Part shown: piece after piece, positions 1 to 64,000 of the stretch
Layout: every line of letters begins with the position of its first letter
Numbering within the stretch: position 1 is the stretch's first letter
Assembly: GCF_023707985.1 (NCBI RefSeq)
Contig: NZ_BRCF01000001.1
Span: 121,967-185,966, forward strand
Source: Sporosarcina sp. NCCP-2716
GTDB taxonomy: Bacteria > Bacillota > Bacilli > Bacillales_A > Planococcaceae
Direction of reading: 5' to 3'
Length of the DNA: 64,000 nucleotides
Position numbers and translations under genes: made by a program
The notes under the pieces: generated by a model
What the model saw: the letters and a program-made list of their open reading frames with translations, nothing else
What the model was told of the DNA's origin: nothing
Databases searched by the model: none

Positions 1-251
1 TTAGTGACCGAGGAAGTGAATTTGGGGTATCACCGGTCAGTAAGGGGAGTTCGTATTGCCTGGGATGGTGCATTTAGAGCGACGTCGGTCACTAAGGAGT
101 GCTCTTAGTGACCGAAAGCATGTATTTAATGCACCTCCGGTCACTAGGCGGCGTTTTTATTACCCGCGAGCATGCTCTCCCGGCATCACCGGTCACTAGT
201 CCGCGTCCTTACCGCCCTGCACTGCGCTCTCCCGGCATCCTCGGTCACTAA
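1..251. repeat. 52-bp period palindromic tandem array 1
   Basis: Five units start at 1, 53, 105, 157 and 209, exactly 52 bp apart. Each is a 43-bp segment bounded by TTAGTGACCG-like and CGGTCACTAA-like 10-mers, which are inverted copies of each other, followed by a 9-bp linker. The unit at 53 has a degraded left end and those at 157 and 209 have variant left ends. The inner 23 bp differ between units, although 157 and 209 share a ctctcccggcatc stretch. Read the other way, this is a 29-bp palindrome alternating with 23-bp variable segments. No ORF is supported here. The array may continue left of the window. Function unknown. Confidence 0.85.
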
Positions 252-377
252 AAATCATTCCACGCATCCCCGCCAGTGCAGATCACAACCGCTGTCACTC
301 ACAAACATTCCCGCGTGCGGAAAAATCGCGGAAGATACGGTATGATAGTGGGGAAAGTATCGAAAGGGGTAATGGGG

Positions 378-1241
378 ATGACATATAAGATCGGGTTCAT
401 CGGAACAGGGGTCATGGGGGCGAGCATCGTCCGTCATTTGCTGACGGCGGGACATGCGGTCACCGTCTTCACTCGTACGAAAGCGAAAGCCGAACCGCTT
501 CTGGAAGCAGGGGCCGGATGGGCGCCTGCAGTACAGGATGCTGTCCGCGGAGCGGATATCGTGTTCACGATGGTCGGCTATCCGTCGGACGTGGAGGAAG
601 TGTATTTCGGGCAAGACGGTATCCTGGCGACCGGTTCAGCAGGACAAGTGCTGGTGGATATGACGACTTCGAGTCCGGCGCTCGCGAAACGGATCGAAAC
701 AGCCGCTGAAGAGAAAGGCATGAAGTCGTTGGACGCGCCTGTTTCCGGCGGAGACGTCGGCGCGCGCAACGGCACGCTGTCGATCATGTGCGGAGGAGAA
801 GAAGCGGTGTTCGAACAAGTGAAGCCGGTCTTCGACGTGTTCGGCAGCCGTGTCATGCTGCAGGGGCCGGCCGGGGCGGGCCAGCATACGAAAATGAGCA
901 ATCAGCTCGCAATCGCGACGAACATTATCGGAGTTTGTGAAGCGCTGGCGTACGCTCAAAAAGCGGGACTCGACGCAGAGAAGGTTCTCGAATCGATCGC
1001 TACGGGGGCGGCGGGCTCCTGGTCGCTGTCCAATCTCGGGCCGCGCATGCTCGCAGGCAATTTCGAACCCGGTTTCTACACGAAGCACTTCCTGAAGGAT
1101 CTGCACATCGCACTCGAAGAGGCAAAAGCGATGGAGCTTCCGCTGCCGGGGCTCGAGCTTGCGATCAGCCTGTACGAAGACTTGAGCAATCAGGGATTCA
1201 GCGACAAAGGGACCCAAGTGCTGTTCAAGTATTACGAGTGA
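378..1241 (+). CDS. ykwC: Beta-hydroxyacid dehydrogenase, YkwC type
   Basis: A 287-residue NAD(P)-dependent dehydrogenase of the 3-hydroxyisobutyrate dehydrogenase family, cytosolic, of unknown natural substrate. The Rossmann motif GFIGTGVMG is at the N-terminus, the substrate motif DAPVSGG in the middle, and the catalytic lysine in GAGQHTKMSNQ. Length and sequence match B. subtilis YkwC (about 288 aa). I chose the ATG at 378 because AAAGGGG at 363-369 lies 8 bases upstream; an in-frame ATG at 372 is too close to it. The open frame extends further upstream (to 276) but without family similarity. It stands alone between repeat array 1 and a shared hairpin terminator with ykyB. Confidence 0.88.
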   Translation: MTYKIGFIGTGVMGASIVRHLLTAGHAVTVFTRTKAKAEPLLEAGAGWAPAVQDAVRGADIVFTMVGYPSDVEEVYFGQDGILATGSAGQVLVDMTTSSPALAKRIETAAEEKGMKSLDAPVSGGDVGARNGTLSIMCGGEEAVFEQVKPVFDVFGSRVMLQGPAGAGQHTKMSNQLAIATNIIGVCEALAYAQKAGLDAEKVLESIATGAAGSWSLSNLGPRMLAGNFEPGFYTKHFLKDLHIALEEAKAMELPLPGLELAISLYEDLSNQGFSDKGTQVLFKYYE

Positions 1242-1244
1242 AAA

Positions 1245-1272
1245 AAAGGACATGCCCGCGGGCATGTCCTTT
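1245..1272. terminator. Bidirectional terminator ykwC/ykyB
   Basis: A perfect 14-bp inverted repeat with no unpaired loop bases in the duplex form, flanked by an A-run on the left (1241-1247) and T-rich sequence on the right. It lies between the convergent ykwC and ykyB genes and its right end overlaps the ykyB stop codon. Confidence 0.85.
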
Positions 1273-1738
1273 ACCGTTTTCCGTCCAAGTAGGAGGAGCG
1301 GAACGAGTCTGTATTCGTCACACGTTTTTTCTTCTGAAGCTGCGGTTTCGGAGCGGCCTGGACCGGTTTTTCGCCGGCGCCTCCTGTAAAAGCCGTCAGC
1401 AGGTCGCGGGCCGCCTTCAGGCTCATCCGCTCCTGGGGGTTCCTGAACTGCATGTCCTGCTCACCGAGATGCGGGAGCTTGGCGAAGTCCTCTTTTTCCG
1501 GCAGCGTGTGGAACAGGAAATCTCCGCAGCGGACAAGGACGGTGGAATGCTGCTTGCTGAACCTCGGATTCTCCACAAAATGCAGACCGACTTTCTCCGC
1601 ATCGCCAGATTGCAGCAGTTTGTCGATCGATTGTTTCTTCAGCTGGTACAGCGGGCGGTTATCCGGCGCTGTCTTCGCGTGGCGGTTCACCGTATAGATC
1701 GCCACCGCCAAGTCGCGGAGTGCGGCTCGTTCTGTCAA
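1271..1738 (-). CDS. ykyB: YkyB family protein
   Basis: A 155-residue protein of the YkyB family (Pfam YkyB). Characteristic stretches are AIYTVNRHAKTAP, GLHFVENPRFS, LPHLGEQDMQFRNP and MSLKAARDLL, all closely paralleled in B. subtilis YkyB (about 154 aa). The C-terminal third is basic and proline-rich. The start is a TTG (1738-1736) with GGAGGGG five bases upstream. No biochemical role is established. It converges on ykwC and is monocistronic as far as can be seen. Confidence 0.85.
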   Translation of the reverse strand: MTERAALRDLAVAIYTVNRHAKTAPDNRPLYQLKKQSIDKLLQSGDAEKVGLHFVENPRFSKQHSTVLVRCGDFLFHTLPEKEDFAKLPHLGEQDMQFRNPQERMSLKAARDLLTAFTGGAGEKPVQAAPKPQLQKKKRVTNTDSFRSSYLDGKR

Positions 1739-1870
1739 AGAATCCCCTCCTTTCCCTTTTTACTCGAAAATGACAAGTTGACAGTATTGTACTAGGATTT
1801 CAGCGAGAAGTACATACAAATGGCGGGAACAGGGAAATTATCGCGTAAACTATGAAAACAGATGAGACAG

Positions 1871-1918
1871 ATGAAAGATTATCTGAATTGTGGTAAAGTT
1901 TGAATGAACATTCATTCA
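1871..1918 (+). promoter_or_regulatory. fadH promoter with FadR-type operator
   Basis: The palindrome TGAATGAACATTCATTCA (1901-1918) matches the operator consensus of Bacillus FadR (TGAATGAMTANTCATTCA) at 17 of 18 positions. FadR is the TetR-family repressor of fatty acid beta-oxidation, released by long-chain acyl-CoA. A candidate sigma-A promoter lies just upstream: ATGAAA (1871-1876), 17 bp, and extended -10 TGGTAAAGT (TAAAGT at 1894-1899), so the operator would cover the transcription start. Confidence 0.8.
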
Positions 1919-1936
1919 TCATAAGGGGGAATTCAT

Positions 1937-2695
1937 ATGACAGACCAGAAAGTCATCATCGTGACGGGCGGTTCGAATGGAATGGGGAAATATATGGCGA
2001 AAAAGTTTGCGGATGATGGAGCGAAGGTCATCATCACGGGCAGGGACGAAGAGAAGCTGGCAGCTGCAAAAAAAGAGATCGGGGACAATGCCTATCCGTT
2101 CCAGATGGACGTGCGCCAGCTGGAGACGATCGAAGCGATGATCCGGTATGCGGACGAGACATTCGGGAGGATTGACGGCCTTGTCAATAATGCCGCTGGG
2201 AATTTCCTCGTCCATGCGGAGGACCTGTCGCCGAACGGCTGGAAATCGGTCATCGATATCGTACTGAATGGGACGTTCTACTGTTCGAGCGCGGTCATGA
2301 ACTATTGGAAAGAGAAAGGGCAGAAAGGGGCGATCCTCAATATGCTGGCTACCTATGCGTGGGATGCCGGACCTGGTGTCGTCCATTCGGCGGCGGCGAA
2401 AGCGGGCGTCATGTCACTGACCCGCACGCTCGCAGTCGAATGGGGCCGGAAATACGGCGTGCGGGTCAACGGGATCGCTCCGGGACCGATCGAGCGGACA
2501 GGCGGCGCCGAAAAGCTGTTCCAGTCCGAAGAGGCGGCGCAGCGCACGATCGAGTCGGTACCGCTCGGCCGGGTCGGCCGGCCGGAAGAGATCGCCGAGC
2601 TTGCAGCGTTCATCATGTCCGACAAAGCATCTTACATGAACGGGGAGATCGTGACGCTCGATGGCGGGCAATGGCTGAACCAATTTCCGTTCTGA
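1937..2695 (+). CDS. fadH: 2,4-dienoyl-CoA reductase (SDR family)
   Basis: A 252-residue short-chain dehydrogenase, length and sequence as B. subtilis FadH (YkuF), which reduces 2,4-dienoyl-CoA during oxidation of unsaturated fatty acids. The nucleotide-binding motif is TGGSNGMGKYMA, followed by VNNAAGNF. The usual YxxxK site region reads HSAAAKAGVMSL, so the tyrosine is absent, as is common in the DECR/PECR subgroup. The ATG at 1937 follows AAGGGGGA at 1923-1930. The upstream FadR-type operator independently supports a role in fatty acid degradation. Confidence 0.88.
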   Translation: MTDQKVIIVTGGSNGMGKYMAKKFADDGAKVIITGRDEEKLAAAKKEIGDNAYPFQMDVRQLETIEAMIRYADETFGRIDGLVNNAAGNFLVHAEDLSPNGWKSVIDIVLNGTFYCSSAVMNYWKEKGQKGAILNMLATYAWDAGPGVVHSAAAKAGVMSLTRTLAVEWGRKYGVRVNGIAPGPIERTGGAEKLFQSEEAAQRTIESVPLGRVGRPEEIAELAAFIMSDKASYMNGEIVTLDGGQWLNQFPF

Positions 2696-2774
2696 CGGTT
2701 AGTTTCCTGGCGACTGCACACGCTAACGATGCAGGCAGCCTTCAATACTGCTGCGTGCGGAAGGAGTGTAGGCG

Positions 2775-3014
2775 TTGTTCGATATATGGATGGTTCCGAT
2801 TGCAGTCGTCATCGCGGTCATCGTCCTGATCGGTCTGTTCTCGGTGTTGAAAAAGCCGGCGTATAATCCGGAAGGGGTGCTGAACCGGCAGGACCGCAGC
2901 GTGGCCGAGCCGATCGAGGATCACCCGTTCACGCTGAACCCGATCTTGTGGGTGATTCTTGTTGCCGCTCTGTTCGTCGGGATTATTATTATGTACTACT
3001 GGGCCTCTTACTAA
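2775..3014 (+). CDS. Small two-TM membrane protein
   Basis: A 79-residue protein I do not recognise. Residues 5-25 and about 56-77 are hydrophobic and should span the membrane; the short polar segment between them (KKPAYNPEGVLNRQDRS) is likely on one face. The TTG start at 2775 is set by AAGGAG at 2761-2766, 8 bases upstream. It follows fadH by 79 bp with no terminator between them, so it may be co-transcribed with fadH and under FadR. Its stop codon lies in the loop of the terminator at 3003-3030. Confidence 0.65.
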   Translation: MFDIWMVPIAVVIAVIVLIGLFSVLKKPAYNPEGVLNRQDRSVAEPIEDHPFTLNPILWVILVAALFVGIIIMYYWASY

Positions 3015-3030
3015 CCAAGAGGCTTTTTTT
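3003..3030 (+). terminator. Terminator after small membrane gene
   Basis: GCCTCTT (3003-3009) pairs with AAGAGGC (3017-3023), followed by seven T. Confidence 0.85.
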
Positions 3031-3145
3031 GTGAGAAAAAATTCCCAGTTGTTTTACGGCCTTCCTTCATTTTTCAGACGGCTCTGTGATATAGTAGAGA
3101 AGCAGCATGGAAGGGTACAAGTTGCTGCTGGAGGAGCGGTTTACA

Positions 3146-3586
3146 TTGGTTGCTTTGAACAATAATGAATTTTTAGTGATGCCGATTTCCGATTATTTGA
3201 TCCCTGCTGATAAAGTGGCTCACGTGCAGATCGGCAACAATGCGGAGCACGCGCTGCTCGTGCTGACCAAGACAGGTTACTCGGCGATTCCTGTGCTCGA
3301 TGCAAAGTATAAGCTGCAGGGGCTGCTCGGTATCGGGATGATTACGGACGCCATCCTCGGCCTTGAGCGAATTGAATATGAGCGGCTGTCGGAGCTGAAG
3401 GTCGATGGGATCATGCAGACCGATCTGCCCGTGATCCGGACGACGGACCGTTTCCAGAAAGGGCTGGATCTGCTCATCAACCATACGTTCCTTTGTGTGA
3501 CGGAAGATGACGGCACGTTCGCCGGGATCCTGACACGCCGGGTGATGCTGAAACAATTCAAGAAGTATGTATACAGTGCAAAATAA
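3146..3586 (+). CDS. darB: CBS-domain c-di-AMP receptor DarB (YkuL)
   Basis: A 146-residue protein made of two CBS motifs with little else, matching B. subtilis YkuL/DarB (147 aa) in length and in stretches such as ADKVAHVQIGNN, HALLVLTKTGYSAIPVLD and FTRRV-like LTRRVMLK near the C-terminus. In B. subtilis, DarB binds c-di-AMP and, when ligand-free, binds the (p)ppGpp synthetase Rel and pyruvate carboxylase. The TTG at 3146 is chosen because GGAGGAG at 3130-3136 lies 9 bases upstream; an upstream ATG (3107) has no such site. The ykuL-ccpC adjacency is as in B. subtilis. Confidence 0.8.
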   Translation: MVALNNNEFLVMPISDYLIPADKVAHVQIGNNAEHALLVLTKTGYSAIPVLDAKYKLQGLLGIGMITDAILGLERIEYERLSELKVDGIMQTDLPVIRTTDRFQKGLDLLINHTFLCVTEDDGTFAGILTRRVMLKQFKKYVYSAK

Positions 3587-3619
3587 TATCATTGCCGGGT
3601 CACGGTCCGGCTGATCTGA

Positions 3620-3652
3620 AGAGGCTCTTTTTCCATGAAGAGCCTCTTTTTT
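3620..3652 (+). terminator. Terminator after darB
   Basis: AGAGGCTCTT (3620-3629) pairs with AAGAGCCTCT (3638-3647), followed by a T-run. It separates darB from ccpC and argues against the longer ccpC start at 3635. Confidence 0.88.
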
Positions 3653-3682
3653 AATAGAGTGACAGATGAGAGGAAGAGGCGT

Positions 3683-4576
3683 ATGAATACTTCGGAGATT
3701 ATTAAGATGCTGGCGGAGGAAGGGAATATGCGGAAAGCGGCGGACCGGCTGTTCATCTCCCAGCCGGCATTGTCCCAGCGGTTGCAGTCGATTGAGAAGG
3801 AGTGGGGTGCCAAGCTGTTCGTCCGGTCGCAGAAAGGGCTTGTGCCGACGGCTGCCGGGGAGCTCGTCATCGACTATGCGAAGGAGATCGTGCAGAAAAA
3901 GGAGGAGACGCTGGAGCGGATCGCTTCGCTTGCGGACCGGGTGCACGGGACGCTGAACATCGCTTGTGCATCGATTGTCGGACAGACATGGCTGCCGGAA
4001 GTGCTGAAGGACTTCGTCAAGCGGTATCCCGATGCGAAGATTTCGCTCATGACCGGCTGGACGTCGGAGATCCTGCGGGCGCTCTATGAAGGCGAGGCCC
4101 ATGTCGGCATAGTGCGGGGAGAAGTGGAATGGAACAGCCGGCGGACGTATCTGTTCCGCGACCAGCTCTATCTCGTGGATCAGGAAATAACGTCGATTGA
4201 TCAGCTGAAAGATACAGATCGTCCGTACATCCAGTTCAAGAGCGATTCGAACTACTACATGGAAATTCAGCAATGGTGGCAGAAACATTTTTCGAGGAAG
4301 CCGGGACGACAGCTGACGGTAGATCAGATGGAGACATGCCGCCAGCTTGCCCTAAACGGCATCGGCTACGCCATCCTGCCGTCCATCACGCTGCGGGGCG
4401 ATGAGCAGGTGAATAAGATTCCCCTGCTGAACAGTGAAGCGGAATTCGAATTGACGCGCGATACGTATCTGATCGGGTATGAGTCGATTTTCGGCCTGAA
4501 ACAGGTACAGGCGTTCACATCGGTTATCGAAGAACACGCGGACATGCTGCGAAAAGGTTCCACATTGCTTGAATAG
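3683..4576 (+). CDS. ccpC: LysR-family regulator CcpC
   Basis: A 297-residue LysR-type regulator. The N-terminal winged helix-turn-helix contains EEGNMRKAADRLFISQPALSQRL and the C-terminal part is a periplasmic-binding-like effector domain. It closely follows B. subtilis CcpC (293 aa), the citrate-responsive repressor of citZ and citB; shared stretches include WLPEVLKDFV, IQFKSDS and NGIGYAILPS. The ATG at 3683 was chosen over 3635 because the latter lies within the preceding terminator. A purine-rich GAGGAAGAGG sequence precedes it. No citrate-cycle target is visible in this window, but pycA and pdh are present. Confidence 0.88.
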   Translation: MNTSEIIKMLAEEGNMRKAADRLFISQPALSQRLQSIEKEWGAKLFVRSQKGLVPTAAGELVIDYAKEIVQKKEETLERIASLADRVHGTLNIACASIVGQTWLPEVLKDFVKRYPDAKISLMTGWTSEILRALYEGEAHVGIVRGEVEWNSRRTYLFRDQLYLVDQEITSIDQLKDTDRPYIQFKSDSNYYMEIQQWWQKHFSRKPGRQLTVDQMETCRQLALNGIGYAILPSITLRGDEQVNKIPLLNSEAEFELTRDTYLIGYESIFGLKQVQAFTSVIEEHADMLRKGSTLLE

Positions 4577-4583
4577 TGCAACT

Positions 4584-4613
4584 TTTACCAGATTTACACG
4601 TACTAACTATTAT
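4584..4613 (+). promoter_or_regulatory. Candidate promoter of the MoxR/vWA operon
   Basis: TTTACC (4584-4589), an 18-bp spacer and TATTAT (4608-4613) in the gap after ccpC. It is the best sigma-A candidate in this short gap, but the -35 match is partial. Confidence 0.4.
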
Positions 4614-4640
4614 CACACAAACAAGTCAGAAAGCGAGGCG

Positions 4641-7043
4641 ATGAGAAGGATGCACGCATGGAAGGTTTTTGGACGGCTGCTGACGGCTGTATTTCTAATG
4701 GTTCTGCTGATACCCGCACGTCAGGCATTGGCAGTGCCGGATTTATCTATTTCAGTTTCAGCAGGACTGGACAGCAAAACGAAAGACGGGGAAGGCGCAC
4801 CGGTCGTCTTCACCATTGAAAACAAAGGCAGTTCCTTTACCGGCGACCTGGTCTTCGACACGACGGCGGGCCAGTCGTCAGGTGCAGGCCGCGTGGTGCC
4901 GGTCACTGTCGGGCAAGGGGAGAAACAGACCGTCTCGATGATCGTCGAGTCCCTGGAAGACCCGAACATGTACGGCGGCCAAGTGAAGAAAAACGTCTTC
5001 CTGTATGAAAACGGCTGGAAGAGCGGGAAGGAGATCGCCCACTCCGGCACCCAGCTCGTGACGTCCATGTCCTTTCCGCGTGAGACCCTTTTCGTCGCGG
5101 GTCTTGCGGACAATATCGACCGGCTGTCGTCTTTGAAGGACATTCAGCTGACAGGCTTCCAGGGCATGGAATTGCTGAACCTGTCAAAAGGGGATGCAGC
5201 TCCTCTGCCAAGTGAAGCTGCAGGCTGGGGAGCGGTGGATATCGTCGCTGCCGACCGGTTTGCAGTAGCCGATCTGACAGCCGCCCAGCAGGACGCGATG
5301 CTTGAATGGGTGAAGAGCGGCGGGATCCTGCTGCTCGGCGCTTCCGATAACGCGGCTGCTGAAGCAGGTGTTTTCCGGGAGTATTTGCCGTTGGAATTAT
5401 CATCGGCCAAGGAACTGCCGCCCAAGCTGTTCAATGACAAGTTCAAGGATCCGGTTCCCGGGTACGGTTCCGCCCTTGCTGCAGACGCAAAAGCCGTCGC
5501 CGAAACGGACGGTGTGATCCTTGCGGCTGCACGTCCTGTCAACGACGGGATTGTCGTCCAGACTTCCTTCACGATCGGAAGCGACGCATTCCGCTCGGCG
5601 ATCGGAGCGAAACGCTTCTGGTCGGATCTGCTGAAAACGAGCGGGATGCTGACGGCGCAGCGTCCGGTGCAGCCGTATTATTCCAGTCCGGCGGATGACC
5701 TGTCGTGGTCGGTCGCACAGACGAATGAGCTGTTCCCGTCCTTCAAAGTGTCCGCGCCGCTGCTGGCGGGTTTCATCCTGATCTATCTCTTCATGGCCAT
5801 CCCGGTCCTCTATGTATTTTTACGGAAAAAGGATAAGCGGGAGCATGCGTGGTGGATCATCCCGGCCGCTGCGGTCGCAGTATCCATCGCCATCTTCGCT
5901 TACGGGGCCAAGGACCGTCTTGGGAAATCGCAGCTCCAGCATTCCGCTATCTATGAAGTGGGGCCGGACAGCCGGTTATCCGGTTATTACGTCGAATCCC
6001 TGCTGACGGACAAAAGCGGTGAGTTCTCCTTTGGGGTACAGAAACCGAGCACCGTCCTTGTGAGTTCATCCATGACGAATGTCTTCGGCGGCAACGGCCG
6101 TGCGCATGACAGGGCGGTCGTCGAAAAGGGCACCTCCGAAGAATTGCTGACGTACCGGAATCTAGGATTTTGGAACGTCGCCTCCTTCTACGGCCGGACC
6201 GAGATGGAAAGCGCAGGCAGCTTCGATACGGACCTGACATTCAAAGAAGGCCTGCTGACCGGCACAGTGACGAACACATTCCCGTTCGCCTTGGATGACG
6301 TCCTCCTGCTGACCGGCAGCAAGAAGATCTCCCTCGGTGCCGTTGCGGCAGGAGAGACGATCTCCGTCAAGAAGGAGATCAAAGCAAGCGTCCTCGGCGG
6401 GAGATCCTCCTTCCAGATGGGCTCCATGGGCCAGATGGCGGCCAGTCAGGAGGATCTGATGGAGAGCAGGAAGGAAGGGCTCCTGGAGTTTTCCGCAACG
6501 CACTTGAACAGCTCACTTAAGCCGGTTCTCGCAGGGGTCACCGGTACCCAGATCATGGAGCTTGCACTGAACGGCAGGAAAGCTTCCTCCTCACCGCTGT
6601 CCATCGTCCTGCAGCCGGTCGATATCGAAACCGTGCTGTCGGGATCGGTGAAGATCGACAGTGAAGCGATGCAGATGGAACTGCTGTCCGTCACCGGCCA
6701 GCCCGCCGATCTGCTGGATGAAACGACTAAGGAATATTTCTTCTACGAAGACGAATACACACAGACATGGCAGCTTCCTGAAAACTTTGTGAAGGAAGTG
6801 ACGGGATGGAGCAGTCTCCAGCTGCTCGGAACGGACTCAGCCCGCTATGAGGTCAGTATCCTGAATATAGTATCAGGCGAGTATGAACCGCTTGAAGGGA
6901 AAAGCACGCTGACTGCTGAACCAGCGGGTGATTATGTGTCAAAAGAAGGAAAAGTAACGGTCAAACTGGCGGTGACCGACAACCAGGCCGGAGACCCTGT
7001 ACATCCGCCGGAACTCCGTCTGACAGGGGAGGCTGCAAAATGA
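4641..7043 (+). CDS. Large exported membrane protein, first gene of MoxR/vWA operon
   Basis: About 800 residues, function unknown. It begins with a signal peptide (basic MRRMHAWK, hydrophobic core, cleavage probably after ARQALA). The N-terminal half looks beta-rich and extracellular, then a Rossmann-like part (VDIVAADRF, EWVKSGGILLLGAS) resembles the glutamine-amidotransferase-like domains of such operons. Near the middle, two hydrophobic segments (LLAGFILIYLFMAIPVLYVF and WWIIPAAAVAVSIAIFA) flank a charged KKDKREH loop. The C-terminal half is again beta-rich. An alternative start is the ATG at 4650. Its stop overlaps the next start by 4 bp (ATGA), so translation is coupled to the ABC ATPase. 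Confidence 0.7.
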   Translation: MRRMHAWKVFGRLLTAVFLMVLLIPARQALAVPDLSISVSAGLDSKTKDGEGAPVVFTIENKGSSFTGDLVFDTTAGQSSGAGRVVPVTVGQGEKQTVSMIVESLEDPNMYGGQVKKNVFLYENGWKSGKEIAHSGTQLVTSMSFPRETLFVAGLADNIDRLSSLKDIQLTGFQGMELLNLSKGDAAPLPSEAAGWGAVDIVAADRFAVADLTAAQQDAMLEWVKSGGILLLGASDNAAAEAGVFREYLPLELSSAKELPPKLFNDKFKDPVPGYGSALAADAKAVAETDGVILAAARPVNDGIVVQTSFTIGSDAFRSAIGAKRFWSDLLKTSGMLTAQRPVQPYYSSPADDLSWSVAQTNELFPSFKVSAPLLAGFILIYLFMAIPVLYVFLRKKDKREHAWWIIPAAAVAVSIAIFAYGAKDRLGKSQLQHSAIYEVGPDSRLSGYYVESLLTDKSGEFSFGVQKPSTVLVSSSMTNVFGGNGRAHDRAVVEKGTSEELLTYRNLGFWNVASFYGRTEMESAGSFDTDLTFKEGLLTGTVTNTFPFALDDVLLLTGSKKISLGAVAAGETISVKKEIKASVLGGRSSFQMGSMGQMAASQEDLMESRKEGLLEFSATHLNSSLKPVLAGVTGTQIMELALNGRKASSSPLSIVLQPVDIETVLSGSVKIDSEAMQMELLSVTGQPADLLDETTKEYFFYEDEYTQTWQLPENFVKEVTGWSSLQLLGTDSARYEVSILNIVSGEYEPLEGKSTLTAEPAGDYVSKEGKVTVKLAVTDNQAGDPVHPPELRLTGEAAK

Positions 7044-7990
7044 TACAGATTACGGATTTAACGAAAAAGTATGGGAACTTCACTGCTCTTGATCACCTGA
7101 CACTCACGCTGCCAGAAGGGACGGTGTTCGGATTTGTCGGGGCGAATGGAGCTGGGAAATCGACGACATTCCTCATTTTGTCGACCTTGCTGCAGCCGAC
7201 TTCCGGCACGGTCGTCATCGACGGCATCGATATTACGAAGCAGCCCGAGGAAATCCGCAGACGGATCGGCTACATGCCGGATTTCTTCGGCATCTATGAC
7301 CAGCTGAAAGCGCATGAGTACTTGGATTTCTACGGCGCAAGCTACGGGATTCCGCCGGCGGAACGGGAGCGGCTCATCACCGATCTGCTGGAGCTCGTGA
7401 ACCTGTCCGACAAACGGGACACGTACGTCGATTCACTTTCGAGGGGAATGAAACAGCGGCTCTGCCTTGCGAGAAGTCTGATCCACGACCCGAAAGTGCT
7501 CATTCTGGATGAACCGGCATCGGGTCTCGATCCGCGTGCGCGCGTCGAGATGCGGGATATACTGCGGTCGCTGAAATCGATGGGCAAGACGATCCTGATT
7601 TCTTCCCACATCTTGCCGGAACTCGCGGAGATGTGCGACGAAATCGGCGTCATTGACAGCGGCAGGCTGATAGCGCACGGGTCCGTCCCTGAGATACAGG
7701 CGCAGCTCGCGGGCGACAAGACGATCACCGTCCGGGTGGCGGGGGATCGTTCCGCGGCCGTCCCGGTGTTCGAGGAGAGTCCTTTCGTCTCCAATATCTC
7801 CCTCGGTGCAGAAACAGGTCAGCTGTCCTTCACGTTCAAAGGCGAAGATGCCGATCAGTTCCAGCTGCTTCGGTCGGCCGTCCTGGCAGGCATTCGGATC
7901 GTCTCCTTCTCGGAAGATTCAGCGGATCTCGAAGACGTCTTCATGCAGATAACGAAAGGAGCCGATCATCGTGAAAGCCAAGCTGACTAA
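7040..7990 (+). CDS. ABC transporter ATP-binding protein
   Basis: A 316-residue ABC ATPase of the CcmA/NatA class. Walker A is GANGAGKST, the Q-loop region follows RRIGYMPDFFGIYD, the signature is LSRGMKQRL, Walker B is VLILDEPASGLD, and the H-loop is in ISSHILPEL. About 100 residues after the nucleotide-binding domain form a regulatory tail. It overlaps the upstream gene by 4 bp and the downstream permease by 20 bp, so the three probably form one complex. The exported substrate is unknown. Confidence 0.85.
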   Translation: MIQITDLTKKYGNFTALDHLTLTLPEGTVFGFVGANGAGKSTTFLILSTLLQPTSGTVVIDGIDITKQPEEIRRRIGYMPDFFGIYDQLKAHEYLDFYGASYGIPPAERERLITDLLELVNLSDKRDTYVDSLSRGMKQRLCLARSLIHDPKVLILDEPASGLDPRARVEMRDILRSLKSMGKTILISSHILPELAEMCDEIGVIDSGRLIAHGSVPEIQAQLAGDKTITVRVAGDRSAAVPVFEESPFVSNISLGAETGQLSFTFKGEDADQFQLLRSAVLAGIRIVSFSEDSADLEDVFMQITKGADHRESQAD

Positions 7991-8822
7991 TCCGGTACTC
8001 GCCAAAGAAGTGAAACTCCGCTTCCGCAGTCCGAAAAGCTTCGTCGGGGTTTTCCTATATTTGACGGCGATGTGCCTCTTCGTTTTCGGTTTTATCTACA
8101 CGACGACGAGCCTGTCGGGCACGATCTATTTCAAACCGTCGGAAAGTGTCATGCTGTTTTCGTTCCTGACGTTCATCCAGCTCGGGCTCGTGCTGTTCAT
8201 CACCCCCGGGCTGACAGCTGGCACGATCAGCGGGGAACGGGAGCGCCAGACGCTGCCCATGCTGCTGACGACGTCCCAGAGCTCGTTCCAAATCATTTCG
8301 GGGAAACTGCTGTCGTCCGTGCTGTTCCTGCTGCTGCTCATCGTCGCAGGGCTCCCGATCTACAGCCTGGTGTTCCTGTTCGGTGGGATTTCACCAGTGC
8401 TTCTGATGAAATCGCTGCTGTTCCTGTTCATCACCCTGCTGTCGATCGGCAGTCTCGGTGTCCTGTTCTCGACGCTCATCCGGAAGACGACGGTATCGAT
8501 GATCGCGACGTACGGCAGCATGCTGTTCTTCACGGCAGTGATCCCGTTCCTGTTCCTGATCATCGTGCAGATCAAACAGATGGGCGCCGGAGGTACAGGG
8601 ATAGCGGGGAAATCGTACATCGGCCATTTCCTCGCTTCCGTCAATCCGGAAATCTTCTTCGCGTCCCTGCTATCGAGCGATATCGGCATGGGCATCGAAG
8701 AGATGACACAAGTGCACTTCCCGTTATGGATCGGCTATGTGCTCTTCTATGGGCTGATCGCCGTCTTGTCGATCTGGCTGGCATCGAAACGTCTCCGGGT
8801 CAACATGAAGAAACGGAAGTAA
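7971..8822 (+). CDS. ABC transporter permease
   Basis: A 283-residue integral membrane protein with about six hydrophobic segments, resembling ABC-2 type permeases (GERERQTLPMLLTT is typical of the cytoplasmic loop in this group). The GTG start at 7971 follows AAAGGAG, inside the end of the ATPase gene. Partner of the preceding ATPase; the cargo is not evident. Downstream, only a few bases and a strong AAGGAGGG separate it from the next gene. Confidence 0.82.
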   Translation: MKAKLTNPVLAKEVKLRFRSPKSFVGVFLYLTAMCLFVFGFIYTTTSLSGTIYFKPSESVMLFSFLTFIQLGLVLFITPGLTAGTISGERERQTLPMLLTTSQSSFQIISGKLLSSVLFLLLLIVAGLPIYSLVFLFGGISPVLLMKSLLFLFITLLSIGSLGVLFSTLIRKTTVSMIATYGSMLFFTAVIPFLFLIIVQIKQMGAGGTGIAGKSYIGHFLASVNPEIFFASLLSSDIGMGIEEMTQVHFPLWIGYVLFYGLIAVLSIWLASKRLRVNMKKRK

Positions 8823-8831
8823 GGAGGGAGC

Positions 8832-10424
8832 ATGATGGCACAGCAGGAGAATAAGCGGAACCAGCTCGACCGTGCCGTGAAGAAAGTGAGAAGAAGTCTC
8901 CGGTTCGAGCAATTTGTCACAGAAGGCCCTAAAGGACTGCTGTGGATGCTCGCAAGCGCCCTTGCCGTCGTCATCCTGTCGAGGCTGTTCGTCTTCCCCG
9001 GATACGGAATGTATGCACTGGTGCTTGCTTGTTCTGCAGGAGTGCTTGCCGCCGTTCTGATGGTCCGGAAACGGGTCACGACGAAACAGGCGGTCCGGGC
9101 GCTCGACCGGTATTTGCCGGATAATCTGCTCGTGACAGCACTCGATCCGGTTGTACAGGACTCACCGTTCGGCAGTTTATTGACCGAACGCGTCATTTTA
9201 CGCCTCGAAGCCGCGCTGCATCTTTTCTCAAGGCGCAAGAAGCTGAAGCCCGACTGGAGAGTTGCAGGCGCGACAGCAGCGGCGGCCGTCCTCCTTCTCC
9301 TGCTGAATCTGTTCCCGTCACCTGCACAGCAGGAAGCGCGTGACTCGGCGGCCGAGAAGAAGGTCGTCGCCGAGCTGAAGAAACAGGCGGAAAAGATGGC
9401 GGAGAAAGCGGCGGCGCCTCAAGTGAAAAAGAAACTGGAAGCGCTCGCCGGGGACTTGAAGAAGCCGCAGACGTCCGAGCAGGCGCTGAAGGAATTCATC
9501 AAAACCCAGAAAGAACTGAAACACCGCCAGCAGCAGCTGAATAACAAAAAAGCCGCAGGTGCAGGCGCTGGTGAAGCCGGACAGCTGACAAGCGGAGAAG
9601 CGGGGGAGCTGAAAGAGCTGCAGCAGATCACATCCGGGCTGGCTGATGCGGGAGACAGGGCGTACAGGGATCTCGCAAGCATAGGGAAGGCACCGTCACT
9701 TCCCCAGCTGGCAGCCGGTGCTCAGAACGGAGATCAGAATGGTGATCAGAACGGCAATGCCGGTTCAGACGGATCAGGCAGCAGCCAGTCCGGCGGATCA
9801 CAGACGGGCGGCAGCAATTCTCCCGGCGCAGGCAGCGGCAAGCCGTCCGGGACACAAGGGACGGGGAGCCAAGGCCAGGGGATCGGGCAATCATCGGGCC
9901 AGAAGCCCGGCTCGGGGAACAGCAGTCAGCCGGGGAGCGGCCAGAGCCAAGGTTCCGGTAACGGACAGAGTTCAGGTCAGGGCCAAGGATCCGGCAACGG
10001 TCAGGGATCGGGTCAGGGTCAAGGCTCCGGCAATGGTCAGGGATCGGGTCAGAGTCAAGGATCCGGCAATGGCCAGGGATCGGGACAGGGTCAAGGCTCC
10101 GGCAATGGCCAGGGATCGGGTCAGGGTCAAGGCTCCGGCCAGGGCTCAGGAGCCGGTACCGGATCTGGCGGCAGGAACCTTCTTGCAATACCCGGCGACC
10201 GGCTCGGAAAGCCGGGCAGTTCAGTGACGGACGGCGGACAGCTCGGAAAAGGGGACGCCGCCCAATCGACGGACAAGAAGACGGATACCCGGAAAGGGAC
10301 GGTCCGGCCATACGAAGAAGTGGTCGGGCAGTATAAGGACTCGTATTTGAAACAGACGGAACAGCTGCCGTTGTCACCGGAGCTTGAAAAGATCGTGACC
10401 GATTATTTTTCTTCGATTGAATGA
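8832..10424 (+). CDS. Membrane protein with coiled coil and Gly/Ser/Gln repeat
   Basis: A 530-residue protein with no recognised catalytic domain. Two hydrophobic segments lie at about 38-78 and a third at about 143-163. Then comes a Lys/Glu/Ala-rich, probably coiled-coil region (about 170-240), a linker, and a highly repetitive Gly/Ser/Gln/Asn stretch (about 295-445) built on a 12-residue unit such as GQGQGSGNGQGS. The last 80 residues are ordinary and end in YEEVVGQYKDSYLKQTEQLP and an acidic tail. DUF4175-like proteins occupy this slot in similar operons, but I cannot assign it. ATG 8832 or 8835 both follow AAGGAGGG. Confidence 0.72.
   Translation: MMAQQENKRNQLDRAVKKVRRSLRFEQFVTEGPKGLLWMLASALAVVILSRLFVFPGYGMYALVLACSAGVLAAVLMVRKRVTTKQAVRALDRYLPDNLLVTALDPVVQDSPFGSLLTERVILRLEAALHLFSRRKKLKPDWRVAGATAAAAVLLLLLNLFPSPAQQEARDSAAEKKVVAELKKQAEKMAEKAAAPQVKKKLEALAGDLKKPQTSEQALKEFIKTQKELKHRQQQLNNKKAAGAGAGEAGQLTSGEAGELKELQQITSGLADAGDRAYRDLASIGKAPSLPQLAAGAQNGDQNGDQNGNAGSDGSGSSQSGGSQTGGSNSPGAGSGKPSGTQGTGSQGQGIGQSSGQKPGSGNSSQPGSGQSQGSGNGQSSGQGQGSGNGQGSGQGQGSGNGQGSGQSQGSGNGQGSGQGQGSGNGQGSGQGQGSGQGSGAGTGSGGRNLLAIPGDRLGKPGSSVTDGGQLGKGDAAQSTDKKTDTRKGTVRPYEEVVGQYKDSYLKQTEQLPLSPELEKIVTDYFSSIE
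9939..10151 (+). repeat. 36-bp coding minisatellite
   Basis: About six tandem 36-bp copies starting at 9939, 9975, 10011, 10047, 10083 and 10119 (last partial), each coding for one 12-residue Gly/Ser/Gln/Asn unit. Copies differ mostly at synonymous positions, so the repeat is under protein-level constraint but is expected to vary in copy number. Confidence 0.88.
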
Positions 10425-10446
10425 TACACGGAAGGGGGAAGAGGGA

Positions 10447-11439
10447 ATGACTGCATCTCTTGAACGTTTTGAAGAAATGAGCAGCCGGATGGCGGAGGTG
10501 AAGGAGGAAATCGGGAAATTCATCGTCGGCCAGCAGGAAGCGGTCGACTATTCCCTGCTGTCGATCCTGGCAGGAGGGCATGCGCTGCTGGAAGGGGCGC
10601 CGGGTCTCGGCAAGACGATGCTTATCCGGACGATCAGCGAAGTGCTCGATCTGTCATTCAAACGGATCCAATTCACGCCTGACCTGATGCCGTCCGATAT
10701 TACAGGAACGACTTTACTTGAGCGGGGGGATGACGGACGGCAGCAGTTTTCGTTCCGCGAAGGGCCGCTGTTCAGCCAGCTCGTCCTCGCCGATGAGATC
10801 AACCGGGCGACGCCGAAAACCCAGAGTGCCCTGCTGGAAGCGATGGGGGAGAAGACTGTGACCGTCCTCGGGGAGACTTATCCGATGGCCGCTCCTTTCT
10901 TTGTCCTCGCGACACAGAACCCGATCGACCTGGAGGGGACCTATCCGCTGCCGGAAGCGCAGCTGGACCGGTTCCTGTGCAAGATCATCTTGCAGCACCC
11001 GACTGGTCAGGAGCTGAAAGAAATCATCCGGAGGACGACGGGGACGGAAACGGTCCGTATCAGGAAAGTGATGAACGATACGGATGTGCTGGCTGCCCAG
11101 GAACTCGTCAGGGAAATCGTGATTGCAGAGGAGATGATCGATTATGCGGTCCAGCTCGTCACGGACACGCAGCCGGACGCGGGCGACCGGAATGACTGGG
11201 CTCGGTATGTCCAATTCGGGAGCGGTCCGCGGGGCCTGCAGGCGATGATCCGCCTGGCGAAAGCGCGGGCATTCCTGGCGGGCCGTATCCACGTTTCAAT
11301 CGCAGACTTGCGGACAGTGGCCAAACCGGCACTCTTGCACCGGATCCAGCTCAATTATGAAGCAGAGGCGGAAGGCATTACACCGGAGCTCTTCCTCGAT
11401 CATGTGCTTGAAAACCTGCGGAGGGAGGCGGTCCGCTGA
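10447..11439 (+). CDS. MoxR-family AAA+ ATPase
   Basis: A 330-residue AAA+ ATPase of the MoxR family. Walker A is GAPGLGKT, Walker B LADEINRA, sensor 1 FVLATQNP, and the C-terminal lid follows LPEAQLDRF. MoxR ATPases act as chaperones or remodelling factors for vWA-domain partners, which are encoded directly downstream. The ATG at 10447 has AAGGGGG 8 bases upstream; the frame also opens at 10417 inside the preceding gene. Its stop overlaps the DUF58 start by one base (TGATG). Confidence 0.88.
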   Translation: MTASLERFEEMSSRMAEVKEEIGKFIVGQQEAVDYSLLSILAGGHALLEGAPGLGKTMLIRTISEVLDLSFKRIQFTPDLMPSDITGTTLLERGDDGRQQFSFREGPLFSQLVLADEINRATPKTQSALLEAMGEKTVTVLGETYPMAAPFFVLATQNPIDLEGTYPLPEAQLDRFLCKIILQHPTGQELKEIIRRTTGTETVRIRKVMNDTDVLAAQELVREIVIAEEMIDYAVQLVTDTQPDAGDRNDWARYVQFGSGPRGLQAMIRLAKARAFLAGRIHVSIADLRTVAKPALLHRIQLNYEAEAEGITPELFLDHVLENLRREAVR

Positions 11440-12305
11440 TGACGCTGCTGTTCCCGCCAAGTCTGGCTGCCCGCATCGGACGTCTGGCATTCGTCCGGTA
11501 TGGCGGCAGGCTCGGACATCACAAAGGAGGCCACCTTTCGAAGAAGACAGGTGCCTCACTCGAGTTCTCGGATTTCAAGGAGTACCATCCGGGTGATGAC
11601 ATCCGGCATATCGACTGGAATGTCTACGCACGGACGGATACATATTACGTCAAACAGTTTCTGGATGAACAGGAGCTGCGCGTTCATATCGTGCTAGATG
11701 CGAGCCGGTCGATGGATTTTGAAGGGAAATGGCCGTTTGCGCAGCAGATCGCCATCGGCCTCGGGCAGATCGCATTGAAGAACGGGGATGGCGTCTCCAT
11801 CAGCAGGACGGCGGACGCAGCGGAGAAACCGGTGAAACGAAAAGGTGCCGCACAGTCGAAGGCCTGGACGTCCAGGATTGCGTCCTTTGACGAGCCTTCC
11901 GGAAACCGGGCCGTTACGGACAGCCTGGCGGGCATCCCCCACGGGACCTCCCTGCTGTTCATCATCACCGATGCGCTCGAGCCGAATGATGTGCTGCACG
12001 ACTGGTTCCGGAGTCTTGCGGCACGGTGCCGGGACGTCAGGCTGATCGTCGTCCGGTCAGCTGCTGAGCAGCATCCGGACTTCAGCGGTGATCTAAGGCT
12101 GGTCGACAGCGAAGACGATCGGCAGGCGGAAGTATCCATGACTTCCTCTGCGGAGCAGGCTTACTTGCACAGAGCGGAGCAGCACAAAAAGAAACTGCTG
12201 GAAAGTGCTGCGAAATACGGCGTGGATGTCCTGTTCACGTCACCGCAGACCGGGCCGGAGAATGTATTCTCAAGGCAGATGAGGGACGCGCGTTGGGTTC
12301 GGTAA
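11439..12305 (+). CDS. DUF58 domain protein
   Basis: A 288-residue DUF58 protein, the usual partner of MoxR. The diagnostic block EFSDFKEYHPGDDIRHIDW is followed by a vWA-like start, VLDASRSM, which keeps the DxSxS metal-site pattern. No membrane segment is evident, so it is probably cytosolic or peripheral. Start and stop are tightly coupled to moxR upstream (1-bp overlap), with 21 bp to the next gene. Confidence 0.86.
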   Translation: MTLLFPPSLAARIGRLAFVRYGGRLGHHKGGHLSKKTGASLEFSDFKEYHPGDDIRHIDWNVYARTDTYYVKQFLDEQELRVHIVLDASRSMDFEGKWPFAQQIAIGLGQIALKNGDGVSISRTADAAEKPVKRKGAAQSKAWTSRIASFDEPSGNRAVTDSLAGIPHGTSLLFIITDALEPNDVLHDWFRSLAARCRDVRLIVVRSAAEQHPDFSGDLRLVDSEDDRQAEVSMTSSAEQAYLHRAEQHKKKLLESAAKYGVDVLFTSPQTGPENVFSRQMRDARWVR

Positions 12306-12326
12306 TACGGAAAAGGGGGGACACCG

Positions 12327-14078
12327 ATGGGATTCAGCAGCCTTTATAATCTATGGACACTCGTTTTCCCGGCGGCCCTCCTGCTCTATTACTTGTTCAG
12401 GAAACGGTTCCAGCCGAAGACGGTCTCCTCCGTACTGTTCTGGCAGGCGGACCGTCAGGAGGAGCACGTCTCGCCGTTCATCCGCAACCTGCAGCGGAAC
12501 AGCCTCTTCTACCTGCAGCTGTTCGCGCTCCTGCTGTTTGTCTGGCTGCTGCTCGGCCCGTATTTGAAGCAGGACAGGAGCAGCGGTGTGCCGCTCTTCT
12601 TCGTCGTCGACAGCTCCGCAGCCATGCTTGCGTCACCCGGAGGCACGTCTCTGTTCGACAGCAGCCGGGAAGCGATGAAGAAGCTGATGCTGGATGAGGA
12701 GGAAAACCGTCCGGTCACGATCATCACGACAGGCGAGGAGCCGGCGGTCGCCCTGGAGGCGAAAAGCCCTTCCGAGGCAGCAGCCGTATTGGATAAACTC
12801 CGCGTCAATTACGCGGATCCTTCGATGCAGCAGGCGATCGAACTCGTCCGTGCGCAGCTCGGTGAGGAAAACGCGGAAGTCCATATTTTCACGGACCGGT
12901 TCGACCGTTCCGAGTTCAAGGAAGAGACGGAAGGGGTCAGTTGGCAGGTACATGCGAACAGCAGGCCGGCAGCCAACCGGTCCATCGTCCGTTTCGGAGC
13001 GGTCCGGAGCGGCGGTACGGTCACGGCCATCGTCAAACTCTCGAGTGACTCCGAAACGGCTCAGCCGGGGACAGTCTTATTGAAAGATGCAGCAACCGGC
13101 ACGGTGCTCGCCCAGAAGCCGACATCGGGGGAACCTGATGAAGAGGAGACCATCGCGTTCAAGGACGTGAAGACAGATGCGGCGGCCTTGTCGGCGGAAC
13201 TGCAGACGAAGGATGATTATGCCGCTGACAATGTAAGCTTTGCCCTGCTCGGAAACGAACCCCGGGCCATCGCGGTCGATCCGTCACTCCATGAACTGCT
13301 GCGAAAGGCGGTTGAAGCGATCCAGGAAGATATCATTACAGATGACGGGAACCGCAGTGTACCGAAAGATGCATTGCGGATCACCCGGTCGTCGGATGCA
13401 CTGACGGAAGGGGACCGTCCTGTCCTGCTGATCGGCAGGGTCGATGCTGAATCTGAGGCTGCAGAAGGTGATCTCCGCTTCACGGACGATCCGCTGTTCT
13501 CCGTCGCCGCCCCGAAAGAGATGTATGTCGAATCGGTCTATCCGCCATTCGAAGGGTATGAAATCCTTGCCCGGATCGGGGATTCGCCGCTCATCCAGCG
13601 CTCGCCGAGGGGGGACCTCATCTTCCTCGCTGACCTGGAAGCGACGGACTGGCCGCTGCAGCCGACATTCCCGCTGTTCATCTGGAGTGCCGTGAAGTCG
13701 TTGTCGGAAGAGTCTGCGACGCTCGGGACATTCACCCCGATGCAGCGGAAGTCCGTCCTCATGGCGTCGCCCGCAGACTTGTACGATATGGAAGGTGAGT
13801 ATCTGTCGACTGCGGAAGCGGCGAATACGCTTGAGGCACCGGCGCGTCCGGGGATCTACCGGGCAGCTGACGGCTCCGCTGAAAAGCTGCTGGCCGTCCA
13901 GCTGGCGCCTTCGCAGCACACCGTGAACACCGGGGAATCCTACACAGCCGGAAAACTTGCCGGTACAACGGGCACGACGACAACGCGTAAGCCGATCGTC
14001 TGGCCATTCGTCTTAGTTCTTTTAGTTCTGATGACTGCCGAATGGGAGGTGCAGAGACGCCGTGGATATCCGTATTGA
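12327..14078 (+). CDS. BatA-like membrane protein with degenerate vWA domain
   Basis: A 583-residue protein of the BatA type. Two N-terminal hydrophobic segments (LWTLVFPAALLLYYLF and SLFYLQLFALLLFVWLLLG) flank a basic loop and are followed by a vWA-like domain starting FFVVDSSAAM. Here the expected DxSxS metal-site motif reads DSSAA, so the third side chain is lost and metal binding may be impaired. One more membrane segment lies near the C-terminus (KPIVWPFVLVLLVLMTAEW). It overlaps the next gene by 17 bp. The start at 12327 follows AAAGGGGGG. Confidence 0.78.
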   Translation: MGFSSLYNLWTLVFPAALLLYYLFRKRFQPKTVSSVLFWQADRQEEHVSPFIRNLQRNSLFYLQLFALLLFVWLLLGPYLKQDRSSGVPLFFVVDSSAAMLASPGGTSLFDSSREAMKKLMLDEEENRPVTIITTGEEPAVALEAKSPSEAAAVLDKLRVNYADPSMQQAIELVRAQLGEENAEVHIFTDRFDRSEFKEETEGVSWQVHANSRPAANRSIVRFGAVRSGGTVTAIVKLSSDSETAQPGTVLLKDAATGTVLAQKPTSGEPDEEETIAFKDVKTDAAALSAELQTKDDYAADNVSFALLGNEPRAIAVDPSLHELLRKAVEAIQEDIITDDGNRSVPKDALRITRSSDALTEGDRPVLLIGRVDAESEAAEGDLRFTDDPLFSVAAPKEMYVESVYPPFEGYEILARIGDSPLIQRSPRGDLIFLADLEATDWPLQPTFPLFIWSAVKSLSEESATLGTFTPMQRKSVLMASPADLYDMEGEYLSTAEAANTLEAPARPGIYRAADGSAEKLLAVQLAPSQHTVNTGESYTAGKLAGTTGTTTTRKPIVWPFVLVLLVLMTAEWEVQRRRGYPY

Positions 14079-16647
14079 ACACCCGCTCTGGCTGTTGCTT
14101 CTGCTGCCGCTGATCGCTTATCTCGTATTCGCCTGGAAGACTCCTGGCAGGAAATCGGGGAGGACGCGTCTCATCTTCCTGTTCCGGACAGCCGCATCCG
14201 TACTGCTGATCAGTGCGTTGGCGACACCGTATCTCGTGCTCCCGAATGACAGGGAACAGATTCTGATCGTTGCCGACCGGTCCGCTTCAGCCGGAGCTTC
14301 TGCGAAAGAGATCGACGGTTTCATCGACGCGGGCATCCGTTATCGGAAAGACCATCAGTCCGCGGGCATCTACTCCTTTGCCGGAGATTTCCGGACGGAT
14401 GTACCGCTGTCGGATGCAATACCGCATCCCGGCGAGCCCCGGGTTATGCAGCAGCCCGGTGAAACGGACATCGAGAAGGCCGTCTCCCTCGCGCTTGCCG
14501 CAGCCGACAGCCGGCTTGCTGCGCGTATCGTGCTGCTGTCGGACGGCAGGGAGACGAAAGGGGATATCCGTTCCTATACGCGCAAATTGACCGGCGGACG
14601 CGTCCAGATCGATGCACTGGCGCTGCCGGATGCCGATGTGCGGGATGCCGCCGTGACGAAACTTGAACTGCCCCGTACGGCCTATGCCGGACAGCAGCAG
14701 CTCATGACGGTAGAAGTCGAGTCGTCCGATCGGATGGACGGCACGCTGATGATCTATGAGGACGACCGGCTGCTCGGGGAAAACCGTGTGACGCTCGTGC
14801 CGGGCGTGAACCAGTTCACCTACCCGGTCAAGACCGATCGTACAGGGCTGCTCAAGTACGAAGCGAAACTTGTTGCGGATGATGATCATTTCCTCGAGAA
14901 CAACCGGCTGTTCGCCGCTGTCTCGATACAGGGCAAGCCGGCTGTCCTCGTCGTCGAAACGGAGGACGATCCATCGGTCATTCCCGGCCTGCTCGATTCC
15001 AGTGCGGTTCAGGTGACGGCGATGAAAGCGGAAGAGCTGCCTGCCACACTGACGGGATACATGCCGTACAGTGCTATCATTTTCGACAATGTGCCGGGCA
15101 CGCTCGTCGGGGAGGAGAAGATGGGGCTGATCGAACAGGCGGTCAAAAACTTCGGAACCGGCTTCCTGATGACCGGCGGGGAAAACAGTTTCGGTCTCGG
15201 CGGCTACTTCAAGACCCCTGTCGAAAAGCTCCTGCCGGTCGAAATGGAAGTGAAAGGGAAGGAAGAACTGCCTTCGCTCGGTCTGGTGATCGTCATGGAC
15301 CGCTCCGGCAGCATGAGCGGGTCCAAACTCACCCTTGCCCGGGAAGCGGCTGCGCGGTCCGTCGATCTGCTGAGGGAGCAGGATACATTCGGCTTCACCG
15401 CTTTCGATGAACAGATCTGGGAAATCGTGCCCGCTTCACCGCTCGAAGATAAGGAAGACGTCACCGCCAAGATTTTATCTGTCTCGGCAGGAGGCGGGAC
15501 AATGATCTTTCCATCCGTCGAAAAGGCGTATGCGGATCTGGCGGAACTGAAGCTTCAGCGCAAGCACATCATCCTGCTGACAGACGGACAGTCCCCGATG
15601 CCTCCTGGTTATCTCGACACGATCGCCGAAGGCAAGTCTGCCAACACGACGCTGTCCACCGTTGGCATCGGAGCGGACGCCGACCAACGGCTGCTGGAAG
15701 GAATGGCGGAAGCTGGAGGCGGCCGTTATTACGGCGTGACCGACGAATCGACCGTTCCTGCAATCCTGTCGCGGGAAACGATCACGATGACGAGGACGTA
15801 CATCGAAGACGATCCGTTCTACATGCAGCTCGGCGGTATCGCGGACTGGAACGAACTGTTCGCGGGAGGTGTCCCGCAGATGAACGCCTATATCGCGACG
15901 AGCGTTAAGCAGACGGCTGATACAGCAGGAAAGAGTCCGAAAGGCGATCCGATCCTAGCCGAATGGAAATACGGCCTCGGCCGCACCGCTGCCTTCACGT
16001 CCGATTCGTCCGGCAAGTGGTCGGGCGGGCTCGCTGCGTGGGACCGTTATCCCGATTTCTGGCAGACGGCCCTGAAACGGATCCTGCCATCCTACAGTTC
16101 AGCTCCGTTCACCGTGACGCAGGGGGCGGGAGGAACGTTCACCATTTCGGATGAAGGCGGCAAATCCGCGTTCCTCGAAGTGACCGCCGTAACGGAAGAT
16201 GGCAAAGAGATCGAGGTGACGGAAGAACAGACGGCGCCGGGTAAAGTTACAGTCACACTCGATACAGAACCGGGGCTCGTGTACCTGGGGGTCAAGGATG
16301 ACCAGGGCGCCTTTTTCGAAACCGGTGTCACGGTGCCGTATGGAGATGAATACCGGCCGGGCAAGACGGACATGGCGCTGCTGAAACAGCTGACGGATCA
16401 GACGGGCGGCAGATTGCTCACTGACCCGAAAGAGATGTTCCGGGCGCATCCGTACAAAAGCCATGACGAACGTACGGTGACCGCCTGGCTCCTGTTCGCG
16501 GCGCTCCTGTTCTTTTTCGCGGATATTACGCTGCGCCGCTTCAGCAGGATCCTGCCAAAAGCGAAACCTGCATCGCCTGCGGCTGATCTGGAAGCCGAAC
16601 CGGATACGAATATTTCCAAACTGCTGAAACAGCAGCGCAGACGATGA
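14062..16647 (+). CDS. Membrane protein with two vWA domains
   Basis: An 861-residue protein, the last in the operon. Two N-terminal hydrophobic segments precede a first vWA-like domain (VADRSASAG metal-site motif, later VLLSDGRETKGD). A glutamine-amidotransferase-like region follows (GFLMTGGENSFGLGGY), then a second complete vWA domain (VMDRSGSMSGSK, later LLTDGQSPMP). A beta-rich region and one C-terminal membrane segment (WLLFAALLFFFADITL) complete it. The GTG start lies inside the preceding gene. The function is unknown; family and context suggest envelope-located complex assembly with MoxR. Confidence 0.8.
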   Translation: MDIRIEHPLWLLLLLPLIAYLVFAWKTPGRKSGRTRLIFLFRTAASVLLISALATPYLVLPNDREQILIVADRSASAGASAKEIDGFIDAGIRYRKDHQSAGIYSFAGDFRTDVPLSDAIPHPGEPRVMQQPGETDIEKAVSLALAAADSRLAARIVLLSDGRETKGDIRSYTRKLTGGRVQIDALALPDADVRDAAVTKLELPRTAYAGQQQLMTVEVESSDRMDGTLMIYEDDRLLGENRVTLVPGVNQFTYPVKTDRTGLLKYEAKLVADDDHFLENNRLFAAVSIQGKPAVLVVETEDDPSVIPGLLDSSAVQVTAMKAEELPATLTGYMPYSAIIFDNVPGTLVGEEKMGLIEQAVKNFGTGFLMTGGENSFGLGGYFKTPVEKLLPVEMEVKGKEELPSLGLVIVMDRSGSMSGSKLTLAREAAARSVDLLREQDTFGFTAFDEQIWEIVPASPLEDKEDVTAKILSVSAGGGTMIFPSVEKAYADLAELKLQRKHIILLTDGQSPMPPGYLDTIAEGKSANTTLSTVGIGADADQRLLEGMAEAGGGRYYGVTDESTVPAILSRETITMTRTYIEDDPFYMQLGGIADWNELFAGGVPQMNAYIATSVKQTADTAGKSPKGDPILAEWKYGLGRTAAFTSDSSGKWSGGLAAWDRYPDFWQTALKRILPSYSSAPFTVTQGAGGTFTISDEGGKSAFLEVTAVTEDGKEIEVTEEQTAPGKVTVTLDTEPGLVYLGVKDDQGAFFETGVTVPYGDEYRPGKTDMALLKQLTDQTGGRLLTDPKEMFRAHPYKSHDERTVTAWLLFAALLFFFADITLRRFSRILPKAKPASPAADLEAEPDTNISKLLKQQRRR

Positions 16648-16691
16648 AAAAGTCCTGCCGCACCTATGATAAGGTGCAGCAGGACTTTTTT
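16647..16691. terminator. Bidirectional terminator, vWA operon / MFS
   Basis: A long hairpin with AAAAAGTCCTGC on the left and GCAGGACTTTTT on the right, extended by inner pairing GCACCT/AGGTGC. A-run and T-run flank both sides, so it serves the convergent operon and MFS gene. Confidence 0.9.
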
Positions 16692-17889
16692 AATTGGAAC
16701 GGGTGGCAGAGAGCGTCCCCGCATTCCGTTTTGCCCAAGTGGCGGCAAGGGCGAAACAGGCGAGCAGGATGGCAGTGCCGAGGAAATAAGGCGCTGTCAT
16801 CTTCCAGTCGAAGACGAAACCGGCGAGCGCCGGGCCGACCATGTTGCCGAGACTCATATAGGCATTCATCATACCGGCGGCGTAGCCCTGCTCGTCCCCG
16901 GCGAGCTTGGAGACGAGCGTGTTGACGGCCGGCCGGAGCAGTGCCGTCGCTGTCGAGAAGATCGTCGCGACGAGCAGGATCGACCAGAACTGGTTGACGA
17001 ACGTGATGCCGAGCATCGAAATAGCTGCTGCGACTAAGTTGATGAGGATGACACGCATCTCACCGTAACGTTTGAACAGCCGCTCGATGACGAACGTCTG
17101 GATGATGACACCGACGAACCCGCCGACCGTAATGATGACCGCGATCATCAGCGGTGTGTAGTCATACTTGATGCCGACATAGAGGGAGATGGTCGACTGG
17201 AAATTAGCCAGGCCGAACGAGAAGACGAACATGACGATCAGGACGACGAAGTACGGCTTAGTGGCCGATCTCGCAATTTGCCGGAACAGGTTGCCCCCCT
17301 GTTTCGGACCGGCCTCTTCCGTTGCGGCCGGCGCCGGGTTCGGCAGGATGTACATGGACATGACAGCGGCGAACAGAGCCGCTCCTGCTGCAAAGTAGAA
17401 TGGGAACTGCAGTCCGAACTTCGACAGGAACCCGCCGATCCCCGGTCCGATCATGAAACCGAGGGACATCGACGCGCCGAGCAGCCCCATGCCGCGTCCG
17501 CGTCCTTCGTAAGAAGTGATGTCGGCGACGAACGCCATCATCGGAGGGATGAGGAATGCAGAGCCGATCCCTGAGAAGAAGCGGGCGGCGAACAGCATCC
17601 ACAAGTGTGTGGACATCCCGAACGCGAGCTGCGACAGTCCGTACAGGAGAAGGCCGAAGATGATAATCTTCTTCCGGCCGTGCCGGTCGGAAAGGGAACC
17701 GGATATCGGGGAGAAGATGAATTGTGCAAACGAAAACACGGCGATGAGCGAGCCGAGTGCTGCGCCGGCGACCCCGAACGTCGCCAGATAATCGGGCATG
17801 ATCGGGATGATGAGTCCGATGCCGGACATGGTGATGAACATATTGAACATGAGAATATAGATTGCGATAGGTGTTTTCTTGCCGGCCAA
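16690..17889 (-). CDS. MFS drug-type exporter
   Basis: A 399-residue major facilitator with about 12 hydrophobic segments, resembling the Bmr/NorA/TetA drug:H+ antiporter group. Motif A is present as GSLSDRHGRKK after the second segment, and the motif C-like GFMIGPGIGGFL lies in segment 5. I set the start at the TTG 17889-17887, because AAGGAGG lies just upstream (17898-17904) and the resulting length fits the family. The open frame continues 46 codons further but runs into repeat array 2. Substrate unknown. Confidence 0.78.
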   Translation of the reverse strand: MAGKKTPIAIYILMFNMFITMSGIGLIIPIMPDYLATFGVAGAALGSLIAVFSFAQFIFSPISGSLSDRHGRKKIIIFGLLLYGLSQLAFGMSTHLWMLFAARFFSGIGSAFLIPPMMAFVADITSYEGRGRGMGLLGASMSLGFMIGPGIGGFLSKFGLQFPFYFAAGAALFAAVMSMYILPNPAPAATEEAGPKQGGNLFRQIARSATKPYFVVLIVMFVFSFGLANFQSTISLYVGIKYDYTPLMIAVIITVGGFVGVIIQTFVIERLFKRYGEMRVILINLVAAAISMLGITFVNQFWSILLVATIFSTATALLRPAVNTLVSKLAGDEQGYAAGMMNAYMSLGNMVGPALAGFVFDWKMTAPYFLGTAILLACFALAATWAKRNAGTLSATRSN

Positions 17890-17953
17890 ACGGGTTCCTC
17901 CTTTTTGTAACTGCGGTTGCTTGCTCAAGTGTATCATATCGCGCTCTTTGGCG

Positions 17954-18205
17954 TTATTTCCGACAGCTTGGGGTTCGTGGTGTTCGGTGGACAATAGGTA
18001 AGCTCCTTTGTGCCCGCGAGGTTCCAAACAGTTGCACTTCGGTAATTAAGGAGTTGTTCTAGTGCCCGTTGGAGCGTGCGAACGAGTCATCCGGTCACTA
18101 GGGCGCTTTGCTAGTGACCGTGAAAGACCCCAGCAGCCTCGCCCGGTCACAAAGGGACACCCCTAGTGCCCGCGAGATTCCAATCAAGTGCACTACGGTA
18201 ACTAA
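17954..18205. repeat. 52-bp period palindromic tandem array 2
   Basis: Four clear 43-bp units start at 18007, 18059, 18111 and 18163, exactly 52 bp apart, with a degenerate fifth around 17954-17997. Ends resemble CTAGTGCCCG or CTAGTGACCG and CGGTCACTAG or CGGTAACTAA, the same family as array 1. Units 18007 and 18163 share most of their inner sequence (cgagRttccaa...), while the other two differ. The 390-bp gap between the MFS start and potD holds only this array, the MFS ribosome site and the potD terminator. Confidence 0.82.
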
Positions 18206-18236
18206 GGAGTCTCCCCTCAAGCCCAACTCCGCACAA

Positions 18237-18269
18237 CAAAAAAGCAGAAGCGCCCAAGCGCTTCTGCTT
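18237..18269 (-). terminator. Terminator of the pot operon
   Basis: AAGCAGAAGCG (18242-18252) pairs with CGCTTCTGCTT (18259-18269). On the minus strand the hairpin is followed by a T-run (18243-18237), just after the potD stop. Confidence 0.88.
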
Positions 18270-18279
18270 CCCGTTCCAA

Positions 18280-19353
18280 TCACTTCATATCCATCTTGAA
18301 CTCAAGGAACAATTCATTGTAAAAACCGAGCATCTCCAAACCGAGGTCCTTGTACACTTCCAGATGACCGCGCGCTTCCTCGTCCGGGTAGTACCGCTCA
18401 TCGGACGTCACTTCGGGATCCATGAAATCGAGCGCCTTCAGGTTCGGTGTTGAATAACCGACGTAATCGGCATTCTGGGCAGCGACTTCAGGCCGTAGCA
18501 TGAAGTCGATGAACTTATAGGCGCCGTCGATGTTCTTGACAGTCCGCGGGATGACGATATTGTCGAACCACAAGTTCGAACCTTCCTCCGGCACGACATA
18601 CGTGATGTCTTCGTTCTCGGACATCATATCCGCCGCCTGGCCGGACCAGATGAGGGAGACGGCTGCTTCGTTGTTCATCATCATCTGCGTCACTTCGTCA
18701 CCGATGACGGCCTTGATATTCGGGCTCAGCGTCTTCAGTTTGTCTGTCGCTTCCCGCAGTTCGCGGGGGTCCGTCGAGTTGAGCGAATAGCCGAGCGAGT
18801 TCAGGCCCATGCCGATCACTTCGCGGGCGCTGTCGACGAGGACCACTTCCTGTTTCAGCGAAGGGTCCCACACGTCATCCCAGCTCTCGAACGTCTGGCC
18901 TTCGAGCAGCGACGGGTTGTACGCGATGCCGAGCGTACCCCAGAAGTAAGGGATGGAGTACTTGTTCTTCGGATCGAACGGCAGATCCTCGAAATAAGGA
19001 TCGATGTTTTTCATGTTGGGGATCTTGCTGTAATCGAGCGGGATGAGCAGGTCTTTCTTCCGCATCATTTCGACCATGTACTCCGACGGCACGGTTATGT
19101 CGTACGACGTGCCGCCCTGTTCGATCTTGCCCATCATCCCTTCGTTCGAATCGAACGTTTCGTAGATGACGTTGATGCCCGTCTCTTTTTCGAACTGCTT
19201 GATAAGATCTGGGTCAATATACTCGCCCCAGTTGTAGACCGTCAGTGTGTTGCCGCCTGCCTGTGCGCCGCTTTTCGCGAGCTGGGCGTTAACGATCATC
19301 AGGACGGCCGCTGCAATGATGATCAGCAGTGCACCGCGTATGAGTGATTTCAT
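18280..19353 (-). CDS. potD: Spermidine/putrescine-binding protein PotD
   Basis: A 357-residue extracytoplasmic solute-binding protein for polyamines. An N-terminal hydrophobic segment (GALLIIIAAAVLMIVNAQLA) acts as signal or anchor; no lipobox cysteine is visible. The mature part begins LTVYNWGEYIDPDLIKQFEKETG, the standard PotD/PotF opening, and contains PSEYMVEMM and SLIWSGQAADM. The ATG overlaps the potC stop by 4 bp. Last gene of the regulator-potABCD operon, followed by a terminator. Confidence 0.9.
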   Translation of the reverse strand: MKSLIRGALLIIIAAAVLMIVNAQLAKSGAQAGGNTLTVYNWGEYIDPDLIKQFEKETGINVIYETFDSNEGMMGKIEQGGTSYDITVPSEYMVEMMRKKDLLIPLDYSKIPNMKNIDPYFEDLPFDPKNKYSIPYFWGTLGIAYNPSLLEGQTFESWDDVWDPSLKQEVVLVDSAREVIGMGLNSLGYSLNSTDPRELREATDKLKTLSPNIKAVIGDEVTQMMMNNEAAVSLIWSGQAADMMSENEDITYVVPEEGSNLWFDNIVIPRTVKNIDGAYKFIDFMLRPEVAAQNADYVGYSTPNLKALDFMDPEVTSDERYYPDEEARGHLEVYKDLGLEMLGFYNELFLEFKMDMK

Positions 19354-20150
19354 CGTTTCACCCCCGAAGCCGGCGTCCTCGGCCGGTTTTTCAATACATA
19401 ATAGCCGAGAATCAGGCCTGCCGTAATGACGAAGATCAGGCCGGACAGGGCGTTGATCGTCAGCGTGACACCTGTGCGCGCCATGGAATAGATCTCGACG
19501 GAAAGGGTCGAGAAGCCGTTGCCCGTGACGAAGAAGGTCACGGCGAAGTCATCGAGCGAATAGGTCAGTGCCAGGAAGAACCCGGCAAAGATGCCCGGCT
19601 GGATGAACGGCAGGATGACGCGCGACATGATCTCTTTCCGGGTCGCGCCGAGGTCGAGCGCCGCGTCGATCAGTGTCGGGCTCATTTCCTGCAGTTTCGG
19701 CAGCACCATGATGACGACGATCGGGATGCTGAACGCGATGTGCGACAGAAGCACGGACGCGAATCCGAGCTTGATGCCGACCAGGGTGAAGAGGATGAGG
19801 AACGACGCTCCGATGATGACGTCCGGACTCACCATGAGGATGGAGTTCATCGACAGCATGACGTTCCGCATCGCTTTGTTGCGCATATAGTGGATCGAAA
19901 TCGCACCCATGACGCCGATCGCCGTTGAGATCAGCGCCGACAGCAGGGCGACGATGACTGTGTTCAGCACGATGCCGATCAGCCGTTTGTCCTCGAAGAC
20001 GGCAGCATAATGCTCCCATGTGAACGATTCGAAGTGCGACATCTTGCCGCCCGAATTGAATGAATAGAAGATCAGATACGCAATCGGAGCGTACAGGACG
20101 ACGAAGACAGCTATCAGATAGATCTTCGCGAGTTTACCGTTTTTTTCCAC
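19350..20150 (-). CDS. potC: Polyamine ABC permease PotC
   Basis: A 266-residue ABC permease with six hydrophobic segments and the cytoplasmic EAA loop (DAALDLGATRKEIMSRVILPFIQPGI). The sequence YSFNSGGKMSHFESFTWEHY after segment 1 is typical of PotC. GTG start at 20150 with GGGGG upstream, overlapping potB by 17 bp. It forms the membrane channel with PotB and is energised by PotA. Confidence 0.9.
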   Translation of the reverse strand: MEKNGKLAKIYLIAVFVVLYAPIAYLIFYSFNSGGKMSHFESFTWEHYAAVFEDKRLIGIVLNTVIVALLSALISTAIGVMGAISIHYMRNKAMRNVMLSMNSILMVSPDVIIGASFLILFTLVGIKLGFASVLLSHIAFSIPIVVIMVLPKLQEMSPTLIDAALDLGATRKEIMSRVILPFIQPGIFAGFFLALTYSLDDFAVTFFVTGNGFSTLSVEIYSMARTGVTLTINALSGLIFVITAGLILGYYVLKNRPRTPASGVKR

Positions 20151-20973
20151 TGCCCGCCATCCCCCTTTCGTTTGCTGTCGTCAGCAGCAGGATCACGACC
20201 ATGAACAGGATGAGGAAGACGGCGATCGTCGAACCCATGCCCCAGTTCTGTGTCACGAGGAACTGCTGTTCAATCGCGGTCCCGAGCGTGATGACCCGGT
20301 TTCCTGCGATGAGCCGAGTGATCATGAAGAGCGACAGCGCAGGGATGAAGACGACCTGGATGCCGGACTTCACACCGTTCAGCGTCAGCGGCCAGATCAC
20401 CCGGGTGAAGGTCGTCCACGCATTCGCACCGAGATCACGCGAAGCGTCGATCAGTGCCGGATTCAGCTTATCGAGCGCATTGAATATCGGCAGGATCATG
20501 AACGGGATGAAGATGTAGACCGACACGAACACGAAGCTGAAATCGGTGAACAGGATCTGGTGCTTGCCGATGCCGAACGCTTCAAGCGCGGCGTTGATCG
20601 GCCCGTATAAGCCCATCAGTCCGATGAATGCATATGTCTTCAGCAGCAGGTTGATCCATGAAGGGATGATGATGAGCAGCAGCCAGAGCTGCTTATGCTT
20701 CAGTTTGGTCAGGAAATAAGCTGTCGGGTAGGCGATGAGCAGCGAAAAGAACGTGATCAGGAAAGCGTACCAGAACGAGCTGACTGTCAGTTGCAAATAG
20801 ACGGATGTGAAAAAGTTGCTATAGTTGCTCAGCGTGAAATTGCCGCCCAGATCGAAGAATGAATAGTAGACGATCAGGCCGATCGGTGCGATGACGAACA
20901 GGATGATCCAAAGTGAATAGGGGACGAGCGGCAGCCGGAAATTCGTGCGGTTAGTTTTCATCCGCCGCACCAT
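20134..20973 (-). CDS. potB: Polyamine ABC permease PotB
   Basis: A 279-residue ABC permease, partner of PotC. Six hydrophobic segments, with the EAA loop [26 protein letters not shown]. The reading frame opens with ATG at 20973, inside potA; a second ATG at 20961 gives MKTNRTNF and is equally possible, as neither has a clear ribosome site and both would rely on coupling to potA. Confidence 0.88.
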
Positions 20974-22054
20974 ACGCTTCGAGCCGCGCGTCGTAGTCTT
21001 CTTCGGATTCGTTCAGACGCATGACGTGGATATCTTCCGGATTGAAATCCAGACCGATCTTCTTGCCGACTTCCGCTTTCTTCGTGGAGTGCACGAGCCA
21101 TTCGTTGCCGTCTTCGTCGTAAGTCGACAGTTCGTAATGGACCCCGCGGAACAAGGATGTATCGACGGTGACCGCGAGCTTGCCGCCGTCGACCGGTGTG
21201 ATCTCCAAGTCTTCCGGACGCAGCACGATATCCACTTTCTCATTCGGCTGCAGGCCGGCATCGGCGCACTCGAACCGTTTGCCGTTGAACTCGACGAGAT
21301 AGTCTTCGATCATGACGCCCTTGACGATATTCGATTCGCCGATGAAGTCCGCGACAAAGCGGCTGATCGGCTCGTCGTAGATGTCGTTCGGCGTGCCGGA
21401 CTGCTGGATCTCCCCGAAGTTCATGACGAAAATCTCGTCTGACATGGCGAGCGCCTCTTCCTGGTCGTGCGTCACGAAGATGAACGTCTTGCCGAGCCGC
21501 TGCTGCAGTTCGCGCAATTCATACTGCATGGCCGACCGCAGTTTCAGGTCGAGTGCGGACAATGGTTCGTCGAGCAGGATGATTTCCGGGTCGTTGATGA
21601 TTGCGCGGGCGATCGCCACACGCTGACGCTGGCCGCCGGACATCTCGGTGATTTCGCGGTTTTCGTAACCGGACAGGTTGACGAACTTCAGCGCTTCCTT
21701 GACGCGGCTGTCGATTTCCGCTTTCTTCACTTTCTTGATGCGCAGTCCGAACGCGACGTTTTCATACACATTCAAATGAGGGAACAGCGCGTAATCCTGG
21801 AACACCGTATTGACTTGGCGTTCATTCGCCGGGACTTGGTTGATGGGTTTGCCGTCGAAGTAGATCGTTCCGGAGGATGGCTCGGAAAAACCCGCGATCA
21901 GCCGGAGGATCGTCGTCTTGCCGCAGCCGGAAGGGCCGAGCAGTGTATAGAATTTCCCCCGCTCCATTTCAAAGGATACATCCTTCAAAACAGTGGTTTC
22001 TTCGTTGAATCGTTTGCTGACATTCTCAAAACGGATGATCGGTTGTGTGGACAA
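20951..22054 (-). CDS. potA: Polyamine ABC ATPase PotA
   Basis: A 367-residue ATPase. Walker [10 protein letters not shown], signature [13 protein letters not shown], Walker [14 protein letters not shown]-loop [10 protein letters not shown], then a TOBE-type regulatory domain (about 240-360). TTG start at 22054 with AGGGGGA upstream. It lies 17 bp after the XRE-cupin regulator gene and overlaps potB, so the five genes form one transcript. Confidence 0.91.
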
Positions 22055-22071
22055 GGAAGGTCCCCCTTTTT

Positions 22072-22614
22072 CTATAGATAAGATTCCGTAGCGACGAGGA
22101 GCAGTTCGCTCACTCCGTCGTGTGCATTGTAAATCCGGTGCTGATCCTCCGCGGAATAATAGACGGCATCACCGGCTTCCGCCTGGTAAACCTGGGTGCC
22201 GATCTCTATTTCCACGTTCCCTGACAATACATAGATAAACGTTTCCGAGAGGGAAGGGGCGAACTGCTTCAGCTCCCCTTTGGCGGAAAACGTAATATGC
22301 ACAGGTTCCATGTCATTTTCGTTCGAACGGGGGATGAGCCAGCGGATTTTGTAGCCGAGTTCGTCGTTCGAATAAGTCGTCTGATCATGAGGTGAGAAAA
22401 CGACCGGCTCACTCTTCTTCGACTCATCGAAGAACTCTTTCGGGCTCGTGCCGAGCACCTCGAGCAGGGAGAACAGCGTTTCGATCGAAGGGGAGTTCAA
22501 ATCTCTCTCCAGCTGCGAAATATATCCTTTCGTCAGGTCGGTGCGCTCGCCCAGCTCTTCCTGTGTCAGCCCATTTTGTAATCGCAGCCGTTTGATCTTG
22601 CTGCCGATTTGCAT
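22072..22614 (-). CDS. XRE-cupin regulator of polyamine uptake (PuuR-like)
   Basis: A 180-residue regulator. Residues 1-60 form a Cro/CI-type helix-turn-helix ([30 protein letters not shown]); the C-terminal half is a cupin ([31 protein letters not shown]) that would sense a small ligand. Such XRE-cupin proteins commonly lead potABCD operons in Bacillales, so polyamine control is inferred. The ATG at 22614 follows GGGG; the frame opens 6 codons earlier. Its own promoter region holds two AAGT-N2-ACTT palindromes. Confidence 0.85.
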
Positions 22615-22640
22615 GACGTTCCCCACTTTCATCGGAGTTT

Positions 22641-22666
22641 AGTATAAGTGTACTTCAAGTTTACTT
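22641..22666 (-). promoter_or_regulatory. pot operon promoter with twin operators
   Basis: Two palindromes, AAGTGTACTT (22646-22655) and AAGTTTACTT (22657-22666), lie 11 bp centre to centre, one helical turn. On the minus strand they sit immediately upstream of TATACT (-10, 22646-22641), inside the promoter spacer and -35 region. Binding there would block RNA polymerase; autoregulation by the XRE-cupin protein is the natural inference. Confidence 0.65.
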
Positions 22667-22770
22667 TTAGCGTCTTTCATTATACAAAACCTTTGCAGGA
22701 ATGCAATAGTGAAATGATTGGAAAGGAAAATTCATCTGCTTCCCCGTGCAGGAAGGAGGCACCGGAATCA

Positions 22771-22799
22771 TTGTGTTCTCAGCGTGGGAGTAGTAAACT
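22771..22799 (+). promoter_or_regulatory. Promoter of the Cys-rich protein gene
   Basis: TTGTGT (22771-22776), 17-bp spacer, TAAACT (22794-22799), 25 bp upstream of the TTG start at 22825. Confidence 0.5.
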
Positions 22800-22824
22800 G
22801 AAACAAAGAAATGGAGGGTTCCGA

Positions 22825-23151
22825 TTGGGCGAGAAAATGACTTTCTACTTTGACCCGGAAGACCGGCACTGGAACAATATGCTGAAGGCGGCACTGGAAG
22901 GACGGACACCGCCTGTGAGAGACGGGGAGAAGCGGGTGTTCCTGTTCCATAAGGAAACGGTCATCGAGTGGGACGAAATGGCGAACCACTGCATCTGCTG
23001 CATGGAACCGCTTCTGTACAACGAACAGTTCGACTCGGTCTTCTGCGGCGCGTGTGACGAGTGGCGCGAGGCGTCCTGTAATGACCCCGAGTGCGAATAT
23101 TGCGGGGACCGCCCGGCGAGACCGTCGCTGTGCCTCGATGCAGAAAACTGA
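22825..23151 (+). CDS. Small Cys-rich, probably zinc-binding protein
   Basis: A 108-residue protein I do not recognise. The first half is acidic and aromatic (FYFDPEDRHWNNML). The second half holds eight cysteines in CxxC-like pairs: CICC, CGAC, then CNDPECEYC, which suggests one or two zinc sites. TTG start at 22825, set by GGAGGG with 6-base spacing; the longer frame upstream crosses the pot regulatory region. It has its own candidate promoter and is not coupled to its neighbours. Confidence 0.6.
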   Translation: MGEKMTFYFDPEDRHWNNMLKAALEGRTPPVRDGEKRVFLFHKETVIEWDEMANHCICCMEPLLYNEQFDSVFCGACDEWREASCNDPECEYCGDRPARPSLCLDAEN

Positions 23152-23219
23152 TCCGGGCGCTCTGCTTCTCAATTACCGGGTCATTGCCGATAATCATTCT
23201 TAAAAGTAAATCATTCTAA

Positions 23220-23248
23220 TTGATATTCTGGCGGACGTTTGGTACGAT
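23220..23248 (+). promoter_or_regulatory. Promoter of ykuU-ykuV
   Basis: TTGATA (23220-23225), 17-bp spacer, TACGAT (23243-23248), preceded by AT-rich sequence. A good sigma-A match 58 bp before the ykuU start. Confidence 0.62.
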
Positions 23249-23305
23249 ATAGAAGAATTGAGCAGATGAGATGGCTGCTCTAAAGATAAATTGGAGGGAT
23301 TTTGA

Positions 23306-23848
23306 ATGGCAGAACGCATGGTTGGGAAACAAGCTCCACGATTTGAAATGGAAGCAGTAATGAAGGACAAGTCCTTCGGGAAAGTAAGTCTTGAAGAAAA
23401 CATGAAAAACGACAAGTGGACAGTCCTTTTCTTCTATCCAATGGACTTCACTTTCGTGTGCCCTACTGAAATCACAGCAATGTCCGACCGCTATGATGAA
23501 TTCGAAGATCTCGATGCTGAAGTGATCGGTGTCTCCACAGATACGATCCACACACATAAAGCATGGATCAACACAGACCGCAAAGACAATGGTCTCGGCG
23601 AACTGAACTATCCGCTTGCTGCAGACACAAACCACGAAGTGGCACGCAACTACGGTGTCCTGATCGAAGAAGAAGGCGTGGCACTCCGCGGACTCTTCAT
23701 CATCAACCCTGAAGGTGAAATGCAGTACCAGACTGTATTCCACAACAATATCGGCCGTGACGTCGACGAAACGCTCCGCGTACTTCAAGCGCTTCAGACA
23801 GGCGGTCTCTGCCCGGCGAACTGGCGTCCAGGTCAGGAAACCCTGTAA
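23306..23848 (+). CDS. ykuU: 2-Cys peroxiredoxin YkuU
   Basis: A 180-residue typical 2-Cys peroxiredoxin, reducing peroxides in the cytosol. The peroxidatic cysteine is in DFTFVCPTE and the resolving cysteine near the C-terminus in GGLCPANW. Length and sequence match B. subtilis YkuU. The ATG at 23306 follows GGAGGG. It is followed after 89 bp by ykuV with no terminator, so the two are probably co-transcribed. Confidence 0.9.
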   Translation: MAERMVGKQAPRFEMEAVMKDKSFGKVSLEENMKNDKWTVLFFYPMDFTFVCPTEITAMSDRYDEFEDLDAEVIGVSTDTIHTHKAWINTDRKDNGLGELNYPLAADTNHEVARNYGVLIEEEGVALRGLFIINPEGEMQYQTVFHNNIGRDVDETLRVLQALQTGGLCPANWRPGQETL

Positions 23849-23937
23849 GACCGGAACCATACTTATCAAGCAGATTGACAGCAATGTCCCCGTTCAGCAT
23901 CCGCTGCGGGGATTTTCACTCAAAGGAGGATATTCCA

Positions 23938-24387
23938 ATGAAACTACGTGAACAGATGCCTGAATTGGACGGCGCGACAGCTTGGCTGAACGGTGAAGTG
24001 ACGAAATCGGAGCTCGTCGGTGAAAAACCGACCCTCATCCACTTCTGGTCAGTGAGCTGCCATATGTGTAAAGAAGCGATGCCGGATGTCAACGCATTCC
24101 GGGACCAGTACAAAGACGAGCTGAACGTGGTGGCTGTCCATATGCCGCGTTCGGAAGACGACGTCAACCTCGATCACATCAAAGAAGTCGCTGCAGAGCA
24201 TGATATTACGCAGCCGATCTACGTGGACAGCGAACTGAAGCTGAATGACGCGTTCGAAAACCAGTACGTCCCTGCGTATTATGTATTCGACAAGGACGGC
24301 CAGCTGCGCCACTTCCAAGCGGGCGGCAGCGGCATGAAGATGCTCGAAAAACGCGTCAACCGCGTGCTCGACGAAATGAAGAAATAA
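23938..24387 (+). CDS. ykuV: Thioredoxin-like oxidoreductase YkuV
   Basis: A 149-residue thioredoxin-fold protein with active site WSVSCHMCKEAMP. It matches B. subtilis YkuV (148 aa) closely, e.g. VVAVHMPRSEDD, EHDITQPIYVDS and YYVFDKDGQLRHFQAGGSG. No signal peptide, so cytosolic. AAAGGAGGA at 23922-23930 sets the start. Probable electron donor or partner to YkuU in thiol-peroxide metabolism (inferred from adjacency), followed by a strong terminator. Confidence 0.9.
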   Translation: MKLREQMPELDGATAWLNGEVTKSELVGEKPTLIHFWSVSCHMCKEAMPDVNAFRDQYKDELNVVAVHMPRSEDDVNLDHIKEVAAEHDITQPIYVDSELKLNDAFENQYVPAYYVFDKDGQLRHFQAGGSGMKMLEKRVNRVLDEMKK

Positions 24388-24397
24388 CAGCTGAAAC

Positions 24398-24430
24398 ACC
24401 CGGCTTCCGTCAGACGGAATGCCGGGTTTT
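24398..24430 (+). terminator. Terminator after ykuV
   Basis: ACCCGGC plus TTCCGTC pairs with GACGGAA and GCCGGGT with one bulged base, followed by TTTT. Confidence 0.85.
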
Positions 24431-24438
24431 CTCATGGT

Positions 24439-24467
24439 TTGAGTGCAGTGCGCGGCTGTGGTAAACT
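24439..24467 (+). promoter_or_regulatory. ktrC promoter
   Basis: TTGAGT (24439-24444), 17-bp spacer, TAAACT (24462-24467) with the extended -10 TGG just before it. Confidence 0.6.
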
Positions 24468-24501
24468 ATACGCATTCTTATAGCTATCGGAGAGATGGAT
24501 A

Positions 24502-25161
24502 ATGAAAAAGGAATTTGTGGTCATCGGGCTCGGACGGTTCGGTGGAAGCATCGTCAATGAACTCATTGAATTGGATGCATCCGTCATGGCGATCGACATA
24601 TCGCAGGACCGTGTAGCGGAATATGCACAGATCGCGACTCAGGCGGTGGCCGCGGATACGACTGATGAGTCGACATTGCGGTCGCTCGGCATCCGGAACT
24701 TCGAACATGTCGTCGTCGCCATCGGGGAAAACATCCAGGCGAGTATTTTAACGACGCTCATCCTGAAGGAGATTGGTGTGCCGACCATCACAGTGAAAGC
24801 GCAAAATGATTATCACGAAAAAGTGCTGCGGAAAATCGGTGCGGACCATGTCATCCATCCGGAACGGGATATGGGAAGACGGATTGCGAACCGGCTCGTC
24901 TCCAACGACATCCTCGACTACCTGGAGCTGTCCGAGGAGTATTCCATCGTCGAAATCCGCGCGAATACCAAACTTTCAGGGGCTTCACTCATCGACCTCG
25001 ACATCCGTGCCAAATACGGTGTCAACATCGTCGCCATCAAGCGGGAAGATCATATCCTCGTGTCCCCACAGGCGATCGAAGAGATCCAGCTGAACGACAT
25101 CCTCATCGTCATCGGATCCGACGTCGACATCCACCGCTTCGAGAGGAAAGTGCTCCATTAA
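24502..25161 (+). CDS. ktrC: K+ uptake regulatory subunit KtrC
   Basis: A 219-residue cytosolic RCK protein that gates a Ktr-type potassium channel at the membrane. The RCK_N domain opens VIGLGRFGGSI (GxGxxG nucleotide site), and the RCK_C domain covers roughly 135-219 (SLIDLDIRAKYGVNIVAI). Length and order match B. subtilis KtrC, whose RCK_C domain binds c-di-AMP. The membrane subunit (KtrD or KtrB) is not in the window, as is usual for KtrC. It faces rnjA across a shared terminator, as in B. subtilis. Confidence 0.9.
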   Translation: MKKEFVVIGLGRFGGSIVNELIELDASVMAIDISQDRVAEYAQIATQAVAADTTDESTLRSLGIRNFEHVVVAIGENIQASILTTLILKEIGVPTITVKAQNDYHEKVLRKIGADHVIHPERDMGRRIANRLVSNDILDYLELSEEYSIVEIRANTKLSGASLIDLDIRAKYGVNIVAIKREDHILVSPQAIEEIQLNDILIVIGSDVDIHRFERKVLH

Positions 25162-25178
25162 CAAGAACGGCATAGAAA

Positions 25179-25228
25179 AAAAGGGCTGTCTCGGAAAGTC
25201 ATCAATGACTTCCAGGGACGGCCCTTTT
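25179..25228. terminator. Bidirectional terminator ktrC/rnjA
   Basis: AAAAGGGC..GTC pairs with GAC..GCCCTTTT, with an inner GGAAGTCAT-type stem; A-run and T-run on both flanks. Confidence 0.85.
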
Positions 25229-25236
25229 GCTATCGG

Positions 25237-26904
25237 TCACACTTCAAGGATCACCGGCAGGATCATCGGTTTCCGTTTGGTCTTGTCGTACAGGTAGGAG
25301 CTGAGCGAGTCGATGATGTCGCTTTTCAGGACGCCGATATCAGCAGGTCCGGCAGCGAGTTTACGGTGCATCTGACGCGTCAGCATGTACTGCGCTTCGT
25401 TGATCATCGCACCGGACTCCCGCATGTAGACGAATCCGCGCGAGATGAGGTCCGGTCCGGAAACGACTCGGTTCCGTTTCTTGTCGATTGTCGCGACGAC
25501 GATCACGAGGCCGTCTTCGGACAGGTTCTTCCGATCGCGGAGGACGACATTGCCGATATCGCCGATTCCGCTGCCGTCGATATACACATCCCCGGAAGGG
25601 ACGCGCCCTGCAGGACGGGCGGAATCTTCGGTGAGCGCCAGCACATCTCCGTTCGACATGATGAAGACGTTATCCGGTTCCACGTCGCAGGAGATAGCCA
25701 GCTCTTCGTGCATCTTGAGCATCCGGTATTCCCCGTGGATCGGCATGAAGAACTTCGGCTGGATCAGACGGAGCATCAGTTTCTGCTCTTCCTGGGATCC
25801 GTGGCCCGACGTATGGATATTATTCAGTGCGCCGTGGATGACTTCCGCTCCGGCGCGGAACAGGGCGTTGATCGTCTTGTTGACACTCAGCCGGTTCCCG
25901 GGAATCGGGGACGAGGAGAAGATGACCGTATCTCCCGGCTGGATCTGGACTTGGCGGTGCGTGCCGTTTGCGATCCGTGACAGGGCGGCCATCGGTTCTC
26001 CCTGGCTTCCTGTACAGAGGATCATGACTTCGTTCGCCGGCAGCCGGTTGATGCTCTGGGCATCGACGAACAAGTCTTTCGGCGCGTCGATGTAACCGAG
26101 TTCGCGTCCGATCGTAATTGCGTTATCCATGCTGCGGCCGAACACCGCCACTTTGCGGTTGAAGATCTGTGCAGCCTCGATCACTTGCTGGAGACGGTGG
26201 ATATTCGATGCGAATGTCGCAAAGATGACCCGTCCGTCCACTTTGCGGAAGATGTCGTTCAGGCTGTCGCCGACTTTGCGTTCGGACATCGTGAAGTTCG
26301 GCACTTCCGCATTCGTACTGTCGGATAGAAGGCAGAGGACGCCTTCACTCCCGATCCGTGCCATCTTGGCCAGGTTCGCCGGTTCCCCGACAGGTGTGAA
26401 GTCGAACTTGAAGTCCCCGGTATGGACGATGTTGCCGGAAGGCGTCTTCACGACGACCCCGTATGCGTCCGGGATACTGTGTGTCGTCCGGAAGAAGGAC
26501 ACTGCCGTCTTCCGGAACTTGAACACGTCATCCTCGCCGAATTCAATCAGTTTCGTGGAGCGCATCAGACCGTGCTCTTCAAGTTTGTTGCGCAGCAGGC
26601 CGAGGGCGAGCTTACCGCCGTATACCGGCATGTTCACCTGGCGCAGCAGGTAGGGGATACCCCCGATATGGTCTTCGTGGCCGTGTGTGATGAACAGCCC
26701 TTTGATTTTGTCTTCATTCCGTTTCAGGTACGTATAGTCCGGAATGACGTAGTCGATTCCAAGCAGGTCGTCCTCCGGGAATTTGATACCCGCGTCAATG
26801 AGGATGATTTCATCCTGGAATTGTACCGCGTACGTGTTTTTGCCGATCTCGCCCAGTCCGCCCAGAGCGAATACAGCTGTCTCATTGTTTTTAATGGATT
26901 TCAT
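25237..26904 (-). CDS. rnjA: Ribonuclease J1
   Basis: A 555-residue metallo-beta-lactamase/beta-CASP ribonuclease with endonuclease and 5'-3' exonuclease activity in mRNA turnover. The metal motif is [12 protein letters not shown] (residues about 72-83); other conserved parts are [30 protein letters not shown] and [10 protein letters not shown]. The length matches B. subtilis RNase J1 (555 aa). It lies 3 bp after rpoY on the same strand, the standard rpoY-rnjA pair. Confidence 0.95.
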
Positions 26905-26907
26905 GGA

Positions 26908-27117
26908 TTACACCTGCTCGAGCTCGAAGTTACCTGAAGCCTGCTCATACGTGAGATGCTCCCCTTCAAGCTGCTGGATGAATTCGATGTTGTAGTTGCG
27001 GCTTTGCAGCTTTTTGCGTACTTCGCGCTGCGTCTCAGCCTCCACGTACATCGTTTTGGTGTTTTCGCGGACGGGCACCTGGACCTTGCTCTCTTGGTAG
27101 TACACTTTAAAAATCAT
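26908..27117 (-). CDS. rpoY: RNA polymerase epsilon subunit
   Basis: A 69-residue DUF1447 protein, the RNA polymerase epsilon subunit (YkzG). The sequence [19 protein letters not shown] and the conserved RNYNIEFIQ block match the family, with the usual length. AAAGGAG precedes the ATG at 27117. Upstream, TGGTACTAT is an extended -10 candidate in the short gap after the preceding terminator. Confidence 0.93.
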
Positions 27118-27184
27118 GTTGTGATCTCCTTTGTTCTGTCGTTCGATTTTGGACTGATATTTTTAATAGTACCATGCCATCAGC

Positions 27185-27221
27185 GGAAAATAAAGAAAAG
27201 CCCACCTGCTCATGGGTGGGC
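27185..27221 (-). terminator. Terminator of the small peptide gene
   Basis: On the minus strand GCCCACC (27221-27215) pairs with GGTGGGC (27206-27200), followed by TTTTCTTTATTTT. It ends the short transcript from 27324 before rpoY begins. Confidence 0.88.
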
Positions 27222-27229
27222 GGATATCT

Positions 27230-27301
27230 TTATGCGATTGACTTTTTGCCGAGGATGCCATTCAGACGCTTCAACAATTTTCGTTTCAGGCGCTTATACA
27301 T
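27230..27301 (-). CDS. 23-aa cationic amphipathic peptide gene
   Basis: A 24-codon ORF giving a 23-residue peptide that starts MYKRLKRKLLKRLNG and ends KKSIA, with nine Lys/Arg and no acidic residue. Leucines and isoleucines at 5, 9, 10, 13, 16 and 17 would form one face of a helix. The ATG at 27301 has AAGGAGT 9 bases upstream. The unit has its own consensus promoter and intrinsic terminator, so it is a complete gene of roughly 130 nt. I do not recognise it. It could instead be a small RNA, but the ideal ribosome site favours translation. Confidence 0.68.
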   Translation of the reverse strand: MYKRLKRKLLKRLNGILGKKSIA

Positions 27302-27323
27302 GGCGGTATCACTCCTTAAAGGA

Positions 27324-27352
27324 AGTATACCATATTTCAAAATTTCTGTCAA
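27324..27352 (-). promoter_or_regulatory. Consensus sigma-A promoter of the small peptide gene
   Basis: On the minus strand TTGACA (27352-27347), 17-bp spacer, TATACT (27329-27324) preceded by TGG (extended -10). The predicted start is near 27317, so the ribosome site lies at the very 5' end of the mRNA. Confidence 0.88.
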
Positions 27353-27370
27353 ATGCCAGTCGGCGCTCAT

Positions 27371-27925
27371 TCAGCGTTCATATGGTGAAGAATCGGCAGG
27401 GACCCGGTACGGTTCGTTCGGGTCGATATGATCATAGAACATCACTCCGTTCAAGTGATCCAGCTCATGCTGGAAGGCGATGGCAGGAAGACCCTTCAGC
27501 CGCTTCTTGTACTCTTTCCCTTCGGTGTCGAACGCTTTCACCGTAATTCGGGTGTAGCGCGGCACGATCCCTTCGACTTCCCGGTCCACCGACAGGCAGC
27601 CTTCGCCCGTCGATAGATAGGTCTTCTCGACCGAGTGGCTGACGATCCGCGGATTGATGGCGATCAGGCTGATCCCTTTCTCCTCGTCCGATTCGATGTG
27701 CAGCGCAAAAATCCTTTTCAGACGGTTCACTTGCGGAGCGGCGAGTCCGATGCCGGCACGCAGTCCGTATTTCTCAGAGACGGCATCGTCCTGGCTGTTG
27801 ACGACATACTCATGCAGGTCGTGCGCCAGCTGTTTGTCTTCAGCGGAGAGAGGGAATACTACTTCCTCCGAACGTTCCCGTAATGCAGGGTTGCCTTCTC
27901 GTATTATATCTTCCATTAAAATCAT
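27371..27925 (-). CDS. defB: Peptide deformylase
   Basis: A 184-residue iron/zinc metalloenzyme removing the N-formyl group from nascent proteins. All three motifs are present: GIGLAAPQ, EGCLS and QHELDHLNG, where the Cys and two His bind metal. The longer form with a charged loop is typical of the B. subtilis DefB (YkrB) type, also 184 aa. ATG 27925 follows AGGGG; the frame opens 7 codons upstream. It lies in the B. subtilis position near rpoY-rnjA. Confidence 0.93.
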   Translation of the reverse strand: MILMEDIIREGNPALRERSEEVVFPLSAEDKQLAHDLHEYVVNSQDDAVSEKYGLRAGIGLAAPQVNRLKRIFALHIESDEEKGISLIAINPRIVSHSVEKTYLSTGEGCLSVDREVEGIVPRYTRITVKAFDTEGKEYKKRLKGLPAIAFQHELDHLNGVMFYDHIDPNEPYRVPADSSPYER

Positions 27926-28041
27926 TTCGTCTGTCCCCTTTTCCATTTGGTGCGTCGTTACCTATATTATTAGTATAATGGAATCGGGAATCAGGTGAAA
28001 GGATTTCAAGCTGTGCATGAAAAAAAGCGAGGTGATGACGT

Positions 28042-28680
28042 ATGCGCAAGTTGATCATGTTCGTCCCGATCTGGCTGCTTCTGCTGACAGCGGGCTGCAC
28101 GCAGGAGAAGGACGAGATGCAGCACGGACTCGATGGGATTTTAAGTGAGGTGCAGAAGCACGAAAAGGAAATCACGGATTATGAAAACCAGCTGGACAGC
28201 CTGGAGAAGAAGGAACAGACATTGTTCAAGAAGACGACCGGTCTGAGCATTGAAGACCGGGAAGCGCTGGAAAGCGGGGTGTCGCGCCTGCAGGCATCGC
28301 TTGAAGAGCGGAGCGGCATCATGGGAAAAGAGGAAGAGGAGATCGATGCTGCAGAGGAGACGGCGAAACAGCTGACGACCCTTCCGCCCGCCGGAACGGA
28401 TGAAGGCAAGAAAGCCGTCGCAAAACTGAAATCGGCTCTGGACACCCGGTACGAGCTGCACCGCACAGTGGCCGCCAATTATATGGAACTGCTCGAAAAA
28501 CAGCGGAAGGTTTATGGCCTGCTCGTTGATGAAAATGTAAAGCGGGCTGAGCTCGACGAGGCGATCGGGGATGTGAATGATCAGCAGTCGAAGCTTGCGG
28601 ATGCTGTCAGACTGTTCAATGAGTCGACAGCTGAAGTGAACGAGGCGCTCAAGGAGACCCAGCAGCCCGGGGACGAGTAA
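28042..28680 (+). CDS. ykyA: YkyA-like lipoprotein
   Basis: A 212-residue lipoprotein of the YkyA family. The signal peptide ends in lipobox LTAGC (Cys about residue 19). The mature part is Glu/Lys-rich and strongly helical, probably a coiled coil (LDSLEKKEQTLFKK, LEERSGIMGKEEEEID). It is expected on the outer face of the membrane; the role is unknown. It sits between def and pdhA as in B. subtilis. A TATAAT (27974-27979) lies upstream without a clear -35. Confidence 0.82.
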   Translation: MRKLIMFVPIWLLLLTAGCTQEKDEMQHGLDGILSEVQKHEKEITDYENQLDSLEKKEQTLFKKTTGLSIEDREALESGVSRLQASLEERSGIMGKEEEEIDAAEETAKQLTTLPPAGTDEGKKAVAKLKSALDTRYELHRTVAANYMELLEKQRKVYGLLVDENVKRAELDEAIGDVNDQQSKLADAVRLFNESTAEVNEALKETQQPGDE

Positions 28681-28688
28681 GTTGATGA

Positions 28689-30008
<1,320 letters not shown>

Positions 30009-30011
30009 CCG

Positions 30012-30989
30012 ATGGCACAAATGACGATGATCCAAGCAATTACCGATGCAATGCGCACGGAATTGAAGAATGATGAAAACGTGCTCGTCTTCGGTGAGGA
30101 CGTCGGGAAAAACGGAGGCGTCTTCCGGGCAACCGAAGGTCTTCAGAAGGAATTCGGGGAAGAGCGGGTCTTCGATACACCGCTTGCAGAGTCAGGTATC
30201 GGCGGTCTTGCGATCGGACTGTCCCTCACAGGATGGCGCCCGGTCATGGAAATCCAGTTTTTCGGCTTCCTTTTCGAAGTGATGGACTCGGTCAGCGGCC
30301 AGGCAGCCCGCCAGAGTTTCCGGACAGCCGGCAAACGCAACGCACCGATCACGATCCGCTCGCCGTTCGGCGGCGGTGTCGCAACTCCTGAGATGCACGC
30401 GGACAGCCTGGAAGGGCTCGTCGCTGCACAGCCGGGCATCAAAGTCGTCATCCCTTCGACGCCATACGATGCAAAAGGGCTTCTCATCTCGGCCATCCAG
30501 GACGAAAACCCGGTCGTGTTCCTAGAACACATGAAGCTGTACCGCTCATTCCGCCAAGAAGTGCCGGAAGAGGAATATACGATTCCCCTCGGCAAAGCGG
30601 ATATCAAGCGCGAAGGAACAGACGTCACGATCATCGCATACGGTGCGATGGTGCAGGAGAGCCTGAAAGCAGCTGAAGCGCTGGAAAAAGAAGGCCACTC
30701 CGCTGAAGTGATCGACCTGCGCACGATCCAGCCGCTTGACGTGGAAACGATCATTGCATCCGTCGAGAAGACGAACCGGGCGATCGTCGTCCAGGAAGCA
30801 CAGCGCCAGGCAGGGATTGCAGCGAACGTCGTTGCTGAGATCATGGAACGCGCCGTGCTCAGCCTCGAAGCGCCTGTCCTGCGGGTGACGGCTCCGGATA
30901 CGGTTTATCCGTACGCACAAGGGGAAAACACATGGCTCCCGAACGCGGCTGACATTACGGAAACCGCTAAGAAAGTTTTGAACTTCTGA
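30012..30989 (+). CDS. pdhB: Pyruvate dehydrogenase E1 beta
   Basis: A 325-residue E1 beta subunit, same length as in B. subtilis. Opens [15 protein letters not shown], with the conserved [20 protein letters not shown] and the C-terminal transketolase domain ([18 protein letters not shown]). Lies 3 bp after pdhA and forms the E1 heterotetramer with it. Confidence 0.95.
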
Positions 30990-31027
30990 ACTTACGAATC
31001 AAATGACTAATAGAGAGGGTGGATGAC

Positions 31028-32410
31028 GTGGCCTATCATTTCCGTTTACCAGATATCGGAGAAGGAATTCACGAAGGTGAAATCGTCAAATGGTTCGTCG
31101 CTAAAGGCGATACCATCAACGAAGACGATACACTTCTTGAAGTGCAGAATGACAAATCGGTCGTCGAGATCCCTTCCCCGGTGACAGGAACAGTTGAAGA
31201 GATCCTCGTGCAGGAAGGGACTGTTGCGGTCGTCGGCGATAAGCTGATCCGCATCGACTCCCCGGATCACGAAGACGAAGAGGACGACACACCGGACGAA
31301 CAGCCGGCTGAAGGAAAGTCCGAAGAGAAGAAAGAGACGGAAGCCCAAGTGCAGGCGACAGCTGAAGAAGGGCAGGAGATCGACAAAGCCGACGCCCCTC
31401 AGCAAGAGGCCGGAAAAGGCGCCGATACGACGCCCGCTCCTGCAAGCGCAAACGCGGATCCGAACCGCCGTGTGATTGCAATGCCGTCCGTCCGCAAGTT
31501 CGCACGCGAAGAAGGTGTCGACATCAAACAAGTTTCCGGCACAGGAAAGAATGGCCGTGTACTGAAGGAAGACATCGAGACATTCAAGCAGGGCGGAGGC
31601 AAACCGCAGGCGGAACAGCCGGCCGCAGAGTCAGTGTCTGAACAACCTGCAGAAGCCGCTTCAGCAGTCCAGCCGAAACCTGCCGAACAGGCGGTTCCGG
31701 AAGGCGATTTCCCGGAAACCCGCGAAAAATTGTCAGGCATCCGGAAGGCTATCGCAAAAGCGATGGTCAATTCGAAGCACACGGCACCTCACGTGACGCT
31801 GCTTGACGAAGTGGACGTGACCGAACTGGTCGCACACCGAAAGAAATTCAAGGAGATCGCAGCAGAGCAGGACGTGAAGCTGACGTACTTGCCGTATGTC
31901 GTCAAAGCACTCGTCTCGACATTGCGCAAATTCCCTGAATTGAACACATCACTCGACGATGCAACGGAAGAGCTCGTCTACAAGCATTACTTCAATATCG
32001 GTATTGCTGCAGACACGGACCGCGGTCTCCTTGTGCCGGTCATCAAACACGCAGACCGCAAATCGATGTTCGCGATTTCAAAAGAGATCTCTGAACTCGG
32101 CGGTAAAGCGCGCGAGGGCAAACTCTCTCCGAATGAGATGAAAGGCGCTTCCTGTTCGATCACGAATATCGGATCGGCGGGCGGACAATGGTTCACCCCG
32201 ATCATCAACCACCCGGAAGTGGCGATTCTCGGAATCGGCCGCATTTCGGAGAAGCCGATCGTGAAAAATGGTGAAATCATCGCTGCACCTATGTTAGCAT
32301 TATCATTAGTGTTTGATCATCGGGTGATCGATGGCGCAACCGGCCAGCAGGCGCTCAATCACATTAAGCACTTACTCGGAAATCCAGAACTTTTATTAAT
32401 GGAGGCGTAA
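31028..32410 (+). CDS. pdhC: Dihydrolipoyl acetyltransferase (E2)
   Basis: A 460-residue E2. One lipoyl domain (about 1-78) with the lipoylated lysine in [11 protein letters not shown], an acidic then Ala/Pro-rich linker, the E1/E3-binding domain ([27 protein letters not shown]), a second linker and the acetyltransferase domain ending with catalytic [12 protein letters not shown] prefer the GTG at 31028 ([13 protein letters not shown]), matching the family N-terminus, over the GTG at 31019; GGGTGG is 5 bases upstream. Confidence 0.94.
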
Positions 32411-32413
32411 ACC

Positions 32414-33826
32414 ATGGTAGTAGGAGATTTTCCAATTGAAACAGATACGCTCGTAGTCGGTTCAGGCCCCGGAGGATATGTGGCAGCAATCCGTGCAGCC
32501 CAGCTCGGACAGAAAGTGACGATCGTTGAGAAGAACATGATCGGCGGCGTCTGCCTGAATGTCGGATGTATCCCTTCGAAGGCTCTCATCTCCGTCGGGC
32601 ACCGTTTCGTTCATGCACAAGGCTCCGACGATATGGGGATCACAGCTTCCGACGTTAAACTCGACTTCAGCAAAGCGATGGCTTTCAAGGAAAGCGTCGT
32701 CAATAAGCTGACAGGCGGCGTCGAAGGACTCCTGAAAGGCAACAAAGTCGACATCGTCCAAGGCGAAGCGTACTTCGTCGATGCGAACACAGTCCGCGTG
32801 ATGGACGATAAGTCCGCCCAGACATACAAATTCAAAAATGCGATCCTTGCGACTGGTGCACGTCCGGTCGAAATCCCGAACTTCAAGTTCTCAGACCGCA
32901 TCATCAACTCGACAGGCGCACTTGCGCTGAAAGAACTGCCGAAGAAACTAGTTGTCATCGGCGGGGGTTACATCGGTACGGAACTCGGTTCTGCATACGC
33001 AAATCTCGGTTCTGAAGTGACAATCATCGAAGGCGGAGATGATATCCTGTCCGGCTTTGAGAAGCAGATGACCCAGCTTGTCAAAAAAGGCCTGAAGAAA
33101 AAAGGCGTCGAAATCGTTGTCAAAGCGACTGCGAAAGGCGCTGAAGAAACGGACAGCGGTGTAAAAGTCACTTATGAGGCAAAAGGCGAAGAGCAGACGG
33201 TTGAAGCTGACTATGTACTCGTAACTGTCGGCCGCCGTCCGAACACCGATGAAATCGGTCTGGAGGAACTCGGCCTTAAGTTTGAAGACCGTGGTCTCCT
33301 GAGTGTCGACAAACAGTGCCGGACAAGCATCCCGAACATCTACGCAATCGGGGATATCGTTCCGGGACTGCAGCTCGCTCACAAAGCGTCCTATGAAGGG
33401 AAAGTCGCTGCGGAAGCGATTGCCGGTGAAAAGTCGGAAGTCGATTACTTGGCGATCCCGGCTGTCTGCTTCACGGATCCTGAACTTGCCACTGTCGGCT
33501 TTAACGAGAAAGAGGCAAAAGACGAAGGCTACGAAGTCGTCGTCGGCAAGTTCCCGTTCGCAGCAAACGGACGCGCGCTGTCGCTGAATGCGACAGAAGG
33601 TTTCGTGAAACTGGTTGCACGCAAGGAAGACGGTCTGCTGATCGGTGCACAGATCGCAGGTGAGAACGCTTCTGACATGATCGCAGAAATGGCGATTGCC
33701 ATCGAAGGCGGCATGACTCTTGAAGACGTCTCGATGACGATCCATGCCCACCCGACACTCGGTGAGATCGCCATGGAAGCCGCTGAAGTGGCACTTGGCA
33801 AACCGATCCACATTTTGTCGAAATAA
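32414..33826 (+). CDS. pdhD: Dihydrolipoyl dehydrogenase (E3)
   Basis: A 470-residue FAD/NAD disulfide reductase. FAD motif [12 protein letters not shown], redox-active CLNVGC, NAD motif [11 protein letters not shown], second FAD motif YAIGDI, and catalytic HAHPTLGE near the C-terminus. Starts 3 bp after pdhC. Last gene of the operon, followed by a terminator. Confidence 0.95.
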
Positions 33827-33834
33827 GCAGATGA

Positions 33835-33872
33835 GGGACCTGTCCGGTTTGCGCCGGATAGGCCCCTTTTTT
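33835..33872 (+). terminator. Terminator after pdhD
   Basis: A stem of about 12 bp (GGACCTGTCCGG against CCGGATAGGCC) followed by TTTTTT. Confidence 0.85.
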
Positions 33873-33906
33873 CTGTATATCCTATGGAAAGAACGGAGGG
33901 ATGGAG

Positions 33907-34176
33907 ATGGAATACAGTTATCCGATCCGTATCGACTGGACGACCGAAGAGATCGTAACCGTCACCGAGTTGTTTACAGCTATTGAAAAATCATTCGAAC
34001 AGGGGATCTTACGGGAGGACCTGCTGGCGGTGTACAAGCGGTTCAAGACAGTAGTGCCGTCGATGGCGGAGGAAAAGACGCTCTTCCGGGAATTCAAGGA
34101 AGTGAGCGGGTACGAAAGCTACAAAGTGGTGAAACGTGCCAAAGAAGGAACGGACGGAGAGCTCATCAAAGGCTGA
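33907..34176 (+). CDS. yktA: UPF0223 family protein YktA
   Basis: An 89-residue protein of the UPF0223 family, as B. subtilis YktA (88 aa): YSYPIRIDWTTEEIVTV, a helical middle, and VSGYESYKVVKRAK near the end. Start ATG 33907 rather than 33901, because GGAGGG ends at 33900. The function is unknown; position after pdhD is conserved. Confidence 0.85.
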   Translation: MEYSYPIRIDWTTEEIVTVTELFTAIEKSFEQGILREDLLAVYKRFKTVVPSMAEEKTLFREFKEVSGYESYKVVKRAKEGTDGELIKG

Positions 34177-34192
34177 CCCATGCAGGTGAAAG

Positions 34193-34244
34193 AAAAAACG
34201 ATCCGGACCGCGCGGCCGATTTTGCGCGATCCGGATCGTTTTTT
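34193..34244. terminator. Bidirectional terminator yktA/yktB
   Basis: AAAAAACGATCCGGA pairs with TCCGGATCGTTTTTT around a GC-rich inner stem-loop; serves both convergent genes. Confidence 0.9.
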
Positions 34245-34247
34245 GTA

Positions 34248-34874
34248 TTACTGGCCGGTGATCCGTTCGTATACCGGCAGCAGCGTTTCGAATGTCCGGT
34301 CGGCATACGAGAGGAATTCACTCTCCGTCATGCGGACGGCCTCTTCTGCAGGAAGGTGTCGGCCGACGAGGAACTCGGCTTTTTTGACATCATGCAGCCG
34401 TTCCAGCAGCTTCAGGATCCCTTCTTCGCCGGCGTCATGGATAGAGTCCGCGCCCGGCTTCATATGATCGCCGGAAACGATATAATCGCCGGGAAGCCCC
34501 GTCAGCAGCTTCACATCGTGCTGAAGCCTTTCGGAAATCCCTTTTTTGTCCGGATTTTCGTAAATGACCGCCAGGATGATGAATAAATGGGTGCCCCACA
34601 GACCAATCTGGAAATGAGGCAGCGCTTTGTAACCCCGTTTCGCAGGTGCGAAGGCGACCCAGCTGTCCCTCGGCGGATTGACGGTGCGCCGTGCATGCTT
34701 CGCGACATGGGCGAAAAATTCGCCTTTCCCCCATGCAGACAGAATCGGGGCATACCGTTCGCCGAGCATCGCGAATTTCGGCTGGATCCGTTCCTGCAGA
34801 GCCGTCATCCGGGCTTCCAGGCCAGGCGTTTCAAATACGCCGAAATCCGATTCCGTCCAGAATCCTTTCGTCAT
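34248..34874 (-). CDS. yktB: UPF0637 (DUF1054) protein YktB
   Basis: A 208-residue protein of the DUF1054 family, as B. subtilis YktB (212 aa): MTKGFWTESDFGVFETPGLE at the start, PRDSWVAFAPAKRGYKALPHFQIGLW-type core (split here by proline turns) and VGRHLPAEEA. Start ATG 34874 with GAGGGGG upstream; the longer frame lacks similarity. Function unknown. Confidence 0.85.
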   Translation of the reverse strand: MTKGFWTESDFGVFETPGLEARMTALQERIQPKFAMLGERYAPILSAWGKGEFFAHVAKHARRTVNPPRDSWVAFAPAKRGYKALPHFQIGLWGTHLFIILAVIYENPDKKGISERLQHDVKLLTGLPGDYIVSGDHMKPGADSIHDAGEEGILKLLERLHDVKKAEFLVGRHLPAEEAVRMTESEFLSYADRTFETLLPVYERITGQ

Positions 34875-35027
34875 ATCCGTTCCCCCTCTCATTTTTCCAC
34901 GTTTATAACTAAAGACAATGGGGAACAATTGAAGACAAGAGGACGAATATCTAGTTGTCCTGTCGGTTCCCGCATATCTTATGGTAACAGGAAATAGCAC
35001 ATACTTTCAAAAAAGGGGTGTTCTATC

Positions 35028-35222
35028 ATGAAACAAGTCGTCCACGTAATACGCAAAGCTGACGTTGAAAAGGAATTCCTTAAAGTATTGAACCTTGAAC
35101 TGGATTATGAACTCGCAACTCTCCACGATGCGCTGGAAGAGGAGGATACGAAGCAGATCGCGAAGAGCAAGAAGCGTCTGACGGAAATCCACAGCGAACT
35201 GGAGAAGCTGAATGGTTTTTAA
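35028..35222 (+). CDS. ykzI: Small helical protein, YkzI-like
   Basis: A 64-residue highly charged, probably all-helical protein (EFLKVLNLELDYELATLHDALEEED). AAAAAGGGGTG precedes the ATG at 35028. B. subtilis has the similarly sized ykzI in this slot between yktB and suhB; assignment rests mainly on position and size. Function unknown. Confidence 0.65.
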   Translation: MKQVVHVIRKADVEKEFLKVLNLELDYELATLHDALEEEDTKQIAKSKKRLTEIHSELEKLNGF

Positions 35223-35358
35223 TTGGAGTGTCATTCGGAATTTGTAGAAAGGCATCTGGGCATTGTTCTCTGTGATGGAGATCATGACAGAAGCCTTTTT
35301 TGTTTGGGGACAAACGGGCTATGCTATACTGAAAGCAGCAGAACTGGAGGGATTGGAG

Positions 35359-36153
35359 ATGAATTGGGGACCCATTGACCGCTATGCGAAATCGCTCATC
35401 AAAGAAGCGGGGCATCATATCAGGCATTCTTTCTTTACCGGCATTGAAGTGAGCGCGAAGTCATCCGAGAACGATCTTGTGACGAATATCGACAAGGAGA
35501 TCGAGCAGTTTTTCATCCGCCGCATCCGTCAGAACTTCCCGGATCACCGGGTGATGGGCGAGGAGGGATTCGGCGATACGGTGGAAACGCTTGAAGGGGT
35601 GGTCTGGTTCCTCGACCCGATCGACGGGACGATGAACTTCATCCATCAGAAGCGGAATTTCGCAATATCGCTCGGCATCTACCTGGACGGTGTCGGCGTC
35701 CTCGGATACGTGTACGACGTGATGGCCGGCGATCTTTATAGCGCCGAAAAGGGGGAAGGCGCTTATTTGAACGACATCCGGCTGCTGCCGCTGAAAGAGA
35801 CAGCGGTCGAGGAGTCGGTGATCGGCGTGAATGCAAGCTGGGTCGCGCCGAACCGCTACGCGGAGCACGAACCGATGATCGAGCTCGTGAACCGCTGCCG
35901 GGGTACCCGTTCCTATGGTTCGGCCGCCCTCGAACTGACTCATGTCGCGGCCGGCCGGATCGATGCCTACCTGTCCATGCGGCTGTCGCCTTGGGACGTG
36001 GCAGGGGGCATGGTGATTGCGAACGAAGTCGGGGCGGTGGCGACAACGATGGACGGGTCTGCGCTCAGCCTGCTCGGCCAGGAGACGTTCGTCGTCGCGA
36101 ATCCGGGGCTGCACCGTCAGCTGCTGGGCGAATTCATCCGATTAAAAAAGTGA
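35359..36153 (+). CDS. suhB: Inositol monophosphatase family protein (SuhB/YktC)
   Basis: A 264-residue Mg2+-dependent phosphatase, as B. subtilis YktC, which hydrolyses inositol phosphate-type substrates. Metal-site motifs GEEGFGD and WFLDPIDGTMNFIH, and the C-terminal SPWDVAGGMVIANEVGA, are intact. ATG 35359 follows GGAGGG; the frame opens 32 codons upstream without similarity. Confidence 0.9.
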   Translation: MNWGPIDRYAKSLIKEAGHHIRHSFFTGIEVSAKSSENDLVTNIDKEIEQFFIRRIRQNFPDHRVMGEEGFGDTVETLEGVVWFLDPIDGTMNFIHQKRNFAISLGIYLDGVGVLGYVYDVMAGDLYSAEKGEGAYLNDIRLLPLKETAVEESVIGVNASWVAPNRYAEHEPMIELVNRCRGTRSYGSAALELTHVAAGRIDAYLSMRLSPWDVAGGMVIANEVGAVATTMDGSALSLLGQETFVVANPGLHRQLLGEFIRLKK

Positions 36154-36187
36154 AGGGGCAGCCGGATGACCGGTGCGCCCTTCACTT
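36149..36187 (-). terminator. ylaF terminator within the suhB 3' end
   Basis: AAGTGAAGGG (36149-36158) pairs with CCCTTCACTT (36178-36187). A T-run follows only on the minus strand (36149-36144), so it chiefly ends ylaF while its stem overlaps the suhB stop. Confidence 0.75.
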
Positions 36188-36194
36188 CAGAATT

Positions 36195-36380
36195 CTATAG
36201 AAGACCTTGCTCACGGTATTTCTTTTTCATCTTGAACCCGTTACCCATGATGAGGACGAGCGCGAGAATCGCTGCAAAAGCGAGCAGGAAGCTTTTCACA
36301 CCAACTGCAATCCCGATCATGAACATCGAAAGAATCGCACCCAGGGAGTATGCGACGAACACCCATTTGACATTTTTCAA
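36195..36380 (-). CDS. ylaF: Two-TM small protein YlaF (DUF5325)
   Basis: A 61-residue protein with two hydrophobic segments (WVFVAYSLGAILSMFMIGIA and FLLAFAAILALVLIMG) and a basic tail (KMKKKYREQ). Size and position beside typA match B. subtilis YlaF. The TTG start at 36380 is set by GGGAGG. Divergent from typA across about 100 bp. Confidence 0.75.
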   Translation of the reverse strand: MKNVKWVFVAYSLGAILSMFMIGIAVGVKSFLLAFAAILALVLIMGNGFKMKKKYREQGLL

Positions 36381-36410
36381 AAAAATACGCCTCCCGATAA
36401 AAGTAAATCG

Positions 36411-36439
36411 TTTTTTCTCGATGTATCTTGTGCTATAAT
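36411..36439 (+). promoter_or_regulatory. typA promoter
   Basis: TTTTTT (36411-36416), 17-bp spacer, TATAAT (36434-36439) with extended -10 TGC. Confidence 0.65.
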
Positions 36440-36481
36440 AACACAGTTAAACAACTGAATAAAGACAGATGGAGTGAAATA

Positions 36482-38314
36482 ATGACAAACTTACGCAATG
36501 ATATTAGAAATATAGCGATCATCGCCCACGTCGATCACGGAAAAACGACACTGGTCGACCAGCTTTTGAAACAGTCCGGGATCTTCCGTTCGAACGAGCA
36601 CGTCGACGAACGGGCAATGGACTCGAACGAATTGGAACGGGAACGCGGAATCACGATCCTCGCGAAAAACACGGCAATCGAATATGAAGGCACGAAGATC
36701 AACATCCTCGATACACCGGGACACGCCGATTTCGGCGGAGAAGTGGAACGGATCCTGAAAATGGTAGACGGCGTCGTCCTCGTCGTCGATGCATTCGAAG
36801 GCTGCATGCCGCAGACCCGTTTCGTCTTGAAGAAAGCGCTCGAAATCGACTTGAAGCCGATCGTCGTCGTCAACAAGATCGACCGCGAATTTGCGCGTCC
36901 TGAAGAAGTCGTCGACGAAGTATTGGAACTGTTCATCGAACTCGATGCAAACGACGATCAGCTTGAATTCCCTGTCGTATTCGCTTCCGGTTTCAACGGA
37001 ACTGCGAGCCTGTCCCCGGACCCGGCAGACCAGGAAGACACACTGAAAGTGCTGTACGATGCGATCCTTGACAAGATCCCTGCACCGGTCGACAACCGGG
37101 ACGAGCCGCTCCAGTTCCAAGTATCGCTTCTCGACTATAGCGACTACATGGGCCGTATCGGTATCGGCCGCGTCTTCCGCGGAACGATGAACGTCGGACA
37201 GCAGGTCAGCGTCATGAAGCGGGACGGTTCGGTCAAGAACTTCCGCGTGACGAAGATGTTTGGGTTCCTAGGTCTGAAGCGGATCGAAATCCAGGAAGCA
37301 TACGCAGGCGACCTGATCGCGATTTCCGGGATGGATGATCTGGATGTCGGCGAGACCGTCTGCCCGACGGACCATCAGGAAGCCCTGCCGCTGCTGCACG
37401 TCGACGAACCGACACTGCAGATGAAGTTCCTCGTGAACAACAGCCCGTTCGCAGGCAGAGAAGGCAAGTGGGTCACATCCCGTAAAATCGAAGAGCGGCT
37501 CCAGCAGCAGCTCCAGACAGACGTGTCACTGCGCGTCGACCCGACGGATTCCCCGGATGCGTGGATCGTTTCCGGCCGCGGTGAGCTGCACTTGTCGATC
37601 CTGATCGAAAACATGCGCCGTGAAGGGTTCGAGCTGCAAGTTTCGAAGCCAGAAGTTATCGTCAAGACGATCGACGGCAAACGTTGCGAACCAGTGGAAA
37701 ACGTCCAGATCGACGTACCGGAAGAGTATACCGGCGCTGTCATCGAATCGATGGGTGAGCGTAAAGGTGAAATGCTGGATATGGTGAATAACGGTAATGG
37801 ACAGGTCCGCCTGACATTCCTCGTGCCGGCTCGCGGATTGATCGGCTATTCGACCGACTTCCTGACGCTGACACGCGGTTACGGCATCCTGAACCATTCA
37901 TTCGCAGAATACAAGCAGATGTCCGCAGATAAAGTCGGCGGCCGCCGCAATGGTGTTCTCGTTTCCATGGAAAACGGAAAAGTGACAGCATACAGCATCA
38001 TGCAGCTGGAAGACCGCGGCACGATGTTCGTCGAAGCAGGAACAGACATCTATGCTGGGATGGTTGTCGGTGAAAATACGCGTGAAAACGATATTACGAT
38101 CAACCTGACACGTGTGAAGCACGCAACGAACGTCCGTTCCGCAACGAAGGACCAGACTGTTTCAACGAAAAAGCCGAAGATCCTGACACTCGAAGAAGCG
38201 CTGCAATACGCAGCGGAAGATGAGTATTGTGAAGTCACTCCGGTGTCGATCCGTCTCCGGAAAAAGATCCTCGACAAGAACGAACGGGAAAAGGCACAGA
38301 AAAAGAGCAAATAA
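36482..38314 (+). CDS. typA: Translational GTPase TypA/BipA
   Basis: A 610-residue ribosome-associated GTPase. G1 [10 protein letters not shown]2 RGITI, G3 [12 protein letters not shown]4 NKID; then beta-barrel, EF-G-like domains and the TypA-specific C-terminal domain. ATG at 36482 with GGAG upstream. B. subtilis YlaG counterpart; involved in ribosome assembly and cold or stress growth in other bacteria. Confidence 0.95.
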
Positions 38315-38338
38315 GCTCCTGGGAAAGGAATGTATTGA

Positions 38339-38671
38339 ATGAAGGTAGAGGATTCAGAGCTCGTCGCCGAGAAGATGTCCGGGATTGCTAAATTTATCTA
38401 TGAACTGGTGCCCGGTTTCAATTCTGCAGGCTACGTATTGTTCGCCCTCGTGTTTTTACTGGCGGCCCTCGTCTACAAACTGGGCTTCGCCAGGAAAATC
38501 AAGCCGCTGCAAAACCTTGTGATCTACACGTTTTTGTTCATCGGCTGCCTCGTGCTGACGTTCTTAGCATTTTTCCTTCCGATTGTGGAAGGTCTCATCG
38601 TAGCGGCACTCATCCTGATCATTTACAGGGTGCGCCGGCTGAACGAACACAAAAAAGATCCAGTCGCTTAA
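38339..38671 (+). CDS. ylaH: YlaH-like membrane protein
   Basis: A 110-residue protein with three hydrophobic segments (YVLFALVFLLAALVY, LVIYTFLFIGCLVLTFLAFF, IVEGLIVAALILIIY) matching the YlaH family in size and position after typA. AAAGGA precedes the ATG at 38339. Probably co-transcribed with typA (24-bp gap). Function unknown. Confidence 0.82.
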   Translation: MKVEDSELVAEKMSGIAKFIYELVPGFNSAGYVLFALVFLLAALVYKLGFARKIKPLQNLVIYTFLFIGCLVLTFLAFFLPIVEGLIVAALILIIYRVRRLNEHKKDPVA

Positions 38672-38696
38672 CAGCGGCTGGATCTTTCTTTTTTTA
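38653..38696. terminator. Bidirectional terminator ylaH/ylaI
   Basis: AAAGATCCAG(T)CGC pairs with GCG(G)CTGGATCTTT, with T-run on the right and A-run on the left. Confidence 0.85.
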
Positions 38697-38897
38697 GAAT
38701 TCGTCTTCAGCAGGATGGGAACTCCGGTGGAATGTGAATTTACCGGTCTCTTTCCGGATATGGGTCAGTTCCCCGATCCGGTTCCTGCAGCTTTCGCACA
38801 TATACGTATGGATCGGCCGGTTCCGCAGCTTCTTTGCCAGCGGATCTTCGTCATCGAGTTTGCCGATCTCATCACAGATCACACATTTCACACGCAT
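38694..38897 (-). CDS. ylaI: Zinc-binding small protein YlaI (DUF2197)
   Basis: A 67-residue protein with CVICDE and CESCRNR, a four-cysteine zinc site, matching B. subtilis YlaI (70 aa). AAAAGAGGTG precedes the ATG. 14 bp after the gene at 38912 on the same strand, so probably co-transcribed with it. Function unknown. Confidence 0.82.
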   Translation of the reverse strand: MRVKCVICDEIGKLDDEDPLAKKLRNRPIHTYMCESCRNRIGELTHIRKETGKFTFHRSSHPAEDEF

Positions 38898-38911
38898 CGC
38901 TGCACCTCTTT

Positions 38912-39409
38912 TCAGCTGATCCGGATGGACGTGACGCCTTTGATCGGTGAATCCAAGTTGGACCCGTCCTTTTTCAGTACGTACACAGGACCATCTTCTT
39001 TCAGCGGTTTTCCTTTCAGGCTGAACTGGAAGATCAGCTCTTTCGCATCGCTGATCGGGAACTCGAACTCGCCTTCCGATGTAACGAGGATGATATTCTC
39101 CGCATCGGCCGCCGGCTCCGCGTTCTTCAGGAACGGCTCGATGATCATACCGAACGTACCCGTCAGCATTTTCTGTTTCTCATATTTCTTCTCAGTCTGT
39201 AAAGTGGGGGGATAGGTGGCGCCTTCCATGATTTCGCGGGACCAGTGCTTGCCCATCCGCTCCTTGTAGTCTTCCATTTCGTCGAACTCTACCTGCTCGG
39301 TCACAAAGTACGTATCCAGATCGATCCGGCGGTCGTCGAAGATCCAGACAGTCGGGTCGATTGTGATCGAATATTTCACGTTGCCTGTAATCGGTATGAT
39401 GGTTTCCAA
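38912..39409 (-). CDS. Uncharacterised beta-rich protein
   Basis: A 165-residue cytosolic protein without signal or membrane segment. It opens METIIPITGNVKYSITIDPT and later has MLTGTFGMIIEPFLKNAEP and EGEFEFPISDAKEL. Alternating hydrophobic patterns suggest beta structure. Similar proteins are conserved next to ylaI in Bacillales as far as I recall, but I know no function. TTG start at 39409 set by GGGAGG. Same strand as ylaI. Confidence 0.65.
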   Translation of the reverse strand: METIIPITGNVKYSITIDPTVWIFDDRRIDLDTYFVTEQVEFDEMEDYKERMGKHWSREIMEGATYPPTLQTEKKYEKQKMLTGTFGMIIEPFLKNAEPAADAENIILVTSEGEFEFPISDAKELIFQFSLKGKPLKEDGPVYVLKKDGSNLDSPIKGVTSIRIS

Positions 39410-39513
39410 AGTAAAGCCTCCCAGCTTAGTCGTGAGTTAGTAACAGTATACCGCCTTTTTGCGCCAACCGGAAGTCATCCGGCTGAAAGTCGCACGGCCG
39501 GTTCGGGAATCAC

Positions 39514-39542
39514 TTGCAATTTCGGCTTTATAAAGCTACAAT
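39514..39542 (+). promoter_or_regulatory. ylaN promoter
   Basis: TTGCAA (39514-39519), 17-bp spacer, TACAAT (39537-39542). Confidence 0.72.
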
Positions 39543-39589
39543 TTAGGGTATAGCACCTTGCTGAAAAAAGAGGTTTGGGGGGCGTCCTC

Positions 39590-39871
39590 ATGGATATAGA
39601 AGTGCAGGAAACGTATCAGGAAAAAGCTATCATGCAGCTGCAGGCCGATGCAGACAAGATCGCCCAGCTCATTAAAGTGCAGATGGATAACTTGACGATG
39701 CCGCAATGCCCTTTGTACGAAGAAGTGCTGGACACACAGATGTATGGGCTGTCCCGTGAAATCGACTTTGCTGTCAAGCTCGGTCTTATTGAAAGAGATC
39801 GCGGAAAGAACATCCTTTCGGCTCTCGAGAAGGAAATGAACATATTGCATGAACTCAGCGTCAAAAAATAA
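39590..39871 (+). CDS. ylaN: YlaN (DUF1507), Fur-interacting iron protein
   Basis: A 93-residue protein, identical in length to B. subtilis YlaN, with [14 protein letters not shown] at the start and [19 protein letters not shown] in the core. YlaN is essential under iron limitation in B. subtilis and relieves repression by Fur. The ATG at 39590 follows a GGGGGG run. Confidence 0.88.
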
Positions 39872-39878
39872 ACGGAAG

Positions 39879-39909
39879 ACTCAAACTCACTTACAGTTTG
39901 AGTTTTTTA
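39879..39909 (+). terminator. Terminator after ylaN
   Basis: ACTCAAACT (39879-39887) pairs with AGTTTGAGT (39895-39903), then TTTTT. It separates ylaN from ftsW. Confidence 0.85.
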
Positions 39910-39931
39910 TTTACAGATACGAGGGATTTTC

Positions 39932-41095
39932 TTGAAAAGTTATGCAAAACGGCTCTTCCGCCACTTCGATTTTCCGTTATTTTTTACATACTTACTGCTG
40001 ATCCTGTTCGGTTTGGTCATGGTCTACTCCTCCAGCATGGTGTGGGCTGCCAACCGGTACGGCAAACCGGCGGATTTTTTCTTCAACCAGCAGCTCAGGA
40101 GCGTGTTCATCGCCATTCCTGCCTTCCTGTTCACTGCGTTCCTTCCATATAAGTTATACCGGCAAAAGCTATTTATGATCATTTCAGTCGCAGTGATGCT
40201 CTTCCTGCTCGTCCTTGTGCACTTCATCGGGTTCGGCGGGGAAGTCGGCTCACAAAGCTGGATCAACCTGCCGATCGGCAGCCTGCAGCCATCCGAAGTC
40301 GCGAAGATCGTCATCATCCTCTACTTCGCAGGTGCGTTCGCGAACAAGTACGATGCCGGCACCATAAATGACATCAACAAAGGCATCATGCCGCCGATCC
40401 TCCTTCTTGGCGCTGCGGTCGGTTCGATCATGTTCGAGACGGATATCGGGGCGACGTTCATCATCATCATGACGGCGATCTGTGTCATGGCGGCGAGCGG
40501 CATCAGCCTGAAGACGTTCGGCAAATTGAGCGGTTTTGTTGCCGCCATGCTAGTCGTGGTCGGCATTGTCCTTTACTTTGCTTGGGATAGCGTTATGACA
40601 GGCGGGCGGATCGGCCGGCTGACGGCTTTCCGGGCTCCTTTCGACTATATGCAGACATCAGGACTGCAGATCGTCAACGGCTATATCGCGATCGGGGCCG
40701 GCGGTGTGTTCGGCCTCGGCCTCGGCAATTCCGTGCAGAAGATGGGCTACCTGCCTGAACCGCATACGGATTTCATCATGGCGGTCATTTCGGAGGAACT
40801 CGGTGTCTTCGGATCAGCGATCGTCATCGGAGGGCTCGGTTTCCTCGTCTTCCGCGCACTTACGATTGCGCTCAGGACGGCGGATCCCCATGCGAGGATG
40901 CTCGCTTCCGGAATCGGCGCGCTCATCGGCATCCAGACCTTCGTCAACCTCGGAGGCCTGACGGGGCTGATTCCGCTGACCGGCGTGACGCTTCCGTTTA
41001 TTAGTTATGGCGGAACTTCGATTATTCTGTTATCTTTAGCATTAGGAATATTGATGAATATTTCAATGTTCACTAGATATGAGCAGAAAAAATAG
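39932..41095 (+). CDS. ftsW: SEDS peptidoglycan polymerase FtsW
   Basis: A 387-residue SEDS-family glycosyltransferase with about ten membrane segments, polymerising lipid II at the septum with a cognate PBP. Conserved blocks: VYSSSMVWA, SWINLPIGSLQPSEVAK, PEPHTDFIMAVISEELG and PFISYGGTS. TTG start at 39932 with GAGGG upstream. Position between ylaN and pycA as in B. subtilis, where this gene is ftsW. Confidence 0.92.
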   Translation: MKSYAKRLFRHFDFPLFFTYLLLILFGLVMVYSSSMVWAANRYGKPADFFFNQQLRSVFIAIPAFLFTAFLPYKLYRQKLFMIISVAVMLFLLVLVHFIGFGGEVGSQSWINLPIGSLQPSEVAKIVIILYFAGAFANKYDAGTINDINKGIMPPILLLGAAVGSIMFETDIGATFIIIMTAICVMAASGISLKTFGKLSGFVAAMLVVVGIVLYFAWDSVMTGGRIGRLTAFRAPFDYMQTSGLQIVNGYIAIGAGGVFGLGLGNSVQKMGYLPEPHTDFIMAVISEELGVFGSAIVIGGLGFLVFRALTIALRTADPHARMLASGIGALIGIQTFVNLGGLTGLIPLTGVTLPFISYGGTSIILLSLALGILMNISMFTRYEQKK

Positions 41096-41103
41096 AAAAG
41101 GGC

Positions 41104-44100
41104 GTGCCTAAGGTGGAAATGAAATCGATCAAGAAGATTTTGGTTGCAAACCGTGGGGAAATTGCAATTCGTGTCTTCCGTGCGTGCACGGAACTCCAGA
41201 TCCCGACTGTCGGAATCTATTCAGCGGAAGACCGGGGATCGTTCCACCGCTATAAAGCGGATGAATCGTATCTGATCGGTGAAGGGAAGAAGCCGATCGA
41301 TGCGTATCTGGATATCGAGGGGATCATTGAAATCGCAAAGCACTCTGGGGCCAATGCGGTCCACCCGGGGTACGGCTTCCTTGCTGAAAATGAGGAGTTC
41401 GCTGCACGCCTTGAACAGGAAGGGATCATCTTCATCGGTCCGGCTTCCCGTCATCTGGAGATGTTCGGCGATAAAGTGAAAGCGCGTACACAGGCGGTGC
41501 GTGCCGGTATTCCCGTCATTCCGGGTACGGACGGACCGGTCGATTCCGTCGAGGATGTCGAAGCGTTCGGGACGTCGCATGGCTATCCGATCATCATCAA
41601 GGCATCGCTCGGGGGCGGAGGGCGCGGCATGCGGATCGTCGAGCATGCAGACGAGGTGCAGGAAGCGTACAGCCGGGCGAAGTCGGAAGCGAATTCCGCT
41701 TTCGGATCGGACGAAGTATATGTTGAAAAGCTGATCCGTGAACCGAAGCATATCGAAGTCCAGATACTCGGCGACACACATGGCAATATCGTCCATCTGT
41801 ACGAGCGCGACTGTTCCGTGCAGCGGCGCCATCAGAAACTGGTCGAAATCGCACCGGCCATTTCCCTGTCTGCGGAGCTGCGCCAGGAAATCTGCGACGC
41901 CGCAGTCAAACTGATGGCGAATGTCGGGTACATAAACGCAGGCACAGTCGAGTTCCTCGTGGCGGACGGCGAATACTACTTCATCGAAGTGAACCCGAGG
42001 ATCCAAGTGGAGCATACGATCTCCGAAATGGTGACCGGTATCGATATCGTCCATACCCAGATTTTCATCGCCGATGGTGAGGACCTGCATGCAGGTCATG
42101 CTGCCGTGCCGGAACAGGACAAGATTCCGCTGTTCGGCTACGCCATCCAGGCACGCGTAACAACGGAAGATCCGCTCAATGATTTCATGCCGGACACAGG
42201 CAAACTGTCAGTCTACCGTTCGGGAGGCGGATTTGGAGTGCGGCTCGATGCAGGAAACGGGTTCCAGGGGGCTGTCATCACGCCTTATTATGATTCACTG
42301 CTCGTGAAAGTATCGACATGGGGTGTGACGTTCCGGGAAGCGGCAGCCAAGATGGACCGCAACCTCCAGGAATTCCGCATCAGGGGCATCAAGACCAATA
42401 TTCCGTTCCTAGAAAACGTCGTCCGGCATGAGAGTTTCCTCACAGGTGATTATACGACGAGCTTCATAGACACGGCTCCTGAATTGTTCGAATTCCCAGT
42501 CAAAAAAGACCGCGGAACGAAAGTGCTGAATTATCTCGGGACGATCACCGTCAACGGCTTCCCGGGGATCGGCCGACAGTCCAAGCCGGTTTACGCCACG
42601 CCGCGCAAGCCGGAAATCGATCTGTCGATACCGCCGAAGCCGGGGACCAAGCAGATCCTCGATGAGCGCGGACCAGACGGGCTGGCTGCATGGGTAAAGG
42701 AGCAGGAGGATGTGCTGCTGACGGATACGACGTTCCGCGACGCCCACCAGTCGCTGCTAGCGACCCGTGTACGGACTGCGGACATGGCGAACATCGCTGC
42801 TGAATCCGCACGGCTCATGCCGGACCTGTTCTCGTTCGAAATGTGGGGCGGCGCGACGTTCGACGTGTCGTACCGGTTCCTGAAAGAGGATCCGTGGGAA
42901 CGGCTGGCCGTCCTGCGTGCACAGATCCCGAATGTGCTGTTCCAGATGCTGTTCCGCGGTGCGAACGCTGTCGGCTACAAGAACTATCCGGATAACGTCA
43001 TCCGTGAGTTCGTCAAAGAGGCTGCTGCGTCCGGGATCGATGTGTTCCGGATCTTCGACAGCCTGAACTGGCTGAAAGGGATGGAAGTGGCGATCGATGC
43101 GGTGCGCCAGGAGAACAAAGTGGCCGAAGCGGCGCTGTGCTATACAGGCGACGTCCTCGATCCGCTGCGGACGAAGTATTCGGTCAGCTATTACAAAGAG
43201 ATGGCGAAAGAGCTCGAAAACGCCGGTGCCCATATCCTGTCACTGAAAGATATGGCCGGTCTGCTGAAACCGGAAGCCGCCTACCGTCTCATCTCCGAAC
43301 TGAAGGAGACGGTCGATATCCCGATCCACCTCCATTCGCACGATACGAGCGGCAATGGGATCGCCATGTATACGCGCGCAATCGAAGCGGGCGTGGATAT
43401 CGTCGACACGGCTCTCGGCGCGATGTCAGGGCTGACGTCCCAGCCGTCCGCGAACTCGCTGTTCTATGCGCTGCAGTACGGCAATCGGGGCGTACGGACA
43501 GATATCAAAGCACTCGAAGAGCTGTCGTTCTACTGGGAAGACGTGCGGGCCTTCTATTCCCACTTCGAAAGCGGCATGATCAGTCCGCATTCGGAAGTGT
43601 ATGTCCACGAAATGCCGGGCGGTCAGTACTCGAACCTGCAGCAGCAGGCGAAAGGCGTCGGCCTCGGCAACCGTTGGAAAGAAGTGAAGGAGATGTTCTC
43701 CCGCGTCAACATGCTGTTCGGCGACATCGTGAAAGTGACCCCGTCATCGAAAGTGGTAGGGGATATGGCGCTGTTCATGGTGCAGAACGAGCTGGATGAA
43801 AAAGCGGTGATCGAACGCGGCAATTCCATCGATTTCCCTGAATCGGTCATCGAATTCTTTGAAGGCTATATCGGCCAGCCGTACGGCGGGTTCCCGGAAG
43901 AGCTGCAGAAAGTCGTCCTGAAAGGCCGCAAGCCGCTGACGGAACGGCCGGGCGAACTGCTGGAACCGATCGATTTCGAACAGGTGAAAGCGGACCTCGA
44001 GGAGAAGCTTCAGCGACCGGTTACGATGAAAGATGCGCTGGCCTCTGCGCTGTACCCGAAAGTGTTCGATGAGTATGCGGCCATGCACAATGATTTCGGC

Positions 44101-44556
44101 AACCTGTCCGTCATCCAGACGCCTGAATTCCTCTACGGTATGCGTCTCGGGGAAGAGATCGAAGTGGAGATCGAGAAAGGGAAGACACTCATCGTCAAGC
44201 TCGTCTCGATCGGCGAACCGCAGGCAGACGGCACGCGCATCGTCTACTTCGAACTGAATGGCCAGCCGCGTGAAGTCGTCATCCAGGACGTCAGCGTCGA
44301 AGCGGACGTCGTGAAGAAACTGAAGGCGGATCCAGGGAATGACGCGCATATCGCTGCGACCATGCCGGGTACCGTCCTGCAGATCGCCGTCGCGAAAGGC
44401 GACCGCGTACGCCGCGGCCAGCATCTGCTGATCACCGAGGCGATGAAGATGGAAACGACGATCCAGACGCCGTATGACGGGGTCGTGAAGGAGATCTTCG
44501 TGTCGCCGGGCGAAGCGATTTCAACTGGTGACCTGCTGATCGAACTGGAACATTGA
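41104..44556 (+). CDS. pycA: Pyruvate carboxylase
   Basis: An 1150-residue biotin enzyme making oxaloacetate from pyruvate, bicarbonate and ATP. Order: biotin carboxylase (about 10-460; ILVANRGEIAIRVFRAC, GGGGRGMR), carboxyltransferase (about 540-800; TTFRDAHQS, WGGATFDV, KDMAGLL), tetramerisation region and C-terminal biotinyl domain (ITEAMKMETT, Lys biotinylated). Start is uncertain: GTG 41104, GTG 41113 (AAAAGGG 10 bases upstream) or ATG 41119. In B. subtilis the enzyme is regulated through DarB and c-di-AMP; darB is at 3146. Confidence 0.95.
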   Translation: MPKVEMKSIKKILVANRGEIAIRVFRACTELQIPTVGIYSAEDRGSFHRYKADESYLIGEGKKPIDAYLDIEGIIEIAKHSGANAVHPGYGFLAENEEFAARLEQEGIIFIGPASRHLEMFGDKVKARTQAVRAGIPVIPGTDGPVDSVEDVEAFGTSHGYPIIIKASLGGGGRGMRIVEHADEVQEAYSRAKSEANSAFGSDEVYVEKLIREPKHIEVQILGDTHGNIVHLYERDCSVQRRHQKLVEIAPAISLSAELRQEICDAAVKLMANVGYINAGTVEFLVADGEYYFIEVNPRIQVEHTISEMVTGIDIVHTQIFIADGEDLHAGHAAVPEQDKIPLFGYAIQARVTTEDPLNDFMPDTGKLSVYRSGGGFGVRLDAGNGFQGAVITPYYDSLLVKVSTWGVTFREAAAKMDRNLQEFRIRGIKTNIPFLENVVRHESFLTGDYTTSFIDTAPELFEFPVKKDRGTKVLNYLGTITVNGFPGIGRQSKPVYATPRKPEIDLSIPPKPGTKQILDERGPDGLAAWVKEQEDVLLTDTTFRDAHQSLLATRVRTADMANIAAESARLMPDLFSFEMWGGATFDVSYRFLKEDPWERLAVLRAQIPNVLFQMLFRGANAVGYKNYPDNVIREFVKEAAASGIDVFRIFDSLNWLKGMEVAIDAVRQENKVAEAALCYTGDVLDPLRTKYSVSYYKEMAKELENAGAHILSLKDMAGLLKPEAAYRLISELKETVDIPIHLHSHDTSGNGIAMYTRAIEAGVDIVDTALGAMSGLTSQPSANSLFYALQYGNRGVRTDIKALEELSFYWEDVRAFYSHFESGMISPHSEVYVHEMPGGQYSNLQQQAKGVGLGNRWKEVKEMFSRVNMLFGDIVKVTPSSKVVGDMALFMVQNELDEKAVIERGNSIDFPESVIEFFEGYIGQPYGGFPEELQKVVLKGRKPLTERPGELLEPIDFEQVKADLEEKLQRPVTMKDALASALYPKVFDEYAAMHNDFGNLSVIQTPEFLYGMRLGEEIEVEIEKGKTLIVKLVSIGEPQADGTRIVYFELNGQPREVVIQDVSVEADVVKKLKADPGNDAHIAATMPGTVLQIAVAKGDRVRRGQHLLITEAMKMETTIQTPYDGVVKEIFVSPGEAISTGDLLIELEH

Positions 44557-44562
44557 CAAAAC

Positions 44563-44600
44563 AAACAGCCGCCCGGGGACAAAGCCCCGGGCGGCTGTTT
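44563..44600. terminator. Bidirectional terminator pycA/ctaA
   Basis: A perfect 16-bp stem, AAACAGCCGCCCGGGG with its complement at 44585-44600, around a 6-base loop. The T-run is short (three), but the stem is very strong. Confidence 0.82.
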
Positions 44601-44606
44601 CATTCG

Positions 44607-45521
44607 TTACTTCTGCGATTCCCTGACACGCGACAGCAGGAGGATCATATACGTCAGCAGGCCGAACAGCAGCGTGACGAACAAGGAGTGGAACAGAGCG
44701 ACGATCAGATCGAGCCGCGTGAAGATGGACAGCATTCCGGTGAATGCCTGTGCGAGCACAAGCGCCAGTGCGATCGACCAGCTCCAGACGAGCACTTTCT
44801 GGTCCCGGTAGTTCCGGTACACATGGAACGCGATATACGCTATCCAAAGGACGATAAGGGCGGCGGCGGTCCGGTGGCCCATCTGCACCCATTCGTTCAG
44901 ATTGGACGGCAGTTCGAACCGGTCATTCCGGCAGAGCGGCCAGTCGGCACATGCGAGACTCGACTCCGTATGGCGCACGAGCGCACCGGTGTAGATGACG
45001 AGGTACGAGTAGACTGTCACGCCGACTGTGTGGAACCGCAGTTTCCTGCCGACTTTCAGGCGGTCCGCATCGAACTTCTTATCGACTTCGAAGATGAGCA
45101 GCGTCAGCAGCAGCACCGCTGCAAACGAAATGAGCGAGATCCCGAAATGCAGTGCGAGTATGAAGTCGCCCTGCCCCCATTTCACCTGGGCGGCCCCGAT
45201 CAGCGCCTGCAGGATGAGGAAGAACACAGCCATGGAGGCGAGGAACTTCGTCTCCCGGACATGTCCGATCGCTTTCCACGACCAGACGGCGAGGACGACG
45301 ATTAAAATCCCGACAGCACCTGTAACGACGCGGTGGGAGAATTCGATGAGCACTTCGGTCGTGATTTCATCGGGGATCAGCTGGCCGTTGCAGCCCGGCC
45401 AGTGCCGGCCGCAGCCCATGCCGCTGTCCGTCTTCGTAACGAGCGCTCCGCCGAGCATGATGAGCAGCATCCCGATGGTCGCTGCGACGGCAAACCATTT
45501 CAAGTAGTTATATCGTTTCAA
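44607..45521 (-). CDS. ctaA: Heme A synthase CtaA
   Basis: A 304-residue membrane enzyme converting heme O to heme A for the oxidase. Eight hydrophobic segments, the cysteine pair CGRHWPGC in the first outer loop, EFSHR and LHFGIS histidines, the second pair CADWPLC, and QMGHR. The TTG at 45521 follows AGAAGGTG; the frame opens 78 codons further upstream in regulatory sequence. Divergent from ctaB, as in B. subtilis. Confidence 0.92.
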   Translation of the reverse strand: MKRYNYLKWFAVAATIGMLLIMLGGALVTKTDSGMGCGRHWPGCNGQLIPDEITTEVLIEFSHRVVTGAVGILIVVLAVWSWKAIGHVRETKFLASMAVFFLILQALIGAAQVKWGQGDFILALHFGISLISFAAVLLLTLLIFEVDKKFDADRLKVGRKLRFHTVGVTVYSYLVIYTGALVRHTESSLACADWPLCRNDRFELPSNLNEWVQMGHRTAAALIVLWIAYIAFHVYRNYRDQKVLVWSWSIALALVLAQAFTGMLSIFTRLDLIVALFHSLFVTLLFGLLTYMILLLSRVRESQK

Positions 45522-45642
45522 ACAAGGACACCTTCTTTTGAGATATGTCGACCGTTTGGAAAGGTCTCTAATTTTTAATGATAGAGAAACGGCTGGTAAA
45601 ACACAATGGCGGAAACGAATTAGACAGGGGACCAGCCTGTTT

Positions 45643-45782
45643 TTCACAAAACGTTCATAAAAAAGACCTGATAACTTCACAAATGACAGGGAGGAATGAT
45701 TTACTATAGAATGTGCACTGTATAAATCCTTGCGTGAGTGTGCAATTCTATACAAATTGCGATTATGTATAGAAATTGTGAA
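45643..45782. promoter_or_regulatory. ctaA-ctaB divergent control region
   Basis: The 322-bp gap between ctaA and ctaB is AT-rich. It holds three TTGTGAA half-sites like those bound by ResD: TTCACAA at 45643-45649 and 45676-45682, TTGTGAA at 45776-45782. It also holds three TATAGAA/TTCTATA boxes (45705-45711, 45746-45752, 45768-45774) in alternating orientation. ResD control of ctaA and ctaB is known in B. subtilis; the second box set is unassigned. No promoter hexamers are convincing enough to place. Confidence 0.55.
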
Positions 45783-45843
45783 GGATTTTCGATATAGTTA
45801 AGTATAGCGGTCATTTTCAACCGGCTTTGAAAGGGGGAGTCAA

Positions 45844-46764
45844 ATGTCAAACAGTCGAACGACTGCTGCACAGACGGCACCGGAGACTGCGATCGCGCCT
45901 ACATTCCTGAAGGATTTCCTGGCGCTCATCAAAATCGGGATCGTGAATTCCAACCTGATCACCGCGTTTACAGGTCTGTTCGTTGCATTCCAGTTTGCAG
46001 GCATCAATTTCGTACATAGACTGGATCTCATGATTGCAGTGCTTCTTGGAACCGCCCTCATCATTGCCGGCTCGGCTGCACTGAACAACCTGATCGACCG
46101 GGATATCGACCCGATCATGTCACGCACCAAAACCCGTCCGACCGTGACAGGGCGCTTCAAAGCACCTGCCGTCCTCACTGCCGCACTCGGGTTCATCGTC
46201 ATCGGCGAAGGATTGCTGTTCTCAGCGAACCCGACAACCGGATGGCTCGGCCTCGCTGGCGTGTTCAGCTACGTCGTCCTCTACTCGATGTGGTCGAAAC
46301 GGCGACATGTCGCAAACACGATTGTTGGAAGCCTGTCAGGAGCCATTCCGCCGCTGATCGGCTGGGCTGCAGTGGATCCGTCACTCGGTCTCGGAGCCTG
46401 GGCACTGTTCCTCATCATGTTCGTCTGGCAGCCGCCTCATTTCTACGCGCTGGCCATGAAGAAGACGGAGGAATATCGGGCCGCAGGAATACCGATGCTG
46501 CCTGTAGTGAAGGGATTCGCCCGCACGAAGAAATCCATGCTTGCATGGGTCGTGCTGCTGTTCCCGCTGCCATTTCTGCTGAGCGGTCTCGGCACCGCAT
46601 TCATCATCTTGGCCACCTTGCTGAACATCGGCTGGCTTGCGCTCGCACTGAAGGGATTCCGTGCAAAGGATGACTTGAAATGGGCGATGTCCATGTTCAT
46701 CTACTCACTGAACTACATGACGATTCTTTTTGTATCGATGATTATCTTCTCGATATTCATCTGA
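45844..46764 (+). CDS. ctaB: Heme O synthase CtaB
   Basis: A 306-residue UbiA-family protoheme IX farnesyltransferase with about nine hydrophobic segments. The prenyl diphosphate motif is NNLIDRDIDPIMSRTKTRP, and WQPPHFYALAM is the second conserved loop. The ATG at 45844 follows AAAGGGGGAG. It makes heme O for CtaA and begins the oxidase cluster. Confidence 0.94.
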   Translation: MSNSRTTAAQTAPETAIAPTFLKDFLALIKIGIVNSNLITAFTGLFVAFQFAGINFVHRLDLMIAVLLGTALIIAGSAALNNLIDRDIDPIMSRTKTRPTVTGRFKAPAVLTAALGFIVIGEGLLFSANPTTGWLGLAGVFSYVVLYSMWSKRRHVANTIVGSLSGAIPPLIGWAAVDPSLGLGAWALFLIMFVWQPPHFYALAMKKTEEYRAAGIPMLPVVKGFARTKKSMLAWVVLLFPLPFLLSGLGTAFIILATLLNIGWLALALKGFRAKDDLKWAMSMFIYSLNYMTILFVSMIIFSIFI

Positions 46765-46861
46765 CCCGCTGGAATTCTTTCTTTGACAGGAATTCATTAT
46801 AGAGAGGTTACTGCTCCTCGATGGAAGAAAACACTATTAGAAAGAGAGGGATTATGAAGCG

Positions 46862-47926
46862 ATGATGAAAGGACTCAAAAAATGGCGTCTCTTTTCTTTG
46901 TTAGCTGTATTGACTGTATTTCTGGCAGGATGCGGCCAACAGGAACTATCCACGCTTCTGCCGGCTGGTCAGGTAGGTAAGGACCAGTTTAAGCTGCTGA
47001 TGCTGTCATCTGGTATCATGCTGTTTGTCATTATTGTCGTAGTTGCGATTTACGTAGTAGCACTGCTTCGTTTCAGACGTTCGAAATTAGGGGATGACTT
47101 CATTCCGGAACAGACGGAAGGCAGTCAGAAACTGGAACTTATTTGGACAATCATCCCGATCATCCTCATTATCATCCTTGCAGTCCCGACGGTGTACTAC
47201 ACGTACAAACTCGGTGATGTGAAAGCGATGGAGGAAGTCGATGATGACGGCAATGCCAAGCACTTGGTAGTCGACGTCACTGCGAAGCTGTACTGGTGGG
47301 AGTTCGAATATCCGGATCTCGGTATCGTAACGGCACAGGAACTTGTCGTGCCGACGAAAGAGAAAGTCTTTTTCAACTTGAAAGCGGCTGACGTCAAGCA
47401 CTCCTTCTGGATTCCTGCAATCGGCGGCAAGCTCGATACGAACGTCGAGAACTTGAACAAGTTCTACCTGACATTCGATCAGGAGTCGAAAGGTTTGAAA
47501 GATGGCGTGTTCTACGGGAAATGTGCTGAGCTGTGCGGTCCGTCCCACTCATTGATGGACTTCAAGGTCAAAACACTTCCGCGTGACGAATTCAACACAT
47601 GGGTGAAAAACATGCAGGCTACGAAAGACAAGCCGGTTGTTGCAAACGCAGCTGGTGAGGAAGTGTTCAAGACGAGCTGTATCGGCTGTCACGCGACTTC
47701 TGGTGCCGGTGAAGGCGGATCACAAGGTCCGAACCTTGCTGCATTCGGAGACCGCAACCGTGTTGCCGGCTTCTTGAAGCATGATGAGAAAGAACTGAAA
47801 GAATGGATCAAGAATCCACAAAAACTTAAACCGGGCAACACAATGCCTTCATTCGAAAATCAGCTGTCCGATCAGGAATTGGACGACTTGGCTGACTACC
47901 TGCTCGGACTTTCCGTTGAGCAGTAA
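46862..47926 (+). CDS. ctaC: Cytochrome caa3 oxidase subunit II
   Basis: A 354-residue lipoprotein subunit II. Lipobox VFLAGC, two hydrophobic segments, the CuA centre (CAELCGPSHSLMDF) and a C-terminal cytochrome c domain with CIGCH and distal Met in NTMPSF, which define a caa3 oxidase. It accepts electrons on the outer membrane face. ATGATG at 46862; a 3-codon mini-ORF (46854-46865, MKR) overlaps the start. Confidence 0.94.
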   Translation: MMKGLKKWRLFSLLAVLTVFLAGCGQQELSTLLPAGQVGKDQFKLLMLSSGIMLFVIIVVVAIYVVALLRFRRSKLGDDFIPEQTEGSQKLELIWTIIPIILIIILAVPTVYYTYKLGDVKAMEEVDDDGNAKHLVVDVTAKLYWWEFEYPDLGIVTAQELVVPTKEKVFFNLKAADVKHSFWIPAIGGKLDTNVENLNKFYLTFDQESKGLKDGVFYGKCAELCGPSHSLMDFKVKTLPRDEFNTWVKNMQATKDKPVVANAAGEEVFKTSCIGCHATSGAGEGGSQGPNLAAFGDRNRVAGFLKHDEKELKEWIKNPQKLKPGNTMPSFENQLSDQELDDLADYLLGLSVEQ

Positions 47927-47961
47927 ACTGTAATGCGATATTGAAGAGGAGGTAAAACAAC

Positions 47962-49842
47962 GTGAGTTCTGTTGCTCAAAAAAGAAGCTTCGGCGCAGCA
48001 TTCTGGGATTGGATGACGACAGTCGACCATAAGAAGATCGGTATTCTGTATCTGATCGGCGGCGGTTTCTTCTTCGTCCTCGGCGGGATCGAAGCGATGA
48101 TCATCCGTCTCCAGCTGTTAAAGCCGAACAACGACCTCGTTAGTGCAGGTCTATTCAACGACTTAATCACGATGCATGGTACGACCATGATCTTCCTGGC
48201 TGCCATGCCGATATTGTTCGGGTTCATGAACTACATTATGCCGCTCCAGATCGGAGCACGTGACGTAGCGTTCCCATTCATCAACTCACTCGGTTTCTGG
48301 ATGTTCTTCTTCGGAGGACTGTTCCTGAACATTTCATGGCTCGTCGGCCAGGTGCCTGACGCAGGCTGGACATCTTATGCTTCCTTGTCCCTCGCCTCAA
48401 CTGGTCACGGGATCGACTTCTATGCGATCGGTCTGCAGATTGCAGGGGGCGGTACGCTGATGGCCGGGATCAACTTCCTGGTCACGATCATCAACATGCG
48501 TGCTCCGGGTATGACGTACATGCGGATGCCGCTGTTCACGTGGACGACATTCGTCGCGTCAGCGATGATTCTGTTCGCATTCCCGCCGCTTACTGTCGGC
48601 TTGTTCTTCCTGACATTCGACCGGATGTTCAACGGTAACTTCTTCGACCATACGATGGGCGGAAACACGATCATCTGGGAGCATATCTTCTGGATCTTCG
48701 GTCACCCTGAAGTATATATCCTGATCTTGCCGGCATTCGGTATTTTCTCGGAAATCTTCACGATCTTCTCACGCAAGCGCCTCTTCGGGTATCCGGCGAT
48801 GGTATTTGCGACAGTGCTGATCGGATTCCTCGGATTCATGGTATGGGCTCACCACATGTTCACAGTCGGTCTCGGACCGACAGCGAACGCAATCTTCGCG
48901 GTTGCAACGATGGCGATCGCCGTACCGACCGGTGTTAAGATCTTCAACTGGCTCCTGACCATCTGGGGCGGAAGCATCACCGTCACGACGCCGATGCTCT
49001 ATGCACTCGGATTCATCCCATCGTTCGTCATGGGGGGCGTCACAGGGGTCATGCAGGGTGCTGCACCGCTTGACTACCAATTGCACGACAGTTACTTCAT
49101 TGTCGCTCACTTCCACTACGTTATCGTCGGTGGTGTAGTGCTTGCCATCTTGGGCGGACTGCATTTGTACTGGCCGAAAATGTTCGGAACGATGCTCAAT
49201 GAAACACTCGGTAAGATTACGTTCATCTTCTTCTTTGTCGGATTCCACTGTACGTTCCTGATCCAGCACTGGCTCGGGTTCTGGGGAATGCCGCGCCGTG
49301 TCTGGACATATATGGATGGACAGGGCTGGAACACAGCGAACATGATCAGTTCGATCGGTGCATTGCTGATGGCAATCGGTGTCATCGTTCTGGTGATCAA
49401 TATCATCATGACAGTTGCGAAGAACCAGCGTGTCGGCAACGACCCATGGCATGACGGACGTACGCTGGAGTGGGCGATCCCATCTCCGCCGCCGTTCTAT
49501 AACTTCACGACAACTCCGCTCGTACGCGGGCTGGACAGTGTATGGATCGAAAAATCGGAAGGCAACATGACAGGCCTCACGCCTGCTGAACCGGTTTCCG
49601 ACATCCATATGCCTAACGGTTCGATCATCCCGTTCCTGATGACGTTCGGTATGTTCGTCGCCGGTTTCGGTGCGATGTACCACCAGGAAACTTCATGGGG
49701 ACTGCCGGTGCTCATCTTTGGACTTGCTTGGACATTCGTAGCGATGTCTGCCCGTTCCCTGCAGGATGACCTCGGTTTCCATGTCACGAAGGAAGAAATC
49801 CAGCGTGACATTGACAATGCTCGCAAAGGGGGTCAATTCTGA
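47962..49842 (+). CDS. ctaD: Cytochrome caa3 oxidase subunit I
   Basis: A 626-residue heme-copper oxidase subunit I with about 14 hydrophobic segments. Heme a ligand in MHGTTMIF, CuB His and cross-linked Tyr in FGHPEVYI, further CuB histidines in WAHHMF, and heme ligands in IVAHFHYVI. GTG start after GAGGAGG. It shares one base with ctaE (TGATG). Confidence 0.95.
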   Translation: MSSVAQKRSFGAAFWDWMTTVDHKKIGILYLIGGGFFFVLGGIEAMIIRLQLLKPNNDLVSAGLFNDLITMHGTTMIFLAAMPILFGFMNYIMPLQIGARDVAFPFINSLGFWMFFFGGLFLNISWLVGQVPDAGWTSYASLSLASTGHGIDFYAIGLQIAGGGTLMAGINFLVTIINMRAPGMTYMRMPLFTWTTFVASAMILFAFPPLTVGLFFLTFDRMFNGNFFDHTMGGNTIIWEHIFWIFGHPEVYILILPAFGIFSEIFTIFSRKRLFGYPAMVFATVLIGFLGFMVWAHHMFTVGLGPTANAIFAVATMAIAVPTGVKIFNWLLTIWGGSITVTTPMLYALGFIPSFVMGGVTGVMQGAAPLDYQLHDSYFIVAHFHYVIVGGVVLAILGGLHLYWPKMFGTMLNETLGKITFIFFFVGFHCTFLIQHWLGFWGMPRRVWTYMDGQGWNTANMISSIGALLMAIGVIVLVINIIMTVAKNQRVGNDPWHDGRTLEWAIPSPPPFYNFTTTPLVRGLDSVWIEKSEGNMTGLTPAEPVSDIHMPNGSIIPFLMTFGMFVAGFGAMYHQETSWGLPVLIFGLAWTFVAMSARSLQDDLGFHVTKEEIQRDIDNARKGGQF

Positions 49843-50468
49843 TGGACTTGAACAAAAAATTCACTCCTGAAACGTGGCCGGAACACCCGGAACGAGCGAC
49901 GCTTGAAGCTAAGAACAAATTCGTCGGTTTCTGGCTCTTCCTCGGCGGAGAGACCATCCTGTTCGCGACACTGTTTGCGACCTACATGGCACTCAAGAAC
50001 AAGGGACCGAGCGGTTTCGAATTCTCGACACAGGAATTGTATGAACTGCCGCTCGTCTTCGTCATGACACTTCTCCTGCTGACGTCGTCATTGACAAGTG
50101 TGTACGCGATGTACCACATGAAAAACTTCAACTTCAAGAAAATGCAGCTCTGGCTCGGAATCACAGCCCTTCTCGGTCTCGGTTTCCTCAGCCTGGAACT
50201 GTATGAGTTCTCCCACTACGTGAAAGAAGGATTCACTTTCAGCAACAGTGCATTCAGTTCTTCCTTCTTCACACTGGTCGGAACACACGGTTTCCACGTT
50301 GCAATCGGACTTGTCTGGGTAACGCTCCTGCTCTTCCGGAATGCAAAACGCGGCCTGAACCTGTATAATGCGACTAAGTACTATACGTTCTCGCTGTACT
50401 GGCACTTCATTGACGTCGTATGGGTATTCATCTTTACGGTAGTTTACTTGATGGGAGTGATCGGATAA
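49842..50468 (+). CDS. ctaE: Cytochrome caa3 oxidase subunit III
   Basis: A 208-residue subunit III with five hydrophobic segments; FWLFLGGETILFATLFATY and GTHGFHVAIGL are typical. Translationally coupled to ctaD by a 1-bp overlap and followed one base later by ctaF. Confidence 0.94.
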   Translation: MDLNKKFTPETWPEHPERATLEAKNKFVGFWLFLGGETILFATLFATYMALKNKGPSGFEFSTQELYELPLVFVMTLLLLTSSLTSVYAMYHMKNFNFKKMQLWLGITALLGLGFLSLELYEFSHYVKEGFTFSNSAFSSSFFTLVGTHGFHVAIGLVWVTLLLFRNAKRGLNLYNATKYYTFSLYWHFIDVVWVFIFTVVYLMGVIG

Positions 50469-50469
50469 C

Positions 50470-50817
50470 ATGGCAGAAGTACAAATGTACAAGAGAACCC
50501 CTGTTGAACAGGACTTGCACATCCGCCGTGCGAAAGAAACGATGCGCGGTCAAGTATTGATGTTCTCTCTGATGATTTTCATGACACTTGCCTCGTTTAC
50601 ATTCGTCGTTGCTTACCAGCAAGGTGTCGAAGGGTTCTCACAATACTTGGTCATCCCGGTATTGTTCCTCTTCGCCGCAGTGCAAGTCGGACTCCAGCTT
50701 TATTATTTCATGCACATGAAAGATAAAGGACATGGCGTACCGCAGATGTTCATGTTTACAGGAGCTGTCTTCGGCTTCCTGATCCCGCTGACATTCGTCA
50801 CGATTGTCTGGTGGTAA
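50470..50817 (+). CDS. ctaF: Cytochrome caa3 oxidase subunit IV
   Basis: A 115-residue small subunit IV with three hydrophobic segments (VLMFSLMIFMTLASFTFVV, YLVIPVLFLFAAVQVGLQLYYF, and the C-terminal GAVFGFLIPLTFVTIVWW). Ends the ctaCDEF set, followed by a terminator that separates it from ctaG. Confidence 0.92.
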   Translation: MAEVQMYKRTPVEQDLHIRRAKETMRGQVLMFSLMIFMTLASFTFVVAYQQGVEGFSQYLVIPVLFLFAAVQVGLQLYYFMHMKDKGHGVPQMFMFTGAVFGFLIPLTFVTIVWW

Positions 50818-50830
50818 GCGTGTAGAAATG

Positions 50831-50876
50831 CCCCTGACTCTGGCCATCCGCCAGAGTCGGGGGTTTTCTTTTTACA
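50831..50876 (+). terminator. Terminator after ctaF
   Basis: CCCC(T)GACTCTGGC pairs with GCCAGAGTC(G)GGGG, followed by TTTTCTTTTT. Confidence 0.9.
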
Positions 50877-50886
50877 CGATGTCAAA

Positions 50887-50924
50887 GAACGTTCATTGTG
50901 TTCTGATGGCGAACGTTCTATAAT
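50887..50924 (+). promoter_or_regulatory. ctaG promoter with twin GAACGTTC palindromes
   Basis: TTGTGT (50896-50901), 17-bp spacer, TATAAT (50919-50924). The palindrome GAACGTTC occurs twice: at 50887-50894, just upstream of the -35, and at 50911-50918, touching the -10. This arrangement looks like an operator pair for a dimeric repressor; the regulator is unknown. Confidence 0.72.
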
Positions 50925-50956
50925 GAAAACAGTATTGACTAAAGGAGTTGGGGCAC

Positions 50957-51880
50957 TTGCCGTTAAGTATATTTGGTTTTCGCGCGTTGTGGAGCCCGTA
51001 TTTTTTCGTATTTCTTGCTGTACTGACGATTCTGTATTTCCTTCTGACGAAGAAATGGAGGACCCGCTTCGAGGGGACGGAGCCTGTGACGAACCGCCAG
51101 GTCACCACTTTCCTCACCGGGATGGTCCTGCTCTATATTGTGAAAGGCTCACCGATGGATCTGATGGGCCACATCCTGTTTTCCGTCCATATGGCGCAGA
51201 TGGCCATGCTGCTTCTGGTGATCGCTCCTCTGTTCATCATGGGGATCCCGAACTTCCTCTGGCAGAAAGTGTTCAGCTATCCGAAAGTGGCTGCGGTCAT
51301 CCGGTTTTTCACGAAGCCGGTCATCAGCCTGATGCTCTTCACGCTGATGTTTTCACTCAATCACTATCCGCTCGTCCTTGATACGATCAAACTGAGCCTG
51401 CCGCTTCATACCGCGTTCACCCTGACGCTGTTCGCGTCTGCGCTGTTCCTCTGGTGGCCGATCTTCAATACGCTGCCGGGTGAGCCGAAGCTGCACGGCC
51501 TGAAAAAGATCGGGTACGTCATCCTCAGTGCGATCCTGCTGACACCTGCGTGTTCGCTCATCATCTTTGCAGATGTGCCGGTTTACGAAACGTATAACAG
51601 CGGGGAAGCGTGGCTGAAAGCGATGGCGCTCTGTGTGCCTGCCGGGACATTGTCCGGACTGTCGAGCCTGTCCATTTCAGGACCGGAACTGTTCACCAAC
51701 ATGCCGACGCTGTATGATCAGCAGCTCGGAGGCATCATCATGAAAGTCATCCAGGAACTGCTGTATGTCTTCATCATCGGTAAGATCTTCATCACTTGGT
51801 ATCGTGAGGAACAGGATAATGCAGATGAAATCACACGCAAAGACCTGCTGGAACGTAAAAAACTCACTGTGCATGGCTGA
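50957..51880 (+). CDS. ctaG: Cytochrome oxidase assembly factor CtaG
   Basis: A 307-residue membrane protein with seven hydrophobic segments, of the CtaG_Bacillus (caa3_CtaG) family needed for caa3 assembly, probably in copper-site formation. Conserved: FGFRALWSPY, HMAQMAMLLLVIAPL, NHYPLVLD and TPACSLIIFAD. TTG at 50957 is 9 bases after AAAGGAG; the TTG at 50948 abuts that site and is unlikely. It has its own promoter. Confidence 0.9.
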   Translation: MPLSIFGFRALWSPYFFVFLAVLTILYFLLTKKWRTRFEGTEPVTNRQVTTFLTGMVLLYIVKGSPMDLMGHILFSVHMAQMAMLLLVIAPLFIMGIPNFLWQKVFSYPKVAAVIRFFTKPVISLMLFTLMFSLNHYPLVLDTIKLSLPLHTAFTLTLFASALFLWWPIFNTLPGEPKLHGLKKIGYVILSAILLTPACSLIIFADVPVYETYNSGEAWLKAMALCVPAGTLSGLSSLSISGPELFTNMPTLYDQQLGGIIMKVIQELLYVFIIGKIFITWYREEQDNADEITRKDLLERKKLTVHG

Positions 51881-51912
51881 CTTCAGACGCTGAAACGAAA
51901 TGGAGAATTCAC

Positions 51913-52374
51913 ATGAATGTACCACTTTTACCAACGTTGAGCACGGCACTGATCGTCATTTCAGGCGTACTCGTCATTATCGGCTGGATCCTCATCAAAC
52001 AGCAGCGGCGGAATGCCCATAAGAACGTGATGACCGCTGCGTCCGTCGCTGCCCTCCTGTTCCTGGTGATCTACCTGTCCAGGACAGTCATCGTCGGCAA
52101 CACATCATTCGGCGGACCTGACAGCATCAAGATCTACTACACGGTATTCCTCATCTTCCACATCTGCCTGGCGACGTTCGGTGCAGTGCTCGGTGTCCTG
52201 TCCCTCATTTCGGGATACAAGGACAACCTGCCCCGCCACCGCCGTCTCGGCCCTGTGACGGCAACCGTCTGGGTGTTCGCGGCCCTGACAGGTGTGGCGG
52301 TCTACCTGTTGCTGTATGTATTCTACAAAGGCGGCGAAACGACTTCGATGATCAAAGCCATCCTCGGGTTCTGA
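51913..52374 (+). CDS. DUF420 membrane protein, oxidase biogenesis
   Basis: A 153-residue protein with four hydrophobic segments, DUF420 family. Members are CtaM of Staphylococcus aureus and YozB/CtaK of B. subtilis, which take part in heme-copper oxidase maturation. Conserved histidines appear in IFHICLATF and LPRHRRLG. It starts 32 bp after ctaG and is probably co-transcribed with it. Confidence 0.8.
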   Translation: MNVPLLPTLSTALIVISGVLVIIGWILIKQQRRNAHKNVMTAASVAALLFLVIYLSRTVIVGNTSFGGPDSIKIYYTVFLIFHICLATFGAVLGVLSLISGYKDNLPRHRRLGPVTATVWVFAALTGVAVYLLLYVFYKGGETTSMIKAILGF

Positions 52375-52380
52375 AACAGA

Positions 52381-52424
52381 AAAAAACACGCACTTCCCGT
52401 AATTTCGGGAGGTGCGTGTTTTTT
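52381..52424. terminator. Bidirectional terminator DUF420/AI-2E
   Basis: AAAAAACACGCAC(T)TCCCG pairs with CGGGA(G)GTGCGTGTTTTTT between convergent genes. Confidence 0.92.
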
Positions 52425-52433
52425 GTCATACCG

Positions 52434-53492
52434 TTAAATCTTGAAATTCAGCCGGATGATTCCCGCTTCGATCGCCGTCGTGAACAGGATGACGACCATC
52501 GGGCCGATGAAGAAACCGAGGACGCCGAACAGTTTCAGGCCGATGAACATGCCGATCAGCGTCGGCAGCGGGGAGAGCCCGATCTGTGCGCCCATCACTT
52601 TCGGTTCGACAGTCCGGCGGATGATCAGCAGCACGGCGGCCAGGATGGCGAGCTTCGTGCCCATTGCGACATCGCCGCTCGCAAGCTCATAGAGCGACCA
52701 CGGTGCCAGGATGATGATCGACCCGAGGATCGGGATGACGTCGATGATCCAAATGACGAGCGCCATGACCACTGCATACTTCGGCACGATGAGGAGCAGG
52801 CCGACGAACGAAGCCCCGAGGATGATGAAACTGACGAGCAGCTGGGCTTTCGCGAACCCGATGATCGTCGCATTCAGGCGTGTCGTCATATAGCGCACTT
52901 TCTCCGCTGTCCTGTCCGTCAGGCGGTTGAACACTCCCTGCTTCAGCTGCGGAAGCTCCAGCATGAACAGGAACAGGGCGATCAGGAAGACGATGAAGCT
53001 CACGAGGAAATTCGGGATTTCCGATGCCAGCGCGACGATCCGTTCGTAGCTCAGCAGTTCAAGCAGTGAAGTCTGGAACGACTTGAGCGCTGTCGTGAAC
53101 TGCTCCTGCGTCGCCTTGACGATATCGGAGGGGAGTCCAGATGTGTATCTGAATATCTTCTCCTGCATATCGATCCAGGCACCGGACAGTGAATTCAAGT
53201 AGTCCGGCGCGTCCTTCGTGAACTGGATGATCCTGCCGATCAGCGACGTGATGGAATAGTACACGCCGAGCGCCACGAGCAGCATCACGAAGATGAAGAC
53301 CGAAATGACGGAAAGTTTCCGCTTCCACTTGAATTTGTTCTCGACCAGTTTCACGAGCGGCTCGATGATGAGCGCGGTCAGCAGCGCCAGGATCAGCGGT
53401 ATCGAAACCGGGAGAATGAAAAATAATGCAGCAACTATGATTGCTGTCAGGATGATAATAAGAAATGTTCGTTTTGTCAGCCACTTCGCCAC
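52434..53492 (-). CDS. AI-2E/YtvI family membrane protein
   Basis: A 352-residue protein of the AI-2E transporter (TqsA/YtvI/PerM) family with about eight hydrophobic segments. Conserved: IIEPLVKLVE near the N-terminus, and in the C-terminal half DVIPILGSIIILAPWSLYEL, VEPKVMGAQIGLSPL and IGPMVVILF. The GTG at 53492 follows GGAGGA; the frame opens 58 codons upstream with no similarity. Substrate unknown; signalling-molecule export, sodium transport and sporulation roles are reported for relatives. Confidence 0.82.
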   Translation of the reverse strand: MAKWLTKRTFLIIILTAIIVAALFFILPVSIPLILALLTALIIEPLVKLVENKFKWKRKLSVISVFIFVMLLVALGVYYSITSLIGRIIQFTKDAPDYLNSLSGAWIDMQEKIFRYTSGLPSDIVKATQEQFTTALKSFQTSLLELLSYERIVALASEIPNFLVSFIVFLIALFLFMLELPQLKQGVFNRLTDRTAEKVRYMTTRLNATIIGFAKAQLLVSFIILGASFVGLLLIVPKYAVVMALVIWIIDVIPILGSIIILAPWSLYELASGDVAMGTKLAILAAVLLIIRRTVEPKVMGAQIGLSPLPTLIGMFIGLKLFGVLGFFIGPMVVILFTTAIEAGIIRLNFKI

Positions 53493-53612
53493 CCGGCATT
53501 CCTCCAAGTTGTGTATTGTTTCTATTATAGCCAAAGAAAACGGAAATGGATACGAAAAGCAGAAGGTCCTGAAACCCGCCGCTTTTCGGGGAACCGAATA
53601 CCCGGCAAACGG

Positions 53613-53656
53613 AAAAACACCGGCAGCAAGTCCATCTGGAAGATGTACTGCCGGTG
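53613..53656 (-). terminator. Terminator of the YugN-like gene
   Basis: CACCGGCAG (53618-53626) pairs with CTGCCGGTG (53648-53656), with an additional inner stem; T-run on the minus strand (53617-53613). Confidence 0.87.
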
Positions 53657-53674
53657 TGTGGTCCATGCATAGTA

Positions 53675-54037
53675 TTATTTCAGATTGACTGCCTGCAGGT
53701 CTTTTACAAGATTGGCGATCGTCTTCTTGGAGTCGTTGACGACGAATGGCGGGTAGATCTCATCCTCGCCGTACTCGACGCCGTGCGGGTAGTAATGCTT
53801 CCCGAGCTGAGGGGTGATGAATTCGATCACTGCATCGTTGCTGCCGACGTCACCGCCGGGTGTGATCCCGTAGACACGAAGGTAGTAGATCCCTTCTGCC
53901 ACTGTGTATTTTTTGTCGAATGTCACTCGTTCATAGTCCCACTGTCCTGCAAGGACCAAGTCGTACCTTGCCGCCACTTCTTTCAGGATCGGCAGCGTGA
54001 CCGCAATATTCTCAAGCCCTGTGTTGATAAAATCCAT
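53675..54037 (-). CDS. YugN-like family protein
   Basis: A 120-residue cytosolic protein of the YugN-like family: NTGLENIAVTLPIL, AGQWDYERVTFDKKY, YYLRVYGITPGGDVGS and LGKHYYPHGVEYGEDE are the family core. B. subtilis YugN is slightly longer. Function unknown. GGAGGAT-type ribosome site upstream of 54037. Confidence 0.82.
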   Translation of the reverse strand: MDFINTGLENIAVTLPILKEVAARYDLVLAGQWDYERVTFDKKYTVAEGIYYLRVYGITPGGDVGSNDAVIEFITPQLGKHYYPHGVEYGEDEIYPPFVVNDSKKTIANLVKDLQAVNLK

Positions 54038-54233
54038 ATCCCAACATCCTCCTTAACGAACAGTTCATCGATAACGAATCGTCTCTAATCATAGAACAAA
54101 AGGGAAGCGGTTGCAATGGCAACATTGTGTCGGGAGGCCGGACGGAAGGTTTTCCAGAGGGAAAAGAGTGACTTCCTGCTGTGAAGTTGATTACAATAGA
54201 AGGAGAGGCAGCTGAAAGAAGGTGCTAGGGGAA

Positions 54234-55298
54234 ATGAAACGGATATGGAAAGTTGCGCTGCTGTTAGTAGTTGTCCTGGCATTCTTTTACTTCTGGGACG
54301 ACGGCATACGGGAGAACGATCCGCTGGAGTCCCCTGTGAAACCGGGGACGGCGATCAGCGGAGGGGAAGGATCTCAGCAGCAGGCAGGCAATATGGCGCC
54401 GCGGCCGGTCCGGGGGATCTCGACATGGGTCGGACAGCCGGCGTCCAAGCTGACGGACAAAATGGGGAATCCCGATCGGAAAGACTTGTCCGCGTATGGA
54501 TTCGAGTGGTGGATCTATAATACGAAGCCGATGATCATGGCTGGCGTAGCGGAAGGGACAGTCAACCAGATCTACAGCGGGGACCGGGAAGCGGATGTGT
54601 ACCCGTATGTCAACGGGCAGAGCAGTGAAGACATCTACCGCAGTTCGCTGATCGAGTCGGAACTCGAAGTCGGCGTAGGGGAGAACCAGTACACGTTCGT
54701 GCTTAATGGTGAAGACGTGAAAAACAAGATGCTCATCCAATATGACGGCCTGTTCGCCCAGCTCTATATCGACGAGACCGGCGAGGAGCTGGAGGGGGTC
54801 CGGTTCATCGACCCGATGACGCTCGTCAAGCAGCAGCCGTATGACCTGTTCTACAAGGGCGAGATGGTGGACGTGAAGAAGCCGTCGTCCGACGACCAGT
54901 TTGCCGTCGACCGGGCGCTTGAACGGCAGATCCTCGATATTACGAACCTGTACAGGACGAATCACGAACTGGGCAGGCTGAAGAGGGACTACCGGTTGCA
55001 GGTGGTCGCGAGGGAACATAGCAAGGAGATGGCCCTGCAAAATTATTTCTCACAGGACTCACCGACATCCGGATCGCTGTCGAACCGGCTGGAGCTGGCG
55101 GGTATCACCGTGAAGAAAGCGGGGGAGAATATCGCGCTGAATTATACGGACGCCATCGAAGCCGTCCATGGCTGGCTGAATTCCCCCGCGCACAGGGAAG
55201 TGCTGCTCGACAGGGATTTCTCCCATATCGGCACAGGGGTCTATGGAAATTACTACACCCAGAATCTCATACAGGAAACGGAAAAACCAGCTCCCTGA
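54234..55298 (+). CDS. ylbC: CAP-domain protein, YlbC-like
   Basis: A 354-residue protein with an N-terminal membrane anchor or uncleaved signal (VALLLVVVLAFFYFW), a CAP-associated N-terminal domain (about 65-200; YGFEWWIYNT) and a C-terminal SCP/CAP domain (about 230-350; LYRTNHELGRLKRD, AREHSKEMA, GENIALNY, HGWLNSPAHREVLLDRDFSHIGTG). Similar in size and layout to B. subtilis YlbC. Extracytoplasmic; function unknown. ATG 54234 preferred over GTG 54222 on ribosome-site spacing. Confidence 0.82.
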   Translation: MKRIWKVALLLVVVLAFFYFWDDGIRENDPLESPVKPGTAISGGEGSQQQAGNMAPRPVRGISTWVGQPASKLTDKMGNPDRKDLSAYGFEWWIYNTKPMIMAGVAEGTVNQIYSGDREADVYPYVNGQSSEDIYRSSLIESELEVGVGENQYTFVLNGEDVKNKMLIQYDGLFAQLYIDETGEELEGVRFIDPMTLVKQQPYDLFYKGEMVDVKKPSSDDQFAVDRALERQILDITNLYRTNHELGRLKRDYRLQVVAREHSKEMALQNYFSQDSPTSGSLSNRLELAGITVKKAGENIALNYTDAIEAVHGWLNSPAHREVLLDRDFSHIGTGVYGNYYTQNLIQETEKPAP

Positions 55299-55312
55299 CA
55301 GGTCAAGGAGCC
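55282..55312 (-). terminator. Hairpin overlapping ylbC and kinase 3' ends
   Basis: AGCTCCCTGAC pairs with GTCAAGGAGC around a 2-base centre. On the minus strand it is followed by TTTTT (55286-55282), so it can terminate the aspartokinase gene. It spans the last codons of both convergent genes. Confidence 0.7.
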
Positions 55313-56040
55313 GGCATGACCCACGTTCCCGGTTCGGCTCCGGCAATCCCGCGTATATATAGAGGGGTTGCCGTTTTTTTTGCGTGATCCGCAGCACGCT
55401 GCTGGATGACCGGCCGGCCGGTTTCAAGGTAGGGGAACAGTTCGTCGATCGTCAGTGTGTCCAGCTTGCGGGCATCTTCGTATTCGTGCGGATCGGCGGA
55501 CATGACGCCCGGGACGTCCTTGAAGAATTCGACGTGGCTCGCTCTGAGGGCATTTCCGAGGACGACAGCTGTCAAGTCACTGCCTCCGCGGCCGAGCGTC
55601 ATGTAGTCGCCTTCCTCACTGATCCCCTGGAATCCGGGCACGATGACGCATCGGAACTGCCGGAATGCCTGCTCATATGAGCTTGTCTCCACTTGTTCGA
55701 TGGAAGCACCGCTGAATGCGCCGGCAGTCAGGATACCGGACTGGCGGCTGTGCATGACTTTGTTCGGTACACCGGCTTCCGCCAGCTCCGCACTGAGGAC
55801 GGCTGCCGCGATCAGCTCCCCGCAGGACGCTGCCAGATCCCAGGCAGCGGTGGCAGGACGGAACGAAGGCGTGATGGACAATATCCGGTCTGTGGAATAC
55901 GGACTCTCCTGACGGCCGATTGCAGAAACGACAGCGGCGACGGTGCCGTGCTCCGCGAGCCCTTCCCTGATCCGCTCAATACATAATCGGCGCAGCCTGC
56001 GGTCTTTCATGGCAGCGCCGCCGAATTTCTGAATGATCAT
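55303..56040 (-). CDS. Aspartokinase-type kinase lacking ACT domains
   Basis: A 245-residue amino-acid kinase with aspartokinase signatures: QKFGGAAMKD at the N-terminus, SCGELIAA, GRGGSDLTAVVLG, FFKDVPGVMSADPHEY and the closing PVIQQRAADHAKKTATPLYIRG. Aspartokinases normally carry two C-terminal ACT domains for lysine or threonine feedback; this protein ends at the catalytic domain. It would phosphorylate aspartate at the head of the DAP/lysine pathway without that control. ATG 56040 follows GGGAG. Divergent from the murE-type gene across 113 bp. Confidence 0.75.
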   Translation of the reverse strand: MIIQKFGGAAMKDRRLRRLCIERIREGLAEHGTVAAVVSAIGRQESPYSTDRILSITPSFRPATAAWDLAASCGELIAAAVLSAELAEAGVPNKVMHSRQSGILTAGAFSGASIEQVETSSYEQAFRQFRCVIVPGFQGISEEGDYMTLGRGGSDLTAVVLGNALRASHVEFFKDVPGVMSADPHEYEDARKLDTLTIDELFPYLETGRPVIQQRAADHAKKTATPLYIRGIAGAEPGTWVMPAP

Positions 56041-56062
56041 CTCGTCTCCCAACTTTCTTTCG

Positions 56063-56091
56063 TGACATTTGCTCAGGACGTTTCATACCTT
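56063..56091 (+). promoter_or_regulatory. Candidate mother-cell (sigma-E/K) promoter of murE-type gene
   Basis: TGACATT (56063-56069), 14-bp spacer, CATACCTT (56084-56091). This matches the sporulation sigma-E consensus (KMATATT, N14, CATACAMT) at 11 of 15 positions, and CATACCTTA also fits the sigma-K -10 (CATANNNTA). TTCATACCTTAC is repeated imperfectly at 56100-56110, which could instead be an operator. No convincing sigma-A promoter was found. Confidence 0.4.
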
Positions 56092-56153
56092 ACAGTAGGT
56101 TCATCCTTACTATATTCTGCAGATCGGAAAACGTTCGGGAAGGAGTCATGCAT

Positions 56154-57587
56154 ATGTATCTGATTGAATTGCTCAGGAACTGGCCTTGCACGGTCAACGG
56201 GAACTGGCGGGATGTGGTCATCAGGAAGGTGACGGAACACCCCGCACGCGCGGAGGCCGGCAGTCTGTTCGTCGCCCGGAAAGGCGCAAGCTACGACGGC
56301 CATCATGCGATCAACGAAGCCATCACGAATGGAGCGGACGCTGTGGTGATCGACCGCCCTGTCTCTTCCGCCATGATTTCTGCATGGTCTGCTGCTGGGA
56401 CTGCCGTGATCACCGTCCCTGACAGCAGCCGGTTTTTGTCATTCTGCGCAGCTGAACTGGCAGGCAATCCGTCACACGATCTGAAAGTGATCGCAGTGAC
56501 GGGCACGAACGGCAAAACGACAGTGACGCATTTCATCGGCCAGCTGCTCGGCGGGATGGGAGTGCCGGCTGCTGTCATCGGAACGACGGGCTGCTATATC
56601 GGCGGTGAGCGTCTGGACATCGACATCCCGCCGCTCACCACGCTGACAGCTGAATATCTGCATCCGCTGCTGAGTGAGTGCCGTGCACGGGGGGTGACGC
56701 ACGCAGCGCTCGAAGCGTCCTCGATCGGCCTCGAGAAAGGCCGCCTGACAGACTGTGGGATCGATATCGGCATCCTTCTGAATATCGGGGCGGATCACTT
56801 TGAGGATCATGGAGGAAGGTCCGGGTATATCGCTGCGAAGAAACTGCTGTGCTCGCTGTCGGATCAGATGATCGTCAACGAAGAGGACGCGGTGTGCATG
56901 GAGATGACGGCATGCTGTGAAGTTCCTGTGCACCGTTTCAGCCGGGACCGCTTCCTCGACCAGTCGATCGACGGGGACACGGCGGCGAGGCTGCCTGCCG
57001 GGCTGCACAACCGGCTTAACGCGATGGCCGCAGCTTCAGCTGTCAGGCTGCTCGGGTTCCCTGCAGAAGCCATCAGCAGGTCGCTCGGCTCCCTTACGCT
57101 GCCGCCGGGCCGGCTCCAGCTTGCGGAACAGTACAGCAGGAAAGTGTATATCGATTATGCCCACTCACCGGATGCGCTGGAAGCCGTCCTGAAGGCGGTG
57201 ACTGGACTGAATCCGAGGAAGCTTGTCTGTGTGTTCGGCTGCGGCGGGAACCGGGACCGGGAGAAACGGCCGCTGATGGGAAAGATTGCCGAACAGTATT
57301 GCGACCATGTCATCGTGACGGCAGACAATCCGAGAGACGAGGATCCGGCTGTCATCGCGCAACATATATTGGCAGGGGTGGAAAAGCCGCACCGGTTCAC
57401 CGTCGAACTGGACCGGAGAAAGGCGATCCGCCAAGCCGTCAGTATGAGCGAGCCCGATGATATCGTCATCATCGCCGGCAAAGGCCATGAAGCGGTCCAG
57501 ATCGTCAATCAGGACCGTTTTTCACTCTCCGATTATTCCGAAGCGGTCGCAGCCCTCGACGCCATCCGGTCACATACCCGTACGTGA
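56154..57587 (+). CDS. MurE-type ligase with meso-DAP motif
   Basis: A 477-residue Mur ligase of the MurE (UDP-MurNAc-tripeptide synthetase) type. ATP motif VTGTNGKTT, the lysine of YIAAKKLL (carbamylated in MurE) and the substrate motif DNPRDEDP at about 391-398. DNPR is the form used by meso-diaminopimelate ligases, whereas L-lysine enzymes have variants such as DNPA. It lies far from any mra/dcw genes, so it is probably a second copy. ATG 56154 has AAGGAG 8 bases upstream; the ATG at 56148 is too close. Confidence 0.82.
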   Translation: MYLIELLRNWPCTVNGNWRDVVIRKVTEHPARAEAGSLFVARKGASYDGHHAINEAITNGADAVVIDRPVSSAMISAWSAAGTAVITVPDSSRFLSFCAAELAGNPSHDLKVIAVTGTNGKTTVTHFIGQLLGGMGVPAAVIGTTGCYIGGERLDIDIPPLTTLTAEYLHPLLSECRARGVTHAALEASSIGLEKGRLTDCGIDIGILLNIGADHFEDHGGRSGYIAAKKLLCSLSDQMIVNEEDAVCMEMTACCEVPVHRFSRDRFLDQSIDGDTAARLPAGLHNRLNAMAAASAVRLLGFPAEAISRSLGSLTLPPGRLQLAEQYSRKVYIDYAHSPDALEAVLKAVTGLNPRKLVCVFGCGGNRDREKRPLMGKIAEQYCDHVIVTADNPRDEDPAVIAQHILAGVEKPHRFTVELDRRKAIRQAVSMSEPDDIVIIAGKGHEAVQIVNQDRFSLSDYSEAVAALDAIRSHTRT

Positions 57588-57651
57588 AGAACAACGGGTG
57601 CGTTTTTTCCCTCTATTTGGTATACTGAAAGAGAATGGAGGGAATGCACCT

Positions 57652-58095
57652 ATGATGATGACCAACGAATGGCTCGACATCATCGAACAGACAGACGAAC
57701 TGGCTGAATGGATACTGTCATCCGACGTCCTGTCCGACTACCGCTCCGCTCATCGGGCTGTTTACGGGGATCCCGGATTGGTCCGGCAGATCCGGGATTT
57801 CTCCGAAATGAAAGAGCGATACGAGGAAGTGCAGCGGTTCGGACGGTACCATCCGGATTATAATAGAGTGATGAAATCGATCCGCCTCGACAAGCGGGCG
57901 TTAGATATGAACGAAAAGATCGCAGCCCTGCGGCTTGCGGAAAACGATGTCCAGCACTTGCTGGACGAAATCAGCGCGATGATCGCACACTCGGTTTCCC
58001 TGTCGGTGAAACTGCCGTCCGATAACTCGTTCGTGACGGATACAGGCTGCGGAGGCAGCTGCGGAACGGGCGGCGGGTGTTCGTGTTCCGCCTGA
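57652..58095 (+). CDS. ricF: RicF (YlbF) family protein
   Basis: A 147-residue helical YlbF-family protein. With RicA (YmcA) and RicT (YaaT), B. subtilis RicF forms a cytosolic complex that carries Fe-S clusters and promotes RNase Y-dependent processing, competence, biofilm and sporulation. The C-terminal tail CGGSCGTGGGCSCSA has four cysteines suited to cluster binding. ATG 57652 follows GGAGGG with 9-base spacing. A TGGTATACT extended -10 lies at 57617-57625. Confidence 0.88.
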   Translation: MMMTNEWLDIIEQTDELAEWILSSDVLSDYRSAHRAVYGDPGLVRQIRDFSEMKERYEEVQRFGRYHPDYNRVMKSIRLDKRALDMNEKIAALRLAENDVQHLLDEISAMIAHSVSLSVKLPSDNSFVTDTGCGGSCGTGGGCSCSA

Positions 58096-58126
58096 CGACC
58101 GGCAAAAAACAGCATCAGGCATAGAG

Positions 58127-58177
58127 AAAAGGCTGTCCAGCATCCCTGCGTCCGCAGGAGCTGTGACAGCCTTTTTT
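58127..58177. terminator. Bidirectional terminator ricF/GDPD-like
   Basis: AAAAGGCTGTC pairs with GACAGCCTTTT around an inner CCTGCG/CGCAGG stem; T-run and A-run on the flanks. Confidence 0.9.
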
Positions 58178-58186
58178 CGGTACCTT

Positions 58187-58966
58187 CTATTCAGTGAGCG
58201 GCTCAAGCAGTCCGATCACTCCAGCTGCATCCGCAGTCAGGAAACCCGACACACCGGCCCTGGCAAGTCTGACGACCGTTTCAGGCGGTGCGTTGTCGAG
58301 ATAGACCGCGATGTTCAGCTTCTGCAGGAATTGGATGAAGCCTTCGTTTGCGGGCTGGAAAGGACCCAGCTTCCCGGACAGGACGAAGAAGTCGCTCCTC
58401 GGCTTGTACAGATGGCCGAACCGGCTCGTGTACGCTGCATATGCCTGTTTGAGCTCTTCCCGGCCCGCCCCGGCGGCAGCCCGGTTCTGCGTATAGAGAT
58501 TGAAGCGGTCGACCTGTTCGTCATACGCACTGATGACTGCGACATGATCTTGTGCACTGCATTCTTCCAGCAGCTTCCACAGCTTCGAAGGCATCAGGCT
58601 GCCCTCGTACGTATCGGGGGAATCGACCAGTCTGACGACGAACAGCAGATGAGGATAAGCCTGAAGCAGATCGCGCAGCAGAAGAGGATCATGGCTGTCT
58701 GCATTATGTTCGGGTCCGAGGACGATCTCCTCCTCGGGAGTCAGCCGGATATCCATGGCGAGGCCATGTGCGCCGCTTGCCGCGGCACTCTCCGCCAGGC
58801 GCAGGCTCTCCTCGGGGCCATTGAGCTGCTGGAGGACGACCGGCCCCTCGAATTGAAGCGCTTGCTTGTCATCCCGTGCCGCTGGTCTGATAAGTGCCTT
58901 GGAGGCAGCCCAGGCGGCTGCTCCGGCAGCGCCGACAGAAAGGGCGACTTTCGTTTTCTTTCCCAT
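58187..58966 (-). CDS. Degenerate GDPD-like membrane-anchored protein
   Basis: A 259-residue protein with an Ala-rich N-terminal hydrophobic segment, then a barrel resembling glycerophosphodiester phosphodiesterases. The usual HRG, ENT and ExD positions read QQLNGPEES and LAMDIRLTPEEEIVLGPEH, so the first catalytic His-Arg and the metal-binding Glu are lost. FVVRLVDSPD and GVSGFLTADAAGV keep family spacing. It is probably catalytically inactive or altered. AGGAGGAAT precedes the ATG at 58966. Confidence 0.62.
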   Translation of the reverse strand: MGKKTKVALSVGAAGAAAWAASKALIRPAARDDKQALQFEGPVVLQQLNGPEESLRLAESAAASGAHGLAMDIRLTPEEEIVLGPEHNADSHDPLLLRDLLQAYPHLLFVVRLVDSPDTYEGSLMPSKLWKLLEECSAQDHVAVISAYDEQVDRFNLYTQNRAAAGAGREELKQAYAAYTSRFGHLYKPRSDFFVLSGKLGPFQPANEGFIQFLQKLNIAVYLDNAPPETVVRLARAGVSGFLTADAAGVIGLLEPLTE

Positions 58967-59040
58967 GTCCCATTCCTCCTCTTATGCAATGCGTTGGGTC
59001 CATTATATGACAGAAACGTCAATGTGTCAGTAAAGTCCGG

Positions 59041-59070
59041 TTGCGGCTTTTTTCACGTCTATGGTATTGT
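59041..59070 (+). promoter_or_regulatory. ylbG promoter
   Basis: TTGCGG (59041-59046), 18-bp spacer, TATTGT (59065-59070) with extended -10 TGG. Confidence 0.55.
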
Positions 59071-59095
59071 AAAAGGTAAGAAAAGAGGGATACTA

Positions 59096-59368
59096 TTGGT
59101 TGAACGTCAAGGAGTCATCATTTACCTGCACCATTTGAAACAGGCAAAATCGTTTCGTAAATATGGCCACGTCCACTATATCTCAAGGCGCATGAAGTAC
59201 GTCGTGCTCTACTGCCGGCAGGAAGAAGTCGATGATGTCATCCGCAGAGTGGAGAAACTGTCTTCCGTGAAGAAAGCGATCCCTTCCTACCGGCCGTTCG
59301 TCCGGACGGAGTATGAAAACGCACGTCCGGACAAAGCGAAGGAATACGATTACAAGACCGGACTGTAA
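59096..59368 (+). CDS. ylbG: YlbG (DUF2129) family protein
   Basis: A 90-residue DUF2129 protein: VERQGVIIYLHHLKQAKSFRKYGH, HYISRRMKYVVLYC and a C-terminal RTEYENARPDKAKEYDYK. Matches B. subtilis YlbG. The TTG at 59096 is 5 bases after AGAGGGA. A much longer frame upstream is mostly antisense to the GDPD-like gene. Cytosolic, function unknown. Confidence 0.85.
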   Translation: MVERQGVIIYLHHLKQAKSFRKYGHVHYISRRMKYVVLYCRQEEVDDVIRRVEKLSSVKKAIPSYRPFVRTEYENARPDKAKEYDYKTGL

Positions 59369-59370
59369 GG

Positions 59371-59763
59371 TCAGTCGAGAGGCGGCAGCAGATGGTTGAG
59401 CCGCAGGACACCTGTGACGTATTGGTAAAAAAGGTTCGTCTCCGGGAATTCCGATGAATGCTTCAGTCCGACGGTAACAGGGCGGCTGCCCGCTGCAGAT
59501 GCAGCTTCCTCGAAGACAAGCTGCCGCTTGGAGACCGGTTCTGTGCGGAACGGGATCCCTTCCCGGCAAATATAGATCGGATAGAACCCGCCCTCACCGG
59601 CAGGGGAGAAAGAAGCCGCGAGGGACACGACCTTCTTGCCCGCAATTTCAGATGTGAACACGAATGTCCGCTGCAGACGGCCGGCATTCGTCTTGATGAG
59701 TTCACATAGTTCGAAGATATCAGAGTACCCTTCGCCAAGTTCAATGAATCGCTGCTGTTTCAT
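59371..59763 (-). CDS. Uncharacterised protein between ylbG and rsmD
   Basis: A 130-residue cytosolic protein. FIELGEGYSDIFELCELIKTN, RTFVFTSEIAGKKVVSLA and GEGGFYPIYICREGI suggest a compact alpha/beta fold. Similar small proteins lie beside ylbG in other Bacillales, sometimes labelled methylthioribose kinase without support; no kinase motif is visible. ATG 59763 follows AAAGGTG. Two bases separate it from the convergent ylbG. Confidence 0.62.
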   Translation of the reverse strand: MKQQRFIELGEGYSDIFELCELIKTNAGRLQRTFVFTSEIAGKKVVSLAASFSPAGEGGFYPIYICREGIPFRTEPVSKRQLVFEEAASAAGSRPVTVGLKHSSEFPETNLFYQYVTGVLRLNHLLPPLD

Positions 59764-59862
59764 AAGGGAGCACACCTTTCAGGAAGTATCCCCCCTATGA
59801 TAGCATGCCGGCCGGTTCTTTGCAGTCAGGACTTGCAGGGGCGTACGGAAGGAGCACCACCG

Positions 59863-60411
59863 ATGAGAGTGATCGCAGGAACACGGAGAGGCATCCCGCT
59901 GAAGACGATAAACGGTACAGCGACACGGCCGACATCCGACAAAGTGAAGGAAGCGCTGTTCAGCAAACTGGGCGGGTTCTTCGACGGAGGAACGGCAGTC
60001 GAGCTGTTCGGCGGCAGCGGTTCGCTGTCGCTGGAAGCGCTATCCCGCGGAGCGGAGGAAGCGTGGGCGTTCGAGAAAAATCCGAAAGCGTGCGCTGTCA
60101 TGGAAGAGAATGCAGCCAAGTGCCACTTCACTGAAGAGCTGCACATTGTCCGCGGGGACGCCCGGAGTGCAGCCGGCCGCCTCAAAAAAGAAGGGGTGAA
60201 GGCGGACTTGCTTTTCCTCGATCCGCCGTATGCAAAACAGGAATTCTACGATATCGCGCAGCAGTTCGCGGAAAACGGGCTTCTCTCGGATCAGGCCGTC
60301 ATCGTCTGCGAACACGACAAACAGCTGGAACTGCCCCGTGCATTCGGGGAATTCACAACGGACGGTCCGACCGTCTACGGGGGCAGCGCACTATCTATTT
60401 ACAGGAAATGA
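59863..60411 (+). CDS. rsmD: 16S rRNA (guanine-966-N2)-methyltransferase RsmD
   Basis: A 182-residue SAM-dependent methyltransferase. RVIAGTRRGIPLKT at the start, TRPTSDKVKEALFS, SAM motif VELFGGSGSLSLEALSRGA and catalytic DPPY. GAAGGAG lies 8 bases before the ATG at 59863. 9 bp before coaD, the usual rsmD-coaD pair. Confidence 0.93.
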   Translation: MRVIAGTRRGIPLKTINGTATRPTSDKVKEALFSKLGGFFDGGTAVELFGGSGSLSLEALSRGAEEAWAFEKNPKACAVMEENAAKCHFTEELHIVRGDARSAAGRLKKEGVKADLLFLDPPYAKQEFYDIAQQFAENGLLSDQAVIVCEHDKQLELPRAFGEFTTDGPTVYGGSALSIYRK

Positions 60412-60900
<489 letters not shown>

Positions 60901-60906
60901 ACAGGG

Positions 60907-60938
60907 AATGGGAAGGCATCGGCCCTTCCCATTTTTCA
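60907..60938 (+). terminator. Terminator after coaD
   Basis: AATGGGAAGG (60907-60916) pairs with CCTTCCCATT (60924-60933), followed by T-rich sequence. Confidence 0.87.
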
Positions 60939-60978
60939 ATGGTCCGCCATGTGCAGGAGGATTCGGCTCAACCGTCCG

Positions 60979-61869
60979 TCAGAGGAGCAGATAAAGGAAG
61001 ATCGGGACCGCCGCCACGCTGAAGATCCGGCCGATCACATACGGTCTCAAGGAGAGCCCTGCCGACCGGGCGATCACGAAGACCTGCATGTGGATACTCA
61101 GTCCGTTGACGGAAAGGATGGCCGCGATCAGATACGGGAAGATCGGCGAGCCGTAGAAGTGCTGCGCCGCCGACTGGACACCGGACGTCATTTCGAACAA
61201 TGACAATACAGCCGTCTTGACGATTCCCATCTCGACGGAGGCGGCCGCCTGGATCACGTTCGTCAGGACGCTGCCGAGCGAAGAGAAGAAGACGACGGTC
61301 GTTGCGACCAGTATGATGATGGAGGAACTCTCCTTGAACGCATCCAGCAGAGGAGCCGTGCTCAGCTTGCGTTCCGGTGCCGAAGGCTGTCTGTCCCCGT
61401 CCCGGATGCGGAACGACAGCAGCACGAGTACGGCTAGGAAAAACAGGATGTTCGCCGCGTGTATGGCCAGCAGCAGCTTCCAGCCGGACAGCGTATCCCC
61501 GAACAGTTCCAACCCGACATACCCGACGATGAACATCGGACCCGGGGCATGGCAGGCCGCCAGGAGCAGACTGCTTTCGTAGGCCGACAGCTGGCCGTTC
61601 CGCTTCATCTCACTGACGGTCACGGCGCCTACCGGGAAACCGCCGAAGCTCCCGAGCGTATAGGCTTTCAAGTATCGGAGCCAGCCGTGTGAATTTGTTC
61701 CGGAAGCCGGTAATTTCAATAGCCATTGGGTAAGAATGATATAGGGGAGCAAATAGGGAAGCAGGGCTTGTGCGAACAGGGATGCCCCTGAAACAGCGCC
61801 GTCATGGGCGATGCCCGGCTGGAGGATGAACAGCGCGATCAGCGCCCAGATCATGATGACATTCACCAT
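60979..61869 (-). CDS. ylbJ: YlbJ-like integral membrane protein
   Basis: About 296 residues with eight or so hydrophobic segments, in the place of ylbJ. YlbJ of B. subtilis (about 408 aa) is a sigma-E-dependent sporulation membrane protein; this protein is shorter. Shared features include ALLPYLLPYIIL, GSFGGFPVGAVTVSEMKRNG, ACHAPGPMFIVGYVG and LFEMTSGV. The start at ATG 61869 is the best candidate but has no ribosome site of its own; it overlaps the stop of a short leader ORF. An ATG at 61854 is an alternative. Confidence 0.72.
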   Translation of the reverse strand: MVNVIMIWALIALFILQPGIAHDGAVSGASLFAQALLPYLLPYIILTQWLLKLPASGTNSHGWLRYLKAYTLGSFGGFPVGAVTVSEMKRNGQLSAYESSLLLAACHAPGPMFIVGYVGLELFGDTLSGWKLLLAIHAANILFFLAVLVLLSFRIRDGDRQPSAPERKLSTAPLLDAFKESSSIIILVATTVVFFSSLGSVLTNVIQAAASVEMGIVKTAVLSLFEMTSGVQSAAQHFYGSPIFPYLIAAILSVNGLSIHMQVFVIARSAGLSLRPYVIGRIFSVAAVPIFLYLLL

Positions 61870-61904
61870 GCGTTTTCTGCGCAGGGGGACGGGAGTGATT
61901 TCAC
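61863..61904 (-). CDS. 13-codon leader ORF before ylbJ
   Basis: GTG at 61904 has AAAGGAG 8 bases upstream and opens a 13-residue ORF (MKSLPSPCAENAW). Its TGA overlaps the ylbJ start in ATGGTGA. This suggests that ribosomes load here and re-initiate on ylbJ. No other use of this strong ribosome site is possible, since the ylbJ frame has no start codon near it. Confidence 0.45.
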   Translation of the reverse strand: MKSLPSPCAENAW

Positions 61905-61932
61905 GGATGCGGCTCCTTTCGTGACAGTCTGG

Positions 61933-61960
61933 ACAGCACAGTTTCAAATCGTTGTGCTGT
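61933..61960. other. Inverted repeat between ylbJ and ylbL
   Basis: ACAGCACA (61933-61940) and TGTGCTGT (61953-61960), perfect 8-bp arms with a 12-bp spacer, in the divergent promoter region. Possible operator; the AGCACA/TGTGCT core recurs upstream of pdh. Confidence 0.4.
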
Positions 61961-62029
61961 GTATTTTTCCGGTGGTACACTTAACCATATGTCAGCCAAG
62001 TACAGGCTATTAACGGAGGTGCAGGTAAA

Positions 62030-63079
62030 ATCACTTTTAAACGAATTGGCATCACTGCCCTGCTGGCCGTCCTGGTCACGATTTTCATGGTATACCCGAT
62101 GGACAGTTACGTTTCCCAGCCGGGAGGCGCATACGAACTGTCGCCGCTCGTCCATGTCGAAGGCGGCGATGAAAAAGACACGGGGACGTTCAGCTTAATG
62201 ACGATCTCGGTCGGAAAAGCGACACCTGCCACGTACGTGTGGTCCAAAATCTCCGATAAGATGAAACTGCTGCCTGCGAGCACAGTGCGCCGGCACGGGG
62301 AGGACGACCGGGAATACAATATCCGCCAGCTGCGTCTCATGACGGACTCGCAATTCAATGCGATCACTGTCGCCTTCGAGAGAGCGGGCAAACCTGTCGA
62401 AATCGACTTCGCCGGCATTTATATCCAGCACGTCGTGGACGGCAGCGCATCGGACGGCAAGCTGGAGGCCGGCGACCGGATCACAGGGGTGGACGGCAAA
62501 AGATTAGTCGAACCCGATCAATTCGCCGCGTATGTGACCGATCAGCGCAAAGGTGACACGCTCGAAGTGGAAGGGGAGCGGGAAGGGAAACCGTTCAAGA
62601 CGGATATCACCCTGAAAGAGATCCCTGAAGCGAAAGGGAAAGTCGGCCTCGGCATCCAGTACCAGGAAGACCGGTCGCTGAAAACGATCCCGAAAGTCAC
62701 GTTCAACACATCCGAGATCGGCGGTCCGTCAGCAGGACTGATGTTCACGCTTGAAATCATCAACCAGCTGGATGAGCGGGACATCACGAAAGGCTATACG
62801 GTCGCCGGGACCGGTGAAATGCTGCCGGGCGGCACGGTCGGCCGGATCGGCGGCATCGACTTCAAAGTGATGGCAGCGGACAGGGACGGCATGGAGATCT
62901 TCTTCGCCCCCGACGATGAGCTGCCTGACGAAGTGAAAGCAGCCAACCCGGGAATCCGCAGCAACTATGAAGAAGCCGCGGAGACCGCAAAAAAAATCGG
63001 CACGAAGATGAAGATCGTGCCGGTGAAAACGGTCGATGACGCATTGGATTATCTGGACAGACTGGAACCGAAAAAGTGA
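62030..63079 (+). CDS. ylbL: PDZ-Lon family protease YlbL, non-canonical start
   Basis: A secreted or membrane-anchored serine protease of the YlbL/SepM type, about 349 residues from 62030. An N-terminal membrane segment (ITALLAVLVTIFMVYP), a PDZ domain (about 125-195; VVDGSASDGKLEAGDRITGVDG) and a Lon-like domain with catalytic Ser in GGPSAGLMFTL and Lys in GGIDFKVMAA. No ATG, GTG or TTG occurs in frame between the stop at 61982 and ATG 62087, which would cut off the membrane segment. GGAGG at 62015-62019 points to the ATC at 62030, spacing 10. Confidence 0.78.
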   Translation: MTFKRIGITALLAVLVTIFMVYPMDSYVSQPGGAYELSPLVHVEGGDEKDTGTFSLMTISVGKATPATYVWSKISDKMKLLPASTVRRHGEDDREYNIRQLRLMTDSQFNAITVAFERAGKPVEIDFAGIYIQHVVDGSASDGKLEAGDRITGVDGKRLVEPDQFAAYVTDQRKGDTLEVEGEREGKPFKTDITLKEIPEAKGKVGLGIQYQEDRSLKTIPKVTFNTSEIGGPSAGLMFTLEIINQLDERDITKGYTVAGTGEMLPGGTVGRIGGIDFKVMAADRDGMEIFFAPDDELPDEVKAANPGIRSNYEEAAETAKKIGTKMKIVPVKTVDDALDYLDRLEPKK

Positions 63080-63092
63080 CAGGGAACCGGAA

Positions 63093-64000
63093 TCAGCCTT
63101 CCATGATCGGCGGCGTCCTGTAGTCCAGGCCGATGAGCGGCTCCAGCGGGTCGATCCCGAAAGCATAACTGTCGGAGACACGGGCGGAGAGCCTGGCCGC
63201 TGCACTGTCGTGCGAAGCGAGCCGGCTGACTGCAGGCAGCGTCATGTCTTCCTTATGGAGCTTCAGATAGCGCCGCCCTGCAGGTGTCGCCCCGAGGATC
63301 CTCAGGTGATCGGGGGCAGCTGCTTCGTCACGCATGTCCTTCGTGACGCCGGTATAGATATGGGTCAGCATCCTCTGCAGGCGCGTCCACGTATACCGTT
63401 TCGACTTTACCCTGGCCATGAACGACGGAAAGTCCCCGGAAGTCTTGGCTGCCTTGAAGAATGCATTCTCGAGCCCTTCCGCCACGTCCGCAATGCGGGC
63501 GAGTTCCACCGGTCCGCTGCGGAGGATCTGGAAACGCAGCTGGGGATAGAACCGTTCCCAGCTGCCGAAATGATTGCGGCTGCCGAGCCAGGTGCTTAAC
63601 GCTCCGTATGTCGCGTCCGGCACGAACGGCCGGATGCTTTCCAGCGGGCTGCCTGCTGCCGGCCGGCTGAATATCTCTTTCCGGATGCCCGTTGCGCTTG
63701 CAATGCGGGAGTGGACGGAAATGTCGTCATAGTAACCGGCGCCGAGTCGCTGTACGGTGAAGGGCGTCATGGCAGACCCGATTGCGGCTGCCGCCTCCAT
63801 ATAATGAAAGCCCAGAATGTTGTTGGGTTTCGACAGATCGACCGTGGATGTCTCGTCCTGATGCTTCCGGACAAGTGATTCATACGCTTCGTTGAGCGCT
63901 TTCGGATAACTGATGCCGGTCCTGACGGCTGCCCGGACAGCCTCTTCGTATTTAGGACGCACCGCGCGCAGACGTTCCATCGTCTCCCGGAACGGTCCGA
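63093..64000 (-). CDS. tmcAL: tRNA(Met) cytidine acetate ligase TmcAL (YlbM), partial
   Basis: The C-terminal 300 or so residues of YlbM/TmcAL, which activates acetate with ATP and transfers it to cytidine 34 of elongator tRNA-Met. Recognised by ALNEAYESLVRKH-type helices, NILGFHYMEAA, SATGIRKEIF and KSKRYTWTRLQRMLTHI. The frame is open to the window edge, so the N-terminal HxGH-type nucleotidyltransferase part lies beyond 64000. Position next to ylbL is conserved. Confidence 0.88.
   Translation of the reverse strand, partial: GPFRETMERLRAVRPKYEEAVRAAVRTGISYPKALNEAYESLVRKHQDETSTVDLSKPNNILGFHYMEAAAAIGSAMTPFTVQRLGAGYYDDISVHSRIASATGIRKEIFSRPAAGSPLESIRPFVPDATYGALSTWLGSRNHFGSWERFYPQLRFQILRSGPVELARIADVAEGLENAFFKAAKTSGDFPSFMARVKSKRYTWTRLQRMLTHIYTGVTKDMRDEAAAPDHLRILGATPAGRRYLKLHKEDMTLPAVSRLASHDSAAARLSARVSDSYAFGIDPLEPLIGLDYRTPPIMEG

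Follow-up and report, generated by a model that had tools for sequence, protein, structure and literature searches.

Two divergent genes and the short region between them were analysed in the 64-kb window, i.e., the whole stretch of DNA under study. One gene encodes a MurE-type ligase, here called MurE2, and the other a protein with an aspartokinase domain. The features of the locus are as follows.

55303..56040, minus strand: ACT-less aspartokinase-domain protein, 245 aa from ATG, divergent from MurE2
56065..56092, plus strand: sigma-K-like (mother-cell) promoter element ACATTTGCTCAGGACGTTTCATACCTTA, with GTG before it at 56062-56064
56084-56092, plus strand: CATACCTTA within the sigma-K-like element
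56111..56117, minus strand: GAATATA, tentative -35-like element facing the aspartokinase (conserved G[AC]ATA)
56140-56145, plus strand: AAGGAG, ribosome-binding site of MurE2, by sequence
56154..57587, plus strand: MurE2, putative DAP-type UDP-MurNAc-tripeptide synthetase (the ORF is longest when read from ATG 56148)

The longest open reading frame of MurE2 was complete (56148-57587, plus strand, 479 aa). Translation probably starts at ATG 56154 rather than 56148, since AAGGAG lies 8 nt before 56154 but only 2 nt before 56148. All three Mur ligase domains were detected, and the protein passed the murE model TIGR01085 (385.3 bits, cut-off 257.3) and the DAP-ligase model NF001126 (375.5 bits, cut-off 373). 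It failed the L-Lys-ligase model NF010628 (256.2 bits, cut-off 536) and scored under the cut-offs of the remaining DAP-ligase models, e.g., 367.9 of 476 bits for NF001124. The motifs were TADNPRDED, with DNPR at the DAP-contact position, GKGHE and the P-loop TGTNGKT; these and the three domains are shared with the meso-DAP MurE of E. coli (1e8c) and M. tuberculosis (2wtz). A MurE homologue with the meso-DAP motif DNPR, as described in an earlier sequence-only reading of this DNA, was thereby confirmed. The solved structures nearest MurE2 were DAP ligases (8f5d, 246.3 bits; 7b6o, 216.5 bits; 1e8c, 215 bits), ahead of the S. aureus L-Lys ligase 4c12, a far weaker match at 157.5 bits. Among 89 distinct MurE2 stretches, which include a truncated copy of the sequence from this window, the DAP-contact motif was DNPR in 79 by script and in 2 more by reading, DNAR in 5, DNSR in 2 and DNCR in 1, and the Asn and Arg were kept in all 89. 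In PMC3829189 these two residues are said to contact DAP, and an S. aureus MurE with an Ala-to-Arg change did not gain DAP activity; hence, the DNPR motif is no proof of DAP specificity. From the models, structures and motif together, we infer that MurE2 adds meso-DAP.

The genome of the window encodes two MurE of opposite type, the second (MurE1) being L-Lys-ligase-like with the motif DDPR. The gene of MurE1 adjoins prfC (C1:108910), as murE does in S. aureus. Its nearest solved structure was 4c12 (439.6 bits, against 286.3 bits for the E. coli DAP ligase 1e8c), and each of the 70 distinct MurE1 stretches carried TTDDPR, with DNPA being the corresponding motif of S. aureus. Since the T. maritima MurE also has DDPR and yet takes DAP in vitro (PMC9434261), the preference of MurE1 for L-Lys may be weaker than supposed, although it is nearest to a proven L-Lys ligase. 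The dcw cluster of the window's genome, whose genes were named from reading of the translations, contained mraZ, mraW, ftsL, two PBP genes, mraY and murD; murE was looked for there and was absent. The ligase had been placed outside any cell-wall cluster, which was correct. It had also been suggested that a Lys-type murE in dcw would strengthen the case, and the outcome of this check favours the interpretation; a second, L-Lys-ligase-like MurE exists, but beside prfC, and its location inside dcw was rejected for this genome.

The family sample comprised 151 genomes, of which 113 had spoIVA and lay outside the small genus g2, 34 lacked spoIVA and 4 belonged to g2. The sole sporulation marker was spoIVA, which in one genome (G099) was a contig-end piece only. 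Window-type MurE2 was found in all 113 spoIVA-positive genomes outside g2. None was found in the 34 spoIVA-negative genomes by a search that also missed the divergent MurE2 of G020; a MurE2 as divergent as that one would escape this search, and the ylbC-ylbF loci of the 34 genomes were unread. MurE1 outscored the best match of the MurE2 search in 30 of these 34, and in the other four (G031, G045, G070 and G080) the best place of that search was MurE1 itself. MurE1 occurred in 131 of the 151 genomes, namely all outside g2 and g4, and g4 had MurE2 in 16/16 genomes with MurE1 absent. Within g2, G020 carried an intact spoIVA and the frames of both MurE2 and the aspartokinase; in G001, G038 and G054, spoIVA was broken and only decayed C-terminal pieces were left at the locus that holds the pair in G020. 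For MurE2, the co-occurrence with sporulation genes that the sequence-only reading had proposed examining was observed with spoIVA, and in g2 it extended to joint decay of the pair with spoIVA. The pair looks like a switch that would give the spore wall another building block and decay once a lineage stops sporulating. In the MurE tree, support was 89 for the MurE2 grouping and 100 for MurE1; the outgroup rows L073 and L095 were wrong frames and not MurE, and the MurE2 row L250 had a very long branch. The spore label required 5 changes on the MurE1 tree, with 4 of them forced by starred branches; this was a quick gene tree, and its 4-5 independent pairs are too few for a sign test to become significant.

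The aspartokinase reported to be divergent from the ligase was indeed found at 55303-56040 (minus strand), as an AA_kinase domain alone; it was the sole domain detected, and ACT domains were absent. This catalytic-domain-only nature had been missed in the earlier reading. Matches to aspartokinase models were partial: the best score came from the DapG-like model NF006068 (220.6 of 474 bits, model positions 3-245 of 405), and TIGR00656 matched over positions 2-248 only, with 173.2 bits against a cut-off of 402.25. ACT domains are the normal route by which lysine or DAP inhibits the aspartokinase pathway, and the ACT-less kinase presumably escapes feedback inhibition. In 70/70 ACT-less sequences K5, S39, T50, D51, G74-E75 and R151-G-G-S-D155 were invariant, which argues that an aspartokinase-like site is kept, and aspartokinase activity is predicted. 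The KFGGTS motif was altered, with Ser replaced by Ala in 70/70 and Thr by Ile, Val or Ala in at least 69/70; position 174 was Lys in place of Thr in 70/70.

Compared with DapG, the aspartokinase I encoded in the B. subtilis dpa operon, the kinase is without the ACT half, scores far under the cut-off and is encoded outside the dpa stretch. No aspartokinase gene was found in the dpaA-dpaB-asd-dapA stretch of six genomes, in which the genes were identified from reading of the translations. The ACT-less kinase was found in 57 of the 113 genomes with spoIVA and MurE2, adjoining MurE2 in 57/57, and was searched for and not found in the other 56, the genera of which group together as a single clade of the MurE tree. 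The proposed ligase-aspartokinase module would therefore apply to 57 of the 113 MurE2 genomes, and its generality is not supported. No orthologue-level short aspartokinase (E <= 1e-30) was found in the 34 spoIVA-negative genomes. A 288-aa kinase frame in G028 looks like a shortened full-length kinase, since it has 35% identity and matches the DapG-like model up to position 297. Only one full-length aspartokinase was found in the window's genome, which is 92% complete. A simple replacement of full-length DapG by the ACT-less kinase was not clean, because DapG-like full-length kinases occurred with and without the ACT-less one; the DapG model cut-off was passed by 0/151 genomes.

The sigma-K consensus is AC ... 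CATANNNTA. Element lengths and gap were taken from PMC517825. The strict form AC-N17-CATANNNTA occurred once in the window, both strands together, at 56065-56092 on the plus strand, so that the sigma-E/K-like element claimed before the ligase is present. Since 0.37 matches were expected by chance and 32 of 100 shuffles gave at least one, this single match proves nothing, and the weight of the promoter evidence is its conservation in relatives. Identical intergenic regions were collapsed into 81 distinct ones, 63 linked to the aspartokinase and 18 others; the named non-family loci L073-L104 were left out of promoter and motif counts, and four g4 loci with the aligned start inside the gene (L158, L160, L165 and L168) were trimmed to 125-130 nt. 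A relaxed element, GTG[AT]C/GTCAC-N13-20-CATANNNT on the MurE2 strand, was present in 63/63 aspartokinase-linked regions and in 11 of the 18 others, with 7/18 lacking even this form, and before MurE1 in 0/49 upstreams. Base shuffles of the 81 regions gave it in a mean of 0.18 and a maximum of 2. This pattern was widened after the misses of a narrower one had been inspected and is thus fitted to the data; the narrower pattern, in an earlier count, matched 50/81 MurE2 regions versus 2/49 MurE1 upstreams. The strict form with a gap of N16/17, AC-N16/17-CATANNNTA, was found in 37/63 aspartokinase-linked and 4/18 other regions. On the aspartokinase strand, G[AC]ATA was present in the first 70 nt of 63/63 linked regions, a count made without chance control. 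When dpaA, located by script in 19 of 30 loci, was used as a sigma-K calibration, the loose pattern was found in 0/19 (from 160 nt upstream to 60 nt downstream of the start); this calibration was uninformative, and the stretch upstream of dpaA looks coding, a 101-aa frame running into dpaA at L312. MurE2 is predicted to be transcribed in the mother cell from a sigma-K-like (or sigma-E) promoter.

Passing one curated DAP MurE cut-off and a dcw cluster without murE would suit a plain housekeeping MurE2, or a vegetative back-up making some DAP wall. However, MurE1 is present in every genome outside g2 and g4, it was the only MurE found in the 34 spoIVA-negative genomes, and MurE2 decays together with spoIVA in g2. 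MurE2 is also less conserved than MurE1 (60% versus 84% identity between the window's genome and G116). This explanation is hardly credible and was rejected. It is very unlikely that a sporulation-specific MurE2 serves the germ cell wall, or has broad Lys/DAP specificity, rather than a strict DAP role in the cortex. The insufficiency of the motif for specificity (PMC3829189) and the drift of its Pro in some genera (DNAR, DNSR and DNCR) would allow this, but the Asn and Arg are kept in all stretches and the promoter type is mother-cell-like.

Two further alternatives concern the kinase. Its pairing with MurE2 could be incidental, with an ACT-less kinase for vegetative lysine/threonine synthesis that is a neighbour by accident, and the 56 of 113 MurE2 genomes where it was not found, together with the single full-length aspartokinase found in the window's genome, agree with that. 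We consider it unlikely, however, since the kinase lies beside MurE2 wherever it was found, had no orthologue-level counterpart in the spoIVA-negative genomes searched and decays along with MurE2 in g2. The protein may also no longer make aspartyl phosphate, having another substrate or a regulatory role; the change of KFGGTS to KFGG[IVA]A and of T174 to Lys across 70 sequences points that way, but the invariant residues listed above make it unlikely.

Very probably, MurE2 is a sporulation-dedicated mother-cell DAP ligase for the cortex, with the ACT-less aspartokinase as supply partner in 57 of 113 genomes; the interpretation of the sequence-only reading is supported and holds up well. In the mother cell, MurE2 driven by a sigma-K-like (or sigma-E) promoter would add meso-DAP to UDP-MurNAc-L-Ala-D-Glu, and the spore cortex, the predicted destination of its product, would then be assembled from DAP-type precursors. 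The vegetative wall would meanwhile receive L-Lys via MurE1, or L-Orn in two genera. Where present, the ACT-less kinase would supply DAP, and also dihydrodipicolinate for dipicolinic acid, whatever the lysine pool, because it is without inhibitory ACT domains. In contrast to the meso-DAP MurE of 1e8c and 2wtz, MurE2 is a second MurE outside dcw, with a sporulation-type promoter and a presence that tracks spoIVA.

We lean slightly towards a self-contained mother-cell module, in which a DAP-selecting MurE and a feedback-free aspartokinase outside the dpa operon would keep DAP for the cortex separate from vegetative lysine metabolism. Conserved in spore formers with Lys walls and in those with Orn walls, the module would tie the cortex to DAP and allow the vegetative wall to switch to another diamino acid, with a minimum of one change to L-Lys and one to L-Orn.

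Tipper, Linnett and others reportedly described, in the 1970s, a sporulation-induced DAP-adding activity in Bacillus (Lysinibacillus) sphaericus. That is the activity expected of MurE2, supplying DAP precursors for the cortex of a Lys-wall bacterium; it was described as an enzyme activity. In the literature searched, whose coverage excluded most subscription journals, the gene for a sporulation DAP ligase or second murE was unnamed. MurE2 is a candidate gene for an activity reportedly measured some fifty years ago. Why the wall has lysine in some species and DAP in others is listed as unknown in a review (PMC4015370), and the finding of MurE2 makes this question testable. If the cortex needs DAP despite a Lys or Orn vegetative wall, then spore assembly or germination factors, i.e., cortex synthases or lytic enzymes, would read that residue. 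The presence or decay of murE2 would also serve as a marker of spore-forming ability in the family.

The DAP-type MurE of the window (MurE2) and an aspartokinase-domain protein (AK) are encoded side by side in a genome of 3.05 Mb that is 92% complete (the window is positions 121967-185966 of its contig, C1):

56148-57587 (also given as 56154-57587), + strand: MurE2, a complete MurE with DNPR and GKGHE.
55303-56040, - strand: AK, 245 aa, an aspartokinase catalytic domain without ACT domains, divergent from MurE2.

A domain search placed a CAP-domain protein and a Com_YlbF protein on either side of the pair, assigned by position as ylbC and ylbF, and the next gene is one which we take from its position to be ylbJ-like. 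The top named relatives of the genome are Sporosarcina, with S. koreensis S-K12 at 72% identity in the MurE2 protein. In structure comparison, MurE2 scored highest with the DAP ligases 8f5d (246.3 bits), 7b6o (216.5 bits) and 1e8c of E. coli (215 bits), versus 157.5 bits with the S. aureus L-Lys ligase 4c12.

Six Mur_ligase_M proteins were found in the genome: MurC, MurD, MurF and a FolC-like protein, as read from translations and neighbours, together with MurE2 and a second MurE:

C1:108910, adjoining prfC: MurE1, motif DDPR.

The gene content of the dcw cluster of this genome was read as mraZ, mraW, ftsL, two PBPs, mraY and murD, and murE was absent from it. Among solved structures MurE1 scored highest with 4c12, at 439.6 bits, versus 286.3 bits with the DAP ligase of E. 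coli. The wall of Sporosarcina is of the L-Lys-Gly-D-Glu type and that of Planococcus is L-Lys-D-Glu (PMC5786688), and that of Lysinibacillus has Lys-Asp (PMC4363355). According to PMC9434261, the MurE of T. maritima, which carries DDPR, uses Lys in vivo and can use DAP in vitro, and therefore the Lys role of MurE1 rests on its kinship to 4c12 and on wall chemistry. Between given genome pairs MurE2 is far more diverged than MurE1: the identities of the window's genome to family genome G116 are 60% and 84%, respectively, and to G055 49% and 72%.

Across the family, TTDDPR was present in all 70 distinct MurE1 stretches examined. Among 89 distinct MurE2 stretches, one of them a truncated copy of the window sequence, a script found 79 DNPR, 5 DNAR, 2 DNSR and 1 DNCR, and the two that it missed were DNPR on separate reading. 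In the S. aureus and E. coli work (PMC3829189), the Asn and Arg of the motif contact DAP and an Ala-to-Arg change conferred no DAP use, so the DAP motif is supportive rather than proof.

Five records encode an additional MurE-like protein, about 500-525 aa long, in which VDHPG replaces DNPR and the GKG motif is missing; in L251, L253 and L257 it adjoins a gene read as fumarase-like:

L251:1366-2904, VDHPG MurE-like protein.
L253:1483-3057, VDHPG MurE-like protein.
L255:1323-2891, VDHPG MurE-like protein.
L256:1439-2950, VDHPG MurE-like protein.
L257:1322-2854, VDHPG MurE-like protein.

One set of 151 family genomes (genera coded g1-g19) was searched with MurE2, AK, MurE1 and the sporulation marker SpoIVA. 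SpoIVA was found in 117 genomes, four of which are genus g2. Outside g2, MurE2 was present in 113/113 SpoIVA-positive genomes, 97 of them among the MurE2 matches listed, at sites apart from MurE1, and 16, all g4, from a separate search. Among the matches listed, MurE2 was not found in any of the 34 SpoIVA-negative genomes (genera g6, g7, g8, g9, g12 and g16). When MurE2 was compared with the MurE1 locus of each of these genomes, MurE1 alone gave E-values of 1e-52 to 1e-67, which in 30 beat the best match listed in the MurE2 search; in the other four (G031, G045, G070 and G080) the best place listed was MurE1 itself. This comparison rules out a MurE2 scoring above MurE1 there, and is blind to one that has diverged as far as the copy in G020 (a g2 genome), which the MurE2 search missed as well. 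A quick MurE1 tree (50 rows) requires five changes of the spore label, four of them forced by starred branches; the label hence changed several times, in so few pairs that a sign test cannot reach significance.

Bhargavaea is described as non-spore-forming. Full-length murE2 and AK frames were seen in two records, which suggests a hidden sporulation ability:

L064 (Bhargavaea cecembensis), 5001-6458: MurE2.
L066 (Edaphobacillus lindanitolerans), 5001-6425: MurE2.

SpoIVA is present in genomes G095 and G077, whose murE2 equals that of L064/L066 in length and score. The murE2-AK locus of record L058, titled Arthrobacter beigongshangensis REN13, is of the Sporosarcina type, with 49% (MurE2) and 62% (AK) identity to the proteins of the window, and the name of the record is therefore probably wrong.

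Genus g2, with four genomes, shows joint decay of these genes. The SpoIVA frame is open in G020, and stops or fragmentation were found in G001, G038 and G054. G020 carries, at the ylbC-ylbF locus, a 436-aa MurE2 frame with DNPR, on a very long branch, and a 223-aa AK frame without the N-terminal KFGG part; this copy may therefore already be in the course of being lost. The other three retain only C-terminal MurE2 remnants at this locus (112 residues in G001, 119 in G054, and in G038 a stop and two pieces, of 75 and of 48 residues) and AK remnants (about 115 residues in G054 and G038, a weak 25-residue match in G001), the latter all flanked by the same genes. The search of the 151 genomes found no MurE1 in g2 and g4; a MurE with a DDLN-like motif (two g2 and four g4 sequences) stands in its place. 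This MurE is plausibly the enzyme that adds L-Orn in bacteria with L-Orn walls; the wall of Tetzosporium hominis VT-49 is L-Orn-D-Glu (PMC5786688). The DDLN-like MurE at loci L143, L145, L154, L155, L156 and L167 also has GKG[HSICN]E. MurE2 is kept beside AK in 16/16 genomes of g4.

The region between MurE2 and AK holds GTGAC-N17-CATACCTTA, with the AC at 56065-56066. A relaxed element (GTG[AT]C or GTCAC 13-20 nt before CATANNNT, MurE2 strand) was found in all 63 distinct regions with AK on the other side, in 11/18 AK-less upstream regions and, by an identical scan, in 0/49 MurE1 upstreams of 180 nt; base-shuffled sequences gave a mean of 0.18 and a maximum of 2 of 81. This pattern was widened after the misses of a narrower one (50/81 versus 2/49) had been seen, and the regions share ancestry, which means that the counts are not independent trials. 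CATANNNT alone occurred in 81/81 MurE2 regions versus 6/49 MurE1 upstreams (shuffles: mean 14.3, maximum 24, of 81), and the strict form AC-N16/17-CATANNNTA in 41/81 versus 1/49. Six genera retain the element amid surrounding sequence that varies. It resembles a promoter of the mother-cell factor sigma-K. PMC517825 describes a five-letter -35, a ten-letter -10 and a gap of 14-16, and the element has these lengths and gap if the -10 is counted from the letter before CATA. Towards AK, a candidate element, G[AC]ATA, occurs in 63/63 AK-linked regions, as a raw count.

AK gave a short match in 57/151 genomes (g1, 17; g3, 8; g4, 16; g5, 3; g11, 9; g17, 4) and adjoins MurE2 in all 57. It was not found in 56 MurE2 genomes (g10, g13, g14, g15, g18 and g19); in the MurE2 tree these genera group as a single clade (14 rows, support 99), which fits a loss of AK on one occasion. 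K5, S39, T50, D51, G74-E75 and R151-G-G-S-D155 are invariant in 70 distinct AK sequences. Against a reference set of 20 full-length kinases, all of one type, KFGGTS has its S replaced by A in 70/70 and its T by I, V or A in at least 69/70; position 174 is K for T in 70/70, and aspartate 175 is N in 9. AK is thus under selection; its aspartokinase site is almost intact, and its activity is putative. In B. subtilis, dapG is located within the dpaA-dpaB-asd-dapA stretch; a kinase gene was absent from this stretch in the six genomes read, as in one record:

L309:2259-5748, dpaA-dpaB-asd-dapA, no dapG between asd and dapA.

DpaA frames, where found, are short (256-300 aa). The TIGR02853 cut-off was passed by 0/31 genomes.

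The DAP switch in the spore cortex is known biochemistry of B. sphaericus. A literature search that lacked most subscription journals found no publication on the murE2 gene, its promoter, the partner kinase or the phyletic pattern. The main text of a sporulation-gene survey (PMC3533761), in its accessible part, has no occurrence of murE.

Most likely, the mother cell turns on murE2 late in sporulation, and in many genera AK too. MurE2 would compete with or replace MurE1 at UDP-MurNAc-dipeptide and channel meso-DAP into the precursors of the cortex; the one MurF found in the genome would have to accept both precursor types. AK, for its part, would increase the flow towards DAP and dipicolinate, free of feedback. 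What is observed here is the gene content, the motifs, the conservation of the promoter and the joint loss; we infer the other parts of this mechanism from the protein families and B. sphaericus biochemistry.
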